A stretch of DNA of 64,000 nucleotides from Bradyrhizobium sp. AZCC 1610 (GTDB taxonomy: Bacteria; Pseudomonadota; Alphaproteobacteria; Rhizobiales; Xanthobacteraceae). Positions within the stretch are counted from its first letter, which is position 1, and each line of letters begins with the position of its first letter. The DNA lies in contig NZ_JAZHRR010000001.1 of NCBI RefSeq assembly GCF_036924515.1, positions 3,505,001 to 3,569,000 on the forward strand, in the 5' to 3' direction. The notes under the pieces were generated by a model that was not told where the DNA came from, did not search any database, and was given only the letters and a program-made list of their open reading frames with translations. A program made the translations under genes and the position numbers. Shown one piece after another: positions 1 through 64,000 of the stretch.

Positions 1-404
1 CGGAGATCGTCGACATCCAGCGTCAGGTGGCCGTTGCCTGGGTGCTTCACGCAGAGGGCAAATACGACGAAGCTCTCAAGGCCATGAGCGCTGCAGCGGA
101 GGCTGAGGACAAGACCGAAAAGCATGTGATCACGCCAGGCCCGCTGGCGCCGGCGCGGGAGCTTTACGGCTTCATGCTGCTCGATCGCAACATGGCCAAG
201 GAGGCGCTTGCGGCCTTCGAGGCCACCAAGGCCAAGGAGCCGAACCGCTTCCAAGCCTATGCAGGCTCCGCCAAGGCCGCCGACACGCTCGGTGACAAGG
301 CTGCCGCACGACGCAACTATCAGCAACTCGTGGAGCTGACGGCGAATGCCGACGCGGAACGGCCAGAAGTCGCGGCGGCGAAGAAGTATCTCGCCAGCAA
401 CTAG
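1..404 (+). CDS. TPR-type protein, 3' end only (start lies left of the window)
   Basis: The frame is open from the first bases of the window, so the GTG at 27 is probably an internal codon and the gene is cut by the left edge. About 134 residues are visible. They are alpha-helical, with tetratricopeptide-like spacing: a helix pair near GKYDEAL, one near NMAKEALAAFEATKAKEPN and one near GDKAAARRNYQQL. This resembles the C-terminal repeats of TPR proteins that act as scaffolds. The function cannot be read from this fragment. The next gene starts 8 bases after the stop, so the two are probably co-transcribed. Confidence 0.7.
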   Translation, partial: EIVDIQRQVAVAWVLHAEGKYDEALKAMSAAAEAEDKTEKHVITPGPLAPARELYGFMLLDRNMAKEALAAFEATKAKEPNRFQAYAGSAKAADTLGDKAAARRNYQQLVELTANADAERPEVAAAKKYLASN

Positions 405-412
405 GTGGTGCA

Positions 413-973
413 ATGAGGCGGGTAGGTCGTGTCGCCATTGTAGCAGCGTCGCTGGGAAGTGTACTGGCGGCGGTGCTGGCATGGTCCGCTCTGCCACAGC
501 ACGTGGCCGCAACTGCGACCGCGCCGGTATGGACCGAGATAGCCTGGCCCTTCCCCATCGATCCCTGGGGGAAGGGAAAGGCGTTCCGCTGTAAAGCGGC
601 GGATTGCGGTGCCGAGGTGAACGTTTATCTGCGTGCCAAGATCGGCTTTTGCAATTGCACGACTGGCGTAGCCGATGACGACGATGTGGACCGCATGGGA
701 GATCTTGTTCTTGTCGGCGAAGTCTCGCCGCTCGGCACCAGTCGTCCAGTCAGAATTGCGTGGATGGAAGGTCGCAGCCGCGCTTACACGCTCAACGCTC
801 GCAATCCACTTGGCAAGACGGCTATATCGGTCGTTTTCAGGGAACGCTGCGACATGATCGCAGCAACGGCAGTGCTCGGCCACGACCGGCCGGCAGCTAT
901 CGAGCCCGGCGTGATCGAGTTCCTCAATGGCAGTACTGTGATGCGCTGGGCCGAGATCACGCTTGGCCTCTAA
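413..973 (+). CDS. secreted or membrane-anchored hypothetical protein with conserved-looking Cys residues
   Basis: The 186-residue product begins with a basic N terminus and a hydrophobic stretch (about residues 5-35), consistent with a signal peptide or signal anchor. It has Cys residues in the clusters FRCKAADCG and FCNCTT and a later ERCD, which suggests disulphides or metal binding in the periplasm. It lies 8 bases behind the TPR gene in the same direction, so it is likely part of that operon. I do not recognise the family. Confidence 0.65.
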   Translation: MRRVGRVAIVAASLGSVLAAVLAWSALPQHVAATATAPVWTEIAWPFPIDPWGKGKAFRCKAADCGAEVNVYLRAKIGFCNCTTGVADDDDVDRMGDLVLVGEVSPLGTSRPVRIAWMEGRSRAYTLNARNPLGKTAISVVFRERCDMIAATAVLGHDRPAAIEPGVIEFLNGSTVMRWAEITLGL

Positions 974-1036
974 TCTCACTGCGCCAGAGAACTCGTTGCC
1001 ATGTTTTCGCATCCGTTCGGCTGTATCGCGGCCCGC

Positions 1037-2269
1037 TCAATGCCCGCTCAGCACCAGGGTCTTGATCGGCAGCAGCAGGGCCTGAATCCGTAGCAGCATC
1101 GCGTGCACGAGTCCGGTCGCATCGACGACATGCAACCCAAAGCTTTTGAACGAGCCGACCTTCCCTGACGAGATCAGTTCGTGGTTGCTGGTGTAGGCAT
1201 TGGCGACGCAGCTGCTGCCAGGCGTCACGCCTTCCAGCCCACCCGTGTAGATCGGCTCCATGAAAACGAGAATGGTGCCCGGACGCACGACCTGCTGCGC
1301 CTCGACCAGTTGCTCGCCGCCCCTGAACTGGCCCGCCGCGATGTAGTCCTGGACGCTGGTAACCACCATCGGAATGATCGTCCATGGCTTGGAAATGCAG
1401 GTGACCTCGGCCACCATTCCGGCCTTCATGACCTGAGCCTCGATCTGCCCAAACCCTGCCATGAGAGCACGGCGTCCTGCACCCTCCGGAATCAGAACGC
1501 CTGCCGACCGTATCATTGGATTGACGATATCACCCGGCCTCAGTGCGAACTGCTCGACCCGCCCGTCCACACCGGCGCGAATAAAGGTCTTGTCCAGATC
1601 GACCTGCGCTTCGGCCAGCGCCGCCTCCGCGCTTGCCTTCTCCGCCGGGAGAAGCGCGCTTAGTCGCGTCATCGCGGACTGTTTGGAAGCGGTCGCGGCA
1701 TCGAGGCTGCCCTGGCGACCGGCGGCGGCCACTTCGAGCTTTTCGATGTCGCGTTGCGGCACGATGCCGGGATTGCGTTTCTGCAGCTCGCGCTTGGTGT
1801 CGAGTTCGTCCGTTGCCTGCTGGAGCGCGCCTTTTGCTTCCTGAAGCTGGCCTTCCGCCTTCAGGATATCGGCCTGCGCCGACAGCATCGCGGCATCGAC
1901 TTCGGCAATCTTCCGCCTCGCGGTCTGCAGCGACGCTTCCTGCTTGGCGCTGTCGAGCCTGAACAGCACATCGCCCTGCTTGACGGGCGCGCTGACGTCG
2001 ACCTTCACCTCGGCCACCCGGCCGGTGATTTCGGGAACGATCGGAACGGTCCGGTAGTACAACGTCGCCGAATTGGTCGACGGATGATAGTAGAAGATCA
2101 TCGTGATCAGCGCGACGGTGAGCATCAGACAGGAGATGATGCCATATCGCAGTTCGAACCAGACCGAATACAGCGTGATCTCCTTGCCGAGGCGTTTGCC
2201 CTGCCGGTAACGGCGATAGAGATAATCCGGGAAGATCGTCAGCAGCGAACAGAGGAGCAGCTCAAACAT
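1037..2269 (-). CDS. HlyD/EmrA-type membrane fusion (periplasmic adaptor) protein
   Basis: The product would be a periplasmic adaptor that links an inner-membrane exporter to the outer membrane. A short N-terminal cytoplasmic part (RYRQGKRLGKE) is followed by one membrane segment (about residues 32-52), a biotinyl-lipoyl-like region (PEITGRVAEVKV, APVKQGDVLFRLD), a long Ala/Glu/Gln-rich coiled-coil hairpin (about 100-210) and beta-barrel sequence (ADGRVEQF-like GVDGRVEQFALRPG). The longer open frame begins at 2419, but I place the start at the ATG at 2269, which overlaps the stop of the preceding membrane-protein gene by 8 bases. This gives 410 residues and implies translational coupling. No ABC or MFS partner lies inside this pair; the MFS gene upstream is a possible partner. 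Confidence 0.85.
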   Translation of the reverse strand: MFELLLCSLLTIFPDYLYRRYRQGKRLGKEITLYSVWFELRYGIISCLMLTVALITMIFYYHPSTNSATLYYRTVPIVPEITGRVAEVKVDVSAPVKQGDVLFRLDSAKQEASLQTARRKIAEVDAAMLSAQADILKAEGQLQEAKGALQQATDELDTKRELQKRNPGIVPQRDIEKLEVAAAGRQGSLDAATASKQSAMTRLSALLPAEKASAEAALAEAQVDLDKTFIRAGVDGRVEQFALRPGDIVNPMIRSAGVLIPEGAGRRALMAGFGQIEAQVMKAGMVAEVTCISKPWTIIPMVVTSVQDYIAAGQFRGGEQLVEAQQVVRPGTILVFMEPIYTGGLEGVTPGSSCVANAYTSNHELISSGKVGSFKSFGLHVVDATGLVHAMLLRIQALLLPIKTLVLSGH

Positions 2270-2729
2270 GGGCCTGCACCTCGCTCTTGGCGCCACCGGC
2301 CTTCTCGATGCGGGCTTTCGCCTCGGCGGTTGCGGCAGCGTGCATCGCGTCTCCAACTGGCGGCTCGGTCGGGTCCTGTTCAGGCGGAACGCCAGCCATC
2401 TTCTCGACCGACCCTGCAATCCTGCGCAGCGGCGTGCTGAAATCCGGCAGGTCGATCATGGCGAGGAACAGGCCGATCACCCAGAACAGGTGGTTGTGCG
2501 TGAACAGCGACAGCAGGCCCAGCACGGCCACGATTTCAAACTGGAACTTCTGCGACTTGTGGGCCATCCGCTCCGGCAGCGAGTGCAGGTGCAGATAGAA
2601 ATTGCCGACCGCGAGAACGACGACGATCAGAAAAATGCCGACGGCGACCATCAGGATGTCGGTGTCACCCGGTGCGGTGATGAAGGACGGCAGATGATGC
2701 GGTGCGCTGGGGTGAATCGACTCGCTCAA
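2262..2729 (-). CDS. small inner-membrane protein coupled to the HlyD-type adaptor
   Basis: The 155-residue protein has two clear hydrophobic segments (about residues 25-47 and 67-92) with a short basic cytoplasmic loop (ERMAHKSQK) between them and a charged Ala/Glu-rich C-terminal tail. The start codon is TTG at 2729, supported by a GGAGG ribosome binding site 6 bases away. Its stop overlaps the adaptor start by 8 bases. Similar small membrane proteins often precede HlyD-like genes of unknown transport specificity. The function is unknown; helping to assemble or anchor the adaptor is an inference from coupling alone. Confidence 0.75.
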   Translation of the reverse strand: MSESIHPSAPHHLPSFITAPGDTDILMVAVGIFLIVVVLAVGNFYLHLHSLPERMAHKSQKFQFEIVAVLGLLSLFTHNHLFWVIGLFLAMIDLPDFSTPLRRIAGSVEKMAGVPPEQDPTEPPVGDAMHAAATAEAKARIEKAGGAKSEVQAHV

Positions 2730-2855
2730 GGCAATCCTCCGTTCATAACGGAACTAACGCGCTGGGGGCGGTCGGCTCGATTCAATCTTTACACAATGTG
2801 AAAACTTGGCAAGTGCTAAGGCGCGGCCTGCGCGCACGAGTCCGACCAGACTCCA

Positions 2856-4049
2856 CTAGGCCGCTTTCGCATCCGCCGGCCGCGTCTGGCGCAGCAGTTT
2901 TGCGCAAACAAAGCCGAGCGCGATCATGACGGCCGCCGCGGCAAGCAAGGTCGGGACCTTGCCGGCGTGCTGGATACCGAAACCATAGGCGATCGGGCCG
3001 ATGGTCTGGCCCATGAAGAAAAAGAACGCGTGCAGCGACAGCGCGGTGGCGCGTGCTTCCGCCGACAATTCGCTGGCGAAGACCTGCAGGCTGCCGTGGA
3101 TCATGTAGAACCCCCAGCCCATGAAAACCAGGCTGAGCGTTTGCAGCCTCCATTCCGGCCCCATCGCCATCGCAATGAGCTGCACGCCGACCAGTGTCGC
3201 GCCGCCGATCATCATCCCGTTGACGCCGATCCTCGGCAGAAAACGCGACACCGTCAGGGTGTAGAACAGCCCGCCGACGGCGAAGCCCGCGATGACGATG
3301 CCGGCGATCGACAGCGAGGTTTCGCCGAGCTCGAACAGGAAGGCCGCGATGAACGGAAACAGTCCGAGCACGCAGCAGCCTTCGATGAACACCGCCCCGT
3401 AGCAAATGCGCGCGTTCGGGTTGGTGAAAATCGTGCGATAGCCTTGCTTGAGGGCTGACAGGCTGGTTCGCGGTGGGCGCGTCAACGCCGCGCCGCGAAA
3501 TCCAACAGCCACCACAATCGAGGCCACCACGACAATCAGACCCAGCACGGCGAGCACGCCGCGCCAGCCGAGAAAGTCTCCGATCAGGCCGGACACCGAG
3601 GCACCCAGCAAATTACCGGTCATGGCGCCGGCCAGCGTGCGCCCGATCGCGATCTGCCGCTTCTCAGCCCCGACGAGATCGCTGGTCAGCCCCAGCGCGA
3701 TCGGAAACACGCCGCCCGAGCCGATACCGGCCAGAATGCGGGACGCAAACAACAACGGGAACGACGTCGCCACCGCACCGAGAATGTTGGCAAGGCCCAG
3801 CAGCGCCAGGCAGACGACCATCAGGCGAGCCTTGCCGAACATGTCGGCGACGGCGCCCAGCACCGGCTGGATGATGGCAAAGGTGAAGGCGAAAGCGGCG
3901 GCGAAACTGGCGGCGGTCGCGATGCTGACCGAAAAATCCTCGGCCACATGCGGCAACACCGGGTCGAGCGCGCGGGCGGACAGGGCTGCCGAAAAGGTCG
4001 CAAGCGCAATGATATTGAGCGCCGGCGGCATACGGCTCGCGGCGGTCAC
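2856..4049 (-). CDS. major facilitator superfamily exporter
   Basis: The 397-residue hydrophobic protein has about 12 membrane segments and the MFS loop 2-3 signature region (GAVADMFGKARLMV), followed by GIGSGGVFPIALGLTSDLVG in the helix 4-5 region typical of drug:H+ antiporter-1 exporters. The start is taken as the GTG at 4049; an ATG at 4031 is an alternative. The gene begins 13 bases after the kdsA stop, so it may be read together with kdsA, although the substrate is not apparent. It is a proton-coupled permease in the inner membrane. Confidence 0.85.
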   Translation of the reverse strand: MTAASRMPPALNIIALATFSAALSARALDPVLPHVAEDFSVSIATAASFAAAFAFTFAIIQPVLGAVADMFGKARLMVVCLALLGLANILGAVATSFPLLFASRILAGIGSGGVFPIALGLTSDLVGAEKRQIAIGRTLAGAMTGNLLGASVSGLIGDFLGWRGVLAVLGLIVVVASIVVAVGFRGAALTRPPRTSLSALKQGYRTIFTNPNARICYGAVFIEGCCVLGLFPFIAAFLFELGETSLSIAGIVIAGFAVGGLFYTLTVSRFLPRIGVNGMMIGGATLVGVQLIAMAMGPEWRLQTLSLVFMGWGFYMIHGSLQVFASELSAEARATALSLHAFFFFMGQTIGPIAYGFGIQHAGKVPTLLAAAAVMIALGFVCAKLLRQTRPADAKAA

Positions 4050-4062
4050 GGCGATATCCGTC

Positions 4063-4914
4063 TCATTGTGTTGCGTCGCGCTTCGAAAGCGCGTCGAAGT
4101 CCATCAAATTCTTCACCAACGCCTCGAACTCGCGCAGCGGCACCATGTTGGGTCCGTCCGACGGAGCGCGATCGGGATCGGGATGGGTCTCGATGAACAC
4201 GCCGGCGACGCCGACGGCCACCGCGGCGCGCGCCAGCACGGGCACGAATTCGCGCTCGCCGCCCGACGACGCCCCCTTCCCGCCCGGCTGCTGCACCGAA
4301 TGGGTGGCGTCGAAAATGACGGGCGCGCCTGTGCGCGCCATGATCGGCAGCGCGCGCATGTCAGAGACCAGCGTGTTGTAGCCAAACGACGCCCCGCGTT
4401 CGGTGACAAGCACGTTCGGGTTACCGCCGCCGGTGATTTTGGTGACGACGTTGGCCATGTCCCACGGCGCGAGGAACTGGCCCTTCTTGACATTGACGGC
4501 TTTGCCGGTCGCGGCGGCTGCCAGCAGGAGATCGGTTTGCCGGCACAGATATGCCGGGATCTGCAGCACGTCGACCGCTTGCGCAACTTCGGCGCATTGC
4601 GGAGGTTCATGCACGTCGGTGAGGACAGATAATCCCAGCGACGAGCGGATCTCTGCGAAAATCGGTAGCGCCTGCGCCAGGCCAATGCCGCGCGGAGCCG
4701 ATCCGCTGCTGCGGTTAGCCTTGTCGAAGGAGGTCTTGTAGACGAGGCCGATCTTGAGCCGACCGGCGATCTCCTTCAGCGCACTCGCCACTTCGAGCGC
4801 GTGCGCGCGGCTCTCCAGTTGGCACGGTCCGGCAATGATCGAAATCGGCAAGTCGTTGCCGAATTTGACCGATCCAACAGTGACGACCGGGGCTGCCTGG
4901 AGATTCACGTTCAA
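4063..4914 (-). CDS. kdsA: 3-deoxy-8-phosphooctulonate (Kdo-8-phosphate) synthase
   Basis: The enzyme condenses phosphoenolpyruvate with arabinose 5-phosphate to make Kdo-8-P for the inner core of lipopolysaccharide, in the cytoplasm. The 283-residue length is normal for the family. Visible signatures are IAGPCQLES near the N terminus, the [11 protein letters not shown] substrate-binding segment, [20 protein letters not shown] and [11 protein letters not shown]. The start is a TTG at 4914 behind AGGAAA. It sits downstream of pyrG, as in other Bradyrhizobium-type genomes, and complements the lipid A genes in the 46-56 kb cluster. Confidence 0.97.
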
Positions 4915-5007
4915 GGGAGTTTCCTTTGTATTCGGCGCGGACCATGCCGGTCCGCGCTTTCAGGATCAACCCCGTTTAACCCCTGAATATCAGGGTTTCA
5001 CCGGCGG

Positions 5008-5334
5008 CTATTTTACCGCCGAAAACGCCGTGGGCACCAGCAACTGGCTGACGATGTTATCGATGATCTGGCCGTCCTCCTCGCTCTTGGCGCGGCCGGC
5101 GATCCAGTCGGGATCGCTCTGGAATGCGGTCCATTTCTTTTCGCGATCGGCGAGCGAATCCCACGCGACGAAATAGGTCAGTTCCTGATTGGAGGTGCCG
5201 ATCAGTGTGGTGAAGAAGCCGGCCTGCTTGATGCCGTGCTTGTCCCACAATTTCAGCGTCAGCGTATCGAACCGCTTCATCAGCGCTGGCAGGCGGCCTG
5301 GCAGGCAACGATAGACGCGCATTTCCATGATCAT
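5008..5334 (-). CDS. NIPSNAP family protein
   Basis: The product of about 108 residues is a ferredoxin-like alpha/beta barrel domain of the NIPSNAP type (MEMRVYRCLPGRLPALMKRF at the N terminus, then a central FVAWDSLADREKKW). The first Met of the open frame is at 5349, but MIMEMRVY beginning at 5334 fits family members better. It lies between pyrG and kdsA on the same strand. The biochemical function of bacterial NIPSNAP proteins is not established. The C-terminal codons form part of a short hairpin-like GC stretch. Confidence 0.8.
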   Translation of the reverse strand: MIMEMRVYRCLPGRLPALMKRFDTLTLKLWDKHGIKQAGFFTTLIGTSNQELTYFVAWDSLADREKKWTAFQSDPDWIAGRAKSEEDGQIIDNIVSQLLVPTAFSAVK

Positions 5335-5408
5335 CGGCTTTGCTCCCAAAGGTTATTGTTCTTGCAGGTCACGGGAGCGGTTTGTCGCAACAATTGAAGC
5401 GTTCGTCA

Positions 5409-5500
5409 AAGGGTGGGCAAAGGCGCGAAGCGCCGTGCCCACCCTCCTCTCGGAATTGTTGCACGAATGGTGGGCACGCTTTCGCTTTGCGCATCCTACG
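5409..5500. repeat. intergenic palindromic repeat (REP-like)
   Basis: Bases 5411-5418 (GGGTGGGC) pair with 5437-5444 (GCCCACCC), and inside them GGCGC at 5422-5426 pairs with GCGCC at 5430-5434. A related GGTGGGCACGC half follows from about 5470. The arrangement resembles short dispersed palindromic repeats I remember from Bradyrhizobium intergenic regions. It lies between the NIPSNAP gene and pyrG, both on the minus strand. Confidence 0.6.
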
Positions 5501-5514
5501 ATTCTGCAGCAGGT

Positions 5515-7152
<1,638 letters not shown>

Positions 7153-7312
7153 CTACCTTTAAGGCCACTGCCCCGATTCGCCAAAACGAATCGCATGCGC
7201 GGGCAAACATTCCGCCGGGCTGTGGGTGACGTGAAATTTAGAGCGATATCAAAGCATTGATGGGAAGTTCTGATACAGGACGGTAGCGGCCGCCCTGCAT
7301 AGCCACCCTGCT

Positions 7313-7693
7313 TTATTGCGAACGCGGCGCCTGCGGACCCGACTGGCCCTGCTGTTCATCCACCTTCTTAAGCGTATCGAGCACGCCGCCGGAGGTCGGT
7401 GGAGCGACCGGCGTCGCGCCGCCCGGCTGGGACTGCGTCGTCGGCGCGGGGCCGAGGATCGAGGCCGGCTTGCGATCGACGCCGGCGAGCCAGGCCAGTG
7501 CCATGCTGGTCAGGAAGAAAAGTCCCGCCAGGACCGCCGTCGTCCGCGTCAAGAGATTGGCGGTGCCGCGGCTCGACATAAAGCCGGCGCCGCCACCCAT
7601 GCCGAGGCCGCCGCCTTCGGATTTCTGCAGCAGCACGGCGCCGATCAGCACCGAGACGATCATGAGGTGAACGACGATAATGACGGTCTGCAT
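7313..7693 (-). CDS. secG: preprotein translocase subunit SecG
   Basis: SecG is a small inner-membrane subunit that stimulates SecYEG-dependent export. The protein has two hydrophobic segments (residues about 3-20 and 55-73) around the conserved loop QKSEGGGLGMGGGAGFMSSRGTAN, which is diagnostic. The C-terminal tail is Pro/Gly/Gln-rich and longer than in E. coli, as is usual in alphaproteobacteria. I place the start at ATG 7693, 7 bases after GGAAGG, rather than at GTG 7711. It is the first gene of the secG-pyrG-kdsA run. Confidence 0.95.
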   Translation of the reverse strand: MQTVIIVVHLMIVSVLIGAVLLQKSEGGGLGMGGGAGFMSSRGTANLLTRTTAVLAGLFFLTSMALAWLAGVDRKPASILGPAPTTQSQPGGATPVAPPTSGGVLDTLKKVDEQQGQSGPQAPRSQ

Positions 7694-7885
7694 CTCAAAA
7701 CCTTCCGTCACAAGCGAAGCGCGCCGGTCTTCGGCTGCACCAAGAGCTTGCGGGTTTTCCTGAAGTTGCGCGGTGTTACACGATCGGACGGGGCATTGTC
7801 ACCCCCAACCGCCACCGTGGAGATAATTGCCGCAGGCGCGACGGCAAGGCTGTCCCCGGCTCTCGCGCGACGTTTGAATCCGGAG

Positions 7886-7938
7886 TTGAGGTCGCAGCAA
7901 TTTCTCTTATAATAGACGGATGGATACTATAGTAGACG
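7886..7938 (+). promoter_or_regulatory. promoter with +1 at the start codon, plus a repeated 11-base putative operator
   Basis: TTGAGG at 7886-7891 and TATAAT at 7908-7913 are 16 bases apart. The expected start of transcription, 6-7 bases downstream, falls on or next to the A of the ATG at 7920, and there is no Shine-Dalgarno sequence in front of that ATG. The motif TATARTAGACG occurs at 7908-7918 and again at 7928-7938, exactly 20 bases (two helical turns) apart, covering the -10 box and codons 3-7. This suggests a leaderless transcript under autorepression. Confidence 0.5.
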
Positions 7939-8486
7939 ATCTCAGCGCCCGGCTCGCCCACCGCCTGCGGCTCGAGCGCGACAGCCGCGGCTGGTCGCTG
8001 GCGGATCTGGCCGAGCGCTCCGGGGTTTCCAAGGCGACCATCAGCAAGATCGAGCGCGCCGAGGTCAGCCCGACCGCGGTGGTGCTGGTTCGGCTCGCCA
8101 GCGCTTTCGATCTCACCCTCGCCGGCCTGATGCTGCGTGCCGAAGGCCAGGGTGGGCGTCTTTCGCGCGCCGCCGAGCAGCCGGTGTGGCGCGATCCCGA
8201 GACCGGCTATCTGCGCACGCAGGTGTTCAACCGCCCCGATCATCCCGTCGAGATCATCAAGGTCGAGATGCCGGCGAAACAGCGCGTGACGCTGCCCGCC
8301 TCATCCTACGCACACATCCGCCAGGTCCTCTGGGTGTTGTCGGGCGCGCTCATCCTGATCGATGGCGGCGAGCGCCACGAACTCGGCACCGGCGACTGCC
8401 TCGGATTCGGTCCGCCGGCGGAAGTGACGTTTGCCAACGAAAGCGCCGTGCCCTGCACTTACGTCATCGCCCTTGCCCGGAGCTAG
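7920..8486 (+). CDS. XRE-family transcriptional regulator with C-terminal cupin domain
   Basis: The 188-residue product has an N-terminal helix-turn-helix (LADLAERSGVSKATISKIERAEVSPTAVVLVRLASAF, about residues 25-60) and a C-terminal small beta-barrel cupin (about 110-185; HIRQVLWVLSGALILIDGGERHELGTGDCLGF). XRE-cupin proteins sense small molecules and regulate neighbouring metabolic or detoxification genes. The next gene starts 6 bases after its stop and the GNAT gene follows, so a three-gene operon is likely. Translation appears to be leaderless (see the promoter entry). Confidence 0.92.
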   Translation: MDTIVDDLSARLAHRLRLERDSRGWSLADLAERSGVSKATISKIERAEVSPTAVVLVRLASAFDLTLAGLMLRAEGQGGRLSRAAEQPVWRDPETGYLRTQVFNRPDHPVEIIKVEMPAKQRVTLPASSYAHIRQVLWVLSGALILIDGGERHELGTGDCLGFGPPAEVTFANESAVPCTYVIALARS

Positions 8487-8492
8487 CAGGCG

Positions 8493-8843
8493 ATGGCGGA
8501 GATCGAAACCAGGCGTTCACCGTCCGACCCGGCGGATCCGGCAAACCTCACTCCCGCCGGCCACAATGGCGGTCCGCCGCTCGACGAGCACCGGCCTGAA
8601 TGGGGCGACGGGGGAATCGGGAATTATTTCTACTGGAAAACGGCGCATCGCGCGGCCTGGAAAAACCCCTCGCCCGGCATCGTCGCATTTCGGATCAGGA
8701 AAGCCGAGCGCCTCGGCCTCACCTACGAAGAATACACGCTGGAAATTCTCGAACGCGGCCGTCACCTGCAGATCGAGGATGTCGAACGCATTGCGCAGAT
8801 CAAGCGGGCGCGCTCCGCCCGCACCGTCAATCATCGAAAGTGA
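8493..8843 (+). CDS. conserved hypothetical protein, 116 residues
   Basis: The soluble product opens with a low-complexity Pro/Asn/Gly segment (TPAGHNGGPPLDEHRPEWGD), followed by an aromatic stretch (NYFYWKTAHRAAWKN) and a helical region with YEEYTLEILERGRHLQ. The N-terminal GHNGGPPL motif recurs, as I remember it, in small Bradyrhizobium proteins of unknown role. It starts 6 bases after the regulator stop and is probably co-transcribed with it and with the GNAT gene 21 bases downstream. Confidence 0.75.
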   Translation: MAEIETRRSPSDPADPANLTPAGHNGGPPLDEHRPEWGDGGIGNYFYWKTAHRAAWKNPSPGIVAFRIRKAERLGLTYEEYTLEILERGRHLQIEDVERIAQIKRARSARTVNHRK

Positions 8844-8864
8844 CCATCGCGGAAATTCATCCTC

Positions 8865-9431
8865 ATGTCGGATATCCAGATCAAAGCCCTTAGCCCTTCG
8901 CCCGAAATCAGCGCGATGCTTAGTGAAATCCTGATCGAAACCGTGGCGAATGGCGGCTCGGTCAGCTTCATGCATCCGCTGTCACGGGCGGCGGCCGAGG
9001 CTTTCTGGCGCGACTCGCTCGCCGCTGCCGGCCGGGGTGAGCGGATCGTTCTCGGCGCATTTGATGGTGAGAGCCTGATCGGGACCGTGACGCTCTTGCT
9101 CGACCTTCCGCCGAACCAGCCGCATCGTGCGGAGATCGCGAAGATGATGACGCGCGTCAGTCACCGCCACCGCGGGATCGCCACGGCGCTGCTGCGCGAG
9201 GCCGAGCGGCTGGCGATCGCGCGCGGGCGCTGGCTATTGGTGCTCGATACCGCCGAAGACGAAGGCGCGGCAGGGCTGTACGAGCGGATGGGATTCAAGC
9301 TGACTGGGCTAATACCGGACTATGCTGTGAAACCGCACGGCGGGCTCACCGGCACGCTGATCTACTGGAAGCGGCTGCAGCAGGGCGTGCCCGCCCTGAG
9401 CGAGAGCTCACTTCGCTCGAAAACGCCCTAG
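8865..9431 (+). CDS. GNAT-family N-acetyltransferase
   Basis: The 188-residue protein has the GNAT fold core. Motif A for acetyl-CoA is visible as [23 protein letters not shown] (the R/Q-x-x-G-x-A loop at HRHRGIA), preceded by the strand [12 protein letters not shown] and followed by [25 protein letters not shown]. The substrate cannot be told; small GNATs next to XRE regulators often modify amino compounds. Its 3' end overlaps the convergent tpiA gene by 4 bases. Confidence 0.88.
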
Positions 9432-10180
9432 CATGCCTCGGCAATCGCCAGAAAATCCGTCGCTTTCAGGCTGGCGCCACCGACCAGTGCGCCGTTGACG
9501 TCGGCAACTGCCATCAATTCCGCCGCGTTGGAGGGCTTGACCGAACCGCCATACAGAATCCGGATCTTGCTCCCTTCAGCCTTAAATCGGCTGGTGAGAA
9601 CGCCGCGGATAAAGCGATGAACTTGCTCGACATCTCCAGGTGTCGGCGTCAGCCCGGTGCCGATCGCCCAGACCGGCTCATAGGCCACCACCAGATTGGC
9701 CGCCGTAGCGCCATCCGGCAACGAGCCCGCGAGCTGCCCGCCACAGACTTCCAGCGTCTGGCCGGCATCGCGTTGCTTCTGCGTCTCGCCGATGCAGACG
9801 ATCGCCGAAAGCCCCGCCCGCCAGGCCGCTTCCGCCTTCTTCCGGACCAGCGCATCGGTCTCGCCATGGTCAGCACGCCGCTCCGAATGCCCGACGATGA
9901 TGGCGCTGGCGCCGGCATCCGCCAGCATTTCCGCCGAGAGATCGCCGGTGTGGGCGCCCGAGGCCTTTGGATGGCAATCCTGGGCCCCGACGGCGAGTTT
10001 TGAACCGAGCGCCTTGTCGGCGAAACCGGCAATCAGGGCTGCCGGGGGGCAAACCAGCAGGTCGGCCTTGCCGGCCAGCGCGCCTGCGCCGGCGATCATA
10101 GCTTCGAACTCGGCCAGGGAAGATTTCAGGCCGTTCATTTTCCAGTTGCCGGCGATCAGCGGCCGGATGGCGTCGGTCAT
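9428..10180 (-). CDS. tpiA: triosephosphate isomerase
   Basis: The enzyme interconverts dihydroxyacetone phosphate and glyceraldehyde 3-phosphate. All catalytic residues are visible: Lys14 in AGNWKMN, His98 in VGHSERR and Glu168 in [11 protein letters not shown], plus the phosphate-binding [11 protein letters not shown] near the C terminus. The 250-residue length is typical. It is transcribed divergently from ppiD, with about 250 bases between the starts, an arrangement that I remember (secG-tpiA-ppiD-trpD) as conserved in rhizobia. Confidence 0.97.
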
Positions 10181-10431
10181 GTCAATTATCCCGCAAATGT
10201 CAGCGTTATAGATGCGCTAGCAGAGGCACGCCGCCAGTTCCAGATACCGTCGGACGGTCCCGCCGCCATAAACCGCTTCAATTAGCCCATGCGGGCGAGG
10301 TTGCGGGGGGGCTGCGGCCACTTTATGATGCGTTTTCAACTCGGTGACGCTTTGTTGCGGTTTTCGGTCCCGGATCGAATTCCCTAGGGCACGACCCGGT
10401 TCCCCTCTCCTGCAAAAAACAAGTTGGACCC

Positions 10432-12333
10432 ATGCTTCGAGGAATTCGGAAAGCCTCATCAAACTGGCTCGGCAAGATTGTCATGGCCACCGTGATGGGC
10501 GTTTTGATTGTCAGTTTCGCAGTTTGGGGCATTGCCGACATCTTCAAGGGGTTCGGCCAGTCGTCGCTCGCCAAGATCGGCAAGACCGAGATTTCGACCG
10601 AGCAGTTCCGCCAGATCTACACGGAAAAGCTGCAGCAGCTCGGCCGTCGTTTCGGCCGTCCGCTGACCTCGGAACAGGCCCGCGCCTTCGGGCTCGACCG
10701 GCAGGTGCTGCAACAGACCATCGCCGAAGCCGCGCTGGACGAGGAAGCCCGGCGCATGGGGCTTGCCCAGTCCCAGGATGAGACCATGCGGCTCATCTAC
10801 AACGACCCCAATTTCCAAGGATTGGGCGGCAAGTTCGACGCGCAGCGCTTCCAGGCCACGATCCGGCAGTTCGGCTACACCGAGCAACGCTATCTCGCCG
10901 AGCAGCGGCGCGTCGGGCTGCGGCGCCAGATCGCCGGCACCGTCTCGGCCGGGGTGGAGCCGTCGAAGGTCCTGATCGACGCCATGACCCGTTTTCAGAA
11001 CGAACAGCGCTCGATCGAATACGTCAAACTCGACGCCGCGCAGGCCGGCACGATCGACCCGCCCTCGCCCGAGGCGCTGGCCGCCTATTTCGAGGAGCGC
11101 AAGACCCAGTTCCGGGCACCCGAATATCGCAAACTGTCCTTTGTGGTGATCAGCCCCGAAGAGATCGGCAAGTGGACCGAGGTCTCCGACGAGGACGCGA
11201 AGAAAATCTTCGAGCAGCGCCGCGACCAGCTCGGGACGCCGGAAAAGCGCGAAGTGTCGCAGATGTTTTTTCCGAACGAAGGCGAGGCGCTGGCCGCGCG
11301 CGGCCGCATCACCTCGGGAACGTCGTTCGACGACGTCGCGAAGGAACGCAATCTCAATCTGGCCGACGTCGATCTCGGCATGATCGCAAAGAGCGCGATC
11401 ATCGATCCGGCGATTGCGGATGCGGCGTTCTCGCTGCCATCTGGCGAAGTCAGCCAGCCGGTGCAAGGGCGGTTCGGCGTGGCGCTGGTCAAGGTCGGCA
11501 AGATCGAACCGGGCGTGACGCCGACCTATGAAAGCGTCGCCGCCCAGGTAAAGAAGGAAATCGCGACCGAACGCGCGCGCGCCAAGGTCAGCGAAATCCA
11601 GAACAAGATGGAAGACGAGCGCAGCGGCGGCGCCAATGTGGTGGAGGCTTCGCAGAAGCTCGGCCTGACCGCCGTCACGATCGACGCCGTCGACCGCTCC
11701 GGCCGCACGCCCGACGGCCAGCCGGTGGCGAATATCCCGCGCGGCCTCGACGTCGTCTCGCAGGCCTTCAACAGCGATGTCGGCGTGGATAACGAACCGA
11801 TCCAGTTTGCCGGCGGCTATGTCTGGTACGACGTGCTCGGCGTCACGCCCTCGCGCGAGCGCCCGCTCGACGAGGTCCGCAGCCAGGTCGAGGCGAAATG
11901 GCGCGAAGACCAGATTTCGAACAAGCTGCGCGCGAAAGCAACCGAGATGGTACAGAAGGTCGAGCAAGGCGGCACGCTCGCGGCCGAAGCGGCTGCGGTC
12001 GGATCGAAGGTCGAGACCGCGACCGGTTTCCGCCGCGACGTCTCGCTTCCAGGCGTACCTTCCGCCGCCATCACGGCCGCGTTTCGGACCGCCAAGGACG
12101 GCGTCGGGCAGACGCCGGGCACAGGTGGCAGCGAGTGGATCGTGTTCCGCGTTACCGATGTGACCGTGCCGCCGGTCGACACCGCCTCCGAAGAACTGAA
12201 GAAACTGAAGGAGACGCTGCAGCGCAGTCTGACCGACGAACAGGTCGCGCAATACGTGACGAAGATCGAATCCGAGATCGGCACCTCCATCAACCAGGCC
12301 GCCTTCGCGCAGGTGACGGGCGCTAACAACTGA
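10432..12333 (+). CDS. ppiD: PpiD/SurA-type periplasmic peptidyl-prolyl isomerase (folding chaperone)
   Basis: The 633-residue product has one N-terminal membrane anchor (about residues 14-35, VMATVMGVLIVSFAVWGIAD), a SurA-N-like helical chaperone region with the family phrase FGRPLTSEQARAFGLDRQVLQQ, and a central parvulin domain (about 265-360; QMFFPNEGEA ... GMIAKSAIIDPAIADAAFSLPSGEVSQPVQGRFG written here in pieces). PpiD helps newly exported proteins leave SecYEG and fold in the periplasm. It precedes trpD by 75 bases on the same strand. Confidence 0.9.
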   Translation: MLRGIRKASSNWLGKIVMATVMGVLIVSFAVWGIADIFKGFGQSSLAKIGKTEISTEQFRQIYTEKLQQLGRRFGRPLTSEQARAFGLDRQVLQQTIAEAALDEEARRMGLAQSQDETMRLIYNDPNFQGLGGKFDAQRFQATIRQFGYTEQRYLAEQRRVGLRRQIAGTVSAGVEPSKVLIDAMTRFQNEQRSIEYVKLDAAQAGTIDPPSPEALAAYFEERKTQFRAPEYRKLSFVVISPEEIGKWTEVSDEDAKKIFEQRRDQLGTPEKREVSQMFFPNEGEALAARGRITSGTSFDDVAKERNLNLADVDLGMIAKSAIIDPAIADAAFSLPSGEVSQPVQGRFGVALVKVGKIEPGVTPTYESVAAQVKKEIATERARAKVSEIQNKMEDERSGGANVVEASQKLGLTAVTIDAVDRSGRTPDGQPVANIPRGLDVVSQAFNSDVGVDNEPIQFAGGYVWYDVLGVTPSRERPLDEVRSQVEAKWREDQISNKLRAKATEMVQKVEQGGTLAAEAAAVGSKVETATGFRRDVSLPGVPSAAITAAFRTAKDGVGQTPGTGGSEWIVFRVTDVTVPPVDTASEELKKLKETLQRSLTDEQVAQYVTKIESEIGTSINQAAFAQVTGANN

Positions 12334-12408
12334 GCATGATCGCGGGATAACCTGAAGTTTGCAGCCGGTCATGCTTCAAGACGACACCCAATCCTGAAAG
12401 CCCAAGCG

Positions 12409-13422
12409 ATGGACGACCTCAAATCTATCATCGGAAAAGTCGCCACCGGCGCGACGCTGTCACGTGAAGAGGCGTCCTCCGCCTTCGACAGCATGATGTC
12501 CGGCGAGGCCACGCCCTCGCAGATGGGCGGGCTGTTGATGGCGCTGCGGGTCCGCGGTGAAACCGTCGACGAGATCACCGGCGCGGTGGCGGCGATGCGC
12601 AGCAAGATGCTGCGGGTCAACGCGCCCGCGGACGCGGTCGACGTGGTCGGCACCGGCGGCGACGGCTCCGGTTCGGTCAACGTCTCGACCTGCGCGGCAT
12701 TCATCGTCGCGGGCGCCGGCGTACCCGTCGCCAAGCATGGCAACCGCGCGCTGTCGTCGCGCTCGGGCGCGGCCGATGTACTGGCTTCTCTCGGCGTCAA
12801 GATCGACCTCACGCCTGAGCAGGTCGGCCGCTGTGTGGCCGAGGCCGGCATCGGCTTCATGTTCGCGCCTGCGCATCATCCGGCCATGAAGAACGTCGGC
12901 CCGACCCGGGTCGAGCTCGCCACCCGCACGATCTTCAACCTGCTTGGCCCGCTCTCCAATCCGGCCGGCGTGAAGCGGCAGATGGTCGGCGTGTTCTCCC
13001 GGCACTGGGTGCAGCCCTTGGCGCAGGTGCTGAAAAATCTCGGCTCCGAATCTGTGTGGGTCGTGCACGGCTCCGACGGACTCGATGAAATCACCCTCAC
13101 TGGCCCGAGCTTCGTCGCCAGCCTCGACAACGGCAAGATCAGCACATTCGAGGTGACGCCGGAGGATGCAGGCCTCACCTGCTGCAGCGGCGACGCGCTT
13201 AGGGGCGGCGACGCGGACACCAACGCGGTGGCGCTCTCGAGCGTGCTCAACGGCAAGCCCAGCCCCTATCGCGACGTCGCGCTGTTGAACGCCGCGGCAA
13301 CGTTGATCGTGGCCGGCCGCGCCAAGGACCTCAAGGACGGCGTCGCGATCGGCGCCAAATCGCTCGACAGCGGCGCGGCGGCGGCGCGGCTGAAACACCT
13401 GATCGCGGTCTCACGCGGCTGA
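12409..13422 (+). CDS. trpD: anthranilate phosphoribosyltransferase
   Basis: TrpD transfers the phosphoribosyl group of PRPP to anthranilate, the second committed step of tryptophan synthesis. The 337-residue protein shows the glycine-rich PRPP loop [14 protein letters not shown], the [15 protein letters not shown] segment and LGPLSNPA, all diagnostic. It is followed by trpC after 17 bases and moaC after that, a rhizobial gene order. Confidence 0.97.
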
Positions 13423-13439
13423 TCCGAGGGGCGCCAGAG

Positions 13440-14261
13440 ATGTCCGATATCCTGACGAAGATCGAAGCCTACAAGCGCGAGGAGATTGCCGCCGCCAAGC
13501 GGGCGTATCCGCTGTCCGAGGTCGAAGCCCGCGCCAAAGCGGCATCGCCGCCGCGTGGCTTCGTGTGTGCGATCCGGGAAAAGCTTTCGCGTGGTGACTA
13601 TGCACTGATCGCGGAAGTGAAGAAGGCATCGCCCTCGAAGGGACTGATCCGCGCCGATTTCGACCCGCCGGCGCTGGCAAAGGCTTATGAAGCTGGCGGC
13701 GCGGCGTGCCTGTCGGTGCTGACCGACACGCCCTCGTTCCAGGGCCATCTCGACTTCATGGTCGCGGCGCGCGCGGCCACCAACTTGCCGGTGCTGCGCA
13801 AGGACTTTTTGTTCGACACCTATCAGGTGGTGGAATCCCGCGCCCATAACGCGGACTGCATCCTGATCATCATGGCCGCGCTCGACGACGCCACCGCCAA
13901 GGATCTCGAGGACGCCGCGATCGCGCTTGGGATGGATGTGCTGATCGAAATCCACGATCGCACCGAGCTCGACCGCGCGCTAAAACTTCGCTCGCCGATG
14001 ATCGGCGTCAACAACCGCAACTTAAGGACCTTCGAAACCACGCTGGCGACCAGCGAGGCGCTGGCGCCGCTGATCCCGCGTGATCGCCTGATGGTCGGCG
14101 AAAGCGGCATCTTTGCGCCTGCGGACCTCGCCCGCCTCGAGCGCGTCGGCATGTCGACCTTCCTGGTCGGCGAAAGCCTGATGCGGCAGGCCGATGTGAC
14201 GGCAGCGACCCGCGCGCTGCTGACGCGCGCCGATGGCTCGCGTGCGACCGGGACCGGCTAG
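13440..14261 (+). CDS. trpC: indole-3-glycerol phosphate synthase
   Basis: The enzyme closes the indole ring from carboxyphenylaminodeoxyribulose phosphate. The (beta/alpha)8 barrel signatures are present: [10 protein letters not shown] (catalytic Lys), the LRKDF segment ([13 protein letters not shown]), [11 protein letters not shown] and VGESGI. The monofunctional 273-residue form has no fused TrpF. It lies between trpD and moaC, with a 3-base gap to moaC, so the three are one transcription unit. Confidence 0.97.
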
Positions 14262-14264
14262 CAG

Positions 14265-14774
14265 ATGGCCGGCAAGGCTTCCAACAACAAGGCTGGCTCC
14301 GCCCTCACCCATATCGATGCGTCGGGCGAAGCGCGGATGGTCGACGTCTCAGCCAAGGCAGCGACCGAGCGCACGGCCGTGGCCGAGGGACGCGTGGTCA
14401 TGGGCAAGGCGACGCTTGATCTGATCGTCTCCGGCAATGCCAGGAAGGGCGACGTGCTGGGGGCCGCCCGCATTGCCGGCATCATGGCGGCCAAGCGCAC
14501 ATCGGAACTGATCCCGCTGTGCCACCCGCTGGCGCTGTCCAAGGTGACGCTCGACATCACGCCCGACAAAAAATTGCCCGGCTGCATCGTCCGCGCCACC
14601 GTCAAGGTCACCGGCCCGACCGGGGTCGAGATGGAAGCGCTGACCGCAGTGTCGGTCGCGTGTCTTACGATCTACGACATGATCAAGGCGGTCGAGCGCG
14701 GCGTTCGCATCGAAGGCATCCATCTCGTCGAGAAGATCGGCGGCAAGTCCGGCCATTATCGCGCGGAGCGGTGA
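14265..14774 (+). CDS. moaC: cyclic pyranopterin monophosphate synthase
   Basis: MoaC converts the MoaA product 3',8-cyclo-GTP into cyclic pyranopterin monophosphate for the molybdenum cofactor. The 169-residue protein has [19 protein letters not shown] (active-site region with Lys and His), [14 protein letters not shown] and TIYDMIKA, all characteristic. In related genomes moeA follows directly; here moeA is 17.7 kb downstream, behind an accessory block. Confidence 0.97.
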
Positions 14775-14881
14775 GCCTGACGGCAGCGTCGCAATTGTCA
14801 CGTCTGTGTGACCGGCGCGGTGCGGAATGCGCTACCGCTTGCAGGGTTGTCTTCTTCGGGACCTTCACAAGGAGGAATCCG

Positions 14882-15151
14882 ATGTCGATCTACAGGCTTG
14901 TTGGCGCGGCGGCTGCGTTGGCCGTGATATCCGCACCTGCCATGACACCTGCCATGGCACAGGAGGTGATCTCCGAACCCGGCTATTGCGCGTTCTTCTA
15001 TCCAAACGCCAACTGCCAGAATAAAGGTCCGGGCAATCCCTACACCGATCCGCGGCGGTTCAACCAGAACTACGTGATGCCGGATGGCTCGCCGACAGCC
15101 GGTGTCGTCGTGAGGAAGCGCGCACGCACATCCGCGACACGCATGCAGTGA
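14882..15151 (+). CDS. small secreted hypothetical protein, 89 residues
   Basis: The start is the ATG at 14882, with the strong ribosome binding site AAGGAGGA 8 bases upstream; the longer open frame that runs back into moaC is not used. An N-terminal signal peptide (about residues 1-26, ending AMAQE) precedes a short mature part with two Cys (YCAFFYPNANCQN), a Pro/Tyr/Asn-rich middle and a basic tail. It is probably a periplasmic protein with a single disulphide. The function is unknown. A terminator follows. Confidence 0.8.
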   Translation: MSIYRLVGAAAALAVISAPAMTPAMAQEVISEPGYCAFFYPNANCQNKGPGNPYTDPRRFNQNYVMPDGSPTAGVVVRKRARTSATRMQ

Positions 15152-15170
15152 TCCGCCGATCCCGCAATCG

Positions 15171-15208
15171 ATCGGCGGACCGCCCGCATCGGGTCCGCCG
15201 ATTTTTTT
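15171..15208 (+). terminator. rho-independent terminator
   Basis: An 11-base stem, ATCGGCGGACC at 15171-15181 with GGTCCGCCGAT at 15192-15202, is followed directly by a run of seven T. It ends the transcript of the small secreted protein and possibly the ppiD-trp-moaC unit. Confidence 0.85.
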
Positions 15209-15406
15209 GCACGATCGCGCCCAGCCGGTTCCATGGTCGAACGATGTTCCCTGTGGTTGCCGACGGCCCCCTCCGCCACCCGGCTAACCATTCATTAACC
15301 AGACTTCCTAACGTCAATTCCATCTCGGCGCGGTATCGAAGTCGTGGGCCGAGGGTTGGGAGAACTCCGCTTCCGGAAGTTCATTTCTCGGCAGCGATCG
15401 CGTTCA

Positions 15407-18139
15407 ATGGCTTCAACCGGCACCACCTCATTTCGGATTGCGTCCGCCTTCCGCGGCGGTCCGATCCGCTGGTTGATCCTGGGCGGCACGCTCCTGATCG
15501 CCGCCATCGCCATCGGCGCGACCATCATGGCCGGAAATTTCCGCGAGCGCGCGCTGCGCAACAGCGAACGCGAGCTGGAAAACACCGTGCTGCTGCTCGC
15601 CCGCCATTTCGACCAGCAGCTCGAAGACTTCCAGGTCGTGCAGAAGGACATGATCGCCTTCATGCGTTCCAGCGGCATCGCGACCGTGGAGAATTACAAG
15701 CGGCGGATGTCCGGCCATGACATCCATCTGATGCTGAAATCCAAGATCGAGGCGCTGTCCTATGTCGGCGGCATCAACATCTTCGACGCCGAGGGCAACC
15801 TGATCAACGCATCGATCGCCTGGCCGGCGCCGCCGGTCAACTCGGCGGACCGCGCCTTCTTCAAGACCTTCAAGTCCGGCGCGCAATCGCCGGAGATGCT
15901 GGTCGAGCCGGTCTATAGCCGCATCACCGGCGCCTGGACCACGGTGATCGCGCGCAAGATCACCGGGCCGAAAGGCGAATTCCTCGGCGTCATCGGCCGC
16001 GGCATCGAACCCGTCAATTTCGAAAAGTTCTTCACAACCGTAGCGCTCGGACCCGGCGCCACCATCGCCATGCACCACAGCGACGGCACGCTGCTGGCCC
16101 GTTACCCGCATGTGGCGGATATAATCGGCAAGAACTTCAAGAGCGGCCCGGCCGCCCAGCGGCAGATCTTCGAGCAGCCCCGCAGCACTTCGCGCCTCAC
16201 CAGCCCGATCGACCGCGAGGACCGGCTGATCTCGTCGCGCGCGCTGACGAATTTTCCGCTTCTGATCATCGCTTCGACCACGACATCGGCCGCACTGGCC
16301 GACTGGCGCGAGCAGATCGGAATCCTGATCACGATCGCCGGACTTTCCGTGCTGGCGATTGCCGCCCTGCTGCTTCTTGTCGTCCGCAAGCTTTCGCACC
16401 AGCACCGCGCGTCCAAGCAGCGGCTGTCGCTGGAAAAGCAGCGCCTCGACACCGCCGTCAGCAACATGACGCAAGGCCTGCTGCTGTTCGATGCGAAGCA
16501 GAATCTCATCATCTGCAACAAGCGATATCTCGATATGTACGGCCTCTCGGCCGACGTGGTGAAGCCCGGTTGCAGCTTCCGCGAGGTGATCGCCCACCGC
16601 AAGGAAACCGGCTCGTTCGTCGGCGACATCGATCATTACCTCGAGCTGGTGCTGCGCGACATCTCGCACCGCAACGTCATGGTGATATCGACGCCCGACG
16701 GACGTTCGATCCAGATCGTCAACGAGCCGGTGCCGGACGGCGGATGGCTGGCGACCCATGAAGATATCACCGAGCGCCGCCGCGCCGAGGAGCGCATCAC
16801 CCACCTCGCCCATTACGACGCGCTGACCGACCTGCCGAACCGCGCGCTGTTCCACGAACGGCTCAAGCGCGAATTGTCCCACGCCGCGCCGGACCGGCAA
16901 CTGGCGGTGCTCTATATCGACATCGACGAATTCAAGAGCGTCAACGATTCGCTCGGCCACATGATCGGCGACGAGCTTTTGAAATCGGTCGCGTCGAGCC
17001 TCGCTGCTTGCGCGCGGAAAACCGATTTCGTGGCCCGGCTCGGCGGCGACGAGTTCGCCATCGTCCAGACCGGGATCGAGGATACCGACGACGTGATGAA
17101 GCTCGTCAGCCGCATCTTCGAGGCGATCCGCATCCCCTATCAGTGCCTCGGCCATCAGGTGACCACCGACGCCAGTATCAGCATCGCGCTGGCGCCGCGC
17201 GACGGTTCCGATATCGACCAGATCCTGAAGAACGCGGATCTGGCGATGTACGCGGCCAAGGCCGCCGGCCGCCGCACCTATCGCTTCTTCGAAACGGAAA
17301 TGGAGGCCGAGGTCCGCGCCCGCCGCAGCCTGGAAATGGACCTGCGCCAGGCGCTCGTCGACGGCGGCTTCGAGGTCTACTACCAGCCCTGCCTCGACCT
17401 GCAGACCAATGCGATCACCGGCTGCGAGGCGCTGGTGCGCTGGCGCCATCCGCAGCGCGGCATGATTTCGCCCGCCGAGTTCGTGCCCCTTGCCGAGGAC
17501 ACCGGCCTGATCAACCAGCTCGGCGAGTGGGTGCTGACCACTGCCTGCAAGGAAGCGGTGAGCTGGCCCGGCACTATCAGGCTCGCGGTCAACGTCTCGC
17601 CGGTTCAATTCAGGAGCGGCATGCTGGCGCTGAAGGTGATGGCGGCGCTGGCGGCATCCGGCCTCGCCGCCAGCCGCCTGGAGCTCGAGATCACCGAAGC
17701 CGTGCTCATCCGCGACGACGAGGCGGCGCTGGCCGTTCTGCACGACCTCCGGGCCATCGGGGTTCGTATTGCACTCGACGATTTCGGCACCGGCTATTCC
17801 TCGCTGAGCTATCTGCAGCGTTTTCCGTTCGACAAGATTAAGATCGACCGCTGCTTCATCACCGACATCGCCGAGCCGGAAGGATCGTCCAGCATCGTGC
17901 AGGCCGTGGTGACCATCGCCGCCGACCGCCACATGACGACGACGGCCGAAGGCGTCGAGACAGAGCAGCAGCGCGACTTGCTGCGCGAACTCGGCTGTTC
18001 GGAAATGCAGGGCTACCTGTTCAGCCCGCCGAAGCCGGCGGCGGAGATCAGGCCGCTGCTGTTTGCGGACCGGCAGGGACCCGCGGCGGTGCGCCCGAGC
18101 CGCGCCCGCAGACGCAAGCCGGTTGTGCGGACGGCGTAG
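15407..18139 (+). CDS. dCACHE-PAS-GGDEF-EAL cyclic-di-GMP signalling protein
   Basis: The membrane sensor is predicted to make and break cyclic di-GMP. A first membrane helix (about residues 19-42) and a second (about 300-325) enclose a periplasmic dCACHE ligand-binding region. A PAS domain follows (about 340-460, NMTQGLLLFDAKQNLIICN), then GGDEF (about 465-625) and EAL (about 645-890). The GGDEF motif is intact at residue 545 and preceded by an RKTD inhibitory site with the canonical five-residue spacing. The EAL motif (CEALVRWRHP), the metal-binding LDDFGTGYSS and AEGVET are also intact. I choose the ATG at 15407 over 15344. Confidence 0.93.
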   Translation: MASTGTTSFRIASAFRGGPIRWLILGGTLLIAAIAIGATIMAGNFRERALRNSERELENTVLLLARHFDQQLEDFQVVQKDMIAFMRSSGIATVENYKRRMSGHDIHLMLKSKIEALSYVGGINIFDAEGNLINASIAWPAPPVNSADRAFFKTFKSGAQSPEMLVEPVYSRITGAWTTVIARKITGPKGEFLGVIGRGIEPVNFEKFFTTVALGPGATIAMHHSDGTLLARYPHVADIIGKNFKSGPAAQRQIFEQPRSTSRLTSPIDREDRLISSRALTNFPLLIIASTTTSAALADWREQIGILITIAGLSVLAIAALLLLVVRKLSHQHRASKQRLSLEKQRLDTAVSNMTQGLLLFDAKQNLIICNKRYLDMYGLSADVVKPGCSFREVIAHRKETGSFVGDIDHYLELVLRDISHRNVMVISTPDGRSIQIVNEPVPDGGWLATHEDITERRRAEERITHLAHYDALTDLPNRALFHERLKRELSHAAPDRQLAVLYIDIDEFKSVNDSLGHMIGDELLKSVASSLAACARKTDFVARLGGDEFAIVQTGIEDTDDVMKLVSRIFEAIRIPYQCLGHQVTTDASISIALAPRDGSDIDQILKNADLAMYAAKAAGRRTYRFFETEMEAEVRARRSLEMDLRQALVDGGFEVYYQPCLDLQTNAITGCEALVRWRHPQRGMISPAEFVPLAEDTGLINQLGEWVLTTACKEAVSWPGTIRLAVNVSPVQFRSGMLALKVMAALAASGLAASRLELEITEAVLIRDDEAALAVLHDLRAIGVRIALDDFGTGYSSLSYLQRFPFDKIKIDRCFITDIAEPEGSSSIVQAVVTIAADRHMTTTAEGVETEQQRDLLRELGCSEMQGYLFSPPKPAAEIRPLLFADRQGPAAVRPSRARRRKPVVRTA

Positions 18140-18166
18140 GATTTTCGAAGCGACGCTGCTTGTTGC

Positions 18167-18251
18167 CGTCATTGCGAGCCAAGCGAAGCAATCCATCGCG
18201 CGGCATATGCTTGACGAAATCATGGATTGCTTCGCTTCGCTCGCAATGACG
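18167..18251. repeat. 30-base inverted repeat (REP-like element)
   Basis: The left arm 18167-18196 and the right arm 18222-18251 are reverse complements at 29 of 30 positions; the arms begin CGTCATTGCGAGC and end GCTCGCAATGACG. The 25-base spacer would form the loop. The sequence matches my memory of a very common palindrome in Bradyrhizobiaceae intergenic DNA. Being just after the GGDEF-EAL stop, it may protect or terminate that transcript. Confidence 0.75.
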
Positions 18252-18300
18252 TGGAGAGTTCTTCGATTCAATTTTCAAGCAGCCGACCAGATGCGCGTCC

Positions 18301-18464
18301 GCATTCCCGCGGCGCGTTTCGCCCGAGTTGTGCGAAAACCTTTCGCCCATGAGAGGGCGCAGGGAATGCCGGGTGCTTTGCTGCACCCGCGGTCTCGTGT
18401 GCAAGATGCACTCAAGAATGCGCACACGAGCATACAGGTACAGCCGGAGCAGCCCGGCATTCCC
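18301..18464 (+). repeat. branched palindromic element, possible structured RNA or mobile non-coding repeat
   Basis: GGGAATGCCGGG at 18362-18373 pairs perfectly with CCCGGCATTCCC at 18453-18464. Inside lie the hairpin GGGTGC/GCACCC (18371-18376 with 18383-18388) and the hairpin CTCGTGTGC/GCACACGAG (18394-18402 with 18422-18430). GCATTCCC at 18301-18308 could compete for the outer 5' arm. The result is a multibranched fold that no coding frame explains. I remember this block as a dispersed repeat in Bradyrhizobium relatives. Confidence 0.55.
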
Positions 18465-18536
18465 CGCGCAATGGTTTGACGGCTTATGCCGTGATCTCCC
18501 CGGAGACGAATTCCTCTTGCCTCCGTCGCTGGCGGA

Positions 18537-19034
18537 TTGACGGTTCGCATTGCCCGGTTGAGCTTTGCAAACCTCCGCCAACTTGACGCCAGCCACGGGC
18601 GCCAGAACCACACGGTTTTGCCGTACGCAGCTTCCTCCGCCAAAAACTTCAACCAGCCAAGTGCCGGCCAACCGAAGATCTGGCGGAAGCGTTTAAGCGC
18701 CGTTCGTCTGCGCGCGATGTTCGCTCACGGAAGCCCGCCCTGCGAACACGTCCACGCGCCTGACGCTGCCGCGTCCACCGCAACCCGCCCCAACGTTCGT
18801 GACGATGGCCAACGCCCCTCTTCTCGGGACGGGATGGCGGGAGTTGTAGGGGTGATTTGGGTCAGTGGCGAAGCGGAATATTTTTACAACCGAGACTGGA
18901 CGGGGCAAATCACCTTGAAGTTGTTACTGAAAATCGCGCAAACGCGCACGCCAAATCAGCTCGTAGCCCACACATCGAAGCGCGCCATCTCATGCTTCAG
19001 CGGTATTATTAGATGCCCTTACCGCAGCAAGTAG
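18537..19034 (+). pseudogene. decayed open frame belonging to the dispersed repeat; probably not a functional gene
   Basis: The frame continues the short frame 18328-18540 with a stop between them and reads as a mixture of basic and Ser/Ala-rich sequence without domains or a signal. Its conceptual product resembles, from memory, hypothetical proteins repeatedly annotated from the same Bradyrhizobium repeat. Its 3' end runs into the double-hairpin repeat at 19032. I list it so that it is not mistaken for a real gene. Confidence 0.4.
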
Positions 19035-19111
19035 GCCCGCATGAGCGCAGCAATATGCGGCGATAAAGTAAGGCCCCCGATGTCGATTCGCTCATCCGGG
19101 CTACGCTTGCT
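19032..19111. repeat. double-hairpin dispersed repeat, copy 1
   Basis: The unit has a first arm pair around CCCGCATGAGCGCAGC...ATGCGG and a second around CCGATGTCGATTCGCTCATCCGGG, followed by CTACGCTTGCT. Related copies lie at 19825-19896, 21500-21579 and 27133-27210. Here it sits 3' of the minus-strand TonB-like gene, where a repeat of this kind could end transcription. Confidence 0.7.
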
Positions 19112-19119
19112 CCGCGAGG

Positions 19120-19584
19120 TCAAGAAGAAGGCGGACTGAGAGGAGCCCGCGACGGCTTTGATCGCGAACGCGCAGGCCGCACGGGACTGTTGCAATCGGC
19201 TTTCGCTTCAACGGCCAGCGCCTCTTGCATTGTAAAAGCAAACACGACCGGCTGCGTAAATGTCAGGCGTGATTGACGAATCGTCGATGAAAAGGGCGAA
19301 AACGGTTGAGCTTGGCGAACAGCCGCCAACGCCGCCTCATTGAGTTCATTGAAGCAGGATGGCCTTGTGATTTTGCTGTCCAAGAGACGCCCGGTCGAAT
19401 CGATCGTGAACGTGATGAAGGCCTGCCCGATTTCATGTCGCGCTATCGCGCCTGGCGGATACTTCTTTTGCTTCTCGATTTGCGCGCTAACCGACAGGCC
19501 GTATTCCATTTGCGGGGTAGCCTGGGCATGGGCCGGAATCCGGCAACTGATGAAAACGAAAACTACAAAACAGACGCGAAGCAT
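19120..19584 (-). CDS. secreted TonB C-terminal-domain protein
   Basis: The 154-residue product has a signal peptide (about residues 1-20, ending AHAQA) and a TonB-C-like domain: a pair of residues around YPPGAIARHEIGQAFITFTIDSTGRLLDSKITRPS, then NEAALAAVRQAQPFSP. There is no N-terminal anchor and no Pro-rich spanning linker, so it is not a standard energy transducer; many Bradyrhizobium genomes carry such periplasmic single-domain forms. The C-terminal tail is basic and Ser/Pro-rich. The ATG at 19584 follows AGGTAGG. Confidence 0.8.
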   Translation of the reverse strand: MLRVCFVVFVFISCRIPAHAQATPQMEYGLSVSAQIEKQKKYPPGAIARHEIGQAFITFTIDSTGRLLDSKITRPSCFNELNEAALAAVRQAQPFSPFSSTIRQSRLTFTQPVVFAFTMQEALAVEAKADCNSPVRPARSRSKPSRAPLSPPSS

Positions 19585-20058
19585 TGCCTACCTTTTGCAG
19601 CGCCTTCAGCGCCGTGGATGACCTGTCTCGAAACACCCGCGCGTCTCTCGAGGTATTCGTATCAGACTATTAGCCTAAGTATTCCCACTTGGCAGGCTTT
19701 AATTACGGTCTGGTGCATTCGACTGGCCTTTCTCCCACAGATTGTATTCCATGGACGCGACGACATCGCTGAAGCGATCAGTTTGCGCGCCTCGCTGACG
19801 TGAGCCGGCAAAATCTGCGGCTGAGTAGCCCGTATGCGCGCAGCGATATGCGGGCATAAATTAACCCAGATGTCGCGCTCATCTGGGCTACGCTTGGTCT
19901 CAACGGTCGCACCGCCGATACCGGTTGTGACCTCACCTCGTCTCACAGCCCGCCGAGATCGGAGGGGAATACAACGAAGCCGATTTCCGATCAGCCCCCC
20001 GTTAGGGGGTTGCGGCAAAAAAATTCATTTGGTGTGCAGCCGAATTGGATGAGGCCGG
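19585..20058. other. 474-base intergenic stretch with one repeat copy and no gene
   Basis: Apart from the second copy of the double-hairpin repeat, I see no supported gene. The 118-codon minus-strand frame across it reads through the repeat and lacks any recognisable feature. Confidence 0.6.
19825..19896. repeat. double-hairpin dispersed repeat, copy 2
   Basis: The unit starts GTAGCCCGTATGCGCGCAGC, contains ATATGCGGGC, and then CCCAGATG/CATCTGGG as the second hairpin, ending CTACGCTTG. It has compensated changes relative to the other copies (CCCAGAT...ATCTGGG instead of CCGGAT...ATCCGG), which keep the second stem intact. Confidence 0.7.
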
Positions 20059-20640
20059 TTAGCGGCGGGAATCTCTTTCGGCCTGTGCTCTCTTGTTCGC
20101 CTGTGACACCCGTCCAATTGTTGACCGCGGGAGTTTGATACTTCGTCGGCGACTCGGAATCGCCTTCATGCCTTCATGGGAAGTTGGCTGATTTGTCGGG
20201 CGGGAGAATTGCTGTGCCCTCCGAAGAGAAAGCGCTCGCCGAGCCGCTTCTCCCAGTTCCCTCCTCGCCTCAAATTTTTGGAGACGTGCGAGCTCCTTGT
20301 TAACCCGCTTCAGGGCAGCCACGAAAACCTGCTTACGATGGAGAGAATGCTCGGCAGTCCCCGAAACGCTTTGGCCTCGCGGCTCGGCGGTGCCTTTGCT
20401 GATCCGACGCCGCTGGAAGGCGAGCGTACGCTCCCTGTCCCGGAGCTTTCTGAGCGATGATTTCAGGTTTTCAAGTGTCGCGCGATCCGCATCACCAATT
20501 TCGGGGTGATGAGAGGTCTGTATGAGCGCTTTCTCATCGTGATTCAAGATACTTAGCTCGAACTTGCAGGGTGCAGACATTTGACATCTCATACGTGCAA
20601 TTCGTTGCCTCGCCGTCGCTGCGCTAGCCAACTTTGCCAA
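20059..20640 (-). CDS. conserved hypothetical basic protein, 193 residues
   Basis: The product is strongly basic and mostly helical, with a coiled-coil-like middle (LENLKSSLRKLRDRERTLAFQRR and FVAALKRVNKELARLQKFEARREL) and a basic tail. I recall paralogues with the same skeleton (a KFELS.L..DE start, RERTLA, RKQVF.AALKRVNKE) as frequent unknowns in Bradyrhizobium. It has no signal peptide. The TTG at 20640 is used; Met codons at 20589 and 20580 are alternatives. Its location among repeats suggests it belongs to the accessory pool. A nucleic-acid-binding role is only a guess from charge. Confidence 0.65.
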   Translation of the reverse strand: MAKLASAATARQRIARMRCQMSAPCKFELSILNHDEKALIQTSHHPEIGDADRATLENLKSSLRKLRDRERTLAFQRRRISKGTAEPRGQSVSGTAEHSLHRKQVFVAALKRVNKELARLQKFEARRELGEAARRALSLRRAQQFSRPTNQPTSHEGMKAIPSRRRSIKLPRSTIGRVSQANKRAQAERDSRR

Positions 20641-20683
20641 TCATATCCACGGTGCGTTTCCGGGGCTCTCACGATAGCTTGAT

Positions 20684-20709
20684 GAATTACGGAATTACGG
20701 GAATTACGG
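20684..20709. repeat. tandem GAATTACGG, three units
   Basis: GAATTACG, GAATTACGG and GAATTACGG follow one another and run into the left end of the 74-base mini-element. They look like duplications of that element's outer end sequence. Confidence 0.6.
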
Positions 20710-20778
20710 TGACAGTCTACTCAATTGCCGTCGCGCCCTTTGTAACATCGCCTGCGAATTGAGTGCACTGGCACCGTA
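20705..20778. mobile_element. 74-base non-coding mini-element with RAYT-type inverted ends
   Basis: The left end at 20705-20726 (TACGGTGACAGTCTACTCAATT) and the right end at 20757-20778 (AATTGAGTGCACTGGCACCGTA) are near-perfect reverse complements around a 30-base core. The same ends bound the transposase gene at 21618-22351. This is most simply a miniature, non-autonomous relative mobilised by the transposase, comparable to REP/BIME sequences and their RAYT. Confidence 0.65.
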
Positions 20779-20848
20779 ATGCGAAGTACACGAGGTGGTC
20801 ACGCATCTCCGTGAGTCGCTGGTGCTGCCGATAGTGATGACCGTCATC

Positions 20849-21058
20849 TCACTGGATGGTCGCGGCGCATCGGCACGCATCGTGGTAGGCGATCACGGAC
20901 CGCGACTGCTTCAGTAGTTGAGGGATCAGGGACGCGCTGTCCCTGACCTCCGCCACCATCAGCGCGACGAGGGCGATGAAAACCAGAGCCTCGGGCCAGA
21001 CCTGTTCTGGTATGCTTGGCCTCGACGATGTCGCCGCGCGCATCACGGCGGTTCCCAT
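20849..21058 (-). CDS. possible small hydrophobic protein, 69 residues
   Basis: The frame has a high share of G or C in third codon positions, as real genes here do, and a central hydrophobic stretch (EALVFIALVALMVAEV) with a C-terminal part containing two Cys. A second minus-strand frame (20844-21074) overlaps it and looks like a shadow. I know no homologue and no ribosome binding site is obvious, so the call is tentative. Confidence 0.3.
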   Translation of the reverse strand: MGTAVMRAATSSRPSIPEQVWPEALVFIALVALMVAEVRDSASLIPQLLKQSRSVIAYHDACRCAATIQ

Positions 21059-21163
21059 CAGGAATTATTCCCACCTTTTAGGAGTTCCAACTCAACTGTT
21101 ACTTGTGTCGTGTTCAGGTTGTGCTGTAATGGCGATGCAAGGTCCAAAAAATGGGACACTCCA

Positions 21164-21430
21164 ATGATCATTCCCCAGCAAACCGACCTCGGACGCCGCG
21201 TGGTCTACCGGCCTCCGGGGGCTGGACGCAGGTACGGCGTCATCAGCGCGATATTCACCCGCCGCGTGTTGGTCCGGTTCGATCACCAGCACTACAACAG
21301 CCGCTTGGTCAACGCAGCCTATCTGGAGTTTGTCAAACGACCGGCCGAGGCCGTGCCGCGTTCACATGGGGCGCGGAGCAGGCAGCAATCGCCAGCTATT
21401 CCCGGCCTGCCGATACCCGGCGAATCCTAG
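21164..21430 (+). CDS. small basic KOW-like hypothetical protein
   Basis: From the ATG at 21164 the 88-residue product begins MIIPQQTDLGRRVVYRP and continues GRRYGVISAIFTRRVLVRFD, a pattern (G.rV.Y.....GvI......VlVRfD) that recalls small beta-barrel KOW-like proteins found in phage and rhizobial genomes. The frame is open upstream to 20918, but that part has no supporting features. It is followed by the third double-hairpin repeat. The role is unknown. Confidence 0.45.
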   Translation: MIIPQQTDLGRRVVYRPPGAGRRYGVISAIFTRRVLVRFDHQHYNSRLVNAAYLEFVKRPAEAVPRSHGARSRQQSPAIPGLPIPGES

Positions 21431-21499
21431 CCAACAGTCTCGGCGGTAAGGATCGAACTGCATCCCTGGAATGAGACACGTGAATTTCTGTGAGAGCAT

Positions 21500-21579
21500 G
21501 TAGCCGCATGAGCGCAGCGATATGCGGGATAAAACAAAACCCGGATGTCGCCTTCGCTCATCCGGGTTCCGCTTGCTAG
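21500..21579. repeat. double-hairpin dispersed repeat, copy 3
   Basis: The first hairpin is CCGCATGAGCGCAGCGATATGCGG and the second is CCCGGATG...CATCCGGG, then TTCCGCTTGCTAG. Its last bases are the stop of the gene remnant on the minus strand (next entry). This is the same relation as copy 4 has to the gene ending at 27211. Confidence 0.75.
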
Positions 21580-21615
21580 AGCTTCGCCTTCAGCGACAGC
21601 GGAATCCGAAAACGA
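21576..21615 (-). pseudogene. 13-codon 3' remnant of a paralogue of the gene at 27211-28374
   Basis: Read on the minus strand, the bases encode RFRIPLSLKAKL and a stop. The intact gene at 27211 ends TFRVPLTLKARL and a stop, and both stops abut a copy of the double-hairpin repeat. The RAYT element begins 3-4 bases further on, so the rest of this paralogue was lost, or displaced, at the junction with that element. Confidence 0.6.
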
Positions 21616-21617
21616 AC

Positions 21618-22352
21618 TACGGTGACAGTGTACTCAATTGATTCTTCGCGCTGTGGTTGGCATCCTGCCGTATGGCTCGCCTCGCTCGTGTCGTCATTCC
21701 CGACATTCCGCACCACGTGACGCAACGTGGCAACGGCCGGGCACGAACTTTCTTCGGCAATGACGACTACGCGCTTTATCGCGACTTGCTCGCAGCGTCC
21801 TGCCGCGCCGCAGGAGTGGAAATTTGGGCGTGGTGTCTGATGCCAAACCATGTGCATCTGATTCTCGTGCCGTCCGACGCGGACGGGTTGCGCCGCGCGC
21901 TGGCGCCGGTGCATCGCCGCTATGCCGGCATCATCCACGCACGCCGCAAGCGGACCGGCCATTTCTGGCAGGGGCGTTTCGGATGCGTCGCCATGGACGA
22001 GGCGCATCTCGCAGCGGCGCTGCGCTATGTATCGCTCAATCCCGTACGGGCGCGTCTCGTCAGCCGCGCGCGCGACTGGCGCTGGTCCAGCGTGCGCGCA
22101 CAACTCAGCGGGCGTCACGACGGCGTCACGGCTCTGGCGCCAGTCCATGAGCGCTATCCGGATTTCGCCAATTTCCTTTCCGAAGAGCCGGATGCTGGCG
22201 TGATCGAGCGGCTGCGCGGCGCGGAGAGCATCGGCCGGCCGCTCGGCAATCGAAAATTCCTCGACGCCATCGAGTACAAGACGCGGCGCGTCCTCAAGCC
22301 CGCGAAACGCGGCCCGAAGCCACGGGACGAATTAAGTGCACTGTCACCTTAA
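21618..22352 (+). mobile_element. RAYT element (IS200/IS605-related REP-associated tyrosine transposase unit)
   Basis: The ends are TACGGTGACAGTGTACTCAATT at 21618-21639 and AATTAAGTGCACTGTCACCTTA at 22330-22351, complementary at 19 of 22 positions. They enclose one transposase gene. Two shorter relatives with the same ends lie at 20705-20778 and 24149-24202. The right end codes for the last residues and the stop of the transposase. Confidence 0.75.
21672..22352 (+). CDS. REP-associated tyrosine transposase (TnpA-REP, Y1 HUH family)
   Basis: The 226-residue product begins MARLARVVIPDIPHHVTQRGNG, the usual start of this family, so I choose the ATG at 21672 over 21657. The HUH metal site is in MPNHVHLI (about residues 57-64), the GHFWQGRF segment is typical, and the catalytic-Tyr helix is in ALRYVSLNPVRA. 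Such enzymes cut single-stranded DNA at short hairpins and are thought to spread REP-like sequences. The C terminus is encoded inside the right terminal repeat. Confidence 0.9.
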   Translation: MARLARVVIPDIPHHVTQRGNGRARTFFGNDDYALYRDLLAASCRAAGVEIWAWCLMPNHVHLILVPSDADGLRRALAPVHRRYAGIIHARRKRTGHFWQGRFGCVAMDEAHLAAALRYVSLNPVRARLVSRARDWRWSSVRAQLSGRHDGVTALAPVHERYPDFANFLSEEPDAGVIERLRGAESIGRPLGNRKFLDAIEYKTRRVLKPAKRGPKPRDELSALSP

Positions 22353-22438
22353 TTCGAACATTATACCCAAAATTCTTCAGTTCGGCGATAACGAGCCCCC
22401 TTTACTGCATCAGCAGCCCCAACGCTTAGTTGCTGGCC

Positions 22439-23600
22439 TCAAGCGCGTAATGCAAGGCTCGCGAGCAGAGCTACAAGCTCACCTTGTCTCGAAACGCCAA
22501 GCTTGACGAAAACACGCTTCAGAACGTTGCGAACGGTTTCCTCGGAAAGATTGAGACGTTCCGCTGCCTCGCGCGGCGGCAGACCGGCACCTACCAAGGA
22601 CGCAACGCGCGCTTCACCAAGGGTCAGATTCAGCGAGTCCCGCACAATCGCAGGATCGGTGGGTTCTCCAATCTTCGGCTCAGCAATCAGAACGATAACG
22701 TGAGTGTGGTTGAAGAACTGCTCAGAGGCTGCAGCTTTGGCTGTTATAGGCAACAAATGCACGACGAGGGGGTATGAAGATGATCGCCGAGGCACGAGAA
22801 TTGGTTTGGCGTCATTGAAACTACTAACTCCTGCCTCAAGTAGTGCATCGATAGCTGCTTCGCTCCTAAGCCGAAGATTTCCGTAGCCGATGCATAACTT
22901 TCCTTGCAAAAGGTAGATATCCTCTCCGAGCAGGTGCTTGGCAGCTAAGTTCGAGAAGACGACGCGTCCCATCGAGTCGAGAGTAAACACGGCGACACCG
23001 ACCCGCGCCAAGCGCCTCCTCCAGGCCAAGTCGAGCAAACTCAGAGTCGAAGAGGCGGATCGAGAGATTGAACGACTTCTCGATATGGCGTCCGACCACG
23101 GTGAGAAGCTTCAGATCGGCCTCAGAATGCGGATCAGAATCGAGGCGGCGCTGAAGGCTCAATGCTACGCCCACCTGCGGGTTCGGGGAGGTTGCGATTC
23201 CAGCAATTCCGCCAAGGCCATACTTCGCGCGAAACTCGGTGAAAAATGGATCGGTTCGAAATTCATCAGGTGTGCAAAGATGTTGATCCGCAAACGCCTC
23301 GCCACTGAAGAAGTATCCGCGCTCCACGGCGCGGCTGGCAAGAGGATCCCTGGATGACCAATCTTGCTCGTATTCGAGTTGAGCTGCGACGAGGCTCTCG
23401 GAAACTATTGTGCCAAAAGAGCCATCATCTCGACGCCATAGAAGAACAGCCCCCGCATCGTTAAAGATGTTGGCGATCTTGCCTAGCGTTCCCGGCCAGA
23501 GCTGGGGGTTCGGCGCGGCATCGTAAATGGACTCAATTGCCTCCAACAAGGCGCTACTGGGATCATCCACAAAGCTTGGTTGCAAACGCGCTTCCTTCAA
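22439..23600 (-). pseudogene. LuxR-family transcriptional regulator split by a frameshift near 23010
   Basis: The N-terminal part (23600 to about 23010) reads LLEAIESIYDAAPNPQLWPGTL and continues as a PAS/GAF-like sensory region. The C-terminal part (to 22439) contains FTLDSMGRVVFSN and a LuxR-type helix-turn-helix (NLTLGEARVASLVGAGLPPREAAERLNLSEETVRN, given here as the end of the recognition region). The two frames overlap at 22866-23038. Removing one base of the GG in CTTGGCGCG (about 23010) joins EEAL to ARVGVAVFTLD and restores about 386 residues. The start is a TTG with no strong ribosome binding site. Either a pseudogene or a base-calling error. Confidence 0.8.
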
Positions 23601-23759
23601 GGATTTAGTATCGTCAACTGCAAACGATCCGTCATTTAAATTATTTTCAGATTAGACCCAAATGGGTCATGCAGGTCAATCCAAATCAAGTCGATGATGC
23701 TCCGAAGTATTCGCGCCGCTTGGCGTGATTATCTGCAAGGCCGACCAAGGGAGAAAGAT

Positions 23760-24005
23760 ATGAATAGGATTTCGTTTAGTCTGTTAACGGCGGCTCTCGC
23801 TATGTTTACTCTTTTGATCTTAGAACCAATTTTTTCGTCTAGCGCATACGCGAGCAAAATGAACGGTAAAGGTTCCGGGTGCTCTGATCGCTCTTGCAGA
23901 GGTATCAATTCACCTAATTTCGGAAAGAAGAAGAGCGGCAAAAAGACCACCTCTTCGATCGACTTACGCATCGATCGGAGCCGGAATGGTTCGCTCGCTG
24001 CCTGA
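23760..24005 (+). CDS. small secreted hypothetical protein, 81 residues
   Basis: The start at ATG 23760 follows AGGGAGAAAG. A signal peptide (about residues 1-31, ending SSAYA) precedes a short basic mature part with a Cys pair (GCSDRSCRG) and a Lys/Ser-rich tail. The longer frame from 23694 lacks a ribosome binding site. It lies between the LuxR remnant and the desaturase, and is lower in GC than the core genes. Its composition suggests a cationic secreted peptide; the function is unknown. Confidence 0.65.
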   Translation: MNRISFSLLTAALAMFTLLILEPIFSSSAYASKMNGKGSGCSDRSCRGINSPNFGKKKSGKKTTSSIDLRIDRSRNGSLAA

Positions 24006-24148
24006 TAGAGTTTCGACCCCAAGAGGAGAGACCGCCTTCGCGGCGGCCGTGCTTTTCAAGCAAACATCAACCCCCAGCCCATTCTTCGCCAACGTAACTC
24101 GCCGACAACTCGCGTTCGCAGCGGCCCGTATCAAGGACAACGAGCAGT

Positions 24149-24202
24149 TGCGGTGACGGTGCATTCAGCATCGCTTGCCGAATTAAGTGCGCTGTCACCG
24201 TA
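24149..24202. mobile_element. 54-base degenerate mini-element with RAYT-type ends
   Basis: The right end AATTAAGTGCGCTGTCACCGTA (24181-24202) matches the RAYT element's end well, while the left end (24149-24168, TGCGGTGACGGTGCATTCAG) is weaker. It ends 20 bases before the start of the desaturase gene and may supply or disrupt its leader. Confidence 0.55.
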
Positions 24203-24222
24203 ACGCAAAATGGCATCCCGAA

Positions 24223-25233
24223 ATGCTCACTGCATTATTAACAGTGGTTCGCAAGGTAGTGACGGCCCGCACGGTTTCAGTGGACAGTTTCTTTCAGCCT
24301 GTAATCTTTGAAGGCGTCAAGTTCGGCGGGCTGCCCGCAATTAGAAAGCGTGTCGAGAACGGACTACTCGTCGGAATTCCCCTATTGGGAAGCTTTTGGG
24401 CCGGACGTCATATAGTGCAGCACGGCGTTACCTGGATTGATATTTCTGCTTTCGTGCTCTTTTACGTTCTTGTCGGTCTGGGCGTCGCCCTCGGCCTGCA
24501 TCGCTATTTCTCGCACAAGAGTTTTGAAACCACCCCAGCAATCGCATTTTTGTTGGGTGCGCTTGGCTCTATGGCTTTTCAGGGGTCTATTGCACGTTGG
24601 GTTGTAGATCACAGGCGCCACCACGCCCACACAGATCAGTTCGGAGATGTGCACTCGCCGCTTGTTGACGAATGGGGCTCTTCTCTCAGTGGACTTCAGG
24701 GAATTTGGCACGCCCATGTCGGTTGGTTGTTTGATTGCACCACGACAGATGTCAGTGTTTACGGAGCAAGCGTTACTGACAACAAGCTGATAGCCTTTTT
24801 CCATCGAACCCACTGGATCTGGCCCGCAATTTCCTTGGCCATGCCTTACGTGTACGGCTACGTGCTCGCCGGTCCTGAGGCAGCATGGAGTGCGATGCTT
24901 ATCGGCGGATGCCTGCGCACCACGGTACTTCACAATGTAGTCTGGGGCGTCAATTCTATCGGCCATCTCTTCGGCGAAGAGGCTTATTCGCAAGGCAACG
25001 GAAGCAAGAACAATCGAATTCTAGCAATGCTGACGTTTGGTGACGGCTGGCACAATAACCATCACCGCTTTCCGCGCTCAGCTTTTCATGGGCTCACAGA
25101 CGGGCAGCTCGACGTAAACGGTCACATCATCACGTTGCTGGAAAAACTTGGACTAGTCTGGAACGTTATAAGATTGCCGCGAGATCGATCAGAGACGCCC
25201 GATAGCATCGCGATTGGTGCCAAGCATGGATGA
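24223..25233 (+). CDS. acyl-CoA / fatty-acid desaturase (delta-9 type, membrane di-iron)
   Basis: The enzyme would insert a cis double bond in a saturated acyl chain using O2 and electrons. The 336-residue protein has four membrane segments and all three histidine boxes: HRYFSH (residues 93-98), HRRHH (130-134) and HNNHH (277-281), in the order and spacing of acyl-CoA desaturases. I start it at ATG 24223, since the GTG at 24187 lies in the mini-element. Its stop overlaps the start of the methyltransferase by 8 bases (ATGGATGA), so the two are translationally coupled. Confidence 0.92.
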   Translation: MLTALLTVVRKVVTARTVSVDSFFQPVIFEGVKFGGLPAIRKRVENGLLVGIPLLGSFWAGRHIVQHGVTWIDISAFVLFYVLVGLGVALGLHRYFSHKSFETTPAIAFLLGALGSMAFQGSIARWVVDHRRHHAHTDQFGDVHSPLVDEWGSSLSGLQGIWHAHVGWLFDCTTTDVSVYGASVTDNKLIAFFHRTHWIWPAISLAMPYVYGYVLAGPEAAWSAMLIGGCLRTTVLHNVVWGVNSIGHLFGEEAYSQGNGSKNNRILAMLTFGDGWHNNHHRFPRSAFHGLTDGQLDVNGHIITLLEKLGLVWNVIRLPRDRSETPDSIAIGAKHG

Positions 25234-26155
25234 TCGAGTTCTAATTCCAACGAGATCGGCTATTGCTGCCCCCCTCGAGCGTCTGATGAAATTTGTGGAA
25301 AAGGGCGGGCCTCAACCGATCGAATATGACGAACTTTCAACCTTGTTTGATGAAATTGCCATACGCCGTACGGAAGGTGATCTCGAGTCCATCATAGCGT
25401 TCGCCCAAGACTCAAAGGGAGCGTTCAACTCGACTCAAACAAATCAAGGTTTCGTTTGTATTCGCCCACATGGATACCACGGGGACTTTGAAATCATCGA
25501 TCGCATCTACACCAATTGGGTATCCCCCGACCCTACACTCGAACGCTGGGATCATTTCTTTCAGAGAAGTTCAGCGGCCAAAGCCGTGCGGGCACGGAAA
25601 GAATATTGCCATGCCCTACTCCGCGATATCGCGAACTGCCGTCCAAGCGGGGCTCAGGTATTGAACGTTGCGAGCGGTCCTGGCAGGGACATATTCGAGT
25701 TCTTTGTCAAGCACGCCAATCTAGCGCACAGGCTCCAGATTCATTTTGTTGAGCAGGATGGCAAGGCATTAGAGCACGCCAGTAAGCTTCTCACGCCGTT
25801 CCTCAGCCAGATAACGCTAGAGCACAACAATATCCTTCGTTGGCGAACCAACCAGCGATTCGATTTGATCTGGTGCGCTGGGCTTTTTGACTATCTGACT
25901 GATGCTTTGTTTGTTCGATTGCTCCGAAAATTGGCGTGCATGCTCTGCCCCGGAGGAGAACTAGTTGTCGGAAACTTCTCCAACCGCAATGTGCATCGCA
26001 ACTATATGGAGTTCGGCGGGTGGCATCTTTTTCACCGAGACAGTGCAAAGCTCCTATCGCTTTTCAAACGGGCTAACATCGCAGACGCTTCAGCGCGCAT
26101 TGGTGAGGAGCCAAATGGGGTCAATCTGTTCTTACACATCCGCAAAGCGTCATAG
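25226..26155 (+). CDS. SAM-dependent methyltransferase resembling PhcB (3-hydroxy fatty acid methyl ester synthesis)
   Basis: The 309-residue product has an N-terminal helical part with the phrase RPHGYHGDFEIIDRIY and a linker WDHFFQRSSAAKAVRARKEY, followed by a class I methyltransferase fold: SAM motif I VLNVASGPGRD (about residues 145-155), HFVEQDG (motif II) and FDLIWCAGLFDYL (motif IV). The N-terminal phrase is what I remember from the family annotated as extracellular factor 3-hydroxypalmitic acid methyl ester biosynthesis proteins (Ralstonia PhcB). The ATG at 25226 overlaps the desaturase stop. A fatty-acyl substrate is inferred from family and coupling. Confidence 0.8.
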   Translation: MDDRVLIPTRSAIAAPLERLMKFVEKGGPQPIEYDELSTLFDEIAIRRTEGDLESIIAFAQDSKGAFNSTQTNQGFVCIRPHGYHGDFEIIDRIYTNWVSPDPTLERWDHFFQRSSAAKAVRARKEYCHALLRDIANCRPSGAQVLNVASGPGRDIFEFFVKHANLAHRLQIHFVEQDGKALEHASKLLTPFLSQITLEHNNILRWRTNQRFDLIWCAGLFDYLTDALFVRLLRKLACMLCPGGELVVGNFSNRNVHRNYMEFGGWHLFHRDSAKLLSLFKRANIADASARIGEEPNGVNLFLHIRKAS

Positions 26156-26296
26156 TAACGCGCAACGTGGTCAGCCAACCTTCTTGTCGTAGCCCATTTG
26201 GGTCACGACAAGCGTCCCGAGACAATCATATAAAGCTATGAGGACCAGCGTGCCTTCGAGGTCTCGCCGCAGGTCGGAATGGAGGGGGATTTAAGT

Positions 26297-27118
26297 ATGA
26301 TTTTTTGCCGATTTGTTGCCTGCTACATCGCAGTGCTTGTCGTGGTGCTTTCGGTAAAAACAGCATCCGCAGATGTCGTTTTAGGCCCCGTGACTTACGG
26401 CGGCAGCTATTCCGGTCAATGGGTTGATGGCAACGGCACCGGGCAGAACTACAGTGGGAGCTTAACCGCGGGAAACAATCTGGACATCACACACTCGGGC
26501 TTGAGTACCTCTTCCTTCAGGCTTCACACAGCCCTTACTCCGGCGCCCTTTTTCGAAATAACTGCTGCGGCCTCTGCGCCGGGATATATCCCAGGAACGG
26601 GATATGTTGGAGGAGCTGCCGCGACCGCATACTTCACTATGCAGTACCAAATCTACATAGCCGGGCAGCCGGGAGTCGTGCACACCCATATAAATGCCTT
26701 GGGCGCCGTGACTACCGAAGGAAACGTGGCGGTGCTTAGGATTGGCAACGCCAACGCCTCAGTAGGCAGTTACTCGTGGTCGACTGGTGCAGGCGCACAC
26801 AGTGGCGAGACCGGACTGAATTTTGCAGTTAATGGCAGCTACGCCTTTTTGACCAACACAATCTACAATGTGATGCTGGAGGGCACCGTTTCTGCTGGAT
26901 GCGGAGCATTCGAGGCCTGCAGCGCAAGTAATCACACGATGATCGATCCTGTCTTCACTGCGCCCGACGGTTATCAAATCCAACTCAGTCATGGCGTAGG
27001 TAACTCTATCGCTGCTGTCCCCGAGCCAGCTACCTGGGCAATGATCATCCTGGGTTTTGCTGGTGTTGGCTTCTTGGCGCAACGGCGGAAGAGCAAGGCA
27101 AGCTTCAACACCATTTGA
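26297..27118 (+). CDS. PEPxxWA-CTERM secreted protein
   Basis: The 273-residue product has a signal peptide (about residues 1-24, ending ASA), a Gly/Ser/Thr-rich beta-type mature part with one close Cys pair (GCGAFEACS), and a C-terminal sorting tail: [20 protein letters not shown] then RRKSK. That tail (PEP motif, membrane helix, basic cluster) is the alphaproteobacterial PEPxxWA-CTERM signal for an exosortase-like system. No exosortase gene is in the window. The ATG at 26297 has GGAGGGGG upstream. The role may be surface or exopolysaccharide associated. Confidence 0.88.
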
Positions 27119-27132
27119 ACCTGCAAGCGCGT

Positions 27133-27210
27133 CCCCCGCATGTGCGCCGCGACATGCGGGAGTCAAGACTCCGGATGTCCTTAGCTGATCCGGGCCGCGC
27201 TTGCCGCTAG
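27133..27210. repeat. double-hairpin dispersed repeat, copy 4
   Basis: CCCGCATGTGCGCCGCGACATGCGGG forms the first hairpin and CCGGATGTCCTTAGCTGATCCGG the second. It lies between the convergent PEP-CTERM gene and the gene at 27211, where it can end both transcripts. Its right edge touches the stop of the 27211 gene. Confidence 0.75.
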
Positions 27211-28374
27211 CTAGAGTCGCGCCTTCAGCGTCAGCGGCACCCGAAACGTCCTGAAGCCTTCGATGTCGGGAAACCACTCTGCTGCTTCGCGCGAAGCCAG
27301 CGTCAGGACCGCGGCCGGGACTTCGCCGCTGATCAGCCGCTCGATCGCGCCGGCTTTTACTTCGCTGAACTGGACTTCCGCGGCTCCGGCCGCCATCAAC
27401 GCGGCGCTGACGCGTCCGCTCGATGCGGATTGTTTCTCCTCGATCGCGATGTTCTTGTTGTTCAGATCGGATAACGAATTGATCTCCGGACGCGCCAGGA
27501 CAAGCGCCACCAGATTGTCCGAGCTGTCTGTCGATCCGGATGCAGTCTTGCCGGAATCGTTGGCCTCACCGGCTTCTGCGCCGGGATTGTCCGATTTGTT
27601 GGCCGCCTCCCGTCCCGTCCCGATTGCCGTGACGAGATCGGCCATTCCCGTCGCTTCCACGACCTGCTGCTGAATTGTGCGGGGCGCCAACGCGGGAGCA
27701 TCGGCGGCTGTGGCCGGCAACGCGGCGGTTTCGGACGTGGCGGGCGGCGCGGCGATCTCGAGCGTGGCTGGCGGCGGCAGGGTGACCTCGGGCTTCGCTT
27801 CGGACTTCACCTCAGACTTGACCTCAGACTTGGGGGCCTCCGTGGGCTGCGACGCGGCGATAGATGCTGCCTGCCCCGGCTCCGGCCCGTCGGAGCTTTT
27901 CAATTGACGCTCCGGCTCCTGAGTTCCTGCGACGGTCTTTTCAACGGCTTTTTCTCGAGTCGCTGTCGCCGTGGCCACCGGCACTTCCTTCCTGGTTGTT
28001 GGATATGCAGCATTGGTGGCGGCCCTCCTGGTGTGCGACGCCTTGGTGTTCAACGTCTTGGCGTTCGACGCCGCGATGCCGGCACGCGGCGCCGGGCTGG
28101 AAACCGCTGCAGGCTGCCTTGCCACGCGCGGGCGGGCCGCGGGTTCTAATCTTTCTATTTCCGCCTCAGCCGGTACCACGACGCTGGTCTCGCGTTTCTC
28201 GCGGTGCCGGGCAGACAATGCCCGGTCAGACCAGGCCATGTAGGACTGACACGCCCTGTTGCACGGCAGCCCATCGATATAAACGACGCCGGGCGAATCG
28301 AGCGGATTTGCTTGCAGGGCTCCACTCGAACAGAGGGACAACATCAGGGTCAGCAAGGTCCATTTTCTCGACAT
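27211..28374 (-). CDS. secreted protein with Ala/Pro/Lys-rich linker and C-terminal periplasmic-binding-like domain
   Basis: A signal peptide (about residues 1-22) is followed by a short conserved-looking segment with two Cys (VVYIDGLPCNRACQSYMAW), a long low-complexity linker with KSEVKSEVKSEAKPEV tandem units (about 75-230), and a C-terminal part of about 100 residues resembling half of a periplasmic binding fold (LARPEINSLSDLNNKNIAIE, then GAIERLISGEVPAAVLTLAS). I choose ATG 28374 over 28395 because the signal peptide starts there. A 3' remnant of a paralogue is at 21576. The function is unknown. Confidence 0.75.
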   Translation of the reverse strand: MSRKWTLLTLMLSLCSSGALQANPLDSPGVVYIDGLPCNRACQSYMAWSDRALSARHREKRETSVVVPAEAEIERLEPAARPRVARQPAAVSSPAPRAGIAASNAKTLNTKASHTRRAATNAAYPTTRKEVPVATATATREKAVEKTVAGTQEPERQLKSSDGPEPGQAASIAASQPTEAPKSEVKSEVKSEAKPEVTLPPPATLEIAAPPATSETAALPATAADAPALAPRTIQQQVVEATGMADLVTAIGTGREAANKSDNPGAEAGEANDSGKTASGSTDSSDNLVALVLARPEINSLSDLNNKNIAIEEKQSASSGRVSAALMAAGAAEVQFSEVKAGAIERLISGEVPAAVLTLASREAAEWFPDIEGFRTFRVPLTLKARL

Positions 28375-28780
28375 AACTACTCCGTTTGAACGCACATGAA
28401 GCGGGAACCGGCTTCGTGAAAGATCATGCCGCGCGAGCTACGTTTGGATGGAGACGGAGTTTCAAAAAAGAGGTGTTGTTTTCGGATCGCTGCGCACGCC
28501 TTGAGGGATGCCTTTTCAGCGACCGCCGCGCGACAGATTCGGAATGAACTATCGGCAATCAGTTTTCTCCAGCAATGAGTGCTTCAACTGAGCGCAATTT
28601 GGAGTGCAGCTAGCCAGAGGGCGGTGGCACGCGCTGCGCCGGTATCCAGAAGGCCTTGCGTCATGACGATGATCCAGCCATGGATTAACCGTCCGGAACG
28701 CCATAACATAACGCCATAACATAATATGGATGTGTTCTTGACTTGGGCGTGTCGCCGTCGCCTGCAAGGGGGGTCATCGC
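28375..28780. other. divergent intergenic region with a short tandem repeat
   Basis: The 405 bases separate two divergent genes. I see one tandem repeat, ACGCCATAACATA twice at 28698-28723, which is unusually A/T-rich for this DNA and lies 57 bases upstream of the next start, so it may be part of a promoter. Nothing else is recognisable. Confidence 0.5.
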
Positions 28781-29785
28781 ATGGATGAATTGTCGCGTCG
28801 CAACTTGGTGACGGTCGCCGCGATCACCATGGCATCGACCGTTGCGTTCGCAGGCGCCTCGCTTATGTCGACCGCCCATGCCGCTGACTTTCCGACGCGC
28901 TCCATCACGCTGGTCGTGCCGTACCCGGCCGGCGGCGGCGTCGATGCGATGGCGCGCGTGGTGGCGCAAAAGCTGTCGGACGCTTTCCGCCAGACCGTGA
29001 CCGTCGACAACCGCGGCGGTGGCGGGGGCACCATCGGCACGCGCGCGGTCGCGCGCGCCGCGCCGGACGGCTACACGCTGCTGCTCGGCCACACCGGGAC
29101 GCTGTCGATCAACCCAAGCCTCTACACCAGGCTCGGCATGGATCCGCGCAAGGAATTCGCGCCGATCGGCCTCGTTGCCTCGATGCCGGTGGCCCTGCTC
29201 GCCCATCCGTCGTTTCCTGCGAAGACGGTCGCCGAATTGATCGCGCTTGCGCGGAAGGCGCCGGGCACACTCAATATCGGCACGTCGCCTGTCGGCACCG
29301 GCGGTTACATGTGCGCCGAACTGTTCAAGGCCGAGGCCGGGATCGATATCGCGATCATCCCCTACAAGGGCACGGCGCCGGTCATGAACGATCTGCTCGG
29401 CGGCCACGTGCCGGTCGCGTTCGGCGTGCTGCCGCCGGCACTGGGCAATATCGCGGCCGGCCAACTGCGCGCCATCGCCGTCACCAGCAAGACGCGCTTC
29501 TCGCTATTGCCCGATGTGCCGACTTTCGACGAGTCGGGACTGCCCGGCTTCGAAGCCGTGTTGCATTACGGGCTGCTTGCGCCGCACGGCACGCCACCTG
29601 AGATCATCGACATCCTCAGCGCCGAGTTGCGCAAACTCGGCAACGATCCGGAGGCGCAGAAACGCATTCGTCTCGAAGGTGGCGATCCCCTCAGCTCGAC
29701 GCCGGCCGAATATGCCGACGACATCGATCGGGAAGAAAAGAAGTGGAGCAAGCTCGTCCATCAGCTCGGGCTGAAGGTGGAATAG
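28781..29785 (+). CDS. TctC/Bug-family tripartite tricarboxylate transporter substrate-binding protein
   Basis: The 334-residue periplasmic receptor has a signal peptide (twin-arginine-like RRNL then a hydrophobic stretch, to about residue 35) and family motifs VPYPAGGGVDAMAR, VDNRGGGGGTIGTRAVARAAPDGYTLL (in part), IPYKGTAPVMNDLLGGHV and LPDVPTFDESGLPG. The ligand is probably a carboxylate. No TctA/TctB membrane partners are adjacent, so it is an orphan receptor, as many Bug proteins are. The ATG at 28781 follows AAGGGGGG. Confidence 0.92.
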   Translation: MDELSRRNLVTVAAITMASTVAFAGASLMSTAHAADFPTRSITLVVPYPAGGGVDAMARVVAQKLSDAFRQTVTVDNRGGGGGTIGTRAVARAAPDGYTLLLGHTGTLSINPSLYTRLGMDPRKEFAPIGLVASMPVALLAHPSFPAKTVAELIALARKAPGTLNIGTSPVGTGGYMCAELFKAEAGIDIAIIPYKGTAPVMNDLLGGHVPVAFGVLPPALGNIAAGQLRAIAVTSKTRFSLLPDVPTFDESGLPGFEAVLHYGLLAPHGTPPEIIDILSAELRKLGNDPEAQKRIRLEGGDPLSSTPAEYADDIDREEKKWSKLVHQLGLKVE

Positions 29786-29812
29786 CGCCGGTCTCCAGGC
29801 TGCAAGCGACCG

Positions 29813-31147
29813 CTAGTTCGGCACCGCCCGCTTCGCCATCGCCGGCCCGTTCGCATTCACCGTCACGCCGCGCAGCAAATTGAACGCCGCGTTCAGCGCC
29901 GTGTCGTCCTTCTCGTTCGTCGGAACCCAGGCTTGCGAGCCGGCCTGCTCGGCGCCGTCGGCGGCGAGGTGGCCGTGCATCGAGGCTTCGCCCTTCGGCT
30001 CGGAGCGGCTCTTGAGTTCATCCGGCACGTCCTGCAGCACCTCGATGTCGGGCGCGATGCCCTGGGCCTGGATCGAGCGGCCCGACGGCGTGAAGTAGCG
30101 CGCCGTGGTCAGCGCCAGCGCGCCATTGCCTGATCCGAGCGGAATGATGGTCTGCACCGAGCCCTTGCCGAAGGTGCGCGAGCCGATCAGGGTGGCGCGC
30201 TTGTGGTCGCGCAGTGCGCCGGCCACGATTTCGGACGCGGAGGCCGAGCCGCCGTTGATCAGCACCACCAGCGGCTTGCCTTTGGTGATGTCGCCGCCGC
30301 GCGCGCTGAAGCGCTGGGTTTCCTCCGAGGTGCGGCCGCGCGTCGAGACCACCTCGCCGCGCGTCATGAAGGCGCTCGACACGGATACGGCCTGGTCGAG
30401 CAAGCCGCCGGGATTGTTGCGGAGATCGACGACGTAGCCCGCGAGCTTGTCGGCCGGAATCTCCTTGGCGATGCTGGCGATGGCCTTCTTCAGCCCATCG
30501 GTGGTCTGTTCGTTGAAGCGGGTGATCCTGATGTAGCCGATATCGCCGCTGTCGGTCTTGTAGCGGACCGGCCGTACCCGGATGATCTCGCGGACGATGG
30601 CAATATCGATCGGCGCGGCGGAACCCTTGCGCGCGACCTTCAGCCGGATCTTGCTGTTGGCGGGGCCCTTCATCCGGCTCACCGCCTGTTCGAGGGTCAT
30701 GCCCTGAATCTGCTCGTCGTCGATCTGGGTGATCACGTCGCCCGACAGCATGCCGGCCTTGGCCGCGGGCGTCTCGTCGATCGGCGTCACCACCTTGACG
30801 AGGCCGTCTTCCATCGTGACCTCGATGCCGAGCCCGCCGAACTCGCCATGGGTGGTCTCCTGCATGTCGCTCCAGCCCTTCTCATTCATGTAGCGCGAAT
30901 GAGGATCGAGCGCGGAGATCATGCCGTTGATGGCGCCTTCCATCAGCTTGGAATCGTCGGGCTTCTCGACGTAGCTGGTCTTGATCCGCTCGAACACGTT
31001 GCCGAACAAATTGAGCTGGCTGTAGGCGTCGGAACGGGCTGCGGCCTTTGCCGCCGCCACCAGACTGGCCCCCTGCGGTCCCGTCACGAGAACGGTCAGA
31101 CACGCGCCCGTCACCGTGCCGAGAACAAAGGCAAAATTCCTGCGCAT
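29813..31147 (-). CDS. ctpA: carboxy-terminal processing protease (S41 family)
   Basis: The 444-residue periplasmic Ser-Lys protease trims the C termini of exported proteins. A signal or anchor segment (about residues 5-25) is followed by a PDZ domain (about 90-175; FGGLGIEVTMEDGLVKVVTP) and the S41 catalytic domain with Ser near residue 297 in NGGSASASEIVAG and Lys near 327 in SRTFGKGSVQT. I choose ATG 31147, which has GGGA upstream, over 31225. It lies apart from the envC/rlmH neighbours I remember for it in other rhizobia. Confidence 0.93.
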   Translation of the reverse strand: MRRNFAFVLGTVTGACLTVLVTGPQGASLVAAAKAAARSDAYSQLNLFGNVFERIKTSYVEKPDDSKLMEGAINGMISALDPHSRYMNEKGWSDMQETTHGEFGGLGIEVTMEDGLVKVVTPIDETPAAKAGMLSGDVITQIDDEQIQGMTLEQAVSRMKGPANSKIRLKVARKGSAAPIDIAIVREIIRVRPVRYKTDSGDIGYIRITRFNEQTTDGLKKAIASIAKEIPADKLAGYVVDLRNNPGGLLDQAVSVSSAFMTRGEVVSTRGRTSEETQRFSARGGDITKGKPLVVLINGGSASASEIVAGALRDHKRATLIGSRTFGKGSVQTIIPLGSGNGALALTTARYFTPSGRSIQAQGIAPDIEVLQDVPDELKSRSEPKGEASMHGHLAADGAEQAGSQAWVPTNEKDDTALNAAFNLLRGVTVNANGPAMAKRAVPN

Positions 31148-31311
31148 CGTGGGGCGTCCCTTTCGGCTAACGGACGCCCGCGATTCCCGTGAATCGGCGC
31201 CCCTGTCCCGGCCCCGCCAACTCACAATGGCTTTTTGGTCGGATCAAGGCACGCCGGCCCGGACCATTGCGGCTTTTTATCGGCTTCCGGCATTAGCGCC
31301 GGGAAGTGTCT

Positions 31312-31629
31312 CTACTTTGCAGCGCCGTCGGCGGATTTGGCCTTCGGCTTGGCCGGCGGCGCCTTGGCAGTATCTTTGGCCGCTGCTTTCGGCGGCGCGC
31401 TGTCGCTGCGCACCGTGCCCCAGGGATCGGTGCTCTTCTGCTCCGGGATATTGCCGAGCGAGCGCTTGTAGGCCCTTTCGGCATCCCTTTCGGCCGCTTT
31501 TTCGGTTGCCGACTTTTCCTTGTCGGTCTCACCGTATCTGGGAACAGGATTCTGAGCCTGAGCCCAGACGGGCCCGGTAAGCGCGGCGATCACACATGCA
31601 GCGCCCAAAATTCTGCCCAGGATTTTCAT
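31312..31629 (-). CDS. small secreted Lys/Ala/Pro-rich protein
   Basis: The 105-residue product has a signal peptide (residues 1-23, ending VWAQA), a charged helical part (EKSATEKAAERDAERAYKRSLGNIPEQKSTDPWG) and a Lys/Ala/Pro tail. Similar proteins are, as I remember, widespread unknowns in Bradyrhizobium. It is probably periplasmic; the function is unknown. Confidence 0.75.
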   Translation of the reverse strand: MKILGRILGAACVIAALTGPVWAQAQNPVPRYGETDKEKSATEKAAERDAERAYKRSLGNIPEQKSTDPWGTVRSDSAPPKAAAKDTAKAPPAKPKAKSADGAAK

Positions 31630-31710
31630 GCCATCACTCCCTCTTGCGACCCAAGGCGCTATTCAAGGCGCTATTTTTGACGCGCTTTTCTTCACGCGAA
31701 CCGGCATCCA

Positions 31711-31772
31711 CCCCGGATCAGTCCGGGGCAGGCTTTCGCCCGAAAGCGCTATAGCACGGCCCGCGCACGGGC
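31711..31772. repeat. cluster of three short palindromes between divergent genes
   Basis: CCCCGGA/TCCGGGG (31711-31717 with 31722-31728), CTTTCG/CGAAAG (about 31733-31746) and GCCCG/CGGGC (31759-31763 with 31768-31772) follow one another. The first matches a very common Bradyrhizobium REP-like palindrome from memory. They lie between the start of the secreted protein gene and that of the HAD gene. Confidence 0.5.
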
Positions 31773-31837
31773 TTAAGCGCCGGATCGGGCCGAATTCAGT
31801 CCAGCCCGTTGCCGATACCTGGCCAGTTTTGTAAACG

Positions 31838-32470
31838 ATGGCCATGAATTTGCCGCCAGCGCCCTCCTCCGTCGACGTGTTGCTGTTCGACCTCGGCCGC
31901 GTCGTGCTCGATATCAGTTTCGACAAGGTGATGGCGACGTGGGCCGGGCACGCCGGCTGCGAGCCCGCCGACCTCGCCAGGCGTTTTGTCGTCAACGACA
32001 GTTTCAAGCATCACGAGATCGGCCGGATCGACGACGCGGCGTTCTTTGCGAGCCTGCGTCAGTCGCTCGGCATCGGCCTCACCGACGCGCAGTTCCTGGA
32101 AGGCTGGAACGCGATTTTCACCGGCGAGGTGCCGGGAATTGCGCCGCTGTTGGCAAGCGCCGCCAAACGCATGCCGCTCTATGCTTTTTCCAACACCAAT
32201 CCGGCCCATGTCGCGCATTTCTCGCAGGCCTATGCCGACGTGCTCAGCCATTTCCGCGAGATATTCCTGTCCTCGAGCATCGGTTTGCGCAAACCCGACG
32301 CTGAAGCCTATGATCATGTGGTAAAAGCGATCGGCGTGCCGGCACAGAGGATCCTGTTCTTCGACGACTCGGCCGCCAATATCGAAGGTGCGCGGGCGCG
32401 CGGCCTTTGTGCCATCCACGTGGCATCGACGGATGACGTGGCAAGGGCACTGACCGCACTTGAAGTATAG
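31838..32470 (+). CDS. HAD-superfamily phosphatase of the YihX type
   Basis: The 210-residue product opens with VLLFDLGRVVLDISFDKVM, where Asp of FDLG is the nucleophile; the second Asp of the usual DxD is Gly, as in E. coli YihX (glucose-1-phosphate phosphatase). The other motifs are SNTNPAH (motif II), LRKPDAEAY (motif III Lys) and LFFDDSAANIEGAR (motif IV). It probably acts on small sugar phosphates. Its stop is 11 bases before the moeA start, so the two form an operon. Confidence 0.9.
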   Translation: MAMNLPPAPSSVDVLLFDLGRVVLDISFDKVMATWAGHAGCEPADLARRFVVNDSFKHHEIGRIDDAAFFASLRQSLGIGLTDAQFLEGWNAIFTGEVPGIAPLLASAAKRMPLYAFSNTNPAHVAHFSQAYADVLSHFREIFLSSSIGLRKPDAEAYDHVVKAIGVPAQRILFFDDSAANIEGARARGLCAIHVASTDDVARALTALEV

Positions 32471-32481
32471 GAGGTCTGCCC

Positions 32482-33693
32482 GTGGCCTTGATGCCTGTTG
32501 CCGATGCGCTTGCTGCGATCCTTGCCGGCGCCGCACCCCTGCCCGAGGAAATGATCGCGCTCGACGATGCCTGGCATCGCGTGCTGGCGCGCGACGTCGC
32601 CGCGCGGCGGACGCAGCCGCCGCGGGCGATGTCGGCGATGGACGGCTATGCGGTGCGCGCGGCCGATGCCGCCGATCTCTCGGTGCGGCTGAAGGTGATC
32701 GGCGAGGTCGCGGCCGGACGGCCGTTCGAGCGGAAGGTAGGCGCGGGCGAAGCGGTGCGGATATTCACCGGCGGCGTGATCCCTGAGGGGGCCGACGCCG
32801 TCATCATCCAGGAAGACACGGCCATCGACGGCGATTCCCTCGCCATCACCGAAGCCGCCGTTCCCGGGCGGCATATCCGCGCCGCCGGCGTCGATTTCCG
32901 CGAGGGCGATGTGCTGCTCACGCGCGGGCGCCGCCTGACCGACCGCGATTTGTCGCTCGCCGCCGGCATGAACTATCCGGAGCTTGCGGTGCACCGCCGC
33001 CCAAAGGTCGCAGTCCTCGCCACCGGCGACGAGCTGGTGATGCCGGGCGCTACCCCCGGCCCCGGCCAGATCGTCTATTCCAACGGCTACGGCATCCGGG
33101 CGCTGGCGCGGGCCGAGGGCGCCGAGGTCGTCGATCTCGGAATCGCCGCCGACACGGTCGATGCCACCGCGCAAGGTATCCGCCGTGCGCGCGAGGCAAG
33201 CGCGGATATCCTGATCACCCTGGGCGGCGCCTCGGTCGGCGACCATGACCTCGTCAAGCGGTCGCTGGAGGCCGAGGGGACGGCCATGGCGTTCTGGCGC
33301 ATAGCGATGCGGCCGGGCAAGCCGATGATGCACGGCAGGCTGGGCACGATGCGGGTGATCGGCCTGCCCGGCAATCCGGTCTCCTCCTATGTCTGCGGCT
33401 TCCTGTTTCTGGTGCCGTTGATTCGTGCGCTATCGGGCTGCGACACCATCCATCATCCGCGCGAAAGCGCCTTGCTGGGCCGCGATCTCGCCGCCAACGA
33501 CCAGCGCGAAGACTATCTTCGGGCACGGCTCGAAGCGCGCGCGGACGGCACGCTGATGGCGGTGCCGGTGAGCCACCAGGATTCATCGCTGCTCGGGAAT
33601 CTCGCTGCGGCGCGGGCACTTGTGATACGTCCGCCGTTCGCGCCGGCTGCCGCAAAGGGTTCGCGCTGCGAACTGCTCCGGCTGCCCGAATGA
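32482..33693 (+). CDS. moeA: molybdopterin molybdotransferase
   Basis: MoeA inserts molybdate into adenylated molybdopterin in the last step of molybdenum cofactor synthesis. The 403-residue protein shows PPRAMSAMDGYAVRAAD, FTGGVIPEGADAVIIQED, ATGDEL (VLATGDELVMPG), TLGGASVGDHD and GLPGNPVSS, all standard. The start is GTG at 32482 behind AGGAGG. It is separated from moaC by the accessory block and is followed by lexA, as in other rhizobia. Confidence 0.97.
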   Translation: MALMPVADALAAILAGAAPLPEEMIALDDAWHRVLARDVAARRTQPPRAMSAMDGYAVRAADAADLSVRLKVIGEVAAGRPFERKVGAGEAVRIFTGGVIPEGADAVIIQEDTAIDGDSLAITEAAVPGRHIRAAGVDFREGDVLLTRGRRLTDRDLSLAAGMNYPELAVHRRPKVAVLATGDELVMPGATPGPGQIVYSNGYGIRALARAEGAEVVDLGIAADTVDATAQGIRRAREASADILITLGGASVGDHDLVKRSLEAEGTAMAFWRIAMRPGKPMMHGRLGTMRVIGLPGNPVSSYVCGFLFLVPLIRALSGCDTIHHPRESALLGRDLAANDQREDYLRARLEARADGTLMAVPVSHQDSSLLGNLAAARALVIRPPFAPAAAKGSRCELLRLPE

Positions 33694-33761
33694 TGCCCTG
33701 AACGGCGCCTTTAAGGGCGTTTTGGGCCGAAGCCGCAATGCGTTCACCTGAAATTAAGTGG

Positions 33762-33807
33762 TTGCGGAACACATATCGAACATATAGTGTCCGTTCATGA
33801 TTTGTTT
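33762..33807 (+). promoter_or_regulatory. lexA promoter with two SOS boxes
   Basis: GAAC-N7-GAAC at 33767-33781 is the reverse complement of the alphaproteobacterial LexA box GTTC-N7-GTTC, without a mismatch. A second box, GTTC-N7-GTTT, at 33793-33807 has one mismatch. A candidate -35 TTGCGG (33762-33767) and -10 TATAGT (33783-33788) place box 1 inside the promoter, as expected for autoregulation, though their 15-base spacing is short. Confidence 0.85.
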
Positions 33808-33905
33808 CGACTGCTAGTGTCCAGGGTTGGGAGTTTTAGGGACTCCCGCGATGGACCCTGACGCTTCGGGACCGAAAGACTGTGCCAACCGGGGGATTGC
33901 TCGCG

Positions 33906-34607
33906 ATGCTTACGCGCAAACAGTATGAACTTCTGCGTTTCATCAATGAACGGCTGAAAGAGGCCGGCGTACCGCCCTCCTTTGACGAGATGAAGGACGC
34001 GCTCGACCTGCGCTCGAAATCCGGAATCCACCGCCTCATTACGGCGCTGGAGGAGCGCGGCTTCATCCGCCGGCTGCCCAACCGCGCCCGCGCCATCGAA
34101 GTCATCAAGCTGCCGGAGCTTGCTGCCGCCGGCAACGGCCGCCGCGGCTTCACGCCGAGCGTCATCGAAGGCACGCTCGGCAAGCGCTCGGTGAGCGTGC
34201 CGGCTTCCGAGGATGACGGCAACCGCCCGGTCGCCGTCCCCGTGATGGGCCGGATCGCCGCCGGTACGCCGATCGAGGCGCTGCAGACCCGCAGCCACAC
34301 CATCAGCGTGCCGCCTGACATGCTCGGCTCCGGCGAGCATTACGCGCTCGAAGTCCGCGGCGATTCCATGGTCGACGCCGGGATTCTCGACGGCGACATG
34401 GCGCTGATCCAGCGTAACGAGACCGCCGACACCGGCGATATCGTGGTGGCGCTGATCGACGAGGAGGAAGCCACGCTGAAGCGCTTCCGCCGCCGCGGCG
34501 CCTCGATTGCGCTGGAGCCGGCCAATGCCTCCTACGAAGTCCGCATCCTGCCGCCGAACCGGGTCCGGATTCAGGGCAAGCTGATCGGCCTGTACCGGAA
34601 GTATTGA
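33906..34607 (+). CDS. lexA: LexA repressor, SOS regulator
   Basis: LexA represses DNA-repair genes until RecA filaments trigger its self-cleavage. The 233-residue product has the winged helix ([16 protein letters not shown], then [22 protein letters not shown]), a cleavage site in [10 protein letters not shown], Ser about 153 in RGDSMVDAG and Lys about 190 in EATLKRF. I choose ATG 33906, whose product starts MLTRKQ like other rhizobial LexA, over 33882. Two SOS boxes lie 100-140 bases upstream. Confidence 0.97.
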
Positions 34608-34644
34608 ACTGTCGGATTGCAGACACGACGGCGACGACACCCCG

Positions 34645-34669
34645 CCCCGGCCTTCGGCCGGGGTTTTTT
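34645..34669 (+). terminator. rho-independent terminator of lexA
   Basis: CCCCGGCC at 34645-34652 pairs with GGCCGGGG at 34656-34663 around a TTC loop and is followed by six T. Confidence 0.9.
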
Positions 34670-34838
34670 GTGGCGCGGCCGGAACCAAGCCGCGTTAGCG
34701 CGTTTGTGATTTAGGCGCAGCGCGCCAGTCGCAGAATTGCCCAGAAACAAGAAAAGGCTCTGCGCCATGTCCACTCTGATAGAGGCTTGTGCCTCCTTCG
34801 AGACACGGGTCAGCTATCTCAAACGAGGGAGCCATCCG

Positions 34839-35255
34839 ATGTGTGACTATAGCCTGCATGCTGTGGCAACGCGGCCTGCCCAGGTCGGCGAGACGCTGAT
34901 CACCACGACCTTCCGCGGTACATCGACCCGCGGCTTTGCGTCGGAACGCGAGCCAGCAGTGGCGGTCTGCATGCTTCCCGGCACCGAGCTGGCGTTCGCC
35001 GAGGACGTCAAATACGATAACCGGTGGATCTGGACGCGAACCACCGACTGGCGGGTCGGCAAGTTTAACCAGATCGAACCCGAAGTATCCGACCGTCACC
35101 ATGACGCGATCGAATTTCCTGACGGAAGCCATGTGCTGGTGACGCAGCTCTGCGAAGGCCAGCGCGCGACTGTGCTGCAATTGCCGGTGACCGAGGGCGA
35201 ACGTGCACCGAAGGTGACGGAAGCGCCGCCGGCCGAATCCATCGTGACCGGATAA
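34839..35255 (+). CDS. conserved hypothetical protein, 138 residues
   Basis: From the ATG at 34839 (GAGGGA upstream) the product starts MCDYSLHAVATRPAQVGE, continues with STRGFAS and VCMLPGTELAFAEDV, and has an acidic His-rich segment (VSDRHHDAIEFPDG). I recall this family as a common soluble unknown in Bradyrhizobium. The longer frame from 34737 lacks support. No catalytic pattern is evident. Confidence 0.75.
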   Translation: MCDYSLHAVATRPAQVGETLITTTFRGTSTRGFASEREPAVAVCMLPGTELAFAEDVKYDNRWIWTRTTDWRVGKFNQIEPEVSDRHHDAIEFPDGSHVLVTQLCEGQRATVLQLPVTEGERAPKVTEAPPAESIVTG

Positions 35256-35270
35256 ACGCAAACGCGAACG

Positions 35271-35298
35271 CGATCCGCCGGTTTAGGCCGGCGGATCG
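35271..35298 (+). terminator. hairpin after the hypothetical gene, possible terminator
   Basis: CGATCCGCCGG at 35271-35281 pairs with CCGGCGGATCG at 35288-35298. A T-rich stretch follows only 8-10 bases later, so this is a weak terminator or an mRNA-stabilising stem. Confidence 0.5.
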
Positions 35299-35341
35299 TG
35301 GTAATGTAATTTTTTCAGAACTCGGCGCCGAGGGGCAGTCG

Positions 35342-35569
35342 GTGGTCAACAAGGTTACATGGCAAAAGGCCGGACGCGTCACCGAGCCCGGACGATACAT
35401 GTTCAGGTACGGCTGGCTCACCATCACGGCCGAGGATCTCGCGATCTGGCGGCAATTCCCCGAGGCGTCGTTCACGCTGGTCAATTTGCCATCGGAGCCC
35501 GACGCGCCTGAGGAGTTTCATCTGGGCGCCTTCGAAATACCCGCCAGCCCGACGGTCGACGAGCACTGA
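35342..35569 (+). CDS. small hypothetical protein, 75 residues
   Basis: The soluble acidic product opens MVNKVTWQKAGRVTEPGRYMFRYGWLTIT and continues DLAIWRQFPEASFTLV; it looks like a small beta-rich domain. The start is a GTG. It converges on comEC with a gap of 7 bases. I remember similar short unknowns in Bradyrhizobium but cannot assign a role. Confidence 0.6.
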   Translation: MVNKVTWQKAGRVTEPGRYMFRYGWLTITAEDLAIWRQFPEASFTLVNLPSEPDAPEEFHLGAFEIPASPTVDEH

Positions 35570-35576
35570 TGTTCCT

Positions 35577-37871
35577 CTATTCCTCCGCCTGAAGGTCGGC
35601 CTCGGCCGGCGTCGCATCGACGGCGCGCGGCGGCACGACACGCGGCGCAAGCACGGTGGCGTCGGCCTCGCGCTCGTCGGCTGCGGCCGGCGACCACGGG
35701 CGGTCGATCCCCCTGGGCTTGGCTGCCTCGACGACAAATCCCTCACGGCCTCGCCGCAACGCCATTGCGCCCTGCCGCCGCAACCGGTCGGCATCGATGA
35801 CGGAAGCCGCGCATGAAGCGGGCGCCTGCCGCAGCGTCACGATGAGCGCCGCGCGCTCGCAATCGTCCGAAAGCGCCTCGGGCTTGAGCGCCTGCGCGAT
35901 AAGGCCGCCGGCGGATTGCGTTACGCAGCCAAGGTCGTCGCATGAGACGCCTGCGGTGAGCGATGCGTCAGCGGCCGTACGCGCGTCCGCGTCCGCCGCC
36001 AGCCACTCCTTCAGGAGGAAGGCATCCCGGGAGCCCTTCGCCGCATGCATCAGATGCAGCCTTCCATCCTGGCCGCGGACGGCGACATTGCGACCATCGG
36101 CGGAGATCAGGATGTCCGGCAGCGGCGCCCTCGCCGCCCATAGTGCCGCTGATAGCACCAGCACCGCGCCCGACCAGCGCAGCGGCGTGCGCAACAGGCC
36201 GAGCAGGATGATGCCGAGACTGGCCGCAATCAGCGGGCCGATGCCGAACGCCGGCACCCGCCCGACCGCGCCGGGCAGCGCCGCGACCCATTGCGTCACC
36301 GCAATCATCCAGTCGATGCCGATGCCCATGATCGCCCAGAACAGGCGATCGAAGCCGAACGGCATCGCGACGAGGCCGAGCAAGCCCGCCGGCATCACGA
36401 CCGCGGAGACGACCGGCATCGCCGCGAGATTGGCCAGCACGCCGTAAGGCGTGACCCGGTGAAAGTGAAAGGCCGCGTAAGGCATGGTCGCGAGCCCCGC
36501 CACCAGCGAGGCCAGCAGCAGCATCGCGATCTCACGGCCGCCCCACAGCGCCACGCGGGCGGTTGCGGTATGGTCAGGCGTCGCGAACAGGCGCGGCAAG
36601 CCGATCTGCACCAGCGCCACCAGCCCGAGCGTGGCAGCAAACGACATCTGAAAACTGGGATGCACCAGCGCTTCCGGCGCGACCGTCAGCACGATCAGGG
36701 CCGCGACCGCGAGCGTGCGAAACGTAATCGCCCGACGATCGACCATGACAGCGATCAGCACCACGGCCGTCATGAAGAACGAGCGTTGCGTCGCCACTTC
36801 CGCCCCCGACAGCAGCAGATAGAACGCGGCGGCGAGGAACGCAGCCGCCGCCGACCATTTCTTGATGGCGTAGCCGACGGTGAGCGCGGGAAACAGCGCG
36901 AGCAGCGCCCGCACCGCAAAGAACACGACGCCGGCGACGACAGCCATATGATAGCCGGAGATCGACAGCACATGGCCGAGACCTGAGATGAACATGGCGT
37001 CGTTCACCGGCGGCGAGATCGCGTCGCGCCGCCCGGTCAATAGCGCAGTGGCGATCGCGCGCTTGTCACCTTCCAGAGTGGTCCTGATCCGCGCGTCGAT
37101 CGTGTCGCGCAGCCCCTGCATGAACGCGGAATAGCGCAGGCGTAGCCCGCCGCCGGTGGCGGGCGGCTCGGCGGTCTTGATCGCGCCCATCACGAAGCCC
37201 GAGGCGCCGATGCCGGCAAAGAACATATCGCGGCTGAAATCGTAGCTGCCCGGCCGCACCGGCGTGAGCGGCGGCAACAGCCGCGCCTTCAGCTCGACGA
37301 AGCTGCCGACCGCGGGCGCGGTGCCCTTCTTCACCGACAGCCGGACGCGATCGAGCTTCGTCGTCCCGCGTGCGCTTTCCATGGTGATGACGCGCAGGAC
37401 AAAGCGGTCGGTGCGCTCGCGAATGTCGCGGGTTTCGACGAAGCCGGTCAGCGCCACCGAAAACATCGGCCGCGCCAGCACGCCATGCGCAATCCGCGCT
37501 GTCTTCCATGTCGCGATCGCAAAGCCCGCTGCAACCGCTGCGATCATCACGGCGACGGGAAAGAATTTCTGCCGCCGCAACAGGACCGCGACCGCGCATA
37601 GCGCGATGGCGACGACGCCGGCCACAGACAATACCGGCTCGTGATCGGCGGCGAAGTAAAAGGCAATGCCGGTGCCGAACGCGACGGGCACCCAGGGCAG
37701 CAGGCGCCCGGCGCCGGCTTCCGCACGCGCCCATGCGCGCAGGGTTTCGAGCAGCGGCGGCCAGAACGCGGGGCGAGACGGGACAAGGCCGCCGACGGGC
37801 ACGGCGGCGCGCGGCGGCCAAGTCCCGGCATAGCCACGCTTCCGGCCCGATGTGTCACCCTGCTCCGCCAC
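35577..37871 (-). CDS. comEC: ComEC/Rec2-family DNA uptake channel protein
   Basis: The 764-residue inner-membrane protein has an N-terminal soluble lead, DUF4131-like segments, and the competence core with HVLSISGYHMAVVAG and a set of about nine membrane helices (about residues 270-560). A C-terminal region of beta-lactamase type is reduced (ILISADGRNVAVRGQDG). ComEC moves single-stranded DNA across the inner membrane in transformable bacteria. Position next to lexA is conserved in rhizobia. Whether the cell is competent cannot be told from this gene alone. Confidence 0.92.
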   Translation of the reverse strand: MAEQGDTSGRKRGYAGTWPPRAAVPVGGLVPSRPAFWPPLLETLRAWARAEAGAGRLLPWVPVAFGTGIAFYFAADHEPVLSVAGVVAIALCAVAVLLRRQKFFPVAVMIAAVAAGFAIATWKTARIAHGVLARPMFSVALTGFVETRDIRERTDRFVLRVITMESARGTTKLDRVRLSVKKGTAPAVGSFVELKARLLPPLTPVRPGSYDFSRDMFFAGIGASGFVMGAIKTAEPPATGGGLRLRYSAFMQGLRDTIDARIRTTLEGDKRAIATALLTGRRDAISPPVNDAMFISGLGHVLSISGYHMAVVAGVVFFAVRALLALFPALTVGYAIKKWSAAAAFLAAAFYLLLSGAEVATQRSFFMTAVVLIAVMVDRRAITFRTLAVAALIVLTVAPEALVHPSFQMSFAATLGLVALVQIGLPRLFATPDHTATARVALWGGREIAMLLLASLVAGLATMPYAAFHFHRVTPYGVLANLAAMPVVSAVVMPAGLLGLVAMPFGFDRLFWAIMGIGIDWMIAVTQWVAALPGAVGRVPAFGIGPLIAASLGIILLGLLRTPLRWSGAVLVLSAALWAARAPLPDILISADGRNVAVRGQDGRLHLMHAAKGSRDAFLLKEWLAADADARTAADASLTAGVSCDDLGCVTQSAGGLIAQALKPEALSDDCERAALIVTLRQAPASCAASVIDADRLRRQGAMALRRGREGFVVEAAKPRGIDRPWSPAAADEREADATVLAPRVVPPRAVDATPAEADLQAEE

Positions 37872-37943
37872 CGAGCCTACACCTTACGATCCCGTAGAGA
37901 TCGCAAGACTACCGGACGGTGTATTTGAGCTGCTAGCAGAACA

Positions 37944-38282
37944 GAAGCAGAAACCTGAAGAAATGCACGGCGCCAGCGGCCCCACAAAGCAATTAATCCG
38001 CAGTGGAAAACTGCCGCTAAGTCAGCCCAACTGCATTTTTCGACTCGTCAAAGCGTGCTCGTTCTCTGAACTTCGAGGCTGGTTGCGGAGCACGACGTGA
38101 GCCAGTTTTCTTGCACGCTTCTGCTTGTGACGGCTCTGATGCTTACGGCATGCTTCGGAGTAGCGGCTTGGCGCATCTCCGGTGGCGCATCGGAAGTCAC
38201 CGGGAGCATTCCGCCGCCATTGATCGACCTGCGTTGATGCGTTGAGACTGTTAGGCAGAGCGGAGGCAGAAACCTGAGGAAA
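37944..38282. repeat. pair of 20-base direct repeats flanking the tiny lipoprotein gene
   Basis: GAAGCAGAAACCTGAAGAAA at 37944-37963 and GAGGCAGAAACCTGAGGAAA at 38263-38282 match at 18 of 20 positions, and weaker similarity extends on both sides. They enclose about 300 bases with the 46-codon gene at 38097. Confidence 0.5.
38097..38237 (+). CDS. tiny putative lipoprotein, 46 residues
   Basis: A GTG at 38097 follows GGAG by 6 bases. The product starts MSQFSCTLLLVTALMLTAC, giving a hydrophobic signal with a lipobox LTAC and the lipidated Cys at position 19, then a short tail with VTGSIPPP. The n-region has no Lys or Arg, which is a point against it. Too short for standard gene finders. Confidence 0.45.
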   Translation: MSQFSCTLLLVTALMLTACFGVAAWRISGGASEVTGSIPPPLIDLR

Positions 38283-38312
38283 CGCGCCGCCATCCGCGCT
38301 ACACTCGCGGCC

Positions 38313-38570
38313 ATGAAGCTAGCCGCCTGCCTTTCATTTGCCGTCATGATGACCGCCTTGGCTTCCACCGCCGAGGCGGCCGAGCAATGCCGCTTCATCG
38401 AGGCGCGGCCCGAGCGCGAGGCGTGTTACCAGCGCCAGGAGACTGCGCGGGCCGCCCGGCAGAAAGCCAACGATATCAGACAGGCCGCAGAGCAAAAGCC
38501 CTACGAGCCTATGGCGCAGGAAGATGCCGAACTCGCCAAGTCGCTGCGCGGCATTTGCCGGGGCTGCTAG
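38313..38570 (+). CDS. small secreted hypothetical protein, 85 residues
   Basis: The signal peptide covers residues 1-22 (ending AEAAE). The mature part has CRFIEARPEREACYQRQETARAARQK, a helical charged stretch, and ends GICRGC, so four Cys are available for disulphides. It is probably periplasmic. The function is unknown. Confidence 0.7.
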   Translation: MKLAACLSFAVMMTALASTAEAAEQCRFIEARPEREACYQRQETARAARQKANDIRQAAEQKPYEPMAQEDAELAKSLRGICRGC

Positions 38571-38652
38571 GCGGCCGGCGCCACCAATCCCGGCAGCCCA
38601 CCGCCCGGAAAGCGCGCTTGAAAGCGCTCTTGCAAGTGCGCCGCAGCAGGAT

Positions 38653-38682
38653 GCACACTGTGTGCGCTTGACGAGGTGTCAA
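38653..38682 (+). promoter_or_regulatory. two adjacent palindromes upstream of the 60-codon gene and glnA
   Basis: GCACACTGTGTGC at 38653-38665 is a perfect 13-base palindrome. TTGACGAGGTGTCAA at 38668-38682 is a second, and includes a -35-like TTGACG. They are candidates for a regulator binding site controlling the genes at 38747 and 39044. No -24/-12 (sigma-54) promoter was found here. Confidence 0.4.
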
Positions 38683-38746
38683 CGTCTACGGCTCTCGGCC
38701 CAACTGGAATTCTTAGTTGCGCTCAGAACGAGAGGAGCATGACGCC

Positions 38747-38929
38747 ATGCGAGAAATCGAAATCCACGACTACGCACGGCAGTTACTGGAAGCACATGGC
38801 GCCAAGGCCATTGCGGAAGCCGCCCAGAACGCCATCGAACTCGAGGCAAAAGGCGAGGTCGAACTGGCCAGAACCTGGCGGCATATCGAAGACGCGATGA
38901 AGCTCATGCGCGGGCCGCACCAAAGCTGA
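38747..38929 (+). CDS. small helical hypothetical protein, 60 residues
   Basis: The ATG at 38747 follows GAGGAG. The product MREIEIHDYARQLLEAHGAK continues as an amphipathic helical hairpin (AIAEAAQNAIELEAKGEVELARTW, in part). It lies 114 bases upstream of glnA in the same direction. I recall similar 60-residue soluble proteins in Bradyrhizobium; the role is unknown. Confidence 0.7.
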   Translation: MREIEIHDYARQLLEAHGAKAIAEAAQNAIELEAKGEVELARTWRHIEDAMKLMRGPHQS

Positions 38930-39043
38930 AGCTGCCGGCGTGGCCAGGTAGGACCTGGAGCAGGTTCCGTCGCAATCCACCTGGTCGCGGCTGAAGGGCA
39001 ACCTGACCTCCAAGATGCGGCTCTCCATAACAGGAGTGAAGCC

Positions 39044-40474
39044 ATGTTTCCGAAGTGTGCGACAGCCGAAGACCTCGTGAAGGCGATCACGGACGAGAAG
39101 GTGCAGATGATCGATCTGCGCTTCACCGACTTGCCGGGGGTGTGGCAGCATTTTTCCGTCCCGCCGGGTGCAGCTAGTGTCGATGCTCTCAGCGAAGGCA
39201 TTGGATTCGACGGCTCGTCCATCCGCGGCTTCCAGGAAATTCAGGAAAGCGACATGCTGGTCGTGCCGGACCCGACCACGGCCTTCCTCGACCCGTATTC
39301 GCCTGCATCGACCCTCGTCCTGGTTTGCAACATCAGGGACCCCGTGACCGGTCAACCCTATAGCCGTGACGCCCGTTACATCGCCCAGAAGGCTGAAACC
39401 AACCTCAAGGGCACTGGCCTCGCCGATACGAGTTACTTCGGCCCGGAGGCGGAGTTCTTCGTGTTCGACGACGTGCGCTATGGACAGGACATCAATTACG
39501 CCTTCCACGAAATCGATTCCAGCGAAGGCAGTTGGAATACTGGCAAGGAGGAAGCGCCGAATCTGGGCCACAAGCCGCGCCCGAAGGAGGGATATTTTCC
39601 CGTTCCCCCGACCGACAGCATGCAGGCTCTCCGCACCGAAATGGTGCTGACGATGGAACAGCTGGGCATCCAGATCGAAGCCCATCACCATGAAGTCGCG
39701 ACCGGCGGCCAGAACGAGATCGACATGCGCTTCACCACGCTCACCCGCATGGCGGACAATCTGATGATCTACAAATACGTGGTGAAGAACACCGCCCGCG
39801 AGCACGGCAAGACCGCAACGTTCATGCCGAAGCCGCTGTTCGAGGACAACGCCTCGGGGATGCACGTTCACCAGTCCCTGTGGAAGGGCGAGACCAATCT
39901 GTTCTATGACAAGGCTGATTACGCCGAGCTGAGCGAGATGGGCCGTTACTACATCGGCGGGCTCCTTACCCACGCCTGGGCGTTATGCGGGCTTTGCGCC
40001 CCCACCACCAACTCCTATCGGCGCCTGGTGCCAGGCTATGAGGCTCCGATCAATCTGGTCTATTCCCAGCGCAACCGCTCAGCCTGCTGCCGTATTCCGA
40101 TGTATTCGCCGAACCCGCGGGCAAAGCGCGTCGAGTTTCGCTCGCCGGATCCCTCCTGCAACCCCTATCTCGCGTTCGCCGCGATGCTGATGGCCGGCCT
40201 TGACGGCATCAACAGCCGGATCGATCCGGGCAGCCCGATCGACAAGAACCTCTATGACCTGCCGCCCGCCGAGGCAAAGGACGTGAAGTCGACACCTGGA
40301 TCGCTGGATCAGGCGCTTGACGCGCTCGAGCGCGATCACGCCTTCCTACTCCGCGGCGATGTGTTCACCGGCGACGTGATCGAGACTTGGCTCGACTACA
40401 AGCGCAAGAAAGAAATCGATCCTATCCGGCTGCGCCCTCATCCATACGAGTTCCACTTGTATTACGACATCTAG
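39044..40474 (+). CDS. glnA: type I glutamine synthetase
   Basis: The enzyme makes glutamine from glutamate, ammonia and ATP. The 476-residue protein has the beta-grasp start, [17 protein letters not shown], the EAEFFVFD metal ligand segment, [14 protein letters not shown], the ATP-binding [16 protein letters not shown] and NRSACCRIP. The adenylylation loop NLYDLPP with its Tyr is kept, so activity can be switched by GlnE. No glnB lies upstream, so this may be a second, stand-alone copy. Two palindromes lie about 370 bases upstream. Confidence 0.95.
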
Positions 40475-40510
40475 CTAGCTGCGACCGCGTTAGCTGACGC
40501 GTGACCGGCC

Positions 40511-40915
40511 CTACGGCTCAATCAGCGGCGTCTTCGACGACACGTGGTGGCTGACGATTTTCCATTCGCCGCCTTCGCGAATGATGACCCAGGTGATTTT
40601 CACCGTCAGGGGTTCAGCATCCTCTTCGACGACAAAAGACGCCGTGCCCGCGACGTTGATCAGGTCGGGAGCGGCATGCGCAGTCCTGACGTCGGTGAAC
40701 TTGACCGTCGGGGAATGCCATCTCGGCAACGCGTCGAAATAAGCGGCAACGCCGTCATTGCCGCGATACAGGTTTGGATTCGAGCCGAAGAAGAACGCGT
40801 TCCTCGAATAGAGCGACGCAAGCGCGCTGGCGTCCAGGTTGCTGAACGCCGTCGCCCATTTTCCCATGATGCCGGACACGATGTCGTCGGTTGCGCTGCG
40901 TTCGGATGATCCCAT
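40511..40915 (-). CDS. NTF2-like / SnoaL-like domain protein
   Basis: The 134-residue protein has the cone-shaped alpha+beta fold of the NTF2 superfamily: WATAFSNLDASALASLY at the start, FFFGSNPNLYRGNDGVAAYF, and VKITWVIIREGGEWKIVSHHVS at the end, typical of SgcJ/EcaC-type oxidoreductase-like or DUF4440 proteins. The substrate is unknown. It follows glnS by 9 bases on the same strand and is likely co-transcribed with it. Confidence 0.8.
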   Translation of the reverse strand: MGSSERSATDDIVSGIMGKWATAFSNLDASALASLYSRNAFFFGSNPNLYRGNDGVAAYFDALPRWHSPTVKFTDVRTAHAAPDLINVAGTASFVVEEDAEPLTVKITWVIIREGGEWKIVSHHVSSKTPLIEP

Positions 40916-40924
40916 CGCCGGACC

Positions 40925-42607
40925 TCAGCCCTTCCCGCCGACTTCCTTCGCAAAGGTGTCGCGCAGGCCGATGGTGCGGTTGAACACGGGCTTGCCGGGC
41001 ATCGAATCCTTGTCGCCCACGAAATAGCCCTGCCGTTCGAACTGCATCACCTCGCCGGAATTATCGGCGGCAACCGAAGGCTCGATCCGCGCGTTGGGCA
41101 GGATTTCCAGCGACTCCGGATTGAGGTCGGCGGCGAAATTCGCGGCGTTCGGGCTGGGATTCGCGAACAGCTGATTGTAGACGCGGATTTCCGCCGGCAC
41201 CGACTGCGCGGCCGATAGCCAGTGCATGGTCGCCTTGACCTTGCGGCCGTCAGGCGCGTTGCCGCCCTTGGTCGCGGGATCGTAGGTGCAGCGCAGTTCG
41301 ACGACTTCGCCGGCGTCGTTCTTGATAACGCCGGTGCATTTGATGAAATAGGCGTAACGCAACCGCACTTCGTTGCCCGGCGACAGGCGGAAGAACTTTT
41401 TCGGCGGGTTCTCCATGAAATCGTCGCGCTCGATATAGAGCTCGCGGCCGAACGAAATTTTTCGCGTACCGGCCGAGGGATCGTCGGGATGGTTGACGGC
41501 CTCGAGCTCCTCGATCTCTCCTTCCGGATAATTCTCGATCACGACTTTCAACGGCCGCAACACCGCCATGCGTCGCTGCGCTGATTTGTTGAGGTGTTCG
41601 CGAATGCAGAACTCCAGCATGCCGACGTCGACCACGCTGTTGGCCTTTGCGACGCCGATGCGCTTGACGAATTCGCGCACCGCCGCCGGCGGCACGCCGC
41701 GCCGCTTCAGCCCGGCGATGGTCGGCATGCGCGGATCGTCCCAGCCGGAAACGTGGCCGTCGCGGACGAGTTGCGTCAGCACGCGCTTCGACAGCAGCGT
41801 GTAGGTGAGGTTGAGGCGGGCGAATTCGTACTGGCGCGGTTTTGACGGCACCGGCAGCTTGTCGAGCAGCCATTCATAGAGCGGTCGGTGGTCCTCGAAC
41901 TCCAGCGTGCAGATCGAATGCGTGATGCCTTCGATGGCGTCCGACTGGCCGTGCGCATAATCGTAGCTCGGATAGATCGACCATTTGGCGCCGGTGCGCG
42001 GGTGCTCGGCATGCAGGATGCGATAGAGCACGGGGTCGCGCAGGTTAATGTTGCCGGCGGCCATGTCGATCCTGGCGCGCAGCACGCGCGTGCCGTTCGG
42101 GAATTCACCCGCCTTCATGCGCCTGAAGAGGTCGAGGTTTTCCTCCACCGTCCGGTCGCGGAACGGCGAATTCTTGCCGGGTTCCGTCAGCGTGCCGCGG
42201 TTGATGCGGATTTCCTCCTGCGACTGGTCGTCGACATAGGCACAGCCGGCCTTGATCAGGCCCTCGGCCCAGTCGTACAGGCGGTCGAAATAGTCAGAGG
42301 CGTAATAGAGATCGGTTCCCCAGTCATAGCCGAGCCAGTGCACGTCGGCCTGGATGGAATCGATATATTCCTGCTCTTCCTTGGTCGGATTGGTGTCGTC
42401 GAAGCGCAGGTGGCACTTGCCGGCAAATTCCTGCGCGATGCCGAAATTCAGGGCAATCGACTTGGCATGGCCGATGTGCAGATAGCCGTTCGGCTCCGGC
42501 GGGAATCGGGTCACGATCCGGCTGTGTTTCTTGGAAGAAAGATCGGCCTGCACGATGTCGCGGATGAAATCGCGCCCTGCCTCTGCCGCTACCGGTTCTG
42601 TGGTCAT
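40925..42607 (-). CDS. glnS: glutaminyl-tRNA synthetase
   Basis: The class I synthetase charges tRNA-Gln directly. The 560-residue product has the HIGH motif in [22 protein letters not shown], the KMSKS-type loop LLSKRVL, and the C-terminal anticodon-binding beta-barrels ([14 protein letters not shown]). Many alphaproteobacteria lack this enzyme and make Gln-tRNA through GatCAB; GlnRS was acquired by some lineages. It is divergent from gltX, with 142 bases between the starts. Confidence 0.97.
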
Positions 42608-42749
42608 CCTGAGTTCCTGTTAGGGATTGGCGAACCTTCTGCCAAATTCGCCCCTGTGAGCCAAGCCCGCATTGCCGATAGCGAGGCTTTAGTTATGCAC
42701 CGTTCCTGCTATACACCACGGCCGTTCATGCATAGGCCCCGCCCCGGTA

Positions 42750-44174
42750 ATGACTGATTCCGTCGTCACACGCTTCGCCCCCTCGCCCACCGGCTTCCTC
42801 CATATCGGAGGCGCCCGGACCGCGCTGTTCAACTGGCTCTACGCCAAGAAAGCCGGCGGCAAGATGCTGCTGCGGATCGAGGACACCGACCGCGAACGCT
42901 CCACGGAGCCCGCCATTGCCGCCATTCTCGACGGGCTGAAGTGGCTGGAGCTCGATTGGGACGGCGACGTCATCTACCAGTTCAGCCGCGCTGCCCGCCA
43001 CCGCGAGGTCGCCGAGCAATTGCTGGCCAGCGGCTGGGCTTACCGCTGCTACGCCACCGCGGAGGAACTGACGGCGATGCGCGAGAAGGCGCGCGCCGAG
43101 GGCCGTACCCGCCTCTATGACGGGATGTGGCGGGACCGCGATCCCTCCGAGACGCCGGCCGGCATGAAGCCCACCATCCGCCTGAAGGCACCGCAGACCG
43201 GCGAGACCGTAATCGAGGACCAGGTCCAGGGTCGCGTGGTCTGGCAGAACGAGAACCTCGACGATCTCGTACTGCTGCGTGGCGACGGCAACCCGACCTA
43301 CATGCTGGCTGTCGTGGTCGACGACCATGACATGGGCGTCACCCACGTCATCCGCGGCGACGACCATCTGATCAACGCCGCGCGGCAGAAGCAGATCTAC
43401 GATGCACTCGGCTGGGATATCCCGAACATGTCCCACATCCCCCTCATCCACGGGCCCGATGGTTCGAAGCTCTCGAAGCGCCACGGCGCGCTCGGCGTCG
43501 ACGCTTACCGCGCGATGGGATATCTGCCGGCGGCGCTGCGCAATTACCTGGTCCGGCTCGGCTGGAGCCATGGCGACCAGGAAATCTTCTCGACGCAGGA
43601 AATGATCGACGCGTTCGATCTGCCCGCGATCGGGCGCTCCGCGGCGCGGTTCGATTTCGCCAAGCTGGAGAACCTCAACGGCCACTACATCCGCCAGGCT
43701 GATGACCGCGAGCTGGTGTCCCAGTTTGAGAGCGTGCTGGATTACGTCCCCGAAGGCGCCGAACTGAAGGCAAAACTCAACGACACCACCCGCGCGCAAT
43801 TGCTGCGGGCGATGCCGAGCCTGAAGGAGCGCGCCAAGACACTGATCGAGCTGATATCGGGCGCCTACTTCATCTTCGCCGACCGTCCGCTTGAGATCGA
43901 GCCGAAGGCCGGCGCCCTGCTGACGCCGGAGACCCGGGCGCTGATCGGAAAACTCCGGACGGCGCTCGAGGCCGTCACCGACTGGCGCACCGAGACCACG
44001 GAAGCCGCGATGCGAAATTTCGCAGAGCAGAACAATCTCAAGCTCGGCGCCGTCGCGCAGCCACTCCGGGTGGCGCTGACCGGACGCACGACTTCACCGG
44101 GAATTTTCGACGTTTTGGCGGTACTGGGACGGGAGGAATGCCTGGCCCGCCTCGCCGATCAGGCGGCCAGTTAA
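42750..44174 (+). CDS. gltX: glutamyl-tRNA synthetase
   Basis: The class I enzyme charges tRNA-Glu. The 474-residue product shows [21 protein letters not shown] (HIGH variant), [29 protein letters not shown] and the KLSKRHGA loop. It precedes gltA, and the comEC-gltX-gltA-lpxB order of rhizobia is kept here apart from the glnA/glnS insertion. Confidence 0.97.
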
Positions 44175-44333
44175 GCCCCTACCATATGGGGGGCCGGGGC
44201 CATCTTGCAGTGCACAGGGCAATAAGCTACGCCTTTGGCGCCGCATCCAGACAACCCGGCTTCCCTTGCTGCCACCGCGAAATGGCACCAGGGTCGGCGC
44301 GGTTTTTCGTAACGATTTCATCGGGGATTCACG

Positions 44334-45638
<1,305 letters not shown>

Positions 45639-45661
45639 GCGCCGATCGCACGACAATTCGG

Positions 45662-45697
45662 AAAAGCCGGATGCGATCGTCGCGTCCGGCTTTTTTT
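45662..45697 (+). terminator. rho-independent terminator of gltA
   Basis: AGCCGGA at 45665-45671 pairs with TCCGGCT at 45685-45691, extended inward by GCGA/TCGC, and is followed by seven T. The A-rich 5' flank lets it work for the convergent lpxB transcript as well. Confidence 0.9.
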
Positions 45698-45711
45698 CTT
45701 GTTGCTACCCT

Positions 45712-46902
45712 CTACCCCCGCCGCGCCTGCCACATCGTCGCCAGCACGATATCGGCGGCACGGGCACTCGGCGGCTGGTTGCCGGTCGACATGATCCCAT
45801 CGATCTTTCCGAAAGCCTCCAGTTGCCTTCGACGCTGGTCGCTGTCGCTCAACACCTCACGGAGCGCGGTTGCGAGCTTTTCCGGGGTGCAGTCTTCCTG
45901 CAGGAATTCGGGAATGACGTTCTCGCCGATCACGAGATTGGCCAGTATCACCGAGTTCACCTTGATGGCGCGCCGCAGGATCCAGGCTTCCATGGCGCCG
46001 ACCCGGTAGCCCGTCACCATCGGCACGCCGGCCAGTGCCAGTTCGAGCGTTACCGTACCGGATTTGGCTAGCGCCGCATGGGCGATCCGAAAGGCCGCCC
46101 GTTTGTCCTGCTCGCCGATCACGACCTGGGGCTGCACCGGCCAGCCCTTCACCGCGTCGACGACCGCTTCCTGCAGATGCGGCATGGTCGGCAGCATGAG
46201 CTCGAACGCAACGCCCTGCTCCTGCAGCCGAGCCACCGCCTGGCCGAACACCGCCATGTGGTGGCGAATTTCGCTGCCCCGGCTTCCCGGCAGCACGAGC
46301 AGCACCGGCGGCGATTGCGCCCGCCGCGCAGCTTCATCGGCGTTCGGGCGCAGCGAAGACAATTGCTCGGTCAGGGGGTGGCCGACATAGGTGCATGGCG
46401 GCCCGTGCAGCCTGCGATAGGCGTCGGGCTCGAACGGCAGCAGCGCCAGCACGTGATCGACATATTTCAGCATCGCGCGCGCCCGCCCGGGCCGCCACGC
46501 CCAGACCGAGGGCGACACATAGTCGACGATCGGCAGCCTGGGATCCTTGGCGCGAACGCGCTTCGCCACGCGGTGGGTGAAGTCCGGGCTGTCGATGATG
46601 ACGAGAATATCCGGCGCCGCTTCCGTTACCGCAATGGCCGTTTCCTTGATCAGCCCGAGGATCTTCGGCAGTTCCTTGACGACGGCGGCGAGCCCGATGA
46701 TCGAGAGCTCTTCGATCGGAAACAGCGACTCCAGGCCCTCGCGCGCCATCGCGCGGCCGCCGATGCCTTCGAACTGCACCGCGTCGCCAAGGCGCTGGCG
46801 CAGCACTTTCATCAGGTTGGCGCCGAGGCGATCGCCGGACTCTTCCGTCGCGATCAGAAATACCCTCCGCTCCATCCCAGCGGTGGCGCGAGACGGCGTC
46901 AC
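45712..46902 (-). CDS. lpxB: lipid-A-disaccharide synthase
   Basis: LpxB joins UDP-2,3-diacylglucosamine and lipid X to give the lipid A disaccharide, at the inner membrane face. The 396-residue GT19 glycosyltransferase shows ATEESGDRLGANLM, FEGIGGRAMAREG, DSPDFTHRVAK, YVSPSVWAWRPGR and VGHPLTEQL. It is the last gene of the cluster and overlaps lpxI by 4 bases. Confidence 0.97.
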   Translation of the reverse strand: MTPSRATAGMERRVFLIATEESGDRLGANLMKVLRQRLGDAVQFEGIGGRAMAREGLESLFPIEELSIIGLAAVVKELPKILGLIKETAIAVTEAAPDILVIIDSPDFTHRVAKRVRAKDPRLPIVDYVSPSVWAWRPGRARAMLKYVDHVLALLPFEPDAYRRLHGPPCTYVGHPLTEQLSSLRPNADEAARRAQSPPVLLVLPGSRGSEIRHHMAVFGQAVARLQEQGVAFELMLPTMPHLQEAVVDAVKGWPVQPQVVIGEQDKRAAFRIAHAALAKSGTVTLELALAGVPMVTGYRVGAMEAWILRRAIKVNSVILANLVIGENVIPEFLQEDCTPEKLATALREVLSDSDQRRRQLEAFGKIDGIMSTGNQPPSARAADIVLATMWQARRG

Positions 46903-47756
46903 GCTGATAAGCCCTGGATGAACAGGCCGGCGCTGTCAGCGGCCTCGATCATGGCTTGCGCCTCCGCGGCAATCGTATGGCCGGCGATCACGGCGATGCC
47001 GGCAAGCCCGGCCCGGGCTGCGCCCTCGATGGTTTTGGCGCCCACGGCCGGCAGGTCGAAGCGCAAATCCTGGCCGCTCTTCGGCGCCTTCACCAGCACG
47101 CCGCGGCCGGATTTGGCGCGAATGCGCCCGGCCTCGCGCAGCCGCGCCACGCGCGCCAAAAGCCCGTCGGTGCCCTCGATGTCCTCGACCGCCACCACAT
47201 GCCCGTCGATCACGACCACGGCCTGGCCGATGTCGAAGGGCCCAAGCGCGCCGAGCACCTCCCGCCCCTTGGCGATGTCAGCGGCGGCAGCGGAATCGGG
47301 CTTAGCGCGGGCAATGCTTCCCTCCGGCATCAGAATATCGGGGGCGACATCCCTGATGCCGACCATCCGAAAACCGTCCTGTTCGAGGATGCGGCCGATC
47401 CCCGACAACAGATGATCGTCGCCGCCGCGAAACGCGGCCCAGACGCGGCCGAGGACGCGGATCGTTCCCCAGTCGAGCCTGATTTCCGACAGCGCCGGGC
47501 GCAGCAGCGTGCCGATGAAGATCAGATCGCGGCAGCCCTCGCTGCGGAACAGTTTTGTGGCGCGACCGAGTTGCCCGACCGAGATCCAGTGATGGCGGAA
47601 GCGCTCGACGCGCGCCGGATCACAGGCGCCGCGGAGCGCGAACAGCACCGGCGCGATCCCCCGTGCGGCAAGCGACTCCGCCACCGCGAACGGCATCGCG
47701 CCACCGCCGGCGATAACGCCGACTGGTGATGAAATGTCAGAAGCCGCGGAAATCAT
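46899..47756 (-). CDS. lpxI: UDP-2,3-diacylglucosamine pyrophosphatase LpxI
   Basis: LpxI hydrolyses UDP-2,3-diacylglucosamine to lipid X; it replaces LpxH in alphaproteobacteria, as shown for Caulobacter. From ATG 47756 the 285-residue product reads SPVGVIAGGGAMPFAVAE, then GQLGRATKLFRSEGCRDLIFIG (in part) and the catalytic-domain VVVIDGHVVAVEDIEGTDGLL. The longer frame from 47891 overlaps lpxA and is not used. No lpxH is in the window. Confidence 0.95.
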   Translation of the reverse strand: MISAASDISSPVGVIAGGGAMPFAVAESLAARGIAPVLFALRGACDPARVERFRHHWISVGQLGRATKLFRSEGCRDLIFIGTLLRPALSEIRLDWGTIRVLGRVWAAFRGGDDHLLSGIGRILEQDGFRMVGIRDVAPDILMPEGSIARAKPDSAAAADIAKGREVLGALGPFDIGQAVVVIDGHVVAVEDIEGTDGLLARVARLREAGRIRAKSGRGVLVKAPKSGQDLRFDLPAVGAKTIEGAARAGLAGIAVIAGHTIAAEAQAMIEAADSAGLFIQGLSA

Positions 47757-47775
47757 GGCTGCGGCGATCCCGTCA

Positions 47776-48582
47776 TCAATGCTTGTTGCCGTCGTCGGCA
47801 GGAAGGCAGAGCGCGCGATGCTTGCCTTGCTCGATGAAGGCGAGGATTTCGGCGATCGCCGGATCCTCTCCGGCGAGCTCCTGCACCGCATTCAGCCGCT
47901 CGGCAAAGATACCGGGGCCGTGAAACAGCTTTTGGTAGAACGCACGAACCTTGGCGATTCGCTCCTTGGTGAACTTGCGGCGTTTCATGCCGATGATGTT
48001 CAGTCCTTCGAGGCTTGCATATTGTCCATTGGCGAGGCCGAACGGAATGACGTCGCCGCGCACGCCGCACACGCCGCCCACCATCACCTGCGGCCCGATC
48101 CGCGTGAACTGGTGCACGGCCGACAGCCCGCCGATGAAAACGAAATCGCCGATCTCGCAGTGACCGCCGAGCGTTGCCGATGTGGCGAAAACCACATCGT
48201 CGCCGACCTGGCAATCGTGCCCGACATGGCTGCAATTCATGAAGTAGCCGCGCTCGCCGACCCGCGTCACGCCGCCGCCGCCAACCGTTCCGGCATTCAT
48301 GGTCACGGACTCGCGGATCGTGCAGCCCGCGCCGATCTCCAGCCGGGTCAGTTCGCCCTTGTAGCTCAGCGATTGCGGCGGCGTGCCGAGCGAGACGAAC
48401 GGATAGATCGTGCAGCCGGCTCCGATCGTGGTCTGCGCGGTGACATGAACATGCGCGATCAGCTTGCAGTTGGCGCCGATAACGACGTTGCGGCCGATAA
48501 TGCAATAGGGACCGATTGTCGTCCCCTCGCCGATCACAGCGCCATCCTCAACCCGCGCGGTTGGATCGATCGTACCCATCAA
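47776..48582 (-). CDS. lpxA: UDP-N-acetylglucosamine acyltransferase
   Basis: LpxA adds the first 3-hydroxyacyl chain to UDP-GlcNAc. The 268-residue product is a left-handed beta-helix with hexapeptide repeats (IDPTARVEDGAVIGEGTTIGPY, in part), catalytic His in SHVGHDCQ, and the C-terminal helical bundle (RNIIGMKRRKF-like LNIIGMKRRKFTKE). It starts at 48582 or the next Met at 48579. It is separated from fabZ by two genes that are not in the usual order. Confidence 0.97.
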   Translation of the reverse strand: MMGTIDPTARVEDGAVIGEGTTIGPYCIIGRNVVIGANCKLIAHVHVTAQTTIGAGCTIYPFVSLGTPPQSLSYKGELTRLEIGAGCTIRESVTMNAGTVGGGGVTRVGERGYFMNCSHVGHDCQVGDDVVFATSATLGGHCEIGDFVFIGGLSAVHQFTRIGPQVMVGGVCGVRGDVIPFGLANGQYASLEGLNIIGMKRRKFTKERIAKVRAFYQKLFHGPGIFAERLNAVQELAGEDPAIAEILAFIEQGKHRALCLPADDGNKH

Positions 48583-48704
48583 GCAGCCCAGCCCATCGAT
48601 GCACGCGAATATCGCGCGTTTTCCGGTGGTTAGCGCGGCATCCGAATGGTGTCCAGTGACGTATCGTTACGTCATGTTGCGGCACGCTGGTATCAAGAAT
48701 GTCA

Positions 48705-49058
48705 TCAGGTCATGCTGCCGGGCAGGAAGCAGCGGATCGAAATCCCGACCGTGCCCCACATCGGCCATACCAGGGTCCGGCCGGCGCGATTTGGTTCAGT
48801 GATCACAGCATCGTCGGGGACGTCGATCCATTCGCCATGGAGCCGCACCCGGTAATGACCGTCCTTCGATTCCCAATCCACGTCGGCGACAGCGGAGCCG
48901 TCGGCGTCGGAGCAGCATGGCCCCTTTCCGCTTCTGAGGCTGTCGAACCAGGACTTTAGCGGAGAGTTGGCGTAGCGGCCATCATCTCGGGCGGTTGCAA
49001 CCCCGACGAGAGCAGCGGTTGACGCTATCAGCGCTACGGCGATTCTGAGAGATTTCAT
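48705..49058 (-). CDS. small secreted hypothetical protein within the lpx cluster
   Basis: From ATG 49058 the product of 117 residues has a signal peptide (residues 1-23, ending ATARD) and a mature part with the CCSDADG double Cys, WESKDGHYRVRLHGEWIDVPD and a C-terminal hydrophobic stretch with Cys. I remember a Bradyrhizobium family with the CCSDADG.....DVDW signature and unknown role. It reads in the same direction as fabZ and lpxA, between which it lies. Confidence 0.75.
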   Translation of the reverse strand: MKSLRIAVALIASTAALVGVATARDDGRYANSPLKSWFDSLRSGKGPCCSDADGSAVADVDWESKDGHYRVRLHGEWIDVPDDAVITEPNRAGRTLVWPMWGTVGISIRCFLPGSMT

Positions 49059-49207
49059 GCGGCCCGTCTCAGCAACCACAATTACCCACCGGCCTACAAA
49101 CCCTGTCGGGAAGCTGAAGTTCCCTCGCGTCCAGCGAATATTATGTGCATTGATCGGAGATCACACGGCCGCCTCCCGCGCAGGCACCTGTCCAAGCGAG
49201 ACCGAAT

Positions 49208-49843
49208 CTAGCTACCGGCCTGCGCGATCCATTCGCCAGGCTGCACCCGCGTAACCAGGACAGCCGGCCCCGAGTTGCTGATCTTGTAGACGAGCGCCTC
49301 GCCTTCGCGGATATCGGAAAACTCCTTTCCGAAGGCGTCGGCGACGTTGGTCTTGTGCGTGACCGCCAGGTTATTGGCGCCGGCTTTCGGAGGCGCATTG
49401 ACGAGATCGCGCACGGCGCGGCCGGCCTTTGCGTTCTTGCCGTCGGGGTTCGCCATCGCGGACGCGCTGCCAGCGCCGCTGTCGGTCAATGCGTCCACCG
49501 GAGAGACGTCCTTGCCGCCGAGCAGCTTGCCGGTTTCAACGGCTCGATTCAGCTGGCTCGTGTAAACTTCGCCGATCGGCACACCCAATTTCTTGAGTGC
49601 TGCCCCAAGCTCGCGCGCCAGCGCGCGGCCCTTTTCGCTGAGTTGCCGCTGCGCGGTCATGTCGTCGAATTTGAAGGGGTAGATGTCCTTCTGGCTATCG
49701 TCGGTGGCGCCGTGCCGAAACACGATGACGTAGCCGCCGCTCTTGAGGGACGATACGAGACCGCCCAGCTCTGCCGCGTGACTTTGCGGCGACATCAGAA
49801 AAATAACGGCCCAGCACGCAATGATCGAAGCAAGCCTGTTCAC
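49208..49843 (-). CDS. periplasmic histidine phosphatase family protein
   Basis: The start is GTG 49843, 5 bases after GGAGG, giving 211 residues with a signal peptide (about 1-24, ending SHAAE). The phosphatase core shows the RHG triad in FRHGATDD (phosphoacceptor His), the SQLNRAVETGKLL segment (Arg) and the second His in AVTHKTNVAD. It is of branch 1 or SixA-like type, with an unknown substrate. It is located inside the lpx cluster together with the small secreted protein. Confidence 0.88.
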   Translation of the reverse strand: MNRLASIIACWAVIFLMSPQSHAAELGGLVSSLKSGGYVIVFRHGATDDSQKDIYPFKFDDMTAQRQLSEKGRALARELGAALKKLGVPIGEVYTSQLNRAVETGKLLGGKDVSPVDALTDSGAGSASAMANPDGKNAKAGRAVRDLVNAPPKAGANNLAVTHKTNVADAFGKEFSDIREGEALVYKISNSGPAVLVTRVQPGEWIAQAGS

Positions 49844-49973
49844 GAATGCCTCCGTCAAAAACAATATCTGAATACAAATGCGACAATCTAGAAAGAGCGT
49901 ATGCAGCAAGCCCCGTCAACAACCTTGACGGGTCCATCTGATTAAAAAATCTTCAGAAGTGTGAAAAATATCA

Positions 49974-50432
49974 TCAATCCGTCAGCATCGCGCCGACGTC
50001 GGCTTCCGCCACGACCGTACCATTCACCTTGGCGTCGCCGTGAAACCACCACATCGCCTTGCGGCGGCCGATCGAGCGCATGTGGTATTCGATCGTGTCG
50101 CCGGGCATCACCGGCTTGCGGAATTTGCACTTGTCGATGGTGAGGAAATAAACCGCGCGCGGCTTCTCGGTGCCCTCGACCGACTTGATGCCGATGACGC
50201 CGGCGGTCTGCGCCATGGCCTCGATCATCATCACGCCGGGATAGACCGGGCGGTCGGGAAAGTGGCCGAGAAACGGCGGCTCGTTGAAAGTGACGTTCTT
50301 GATGCCGATGCCGCTGTAATCGGTCCGGATCTTGATCACCCGGTCGATCAGCAGCATCGGATAACGGTGCGGGAGCGTCTTGAGTATCTCGTTGATATCC
50401 ACGAGCTCAAACCTGACCGGTGCCTCCTCCAT
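49974..50432 (-). CDS. fabZ: 3-hydroxyacyl-[acyl-carrier-protein] dehydratase
   Basis: FabZ dehydrates 3-hydroxyacyl-ACP and so competes with LpxA and LpxD for the same substrate. The 152-residue hotdog-fold protein starts at ATG 50432, which overlaps the lpxD stop as TGATG, so it is translationally coupled. His57 in [14 protein letters not shown] and Glu71 in MMIEAMAQ are the catalytic pair. The longer frame from 50510 runs into lpxD. Confidence 0.96.
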
Positions 50433-51499
50433 CACTCCCGCCCTTCGCCTTTCGGATCGGCCGTGCCGCCCTGCACCAGTCGCTCCACTGCAACAATCTC
50501 CCTGAACCACTGCTTGGTGGGTTTGGCAAAAAAGCCGCCCCAGCGACCGTTGGGCGGAATGTCGTCCTTGACCCCGCTCATCGCCGTAACCTGGGCGCCG
50601 TCGCCGATCTTGAGGTGGTTATTGATGCCCACCTTCGCCCCGAGCGCGACGTTGTCACCGATCGTCAGGCTGCCCGCGAGCCCGATCTGGGCCGCGAGCA
50701 GGCAGTGCCTGCCGATGGTCACATTGTGGCCGATCTGGACCTGATTGTCGATTTTGGTGCCCTCGCCGATCACGGTATCCCGCAGGCTGCCGCGGTCGAT
50801 GGTGGTACCGGCGCCGACCTCGACATCGTTCTGGATCAGGACCCGGCCGGTCTGCGGCACCTTGAGATGGCCGTCGGGGCCGAAGAAGATGAAGCCATAA
50901 CCGTCCTGCCCGATGCTGCAGGCGGGATGGATCAGCACGTTGTTGCCGATCAGGGCGAACTGGATCGCCGTGCGGGCGCCGACATTGCAGTCGCGGCCGA
51001 TCTTGACGTCGGCGCCGATCACCGCGCCCGCGCCGATCACGGTGCCGGCGCCGATCTCGACCCTAGGGCCGATCACCGCGAGCGGATCGACGATCACGCC
51101 ATCCTCCAGATGGGCCGACGGGTCGATGATGGCCGATGGCGCGATGCCGTCATTGTCGAACCAGGATTGCGGACGAAGCGCGTCCGCATGCCACTCGCGC
51201 GACAGCTTCACGAAGGCGCGGAACGGCTGGCCGGCCCGCAGCACCGCCACATGGGCGGGCACCTGGGCCTCGAAACGCGGGCTGACCAGGCAGGCGCCGG
51301 CCTTGGTCGCCTTGAGCTGATCGGCGTATCTGAGGTTGTCGAAGAATGCCAGATGCATGGGGCCTGCTTCATCGAGCGAAGCCAGGCCCCTGATCACATG
51401 ACCACCACGAGCGGTGTCGATCAATACCGCTCCCGTCAACGCGGCCAACTCGGCGAGCGTCGAGGAAGGAGGTTGCTTGAAAAATATCGGCTGCGCCAT
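50432..51499 (-). CDS. lpxD: UDP-3-O-acylglucosamine N-acyltransferase
   Basis: LpxD adds the N-linked 3-hydroxyacyl chain in lipid A synthesis. From ATG 51499 the 355-residue protein has the uridine-binding N domain ([12 protein letters not shown]), a long hexapeptide-repeat helix ([20 protein letters not shown]) and the catalytic His in [10 protein letters not shown] Met at 51529 is less likely. It sits between bamA and fabZ, the standard order. Confidence 0.96.
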
Positions 51500-51619
51500 T
51501 CCACCCGTCGCAGTCCGGCTAGCATTCACACCAGAGCCGTCGTTCCAGAGAAGCAGAAACGATCTTCTCCTTTGCCTATGCGCTCGGGCGCACCGGTGAC
51601 CGGTCCGCCCGATAACGCC

Positions 51620-54188
51620 TTAGAACGATGTGCCGCCGCCAAACTTGAATTCTTGCACGCGGTCGAACTGACCCTTGGTAAGCGGTACCGCATAGTCGAA
51701 GCGCAGCGGACCGAACGGCGAAGCCCAGATGATGCCGACGCCCACCGAGGTGCGGACCACATTGCCGTTGTCATACTGCAATCCCAAACAGGTTCCCGGA
51801 TTGGCCGCAGTCGTTCCCGACGCCTGGGTCGGCGGGACGCAGCCAGGCACGTTGACCTCCCCCGTCTGCGCCCACGACGTCGGTCCCTTGTAGTCGAACA
51901 GTCCGCCGGCGTCGGCATAAACCGAGCCCTTGAGCCCGACTTCCTTCGGCAGGAACCAGAACGGCATCTGCAATTCGAACGAAGCGCCCCAGTATTTGGT
52001 GCCGCCGAGGGCATCACCCGTGCCGTATGGGTTGATGTCGCGCGGACCGATGCCGTTCGGTGCAAAGCCGCGAACCAGGTTCGGGCCCATCTGGAAGTGA
52101 TCGAGCATCCGAATTTCGCTGCCGCCGAAACTGTTGAGCATGCCGCCCTGAAGATGGATCAAGCCAACGATGTCGGCGACCAGCGGGGTGTAGTACTTCG
52201 CGTCGATCGCCGACTTGATGTACTTCACGTCGCCGCCGACACCGGCGAAGTCCTGCTTCCAGTCGATCAGCAAGCCATCGGTCGGGTTCTTGTTGTTGTC
52301 CAGCGTGTTGTAGTTCAGCGAATAGCCGACCGACGAGGTCAGCGCCTTGCCGCTCTGCAGTTCCCTGCGGACCGGCAGCGAGGCTTCGCCGTCGCTATAG
52401 CACCACAGGCCGATGCCGGAAGTATCGGTGGCGGTTTGGCCCCCTTCCGTTATCGATCCGCCCGCGGGAGCGCCGACCAGATTCGCAAATGCCGGGCTCG
52501 GATTGAAACGCGAGCAACGAGTTCGAGGAATTGTTGTTACAGTTCGCGAGCTGGTTCGGCAGCGAGATCTGCTGCTGATAGATCGAGTAGCGGAGCTGCA
52601 GCGCGAGATCTTCCCGCAGGGTAAAGCCGAGCCGCGGGCTGAAGCCCATCGTCTTGGTGCCATAGGAAATATAGCTGTTCGCCAATTGCTCGCGATAGAA
52701 CAAGTCGAGGCCGAGCGCGACGCGATAGTCGAGCAGATAGGGGTCGACGAACGACAGCGAACCGCCGCGCGCGTACTGACCGTAGGTCACGGCCGCCTTC
52801 GCATACAGGCCACGGCCGAGGAAGTTGCGCTCGGAAATGCTGACTTCGGCCAGCGCACCGTCGGTGGTCGAATAGCCGCCCGACACCGAGAAGTCGCCGG
52901 TCGACTTCTCTTCGAGATCGACGACCAGGATCACGCGATCGGTCGACGAACCGGGCTCGGTCAGGATCTTCACGCTCTTGAAGAAGTCGAGATTCTTCAG
53001 CCGGCGCTCGGCGCGATCGACCAGCGCGCGGTTGTAGGCGTCGCCTTCGGACAGGTCGAACTCGCGGCGAATCACGTAGTCGCGGGTGCGGGTGTTGCCG
53101 CGGACGTTGATGCGCTCGATATAGGTTCGCGGGCCCTCATCGACGGCGAACACGATCGAAACGGTGTGCTGTTCGAAATTGCGGTCGCCGCGCGGGCGCA
53201 CCACTGCGAAGGCGTAGCCGCGCCGCGAGGCCTCGATCTGCATTTCCTCGACGGATTTCTCAAGCGCCTCGGCATTGTAGACCGAGCCGACGCTGACGCG
53301 CGAGAAGCTGCGCATCGAGGCGGCATCGAGGGTTGCGATGGAGGTCTGGAAGTCGACGGAGGCCACGCGATATTGCTGCCCCTCCTCGATCTTGAAGGTG
53401 ACGAGGAAGCCCTTCTTGTCGGGGTCATATTCGGTCAGCGCGGCGATCACCTGCACGTCGGCGTAACCGTTCTTGAGATAGAAACGGCGAATCAGGTCGC
53501 GGTCGGCCTCGACCCGGTCGGGATCGTAGACGTCGGCGCCACCGAGGAAGCTCAAGAGGTTGGATTCGCGCGTCTTGATGACGTCCTTGAGGCGATAGGA
53601 CGAATAGGCGACGTTGCCGACGAACTCGACCGATTTGACGCCGGTCTTGGTGCCTTCGGTGATCGTGAAGATCAGGTCGACGCGATTGTTCGGCTGCTCG
53701 ATGATTTCAGGGGTCACACGCACGTCATAGCGGCCCGAGCGCCGGTAGATTTCGGCGATGCGCTGGGCGTCCGACTGAACCATCGGGCGCGAGAATGTGC
53801 CGCGCGGCTTGGACTGGATTTCAGCCGAAAGCTGCTCGTCCTTGACCTTCTTGTTGCCCTCGAAGGCGATGCGCCCGATCACGGCGTTTTCGACCACGGT
53901 CACGACCAACCGGCCGCCCACCTGGTTGATTCGCACGTCCTGGAACAGGCCGGTCTCGATCAACGCCTTCAGGCCGTCGTCGATCTGGGCCTGCCCGAGC
54001 CGGCCGCCGGGGCCTGGCTTGAAATAGGAACGGATGGTCTCGACCTCGACGCGCCGGTTCCCCTCAACGGCGATCGACGCCACGGTCTGGGCCGCAGCCG
54101 GCACAGACACCAGCGCGCCCGCCATCGGCGCGGCCACCATGATCAGAGCGCCCAGCAGAGCCCCCCGCACTCGCATTCCCAACATCAT
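51620..54188 (-). CDS. bamA: outer membrane protein assembly factor BamA, interrupted by a frameshift near 52507
   Basis: BamA folds and inserts outer-membrane proteins. The N-terminal frame (54188 to about 52507) has a signal peptide (ending AAAQTV), five POTRA repeats (VEGNRRVEVETIRSYF, FEGNKKVKDEQLSAEI and so on) and the first barrel strands. The C-terminal frame (about 52507 to 51620) has the rest of the barrel, the VRGF loop (NLVRGFAPNGIGPRD) and a C-terminal Phe. Removing one T of TTT (plus-strand AAA at 52506-52508) joins SLLAF to NPSPAF, giving about 855 residues. As bamA is essential, an error in the sequence is more likely than loss. Confidence 0.92.
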
Positions 54189-54324
54189 GCGCAACGCGCC
54201 CTCGTCATTGCACTGCCGGCTCGTACCCCTACGAACCGGCAGATTCCCTAAGTTGCATTGCTTGTAGCCAATTTCGACAGGGCGGCAAACCAGACATCGC
54301 GGTGCGATTCCATTTTCATTCCAA

Positions 54325-54346
54325 GACGTTGCCAATGGGCAACGTC
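54325..54346. other. perfect hairpin between rseP and bamA
   Basis: GACGTTGCC at 54325-54333 pairs with GGCAACGTC at 54338-54346 around AATG. On the minus strand its T-run lies upstream and not downstream of the stem, so it is not a standard terminator for rseP; it could be an operator or an mRNA-stabilising stem. Confidence 0.5.
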
Positions 54347-54361
54347 ACAAAAAAGCCGCTT

Positions 54362-55537
54362 CTACGATCTCCCGAACAGCCCCCTCAGCCACGGCACCTG
54401 ATGGAAGTCGTTATAGAAGGCAAACACCATCAGCATCAGGACCAAAACCAGCCCGACGCGGAACCCGTATTCCTGCGATTTTTCCGATAATGGACGCCCC
54501 CGGAGCACCTCGGCCGCGTAGAACATAAGGTGGCCGCCATCGAGCAAGGGCACCGGGAACAAATTCAATAGCCCGATCGAAATGGACAGCACCGCCGCCA
54601 GATGAAGCAGCGGAATGATTCCCAGTGTGGCCACCTGCCCCGAAATCTGCGCGATCCGAATCGGCCCGCCGATCTGGTCCGCGCTCGCCCGGCCGGTGAA
54701 GATGTTGCCGATATAGGCGAGCGTCTGCTCGATGACGAACCAGGTTTCCTTGATTCCCAGCCAAAGTGCGCTCGCCGGATCGACCTTCTCGGTGGTCACT
54801 TCGCCCGGCGTCGTCGCGCGGGTGATGCCGAGAATCCCGAGCCGTTGCGTGTTCCCGAAGGGATCCTTCACTTCGCGCAGTTCCGGCGTGCCCTTCAATT
54901 CAAGGGTGGAATCACCGCGCTTGACGGTGAAGGTCATGGTCTCGCCGGCGCGAACGCTCACGAATCGCTGCATGTCGGAGAAGCTGCCGATCTTCTTGCC
55001 GTCGATCGCGGTGACGACGTCGCCGGCCTGAAAGCCCGCCCGCTCGGCGGCGCTGCTGGCTTCGATCTTGTCGACGCGCGCCGTGGTGCTCGGCTTGCCG
55101 AAGAAGGTGAAGAGGCAGGTGAAGATGACGATCGCCAGAATGAAATTCGCGATCGGACCGGCGGCAACGATAGCCGCGCGCGCGCCGACTTTCTTGTGAT
55201 GGAAACTGCCCGCCCGCTCCTCCTCGGTCATGCCGGCGAGCGCTTCGGCCGAGGCAGGCGTCGAGGCTTCCGATTCGTCGCCGAAGAACTTCACATAGCC
55301 GCCGAGCGGGATCGCGGAGATCTTCCAGCGCGTGCCATGGCGGTCATTGAAGCCGGCAAGTTCCGGCCCGAAACCGAGCGAGAACGTCAACACTTTCACG
55401 CCCGCCCACCGGGCGACCAGGAAGTGGCCGAGTTCATGGAAGAACACGACGATGGTCAGGACGAACAAAAAGGGAATGATGTAGCCGATGAGCCCATGGC
55501 CCAACGTATTGAAACTATTTAGAAAAAAATCCAACAT
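54362..55537 (-). CDS. rseP: RseP-type site-2 intramembrane metalloprotease
   Basis: The protease cuts membrane-bound anti-sigma factors and signal-peptide remnants. From ATG 55537 the 391-residue product has HELGH at residues 34-38 in the first membrane helix, a PDZ domain (SSAAERAGFQAGDVVTAIDG), and the second zinc motif in NLFPVPLLDGGHLMF. The longer frame from 55576 is not used. It lies between dxr and bamA. Confidence 0.96.
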   Translation of the reverse strand: MLDFFLNSFNTLGHGLIGYIIPFLFVLTIVVFFHELGHFLVARWAGVKVLTFSLGFGPELAGFNDRHGTRWKISAIPLGGYVKFFGDESEASTPASAEALAGMTEEERAGSFHHKKVGARAAIVAAGPIANFILAIVIFTCLFTFFGKPSTTARVDKIEASSAAERAGFQAGDVVTAIDGKKIGSFSDMQRFVSVRAGETMTFTVKRGDSTLELKGTPELREVKDPFGNTQRLGILGITRATTPGEVTTEKVDPASALWLGIKETWFVIEQTLAYIGNIFTGRASADQIGGPIRIAQISGQVATLGIIPLLHLAAVLSISIGLLNLFPVPLLDGGHLMFYAAEVLRGRPLSEKSQEYGFRVGLVLVLMLMVFAFYNDFHQVPWLRGLFGRS

Positions 55538-55580
55538 CAGGTTCCCCTCGACAAGAGCCAAAGGCTCCCTCCCCAACCCT

Positions 55581-56804
55581 CTAGGATGCCTTTAAGGCAA
55601 TTTGAGGCAATAGGGCGGCGGCTCGATTTCGCGCGTGATGGTCAACGGCAATCGCGTCGTCGGCCGAGCTCAAAGGCGCAAGGTTCCCGGCGCGAATCCA
55701 GTCGTTCATTGTGGCTTCGACGAGGCGCGCGATCGACCCGAACTTGATCTGTCCGGCAATAAACGCCGCCACCGCTACCTCATTGGCAGCGTTGAATACC
55801 GTGGTCGCACCACGGCCCGTACGTAACGCCTCGTAGGCCAGACGCAAGCCCGGGAACCGCTCGAAATCGGGCGCCTCGAAGGTGAGCTGTCCGATTTTTG
55901 CAAGATCCAGCCGGGCCGAGGGGCCGACGATTCGGTCGGGCCATCCAAGACAGTGCGCAATCGGAATGCGCATGTCGGGCGCGCCGAGCTGCGCAACCAC
56001 GGAGCGATCGGAGAATTCGACCATGCCATGGATGATCGACTGCGGATGCACGAGAACGTCGATTTCGTCGGCGGTCAGCGCGAAGAGATAGGAGGCTTCG
56101 ATGACTTCGAGGCCCTTGTTCATCATCGAGGCCGAATCGATGGTGATCTTCTGGCCCATGCTCCAGTTCGGATGTTTTAGCGCCTGCGCCAGCGTCGCCT
56201 GTTCAATGTCGGTGGCGGCCCAGGTGCGGAACGGGCCGCCGGATGCGGTGATGATCACACGCACCAGTTCCTCGCGGTTGCCTGAGGAAAGCGCCTGAAA
56301 CAATGCGTTGTGTTCGGAATCGGCCGGTAGGATGCAGGCCCCTGCTTTCGCCGCGCGCTGCATGAAGAAATCGCCGGCACAAACCAGGCATTCCTTGTTG
56401 GCGAGCGCAACCGTTGCGCCGCGATCGACCGCCGCCAGCGCGGGCTTAAGCCCGGCGGCACCGCTCACCGCCGCCATCACCCAATCGGCGGGACGCGCGG
56501 CGGCCTCGATGATGGCGCTTTCGCCGGCGCCGCATTCGATGCTTGTGCCGGCCAGGGCATCCTTCAATTCGCCGAGCCGCGACGGGTCGGCGATCGCTGC
56601 GAATCGTACGCCGAATTCCCTGGCTAGTTTGGCCAGCGCCTCGACATTGGAATTCGCGGTCAGCGCCTCGACAGAATAGCGGTCGCGCGCGCCGCGCAGC
56701 AAATCCATGGTGCTGTCGCCGATCGAACCGGTGGCGCCCAGCACGGTGACCGTGCGCGCGGCTGCCGCCACGGCCTTGTTGTTACGCAATGGAACTGCGC
56801 TCAT
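55581..56804 (-). CDS. dxr: 1-deoxy-D-xylulose 5-phosphate reductoisomerase
   Basis: Dxr makes methylerythritol 4-phosphate, the committed step of the MEP isoprenoid pathway. From ATG 56804 the 407-residue product shows the NADPH motif [43 protein letters not shown] and ASGGPFRTW. This start is 4 bases after the cdsA stop. It supplies isoprenoid units for UppS in the same cluster. Confidence 0.96.
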
Positions 56805-56808
56805 CGTT

Positions 56809-57654
56809 TCACCAGACCATAAGACCGCGGCCGACGCCATCGGCGCCGCCCCGCAGAAAGCCGAAAAGGGCCGCCACGACGACGGCTGCGACAAATCCAT
56901 CCAGACGGTCCATTAGCCCGCCATGGCCGGGAATGATGTGACTTGAGTCCTTTACGCCAAAACGGCGCTTCACGGCGGATTCGAAGAGATCGCCAAGCTG
57001 CGAGACGACCGAAAGAACCCCGGAAAGCATCAATAACGGCCCGATTCTGCCCAGATCGAACGCGGCAAACCCGACCGCCACAGCCAGGCTGGCGGCAAAC
57101 CCGCCGGCGGCGCCCGCCCAGGTCTTTTTCGGGCTGACGCGCGGCCATAGTTTCGGCCCGCCAATGCCGCGGCCCGCGAAATAGCCGCCGCTATCGGTCA
57201 CCCATACGATCAGCAGCACGAACATCAGCGCGGCGAATCCCTTTACCGGATCGAGACGCACCAGCACCGAGGAAATCTCGGCCGCCGCAGCGTACAAGAA
57301 TCCCGCCGCCGCCCAGCCTCGCCGTTCCGGCGCAATCGACACCACCGCAACGAAACCGACCGCCAGCACGACCAGCGCGGCATCGAGCCGGCCGATCGCA
57401 AAACAAAGCCCGGCGACCGCAAGCGCGGCCACACCCGGCACCGTCACGCGAGTAGCGCCGGCGAGACCCACGATCGCGAGCCATTCCACGAACAGGCCAA
57501 TGGCAGCCAGCGTTACCAGCGCGGTCCAGAGCCAGCCGCCCGCATAGGCGATCGCGACCGCAAGCGGGATCAGCACGGCGGCTACGGCGATGCGCATCAT
57601 GAGGTTGCGCGAATCGGGTTGGCCCGCCGCAGGCGCGGCTTCGGGTTCGGTCAC
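56809..57654 (-). CDS. cdsA: phosphatidate cytidylyltransferase
   Basis: CdsA makes CDP-diacylglycerol for phospholipids. The 281-residue multi-helix membrane protein ends with the family signature [21 protein letters not shown] and then LMDRLD. It overlaps uppS by 4 bases (ATGA type) and precedes dxr by 4 bases, so the three are tightly coupled. Confidence 0.96.
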
Positions 57655-58406
57655 GATCCGGTTTTCGCGGCCAGACCGCCGAAACGGCGTTCCCGCCTGG
57701 CATATTCGGCAATGGCGCTTTCGAGCGCGGCCTTGTCGAAATCCGGCCAGTGGATCGGCACGAACACGAGTTCGCTATAGGCCGCCTGCCACATCAGAAA
57801 GTTCGACAGCCGCTGCTCGCCGCTGGTGCGGATGATCAGGTCGGGATCGGGAATGTCTGGCGCATCGAGATAGCGGCCGAGCGCATCGGCGTCGATCGAT
57901 GCCGGATCGCGCTTGCCCTCCGCCACTTCGCGCGCCAGCCGTTGGGCGGCGCCGGCGATTTCCTGCCGCGATCCGTAATTGAATGCGACCACGAGATTGA
58001 GCTTGGTGTTGGCCCTGGTCAGTTCCTCGGCTTCGTTGAGCAGCGTACAGATGTCGGGCTCCAGCCCTTCCCGCTCCCCGATCACGCGCACGCGCACGCC
58101 GTCGCGATGCAGCGTCGCCAGATCGTTGCGGATGAAGCGGCGGAGCAGTCCGAATAGATCGCCGATTTCGGTCGCCGGCCGCGACCAGTTCTCGGAGCTG
58201 AACGAAAAGATCGTCAGATAGAGCACGCCGAGTTCATGGGCGGCGCGAACGACGCGACGCAGCGCCTCGACACCGCGGCGGTGGCCTTCGGCGCGCGGCA
58301 AGCCGCGCGCGGCCGCCCAGCGCCCGTTTCCGTCCATGATGATCGCCACATGCAACGGGACGGATCGATCCGGTCCTTCCGTGGCGGGGGCGGCGGCGTT
58401 CGGCAT
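57651..58406 (-). CDS. uppS: undecaprenyl diphosphate synthase
   Basis: UppS makes the C55 lipid carrier for peptidoglycan and polysaccharide export. The 251-residue cis-prenyltransferase shows [16 protein letters not shown] with Asp25, [20 protein letters not shown] and the C-terminal [19 protein letters not shown] segment (in part). It follows frr and overlaps cdsA. Confidence 0.97.
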
Positions 58407-58448
58407 TATCTGAATTCCAGCACCAATCTCGATTCTTGAACGTTGCCG

Positions 58449-59012
58449 TCAAACGGTGAGGATTTCCTTTTCCTTCGCCGCAAGCAACTGATCGATTTCC
58501 GCAATCGTTCCGTCGGTCGCCTTTTGCACTTCGTTGGCGAGCCGTTCCTGATCATCTTCGGAAATCTCGTGATTCTTCTCGAGCTTCTTGACGATATCCA
58601 GTCCGTCGCGACGGACATGGCGGACCGCAACCTTGGCGGCTTCGGCGTATTTATGCGCGACTTTCACCAGTTCCTTGCGCCGCTCCTCGTTGAGCTCGGG
58701 AATCCGCAAGCGCAGCACCTGCCCTTCGGTCGCGGGCGAGAGGCCGAGGTTGGAATCAACGATCGCCTTTTCGACGGCCTTCACCATCGACTTGTCCCAC
58801 ACCTGCACCGAGAGCAGGCGTGGCTCCGGCACGCTGACGGTCGCGAGCTGGTTGAGGGGCATGTGCGAGCCGTAAGCCTCGACCTGCACCGGCTCCAGCA
58901 TGGACGCTGCGGCGCGGCCGGTCCGCAGGCCGCCCAGCTCGTGCTTGAGCGAGTGGGTGGCGCCTTGCATGCGGCGCTTCAATTCGTTGATGTCAAAACC
59001 GGGCGTGGGCAT
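58449..59012 (-). CDS. frr: ribosome recycling factor
   Basis: Frr splits post-termination ribosomes together with EF-G. The 187-residue product shows the typical [24 protein letters not shown] opening (given as family phrase), [19 protein letters not shown] and the [18 protein letters not shown] helix. It sits between pyrH and uppS, in the usual order. Confidence 0.97.
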
Positions 59013-59082
59013 AATACTCTCCCCTCCTTAGGAACCAGCCGCCGGCGCCTTAAAGCCTGCGGTTCGAAGCAGCACCGGCGTT

Positions 59083-59799
59083 TCAGCCAGCGACCACCGT
59101 GCCGTGGCCGGTCCCGCGCAGGATCGCGCCGATCGAACCTGGCTCGGCGATCGAGAACACGATGATAGGCAGTGACGTCTCGCGGGCAAGCGCGAATGCG
59201 GTCGCATCCATCACCTTGTAGTCGCCGGCAATCGCCTGCGAATGCGTCAGGCGATCGAAACGCTTGGCCGACGGGTCCTTTTTGGGATCGGCGCTGTAGA
59301 CGCCATCGACATTGGTGGCCTTGAGCACGGCCTGCGCCCCGATCTCGGCCGCCCGCAACACAGCTGTGGTGTCGGTGGTGAAGAACGGATTGCCGGTTCC
59401 GCCGCCCAGCAGGACAATTCGTCCCTCGGACAGGTATTTGTGCGCTGCACTGCGGGTGAATAGCTCGGAAATCTCGGGCATCACGAACGCCGATAGGGTC
59501 CGCGCCGGCGTCCCCTTGCGCTCGATCGCGGCCTCCAGCGCCAGGCAGTTCATTATGGTGGCGAGCATGCCCATGGTGTCGCCGGTCGGGCGCGACACGC
59601 CGCGCGAGGAAACTTCGACGCCGCGAACGATGTTGCCGCCGCCGATCACGACGGCCACTTCGATGCCGAGCTTCTTGGCCGCGATCAGGTCGTCGGCGAT
59701 ACGGTCAACGGTGGGCTGGTCAATGCCGAAGGAGTGGCTGCCGGCGAGATACTCGCCCGAGAGCTTGATCACGACGCGACGATAGACCGGCTCAGCCAT
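59083..59799 (-). CDS. pyrH: UMP kinase
   Basis: PyrH phosphorylates UMP to UDP and is a hexamer controlled by GTP and UTP. The 238-residue amino-acid-kinase-fold protein shows [37 protein letters not shown] and [16 protein letters not shown]. It lies between tsf and frr. Confidence 0.97.
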
Positions 59800-59830
59800 T
59801 GCTTATCGCTTCCTTGTCCCGCGCAGGTGA

Positions 59831-59854
59831 CTTCCGGCGCGTTTGCGCCGGAAG
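59831..59854 (-). other. intercistronic hairpin between tsf and pyrH
   Basis: A perfect 10-base stem, CTTCCGGCGC with GCGCCGGAAG, has a GTTT loop (59841-59844). No T-run follows on the minus strand, so it is more likely an RNA-processing or stabilising stem than a terminator. Confidence 0.6.
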
Positions 59855-59870
59855 ACGGTGACCGCAGCGG

Positions 59871-60797
59871 TTACTTCTTGCCGCTGGCCGCCGCGACCTC
59901 GGCTGCGAAATCGGATTCCTGCTTTTCGATTCCCTCGCCGAGAGCATAGCGCACAAATCCGGCAATCTTCACAGCCGCACCGATCTTGCCTTCGGCTTCC
60001 TTCACCGCCTGCGCGACCGACTTGCCCTTTTCGTCATGGATGAACGCCTGCTCCAGCAGGCAGACTTCCTTGTAATAGGTCTTCAGGCCGGACTCGACGA
60101 TCTTCTCGATCACGTTCTCCGGCTTGCCCTGCTGACGATACTTGTCGGCCAGCACATCCTTTTCGCGCTTCACGATTTCGGGGTCGAGGCCGGACGGATC
60201 CAGCGCCTGCGGATTGGTCGCAGCGACGTGCATGGCCAGCTGGCGGCCGAGATGCGCGAGCTCATCGGTCTTGCCCGATGATTCGAGCGCGACCAGCACG
60301 CCCATCTTGCCGGCGCCATCGATCACGGCGCCATGGATGTAGCTCGACACCACGCCCTGGCCGACTTCGAGCGAAGCCGCGCGGCGCAGCGTCATGTTCT
60401 CGCCGATGGTTGCGATCGCGTCCGAAATCGCGGTTTCGACCGTGACGTCGCCGACCTTGGCCGCCTTGATCTTCTCGACGTCGGCGCCGACCTCAAGCGC
60501 GACCTGGGCGATCATCTTGACGAGGCCCTGGAACTGCTCGTTGCGTGCAACGAAGTCGGTCTCGGAGTTGACCTCGACCACGACGCCCTTGGCGCCCGAG
60601 GTCGCCACGCCGATCAGGCCTTCCGCTGCGACGCGGCCGGCCTTCTTGGCGGCCTTCGACAGGCCCTTCTTGCGCAGCCAATCCTGCGCGGCCGGCATGT
60701 CGCCCGAAGTTTCGGTGAGGGCTGCCTTGCAGTCCATCATGCCCGCGCCGGTCGACTCGCGCAGTTCCTTGACCATCGCCGCAGTGATCGTTGCCAT
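59871..60797 (-). CDS. tsf: translation elongation factor Ts
   Basis: EF-Ts is the nucleotide exchange factor of EF-Tu. The 308-residue product shows [47 protein letters not shown] and [13 protein letters not shown]. It follows rpsB with a 9-base-stem hairpin between. Confidence 0.97.
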
Positions 60798-60897
60798 CGT
60801 CGAATATCCTTCTTGCCTGTTAGCCGCGGGCGCGGCGCGCGCTTTGCGCCGTGCCGCCGTCAGCTCCAGGGAATGCTCAGTCTTGAGGAACAGAGCC

Positions 60898-60919
60898 GGT
60901 GGCCGGAAAGCCGGCCACC
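60898..60919 (-). terminator. hairpin between rpsB and tsf, possible attenuator
   Basis: A perfect 9-base stem, GGTGGCCGG (60898-60906) with CCGGCCACC (60911-60919), has a four-base loop. It lies 11 bases after the rpsB stop. There is no clear T-run, so partial termination or processing, giving more S2 than EF-Ts, is possible. Confidence 0.5.
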
Positions 60920-60930
60920 CGGCGTATCAA

Positions 60931-61929
60931 TTATTCCGCTTCCGCGGTCAGCGTCTTGGCCTGAGCGACCCAGGCATCGGCCCGGCTCGGAAGACCAACC
61001 TCTTCGCCGATCTTGTGCGCGGTATCGTGGTCGAGCTCGGCGAGCTGCCAGTAGTGGAAGATGCCGAGGTCGTTGAGCTTCTTCTCGATCGCACCCGACA
61101 CGCCGGTGAGCTTCTTGAGGTTGTCGGCGGTGCCGCGCGGACCGGCCAGCCCCTGGAAGCCGGTCGGCTGGGGTGCTGCCGGAACTTCCTCGCGGGCCGG
61201 CTGAACGGCGGCGCCGATGTCGATGCCGTGATCACCCTGGGCGCGCGAGATGCCGTCGATGGCGGCGCGGGCAATCAGGTCGCAATACAACGAAATGGCG
61301 CGGCCGGCGTCGTCATTGCCCGGCACCACAAAGGTGATGCCCTTGGGGTCGGAATTGGTATCGACGATCGCGGCAACGGGAATGTTGAGCCGCTGCGCTT
61401 CCTGGATCGCAATGTCTTCCTTGTTGGTGTCGATCACGAAGATCATGTCGGGAAGGCCGCCCATGTCCTTGATGCCGCCGAGCGAACGGTCGAGCTTGTC
61501 GCGCTCGCGCTGCAGCGTCAGCCGCTCCTTCTTGGTGTAGGCACTGGCGTCGCCGGACGAGAGCACTTCGTCGAGATGACGCAGGCGCTTGATCGAGCCC
61601 GAGATCGTCTTCCAGTTGGTCAGCGTGCCGCCGAGCCAGCGCGAATTGACGAAATACTGCGCCGACCGCTTGGCAGCTTCGGCAACGCCGTCCTGCGCCT
61701 GGCGCTTGGTGCCGACAAACAGGATACGGCCGCCCTTGGCGACGGTGTCGGATACCGCCTTCAGCGCGGTGTGCAGCAACGGCACGGTCTGGGCGAGATC
61801 GATGATGTGGATGTTGTTGCGGGCACCGAAAATGAACTCCGCCATTTTCGGATTCCAGCGGTGCGATTGGTGACCAAAGTGCACGCCAGCTTCAAGCAAC
61901 TGACGCATAGAAAAATCGGGTAGCGACAT
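60931..61929 (-). CDS. rpsB: 30S ribosomal protein S2
   Basis: S2 binds the 30S head late in assembly. From ATG 61929 the 332-residue product shows [44 protein letters not shown] [13 protein letters not shown] and [13 protein letters not shown]. The C-terminal extension of about 80 residues, with a helix-hairpin-helix-like [19 protein letters not shown], is usual in rhizobia. The longer frame to 62067 is leader sequence. Confidence 0.97.
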
Positions 61930-62033
61930 AGTGATGATTCTCCGGTTGGTTCCTCCGGAAACGTGTGAGCAAACGAGCCTTATGGCCCGGCTGCCACCGG
62001 ACGGCCTTTTGAGCCATGTTTCCGTGTGAGATG
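61930..62033 (-). promoter_or_regulatory. structured 5' leader of rpsB (candidate autoregulatory RNA)
   Basis: The leader of about 100 bases can close with CGGAAAC (62024-62018) and GTTTCCG (61962-61956). Within it ATGGC/GCCAT (62017-62013 with 61986-61982) and a CCGG/CCGG pair form an inner stem. The ribosome binding site GGAG lies just 3'. S2 represses rpsB-tsf in enterobacteria through its leader; whether this one does is inference. Confidence 0.45.
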
Positions 62034-62039
62034 GCGCGC

Positions 62040-62067
62040 TGTATAGCCGGATTCCAGCCAGAAGCAA
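62040..62067 (-). promoter_or_regulatory. promoter of rpsB-tsf
   Basis: TTGCTT (62067-62062) and TATACA (62045-62040) are 16 bases apart on the minus strand, giving a start near 62033. It would drive rpsB, tsf and possibly the long downstream cluster. Confidence 0.65.
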
Positions 62068-62069
62068 GG

Positions 62070-62099
62070 AAATAAGGCCGGATTTTCGGCCTTCCGGCC
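62070..62099 (-). terminator. terminator of the caspase-family gene
   Basis: On the minus strand GGCCGGA (62099-62093) pairs with TCCGGCC (62082-62076) and is followed by TTATTT. It lies between the caspase-family stop and the rpsB promoter. Confidence 0.55.
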
Positions 62100-62151
62100 T
62101 CGCGATTTAGGGCGCCTTCGGGCCAGATCCGATGATCCGGCCCGTTAACGA

Positions 62152-64000
62152 TCAGCATCGGGCACCCGGCGGGCACGCCCTGGCCGCCGCCGCCGGAGGC
62201 GCCGGACGCGCCGCTGGTGGCGGAGCAGCCATCCGGGGCGGCGGCGGTGGTGGTGCGGCCATCCTTGGTGGCGGCGGCGGCGCGGCCATCCGCGGGGGTG
62301 GCGCGGGCGGTGCGGCCATCCTTGGTGGCGGCGACGGCGCGGCCATCCGCGGCGGTGGCGCGGGCGGTGCGGCCATCCTTGGCGGAGGCGGTGGCGCGGC
62401 CATACGTGCAGGTGGCGGAGACGGCGCGGCCATCCTCGGTGCAGGCGATGGCGCGGCCATCCGCGGCGGTGGAGGTGCCGGAGTGATGCGGGATGCCGGC
62501 GGTGGTGGGCGGCCTTGCCGCCTGTACGGCCGACGGCGGCGGGCCTCGGCGCAATTCCGGCTGCTGTTGAGGTCTCGGAGCAACGGTAGCGCTCGGCTTC
62601 GGCGGCGCGGCGGCGCTGGGTGGCGGCGCGGTCACCCTTGGCTGCTGGCCAGCCGGAGCCGTCGCCCCGATGGCGGGCCTGGAGCCGGTAGCAGCGCTGG
62701 GTGCAGCCGGTGCGGCCGATCCCGGACGGGGCGCGCCCGGCGCAAGCCTTGCGTTCGGATTCACCGCCCCCGGCGATACCGCAGCGCTTGGAGGCGCGGC
62801 TGGCGCGCCCCTGGCGCCTGGAACCGGCAGGGCATTGATCCTCGGCGAGGGCTGTGTCGAAGGCAGCGTGCCTGGCGCGTTCGCCGGCTGCGTCGCGTTC
62901 GGCCTTCCGGTCGGTCCCGCAGGAGCGCCGGGCAAACCAGTTCTCACGGCAGGATTGATCGTAGCGCTCGGCGGTACCGGCGCTCTGCCCTGCTGGATCA
63001 GTGTTGCCCTCTGCGCGACGGCGGGCGGCAATGTCGGCGTGGCGCCACTACGCTGCGCCGGCGCAACTGTCTTCTCCGGGGAGCCGGGGCGTCCAATAGG
63101 CCTGGCGCCAACTCCGCCCGCAGGCAACGCCGGCTGCGGCGGCCTGTTGATCACGTTGTTGATGACGGTCCTGTTGTGGATGTTGGCGAAGATGATGTTG
63201 TTCGGCGGTGGCGCCACATAGCGCGGCGGCCTCACATAGACCGGTATCGGCACAAAGATCGGCTGCGGCAGGATGAACAACCCGATCGGCGGCGGCGGCG
63301 GCTCCAGCACCACGAAATCCTCCGGCGGCGGCGACAGGTAGTAGACCGGCGGCGGTGGCGGCGGGACAAAATCGAACTCGGGATCGCCGAAGGCCAGCAC
63401 CGGTCGATCGACATAGATGAACTCTTCCGGCGGCGGCGGCGGCACGTCGTAGTCGATGACGTCGAATGCCGGCGGCGGCTCCAGCGGCGCGGTGAGAATG
63501 GCAAGACGGCGGCGCGCGTCGGCGGCATGAGGCCCGCGCGGGTAGCGTTGCAGATACGACCAATAGGCGTTCGGAGTGTCGGCGCGGTAGGTGCGGCGCC
63601 ACGTGATCGCTTCGCGCCGCGCCGCCGCGATCGCCCTCACCCGCTTTGCCAGCGGATCGTCGGGATAGGCGCCGAGAAAATCCTCGTAGGCCGGCAGCGT
63701 GTCGCGCTCCAGCGCGGCGGCGTAGGCTTCCTGCACGCCGAGATCGCGGATCGGTTTGCTGCGGATGGCAGCGACCTGGTCCAGCGGCGGTGCTGCGGGC
63801 GCATCCGGTGCGCGCTCGAAGAATGTGAAGGCCGCGTCGACCTTCTGGCTGTCCCAGGGCACCTGCGCGCCCTTGCTCGCCTCGTTGACGCGAAGCCGCA
63901 CGCGATTGAAAACCTCCGGCAGCGGCAATCCGCCGGTCCGGATCATCTCGGCCAGCGACTGGGCGTAGATGCCGTACGATCCCTGCTCGGCCGGCGCCAC
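62152..64000 (-). CDS. caspase-family protein, 5' end outside the window, frameshift near 62508
   Basis: The visible part starts at the end of a caspase p20-like (C14) domain: GSYGIYAQSLAEMIRTGGLP, then FNRVRLRVNEASKGAQVPWDS, as in bacterial caspase-family proteins. TPR-like helices (LPAYEDFLGAYPDDPLAKRV) and a long Pro/Ala/Gly-rich region follow. Near 62508 the frame should change: removing one C of CCC joins AARP to PPPPASRITPAP, leads into about ten RMAAP-type repeats and ends ACPPGARC at 62152. The unshifted frame runs on without a stop into rpsB, which is not credible. The protein is probably exported; the substrate is unknown. Confidence 0.75.
62215..62470. repeat. in-gene minisatellite coding for RMAAP-Pro repeats
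   Basis: About nine or ten units of 24-33 bases, each with GGCGCGGCCATCC or a variant (plus strand), code on the minus strand for RMAAP followed by Pro-rich spacers. Unit length varies in multiples of three, so the frame is kept. Confidence 0.75.

Follow-up and report, generated by a model that had tools for sequence, protein, structure and literature searches.

The window analysed here is a stretch of 64,000 nucleotides from Bradyrhizobium sp. AZCC 1610, and it sits inside one 7.75-Mb contig of that genome (G000). Within it lie two genes on the same strand, one for a desaturase and one for a class I SAM methyltransferase (MT), set among a regulator gene, a transposase and several repeats (Table 1). 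The desaturase frame opens with an ATG at 24223 and closes with a TGA at 25231–25233, and the MT frame runs from an ATG at 25226 to a TAG at 26153–26155. The 8-base overlap that a preliminary description of this DNA had claimed is borne out, and from it we infer that the two genes may be translationally coupled. A scan of positions 18000–30000 against Rfam gave no match, a promoter scan returned 0 sites where 2.1 were expected, and terminator-like sites numbered 4, against 3.4 in shuffled sequence, i.e., no excess. In the portion of the open-licence PMC literature that was accessible, no description of such a desaturase/MT pair was found.

Table 1. Features in and around the desaturase/MT pair (positions in the window)
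Feature	Position	Strand	Remarks
6.4-kb stretch with the pair	20781..27203		in the relative G031, replaced by 9 bp
43-nt direct repeat, left copy	21569..21611		84%; duplicates the 3′ end of gene 27211–28395
REP-associated tyrosine transposase (Y1)	21657..22352	+	inverted 27-nt arms 21613–21639 / 22330–22356
LuxR-type regulator	22439..23600	-	divergent; two frames, split near 23010
Small ORF, 81 aa	23760..24005	+	secreted-looking by eye, no Pfam match
REP-like repeat copy	24179..24203	-	just upstream of the desaturase start
SCD-type acyl-CoA desaturase gene	24223..25233	+	336 aa, nine conserved His
8-bp reading-frame overlap	25226..25233	+	MT ATG precedes desaturase TGA
Class I SAM methyltransferase (MT) gene	25226..26155	+	309 aa; PhcB-homologous domain and N-terminal part of its own
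PEPxxWA-CTERM sorting-domain protein gene	26279..27118	+	downstream of the pair
43-nt direct repeat, right copy	27204..27246		at the 3′ end of gene 27211–28395 (minus)

The first gene had been described as a fatty-acid desaturase with all three di-iron histidine boxes, and it can now be placed more closely. Its product matches PF00487 at 71 bits (cut-off 29.7) and contains HX4H, HX2HH and HX2HH boxes together with one more histidine (H93, H98, H130, H133, H134, H248, H277, H280 and H281); all nine are invariant in the 11 aligned rows, which comprise the window protein and 10 relatives. This is the nine-histidine, four-motif pattern of SCD-type acyl-CoA desaturases. The SCD-type proteins 4zyo and 4ymk, annotated as stearoyl-CoA Delta-9 desaturase, likewise match PF00487 and have nine histidines in register with those of the window protein, and the solved structure 4zyo matches the desaturase at E 1.5e-37; the boxes and the 4zyo register together identify the enzyme as SCD-type. 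It differs from the known SCD-type desaturases in belonging to a subgroup of its own and in being apparently coupled to an MT, and its closest homologues in the genus, at 35–41% identity, fall in a different clade. Desaturation of acyl chains by enzymes of this kind is oxygen-dependent, and by analogy we predict that the product of the first gene puts a double bond into an acyl chain.

The second product had been taken for a class I methyltransferase carrying an N-terminal phrase associated with proteins such as Ralstonia PhcB. It matches PF13649 at 32.4 bits (cut-off 27) and general SAM-methyltransferase models only weakly, and the phrase, RPHGYHGDFEIIDRIY, is present and well conserved among MT relatives. 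Residues about 78–306 make up a PhcB-homologous domain, and the N-terminal part, with GGPxPxEY, is the protein's own. Compared with a PhcB-type profile, the MT profile gave a probability of 99.9 and an E value of 3.8e-34 over 219 columns that include this phrase, which makes the MT a true homologue over the whole methyltransferase domain. The two proteins have the motifs P-x-GY-x-GD-[FY]-E, CAGLFDYLxD, ME..W.L.YR and GVN.F in common. PhcB belongs to the phcBSRQ quorum-sensing system of Ralstonia and Cupriavidus. Its reported products are methyl esters of 3-hydroxy fatty acids (PMC7912708).

Homologue of PhcB is nonetheless all that the MT is; it is not PhcB. A family-wide search returned MTs of 462–501 aa, each with a gene directly behind it whose product resembles, in its opening residues, one common histidine kinase (L100/L109, L101, L098/L110, L096 and L093/L112). 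At L109 the kinase and, farther on, a response regulator are confirmed by Pfam, and the frame between them is phcR-like by eye only. On account of the kinase-gene neighbour and of R22, which is common to four aligned PhcB-type proteins, we took L109, L101, L098, L096 and L093 as PhcB references; R22 is named as conserved in Ralstonia PhcB, with a mutant R22C, in PMC6989110. The five references form a clade of their own, with a support of 99 in a 101-row tree of the MT domain and of 100 in an 82-row quick tree. The MT clusters away from them, one of the outcomes by which the preliminary description would have its reading refuted, and a tree that forces the desaturase-paired MTs and PhcB into one clade is rejected (p-AU 0.0036), the paired set in that constraint including P0004, whose pairing was not seen. 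In the 36-row tree of that test the paired branch has a support of only 37, and the paired and other short MTs together have 99. The MT, at 309 aa against 462–501 aa in the four aligned PhcB-type proteins, lacks the ~200 extra N-terminal residues, without a Pfam match, that those proteins possess. Behind the PhcB-type genes comes one for a histidine kinase, whereas the window MT neighbours a desaturase, and no kinase or response-regulator gene follows it among the window neighbours scanned. Tree, architecture and gene context rule out that the MT is PhcB itself. Elsewhere in the family, a Desulfobacteraceae MT relative (L032, 5980–6891) is followed by a hybrid-kinase-like gene, with response-regulator-like genes around it, all judged by eye.

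The preliminary description had also made recurrence of the pair in other genomes a test of its reading. A protein search gave 578 MT relatives and 3,492 desaturase relatives, and we drew on the best 120 of each (one of the desaturases is without a contig size). Among the matches listed, seven pairs of MT and desaturase clusters have identical longest-contig sizes (4105, 4910, 5438, 6991, 49386, 150027 and 209717 bp), and in each of these size-matched pairs at least one source is common to the MT and the desaturase. With contigs of at least 4 kb (66 MT, 59 desaturase), 7 coincidences were seen, where 1000 shifted controls gave 0.17 on average and never more than 3; the weaker control with all contig sizes has a mean of 1.3 and reached 7 in 1 of 1000 shifts. 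A second MT search added 78 new rows and two more size coincidences. The one at 33,649 bp has identical sources and was counted as an eighth pair; the other, at 2,238 bp (P0287/P0216), was not counted as a ninth further pair because its sources differ and short sizes coincide by chance.

The paired MTs are also close relatives of one another. In the 101-row tree, which omits L031 (a near-copy), L095 (a frame with an unsure start) and L078 (no blast match), a 22-row clade (SH-aLRT 92), nested in a 60-row clade of short MTs (support 99), takes in the window MT, P0001 and the seven paired MTs; P0001, a 95% relative of the window MT, was treated as paired on the strength of that closeness, with no desaturase of its own seen. 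Once the eighth pair is added, the paired clade takes in 27 of the 82 rows of the quick tree (support 92), where the Devosia protein P0241 stands beside the paired P0103 (99). Thirteen MT clusters of the clade reach 4 kb or more in their longest contig; for eight of them a desaturase partner of equal contig size stands among the matches listed, and for the other five (P0001, P0004, P0006, P0013 and P0241) none does. The wider MT family is mostly without a desaturase, none being found by tblastn in L031–L034 or L090. Within the pairs, MT and desaturase distances covary, with r 0.855 for eight pairs (2 of 40,320 permutations as high) and r 0.834 for nine (40 of 362,880), the identity permutation being included in both counts; the pairs were chosen by resemblance to the window proteins, a choice that could raise the correlation slightly.

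Given the contig-size coincidences, the single MT clade and the covarying distances, the desaturase and the MT appear to be a recurring, co-inherited two-gene unit, for which we infer adjacency, order and overlap elsewhere from the equal longest-contig sizes. Recurrence of the pair is, in other words, supported at the level of contigs: eight further MT/desaturase clusters, one clade and r 0.83–0.86.

What such a unit would do can be proposed from the families of its two enzymes. We suggest, tentatively and rating it a little below an even chance, that it is a co-inherited metabolic cassette in which the product of the desaturase is then O-methylated by the MT, at a carboxyl or a hydroxyl group. 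The desaturase would place a cis double bond in a long acyl chain, a reaction taken over from the SCD family. Methyl transfer by class I methyltransferases is SAM-dependent, and the MT would then use SAM to methylate the unsaturated acyl product, most likely on oxygen; methylation at the carboxyl would yield an unsaturated methyl ester, and the hydroxyl would be the other site. That a fatty acid is O-methylated is extrapolated here from PhcB, which acts on 3-hydroxy fatty acids and forms only a distant clade. The scheme assigns a putative substrate, methylation site and product, and would have both enzymes act on one chain. By analogy, the most likely product of the cassette would be an unsaturated O-methylated acyl compound, possibly a methyl ester. 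A fatty-acid pathway is a plausible reading that the recurrence of the pair strengthens. In P0279, a PhcB-like MT on a single partial 3-kb contig, a KAS III C-terminal domain precedes the MT, a fusion that may hint at acyl chemistry and is suggestive only.

A different use of the same double bond would be for the MT to methylate carbon there, so that the desaturase supplies the chemical handle and the product is a branched or methylene fatty acid or the precursor of a furan fatty acid. A double bond is a natural substrate for C-methylation, and such a reaction would make more sense of the pairing than would an ester; UfaM, from a different family, is a known precedent. The window pair would share with UfaM and the CMAS-family lipid C-methyltransferases the sequence of a desaturation step and then a SAM-dependent methylation, but the MT has no match to PF02353 (CMAS) at E 0.01, so that we reject it as a member of the CMAS type. 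Only one of 61 aligned MT relatives gave a CMAS match, a weak one (E 2.2e-4), and the motifs in common are those of PhcB. We regard C-methylation as unlikely.

The preliminary description saw in the pair a possible source of a signal, with a LuxR-type gene just upstream. A LuxR-type gene is nearby, but it is frameshifted and divergent, and 622 bp, including the small plus-strand ORF, separate it from the desaturase start; it is probably a pseudogene, or else a sequence error. Its five nearest intact homologues in the genus, spread over 4 of the 40 other genomes searched, show 49–57% identity in the N-terminal part, and both halves of the window gene align as one frame to each of the five loci. 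Among these, L159 alone has an MT, with two PhcB-like MTs beside LuxR genes; in the other four none was found by tblastn at E 1e-5, and one of them, L160, has a 38% desaturase ~9.5 kb away. With the frameshift and a single MT-bearing locus of five, the LuxR gene is not borne out as a conserved partner of the pair. L159 itself, a small contig (G018:C1, 9.8 kb), has two LuxR genes and two PhcB-like MTs of other subfamilies, and one reading frame occurs at each of its ends, the two copies facing opposite ways.

Should an unsaturated fatty-acid methyl ester nonetheless be a diffusible signal with the nearby LuxR protein as its receptor, the homology of the MT to PhcB and the grouping of two such LuxR genes with two other PhcB-like MTs at L159 would fit, as would a PhcB-like MT cluster of 24 members (P0253) that carries a GGDEF domain, a fusion that is suggestive only. 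Against this stand the broken LuxR gene, the four homologous loci without an MT and the position of the MT outside the PhcB clade; moreover, the PhcS-like N-terminal 200 residues of the kinase were not found in the source genome, in a search that had no positive control. A signalling role for the pair is unsupported, and we consider this explanation improbable.

Equally doubtful, in our estimate, is that the MT's substrate for N- or O-methylation is a small molecule such as a lipid head group, while the desaturase adjusts the chain of the same lipid. Profile matches of the MT in the PDB are mostly to N- and general methyltransferases (best E 4e-10), and the best of them include phosphoethanolamine N-methyltransferases and NodS, as this explanation would have it; they also count against O-methylation of a fatty acid. 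These matches, however, are confined to the general SAM-binding region (profile about 104–256) and leave the N-terminal phrase and the C-terminal motifs unmatched.

The pair is rare among the genomes sampled and recently acquired in the source genome. We looked for the MT in overlapping draws of genomes, none of which yielded the pair in another genome. None of the other genomes in the genus draw (146) has a match better than E 2e-20, and 45 of the 146 have any match at E 0.001. The MT is found in 0 of 168 other genomes of the family (E 1e-30) and 0 of 396 of the order (E 1e-25), and the best other match in the class draw (385) is at E 2e-26. A full-length relative appears in the phylum draw (398) only in G1222 (E 6e-102), whose locus, L090, has no desaturase. 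The order around G1170 was searched as well, with no match at E 1e-35 among 250 genomes, a result that shows little without a known positive. Plasmid records matched the MT in 127 cases, none covering 80% of the query, and the desaturase in 51, all below 60% identity; a viral collection gave 27 pattern matches and 0 relatives.

Measured against G031, the stretch 20781–27203 is an insertion. Both genes are absent by tblastn from the extracted region of G019. Their GC content is 0.53 (desaturase) and 0.51 (MT) against 0.64 for the rest, and their GC3 is 0.56 and 0.55 against 0.82–0.83 for two neighbours. The two copies of the 43-nt repeat (84%) bracket 21569–27246. Further REP-like copies lie near the transposase at 20701 and 20755. 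Outside the stretch, a TctC-type binding-protein gene (28781–29785) separates two genes that lie close together in G019 and G031, and tblastn found no tctC in the regions extracted from those two genomes. A foreign stretch with a transposase could bring together chance neighbours of no common function, but contig sharing beyond chance, and covariation among partners that are mutually only 42–63% (MT) and 50–75% (desaturase) identical, make this very improbable.

The preferred reading, a cassette for desaturation followed by O-methylation, bears on a family that is largely named by resemblance. Databases call many of the MT relatives "extracellular factor 3-hydroxypalmitic acid methyl ester biosynthesis protein," and in our tree that name is spread over several clades far from PhcB. 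To our knowledge, the PhcB-like MT family has almost no tested members outside PhcB. A clade that apparently travels with its own desaturase offers this family a concrete hint of a substrate, and a cassette of two genes is expressible in a laboratory strain. There is a small chance, in our view, that the pair represents an undescribed pathway, thinly spread over mostly uncultured bacteria, in which acyl desaturation and then methylation would produce a diffusible unsaturated lipid, either an acid methylated on its chain or a methyl ester distinct from both DSF and 3-OH-PAME. If that were true, the large PhcB-like MT family would produce lipid messengers in bacteria outside Ralstonia and its relatives.
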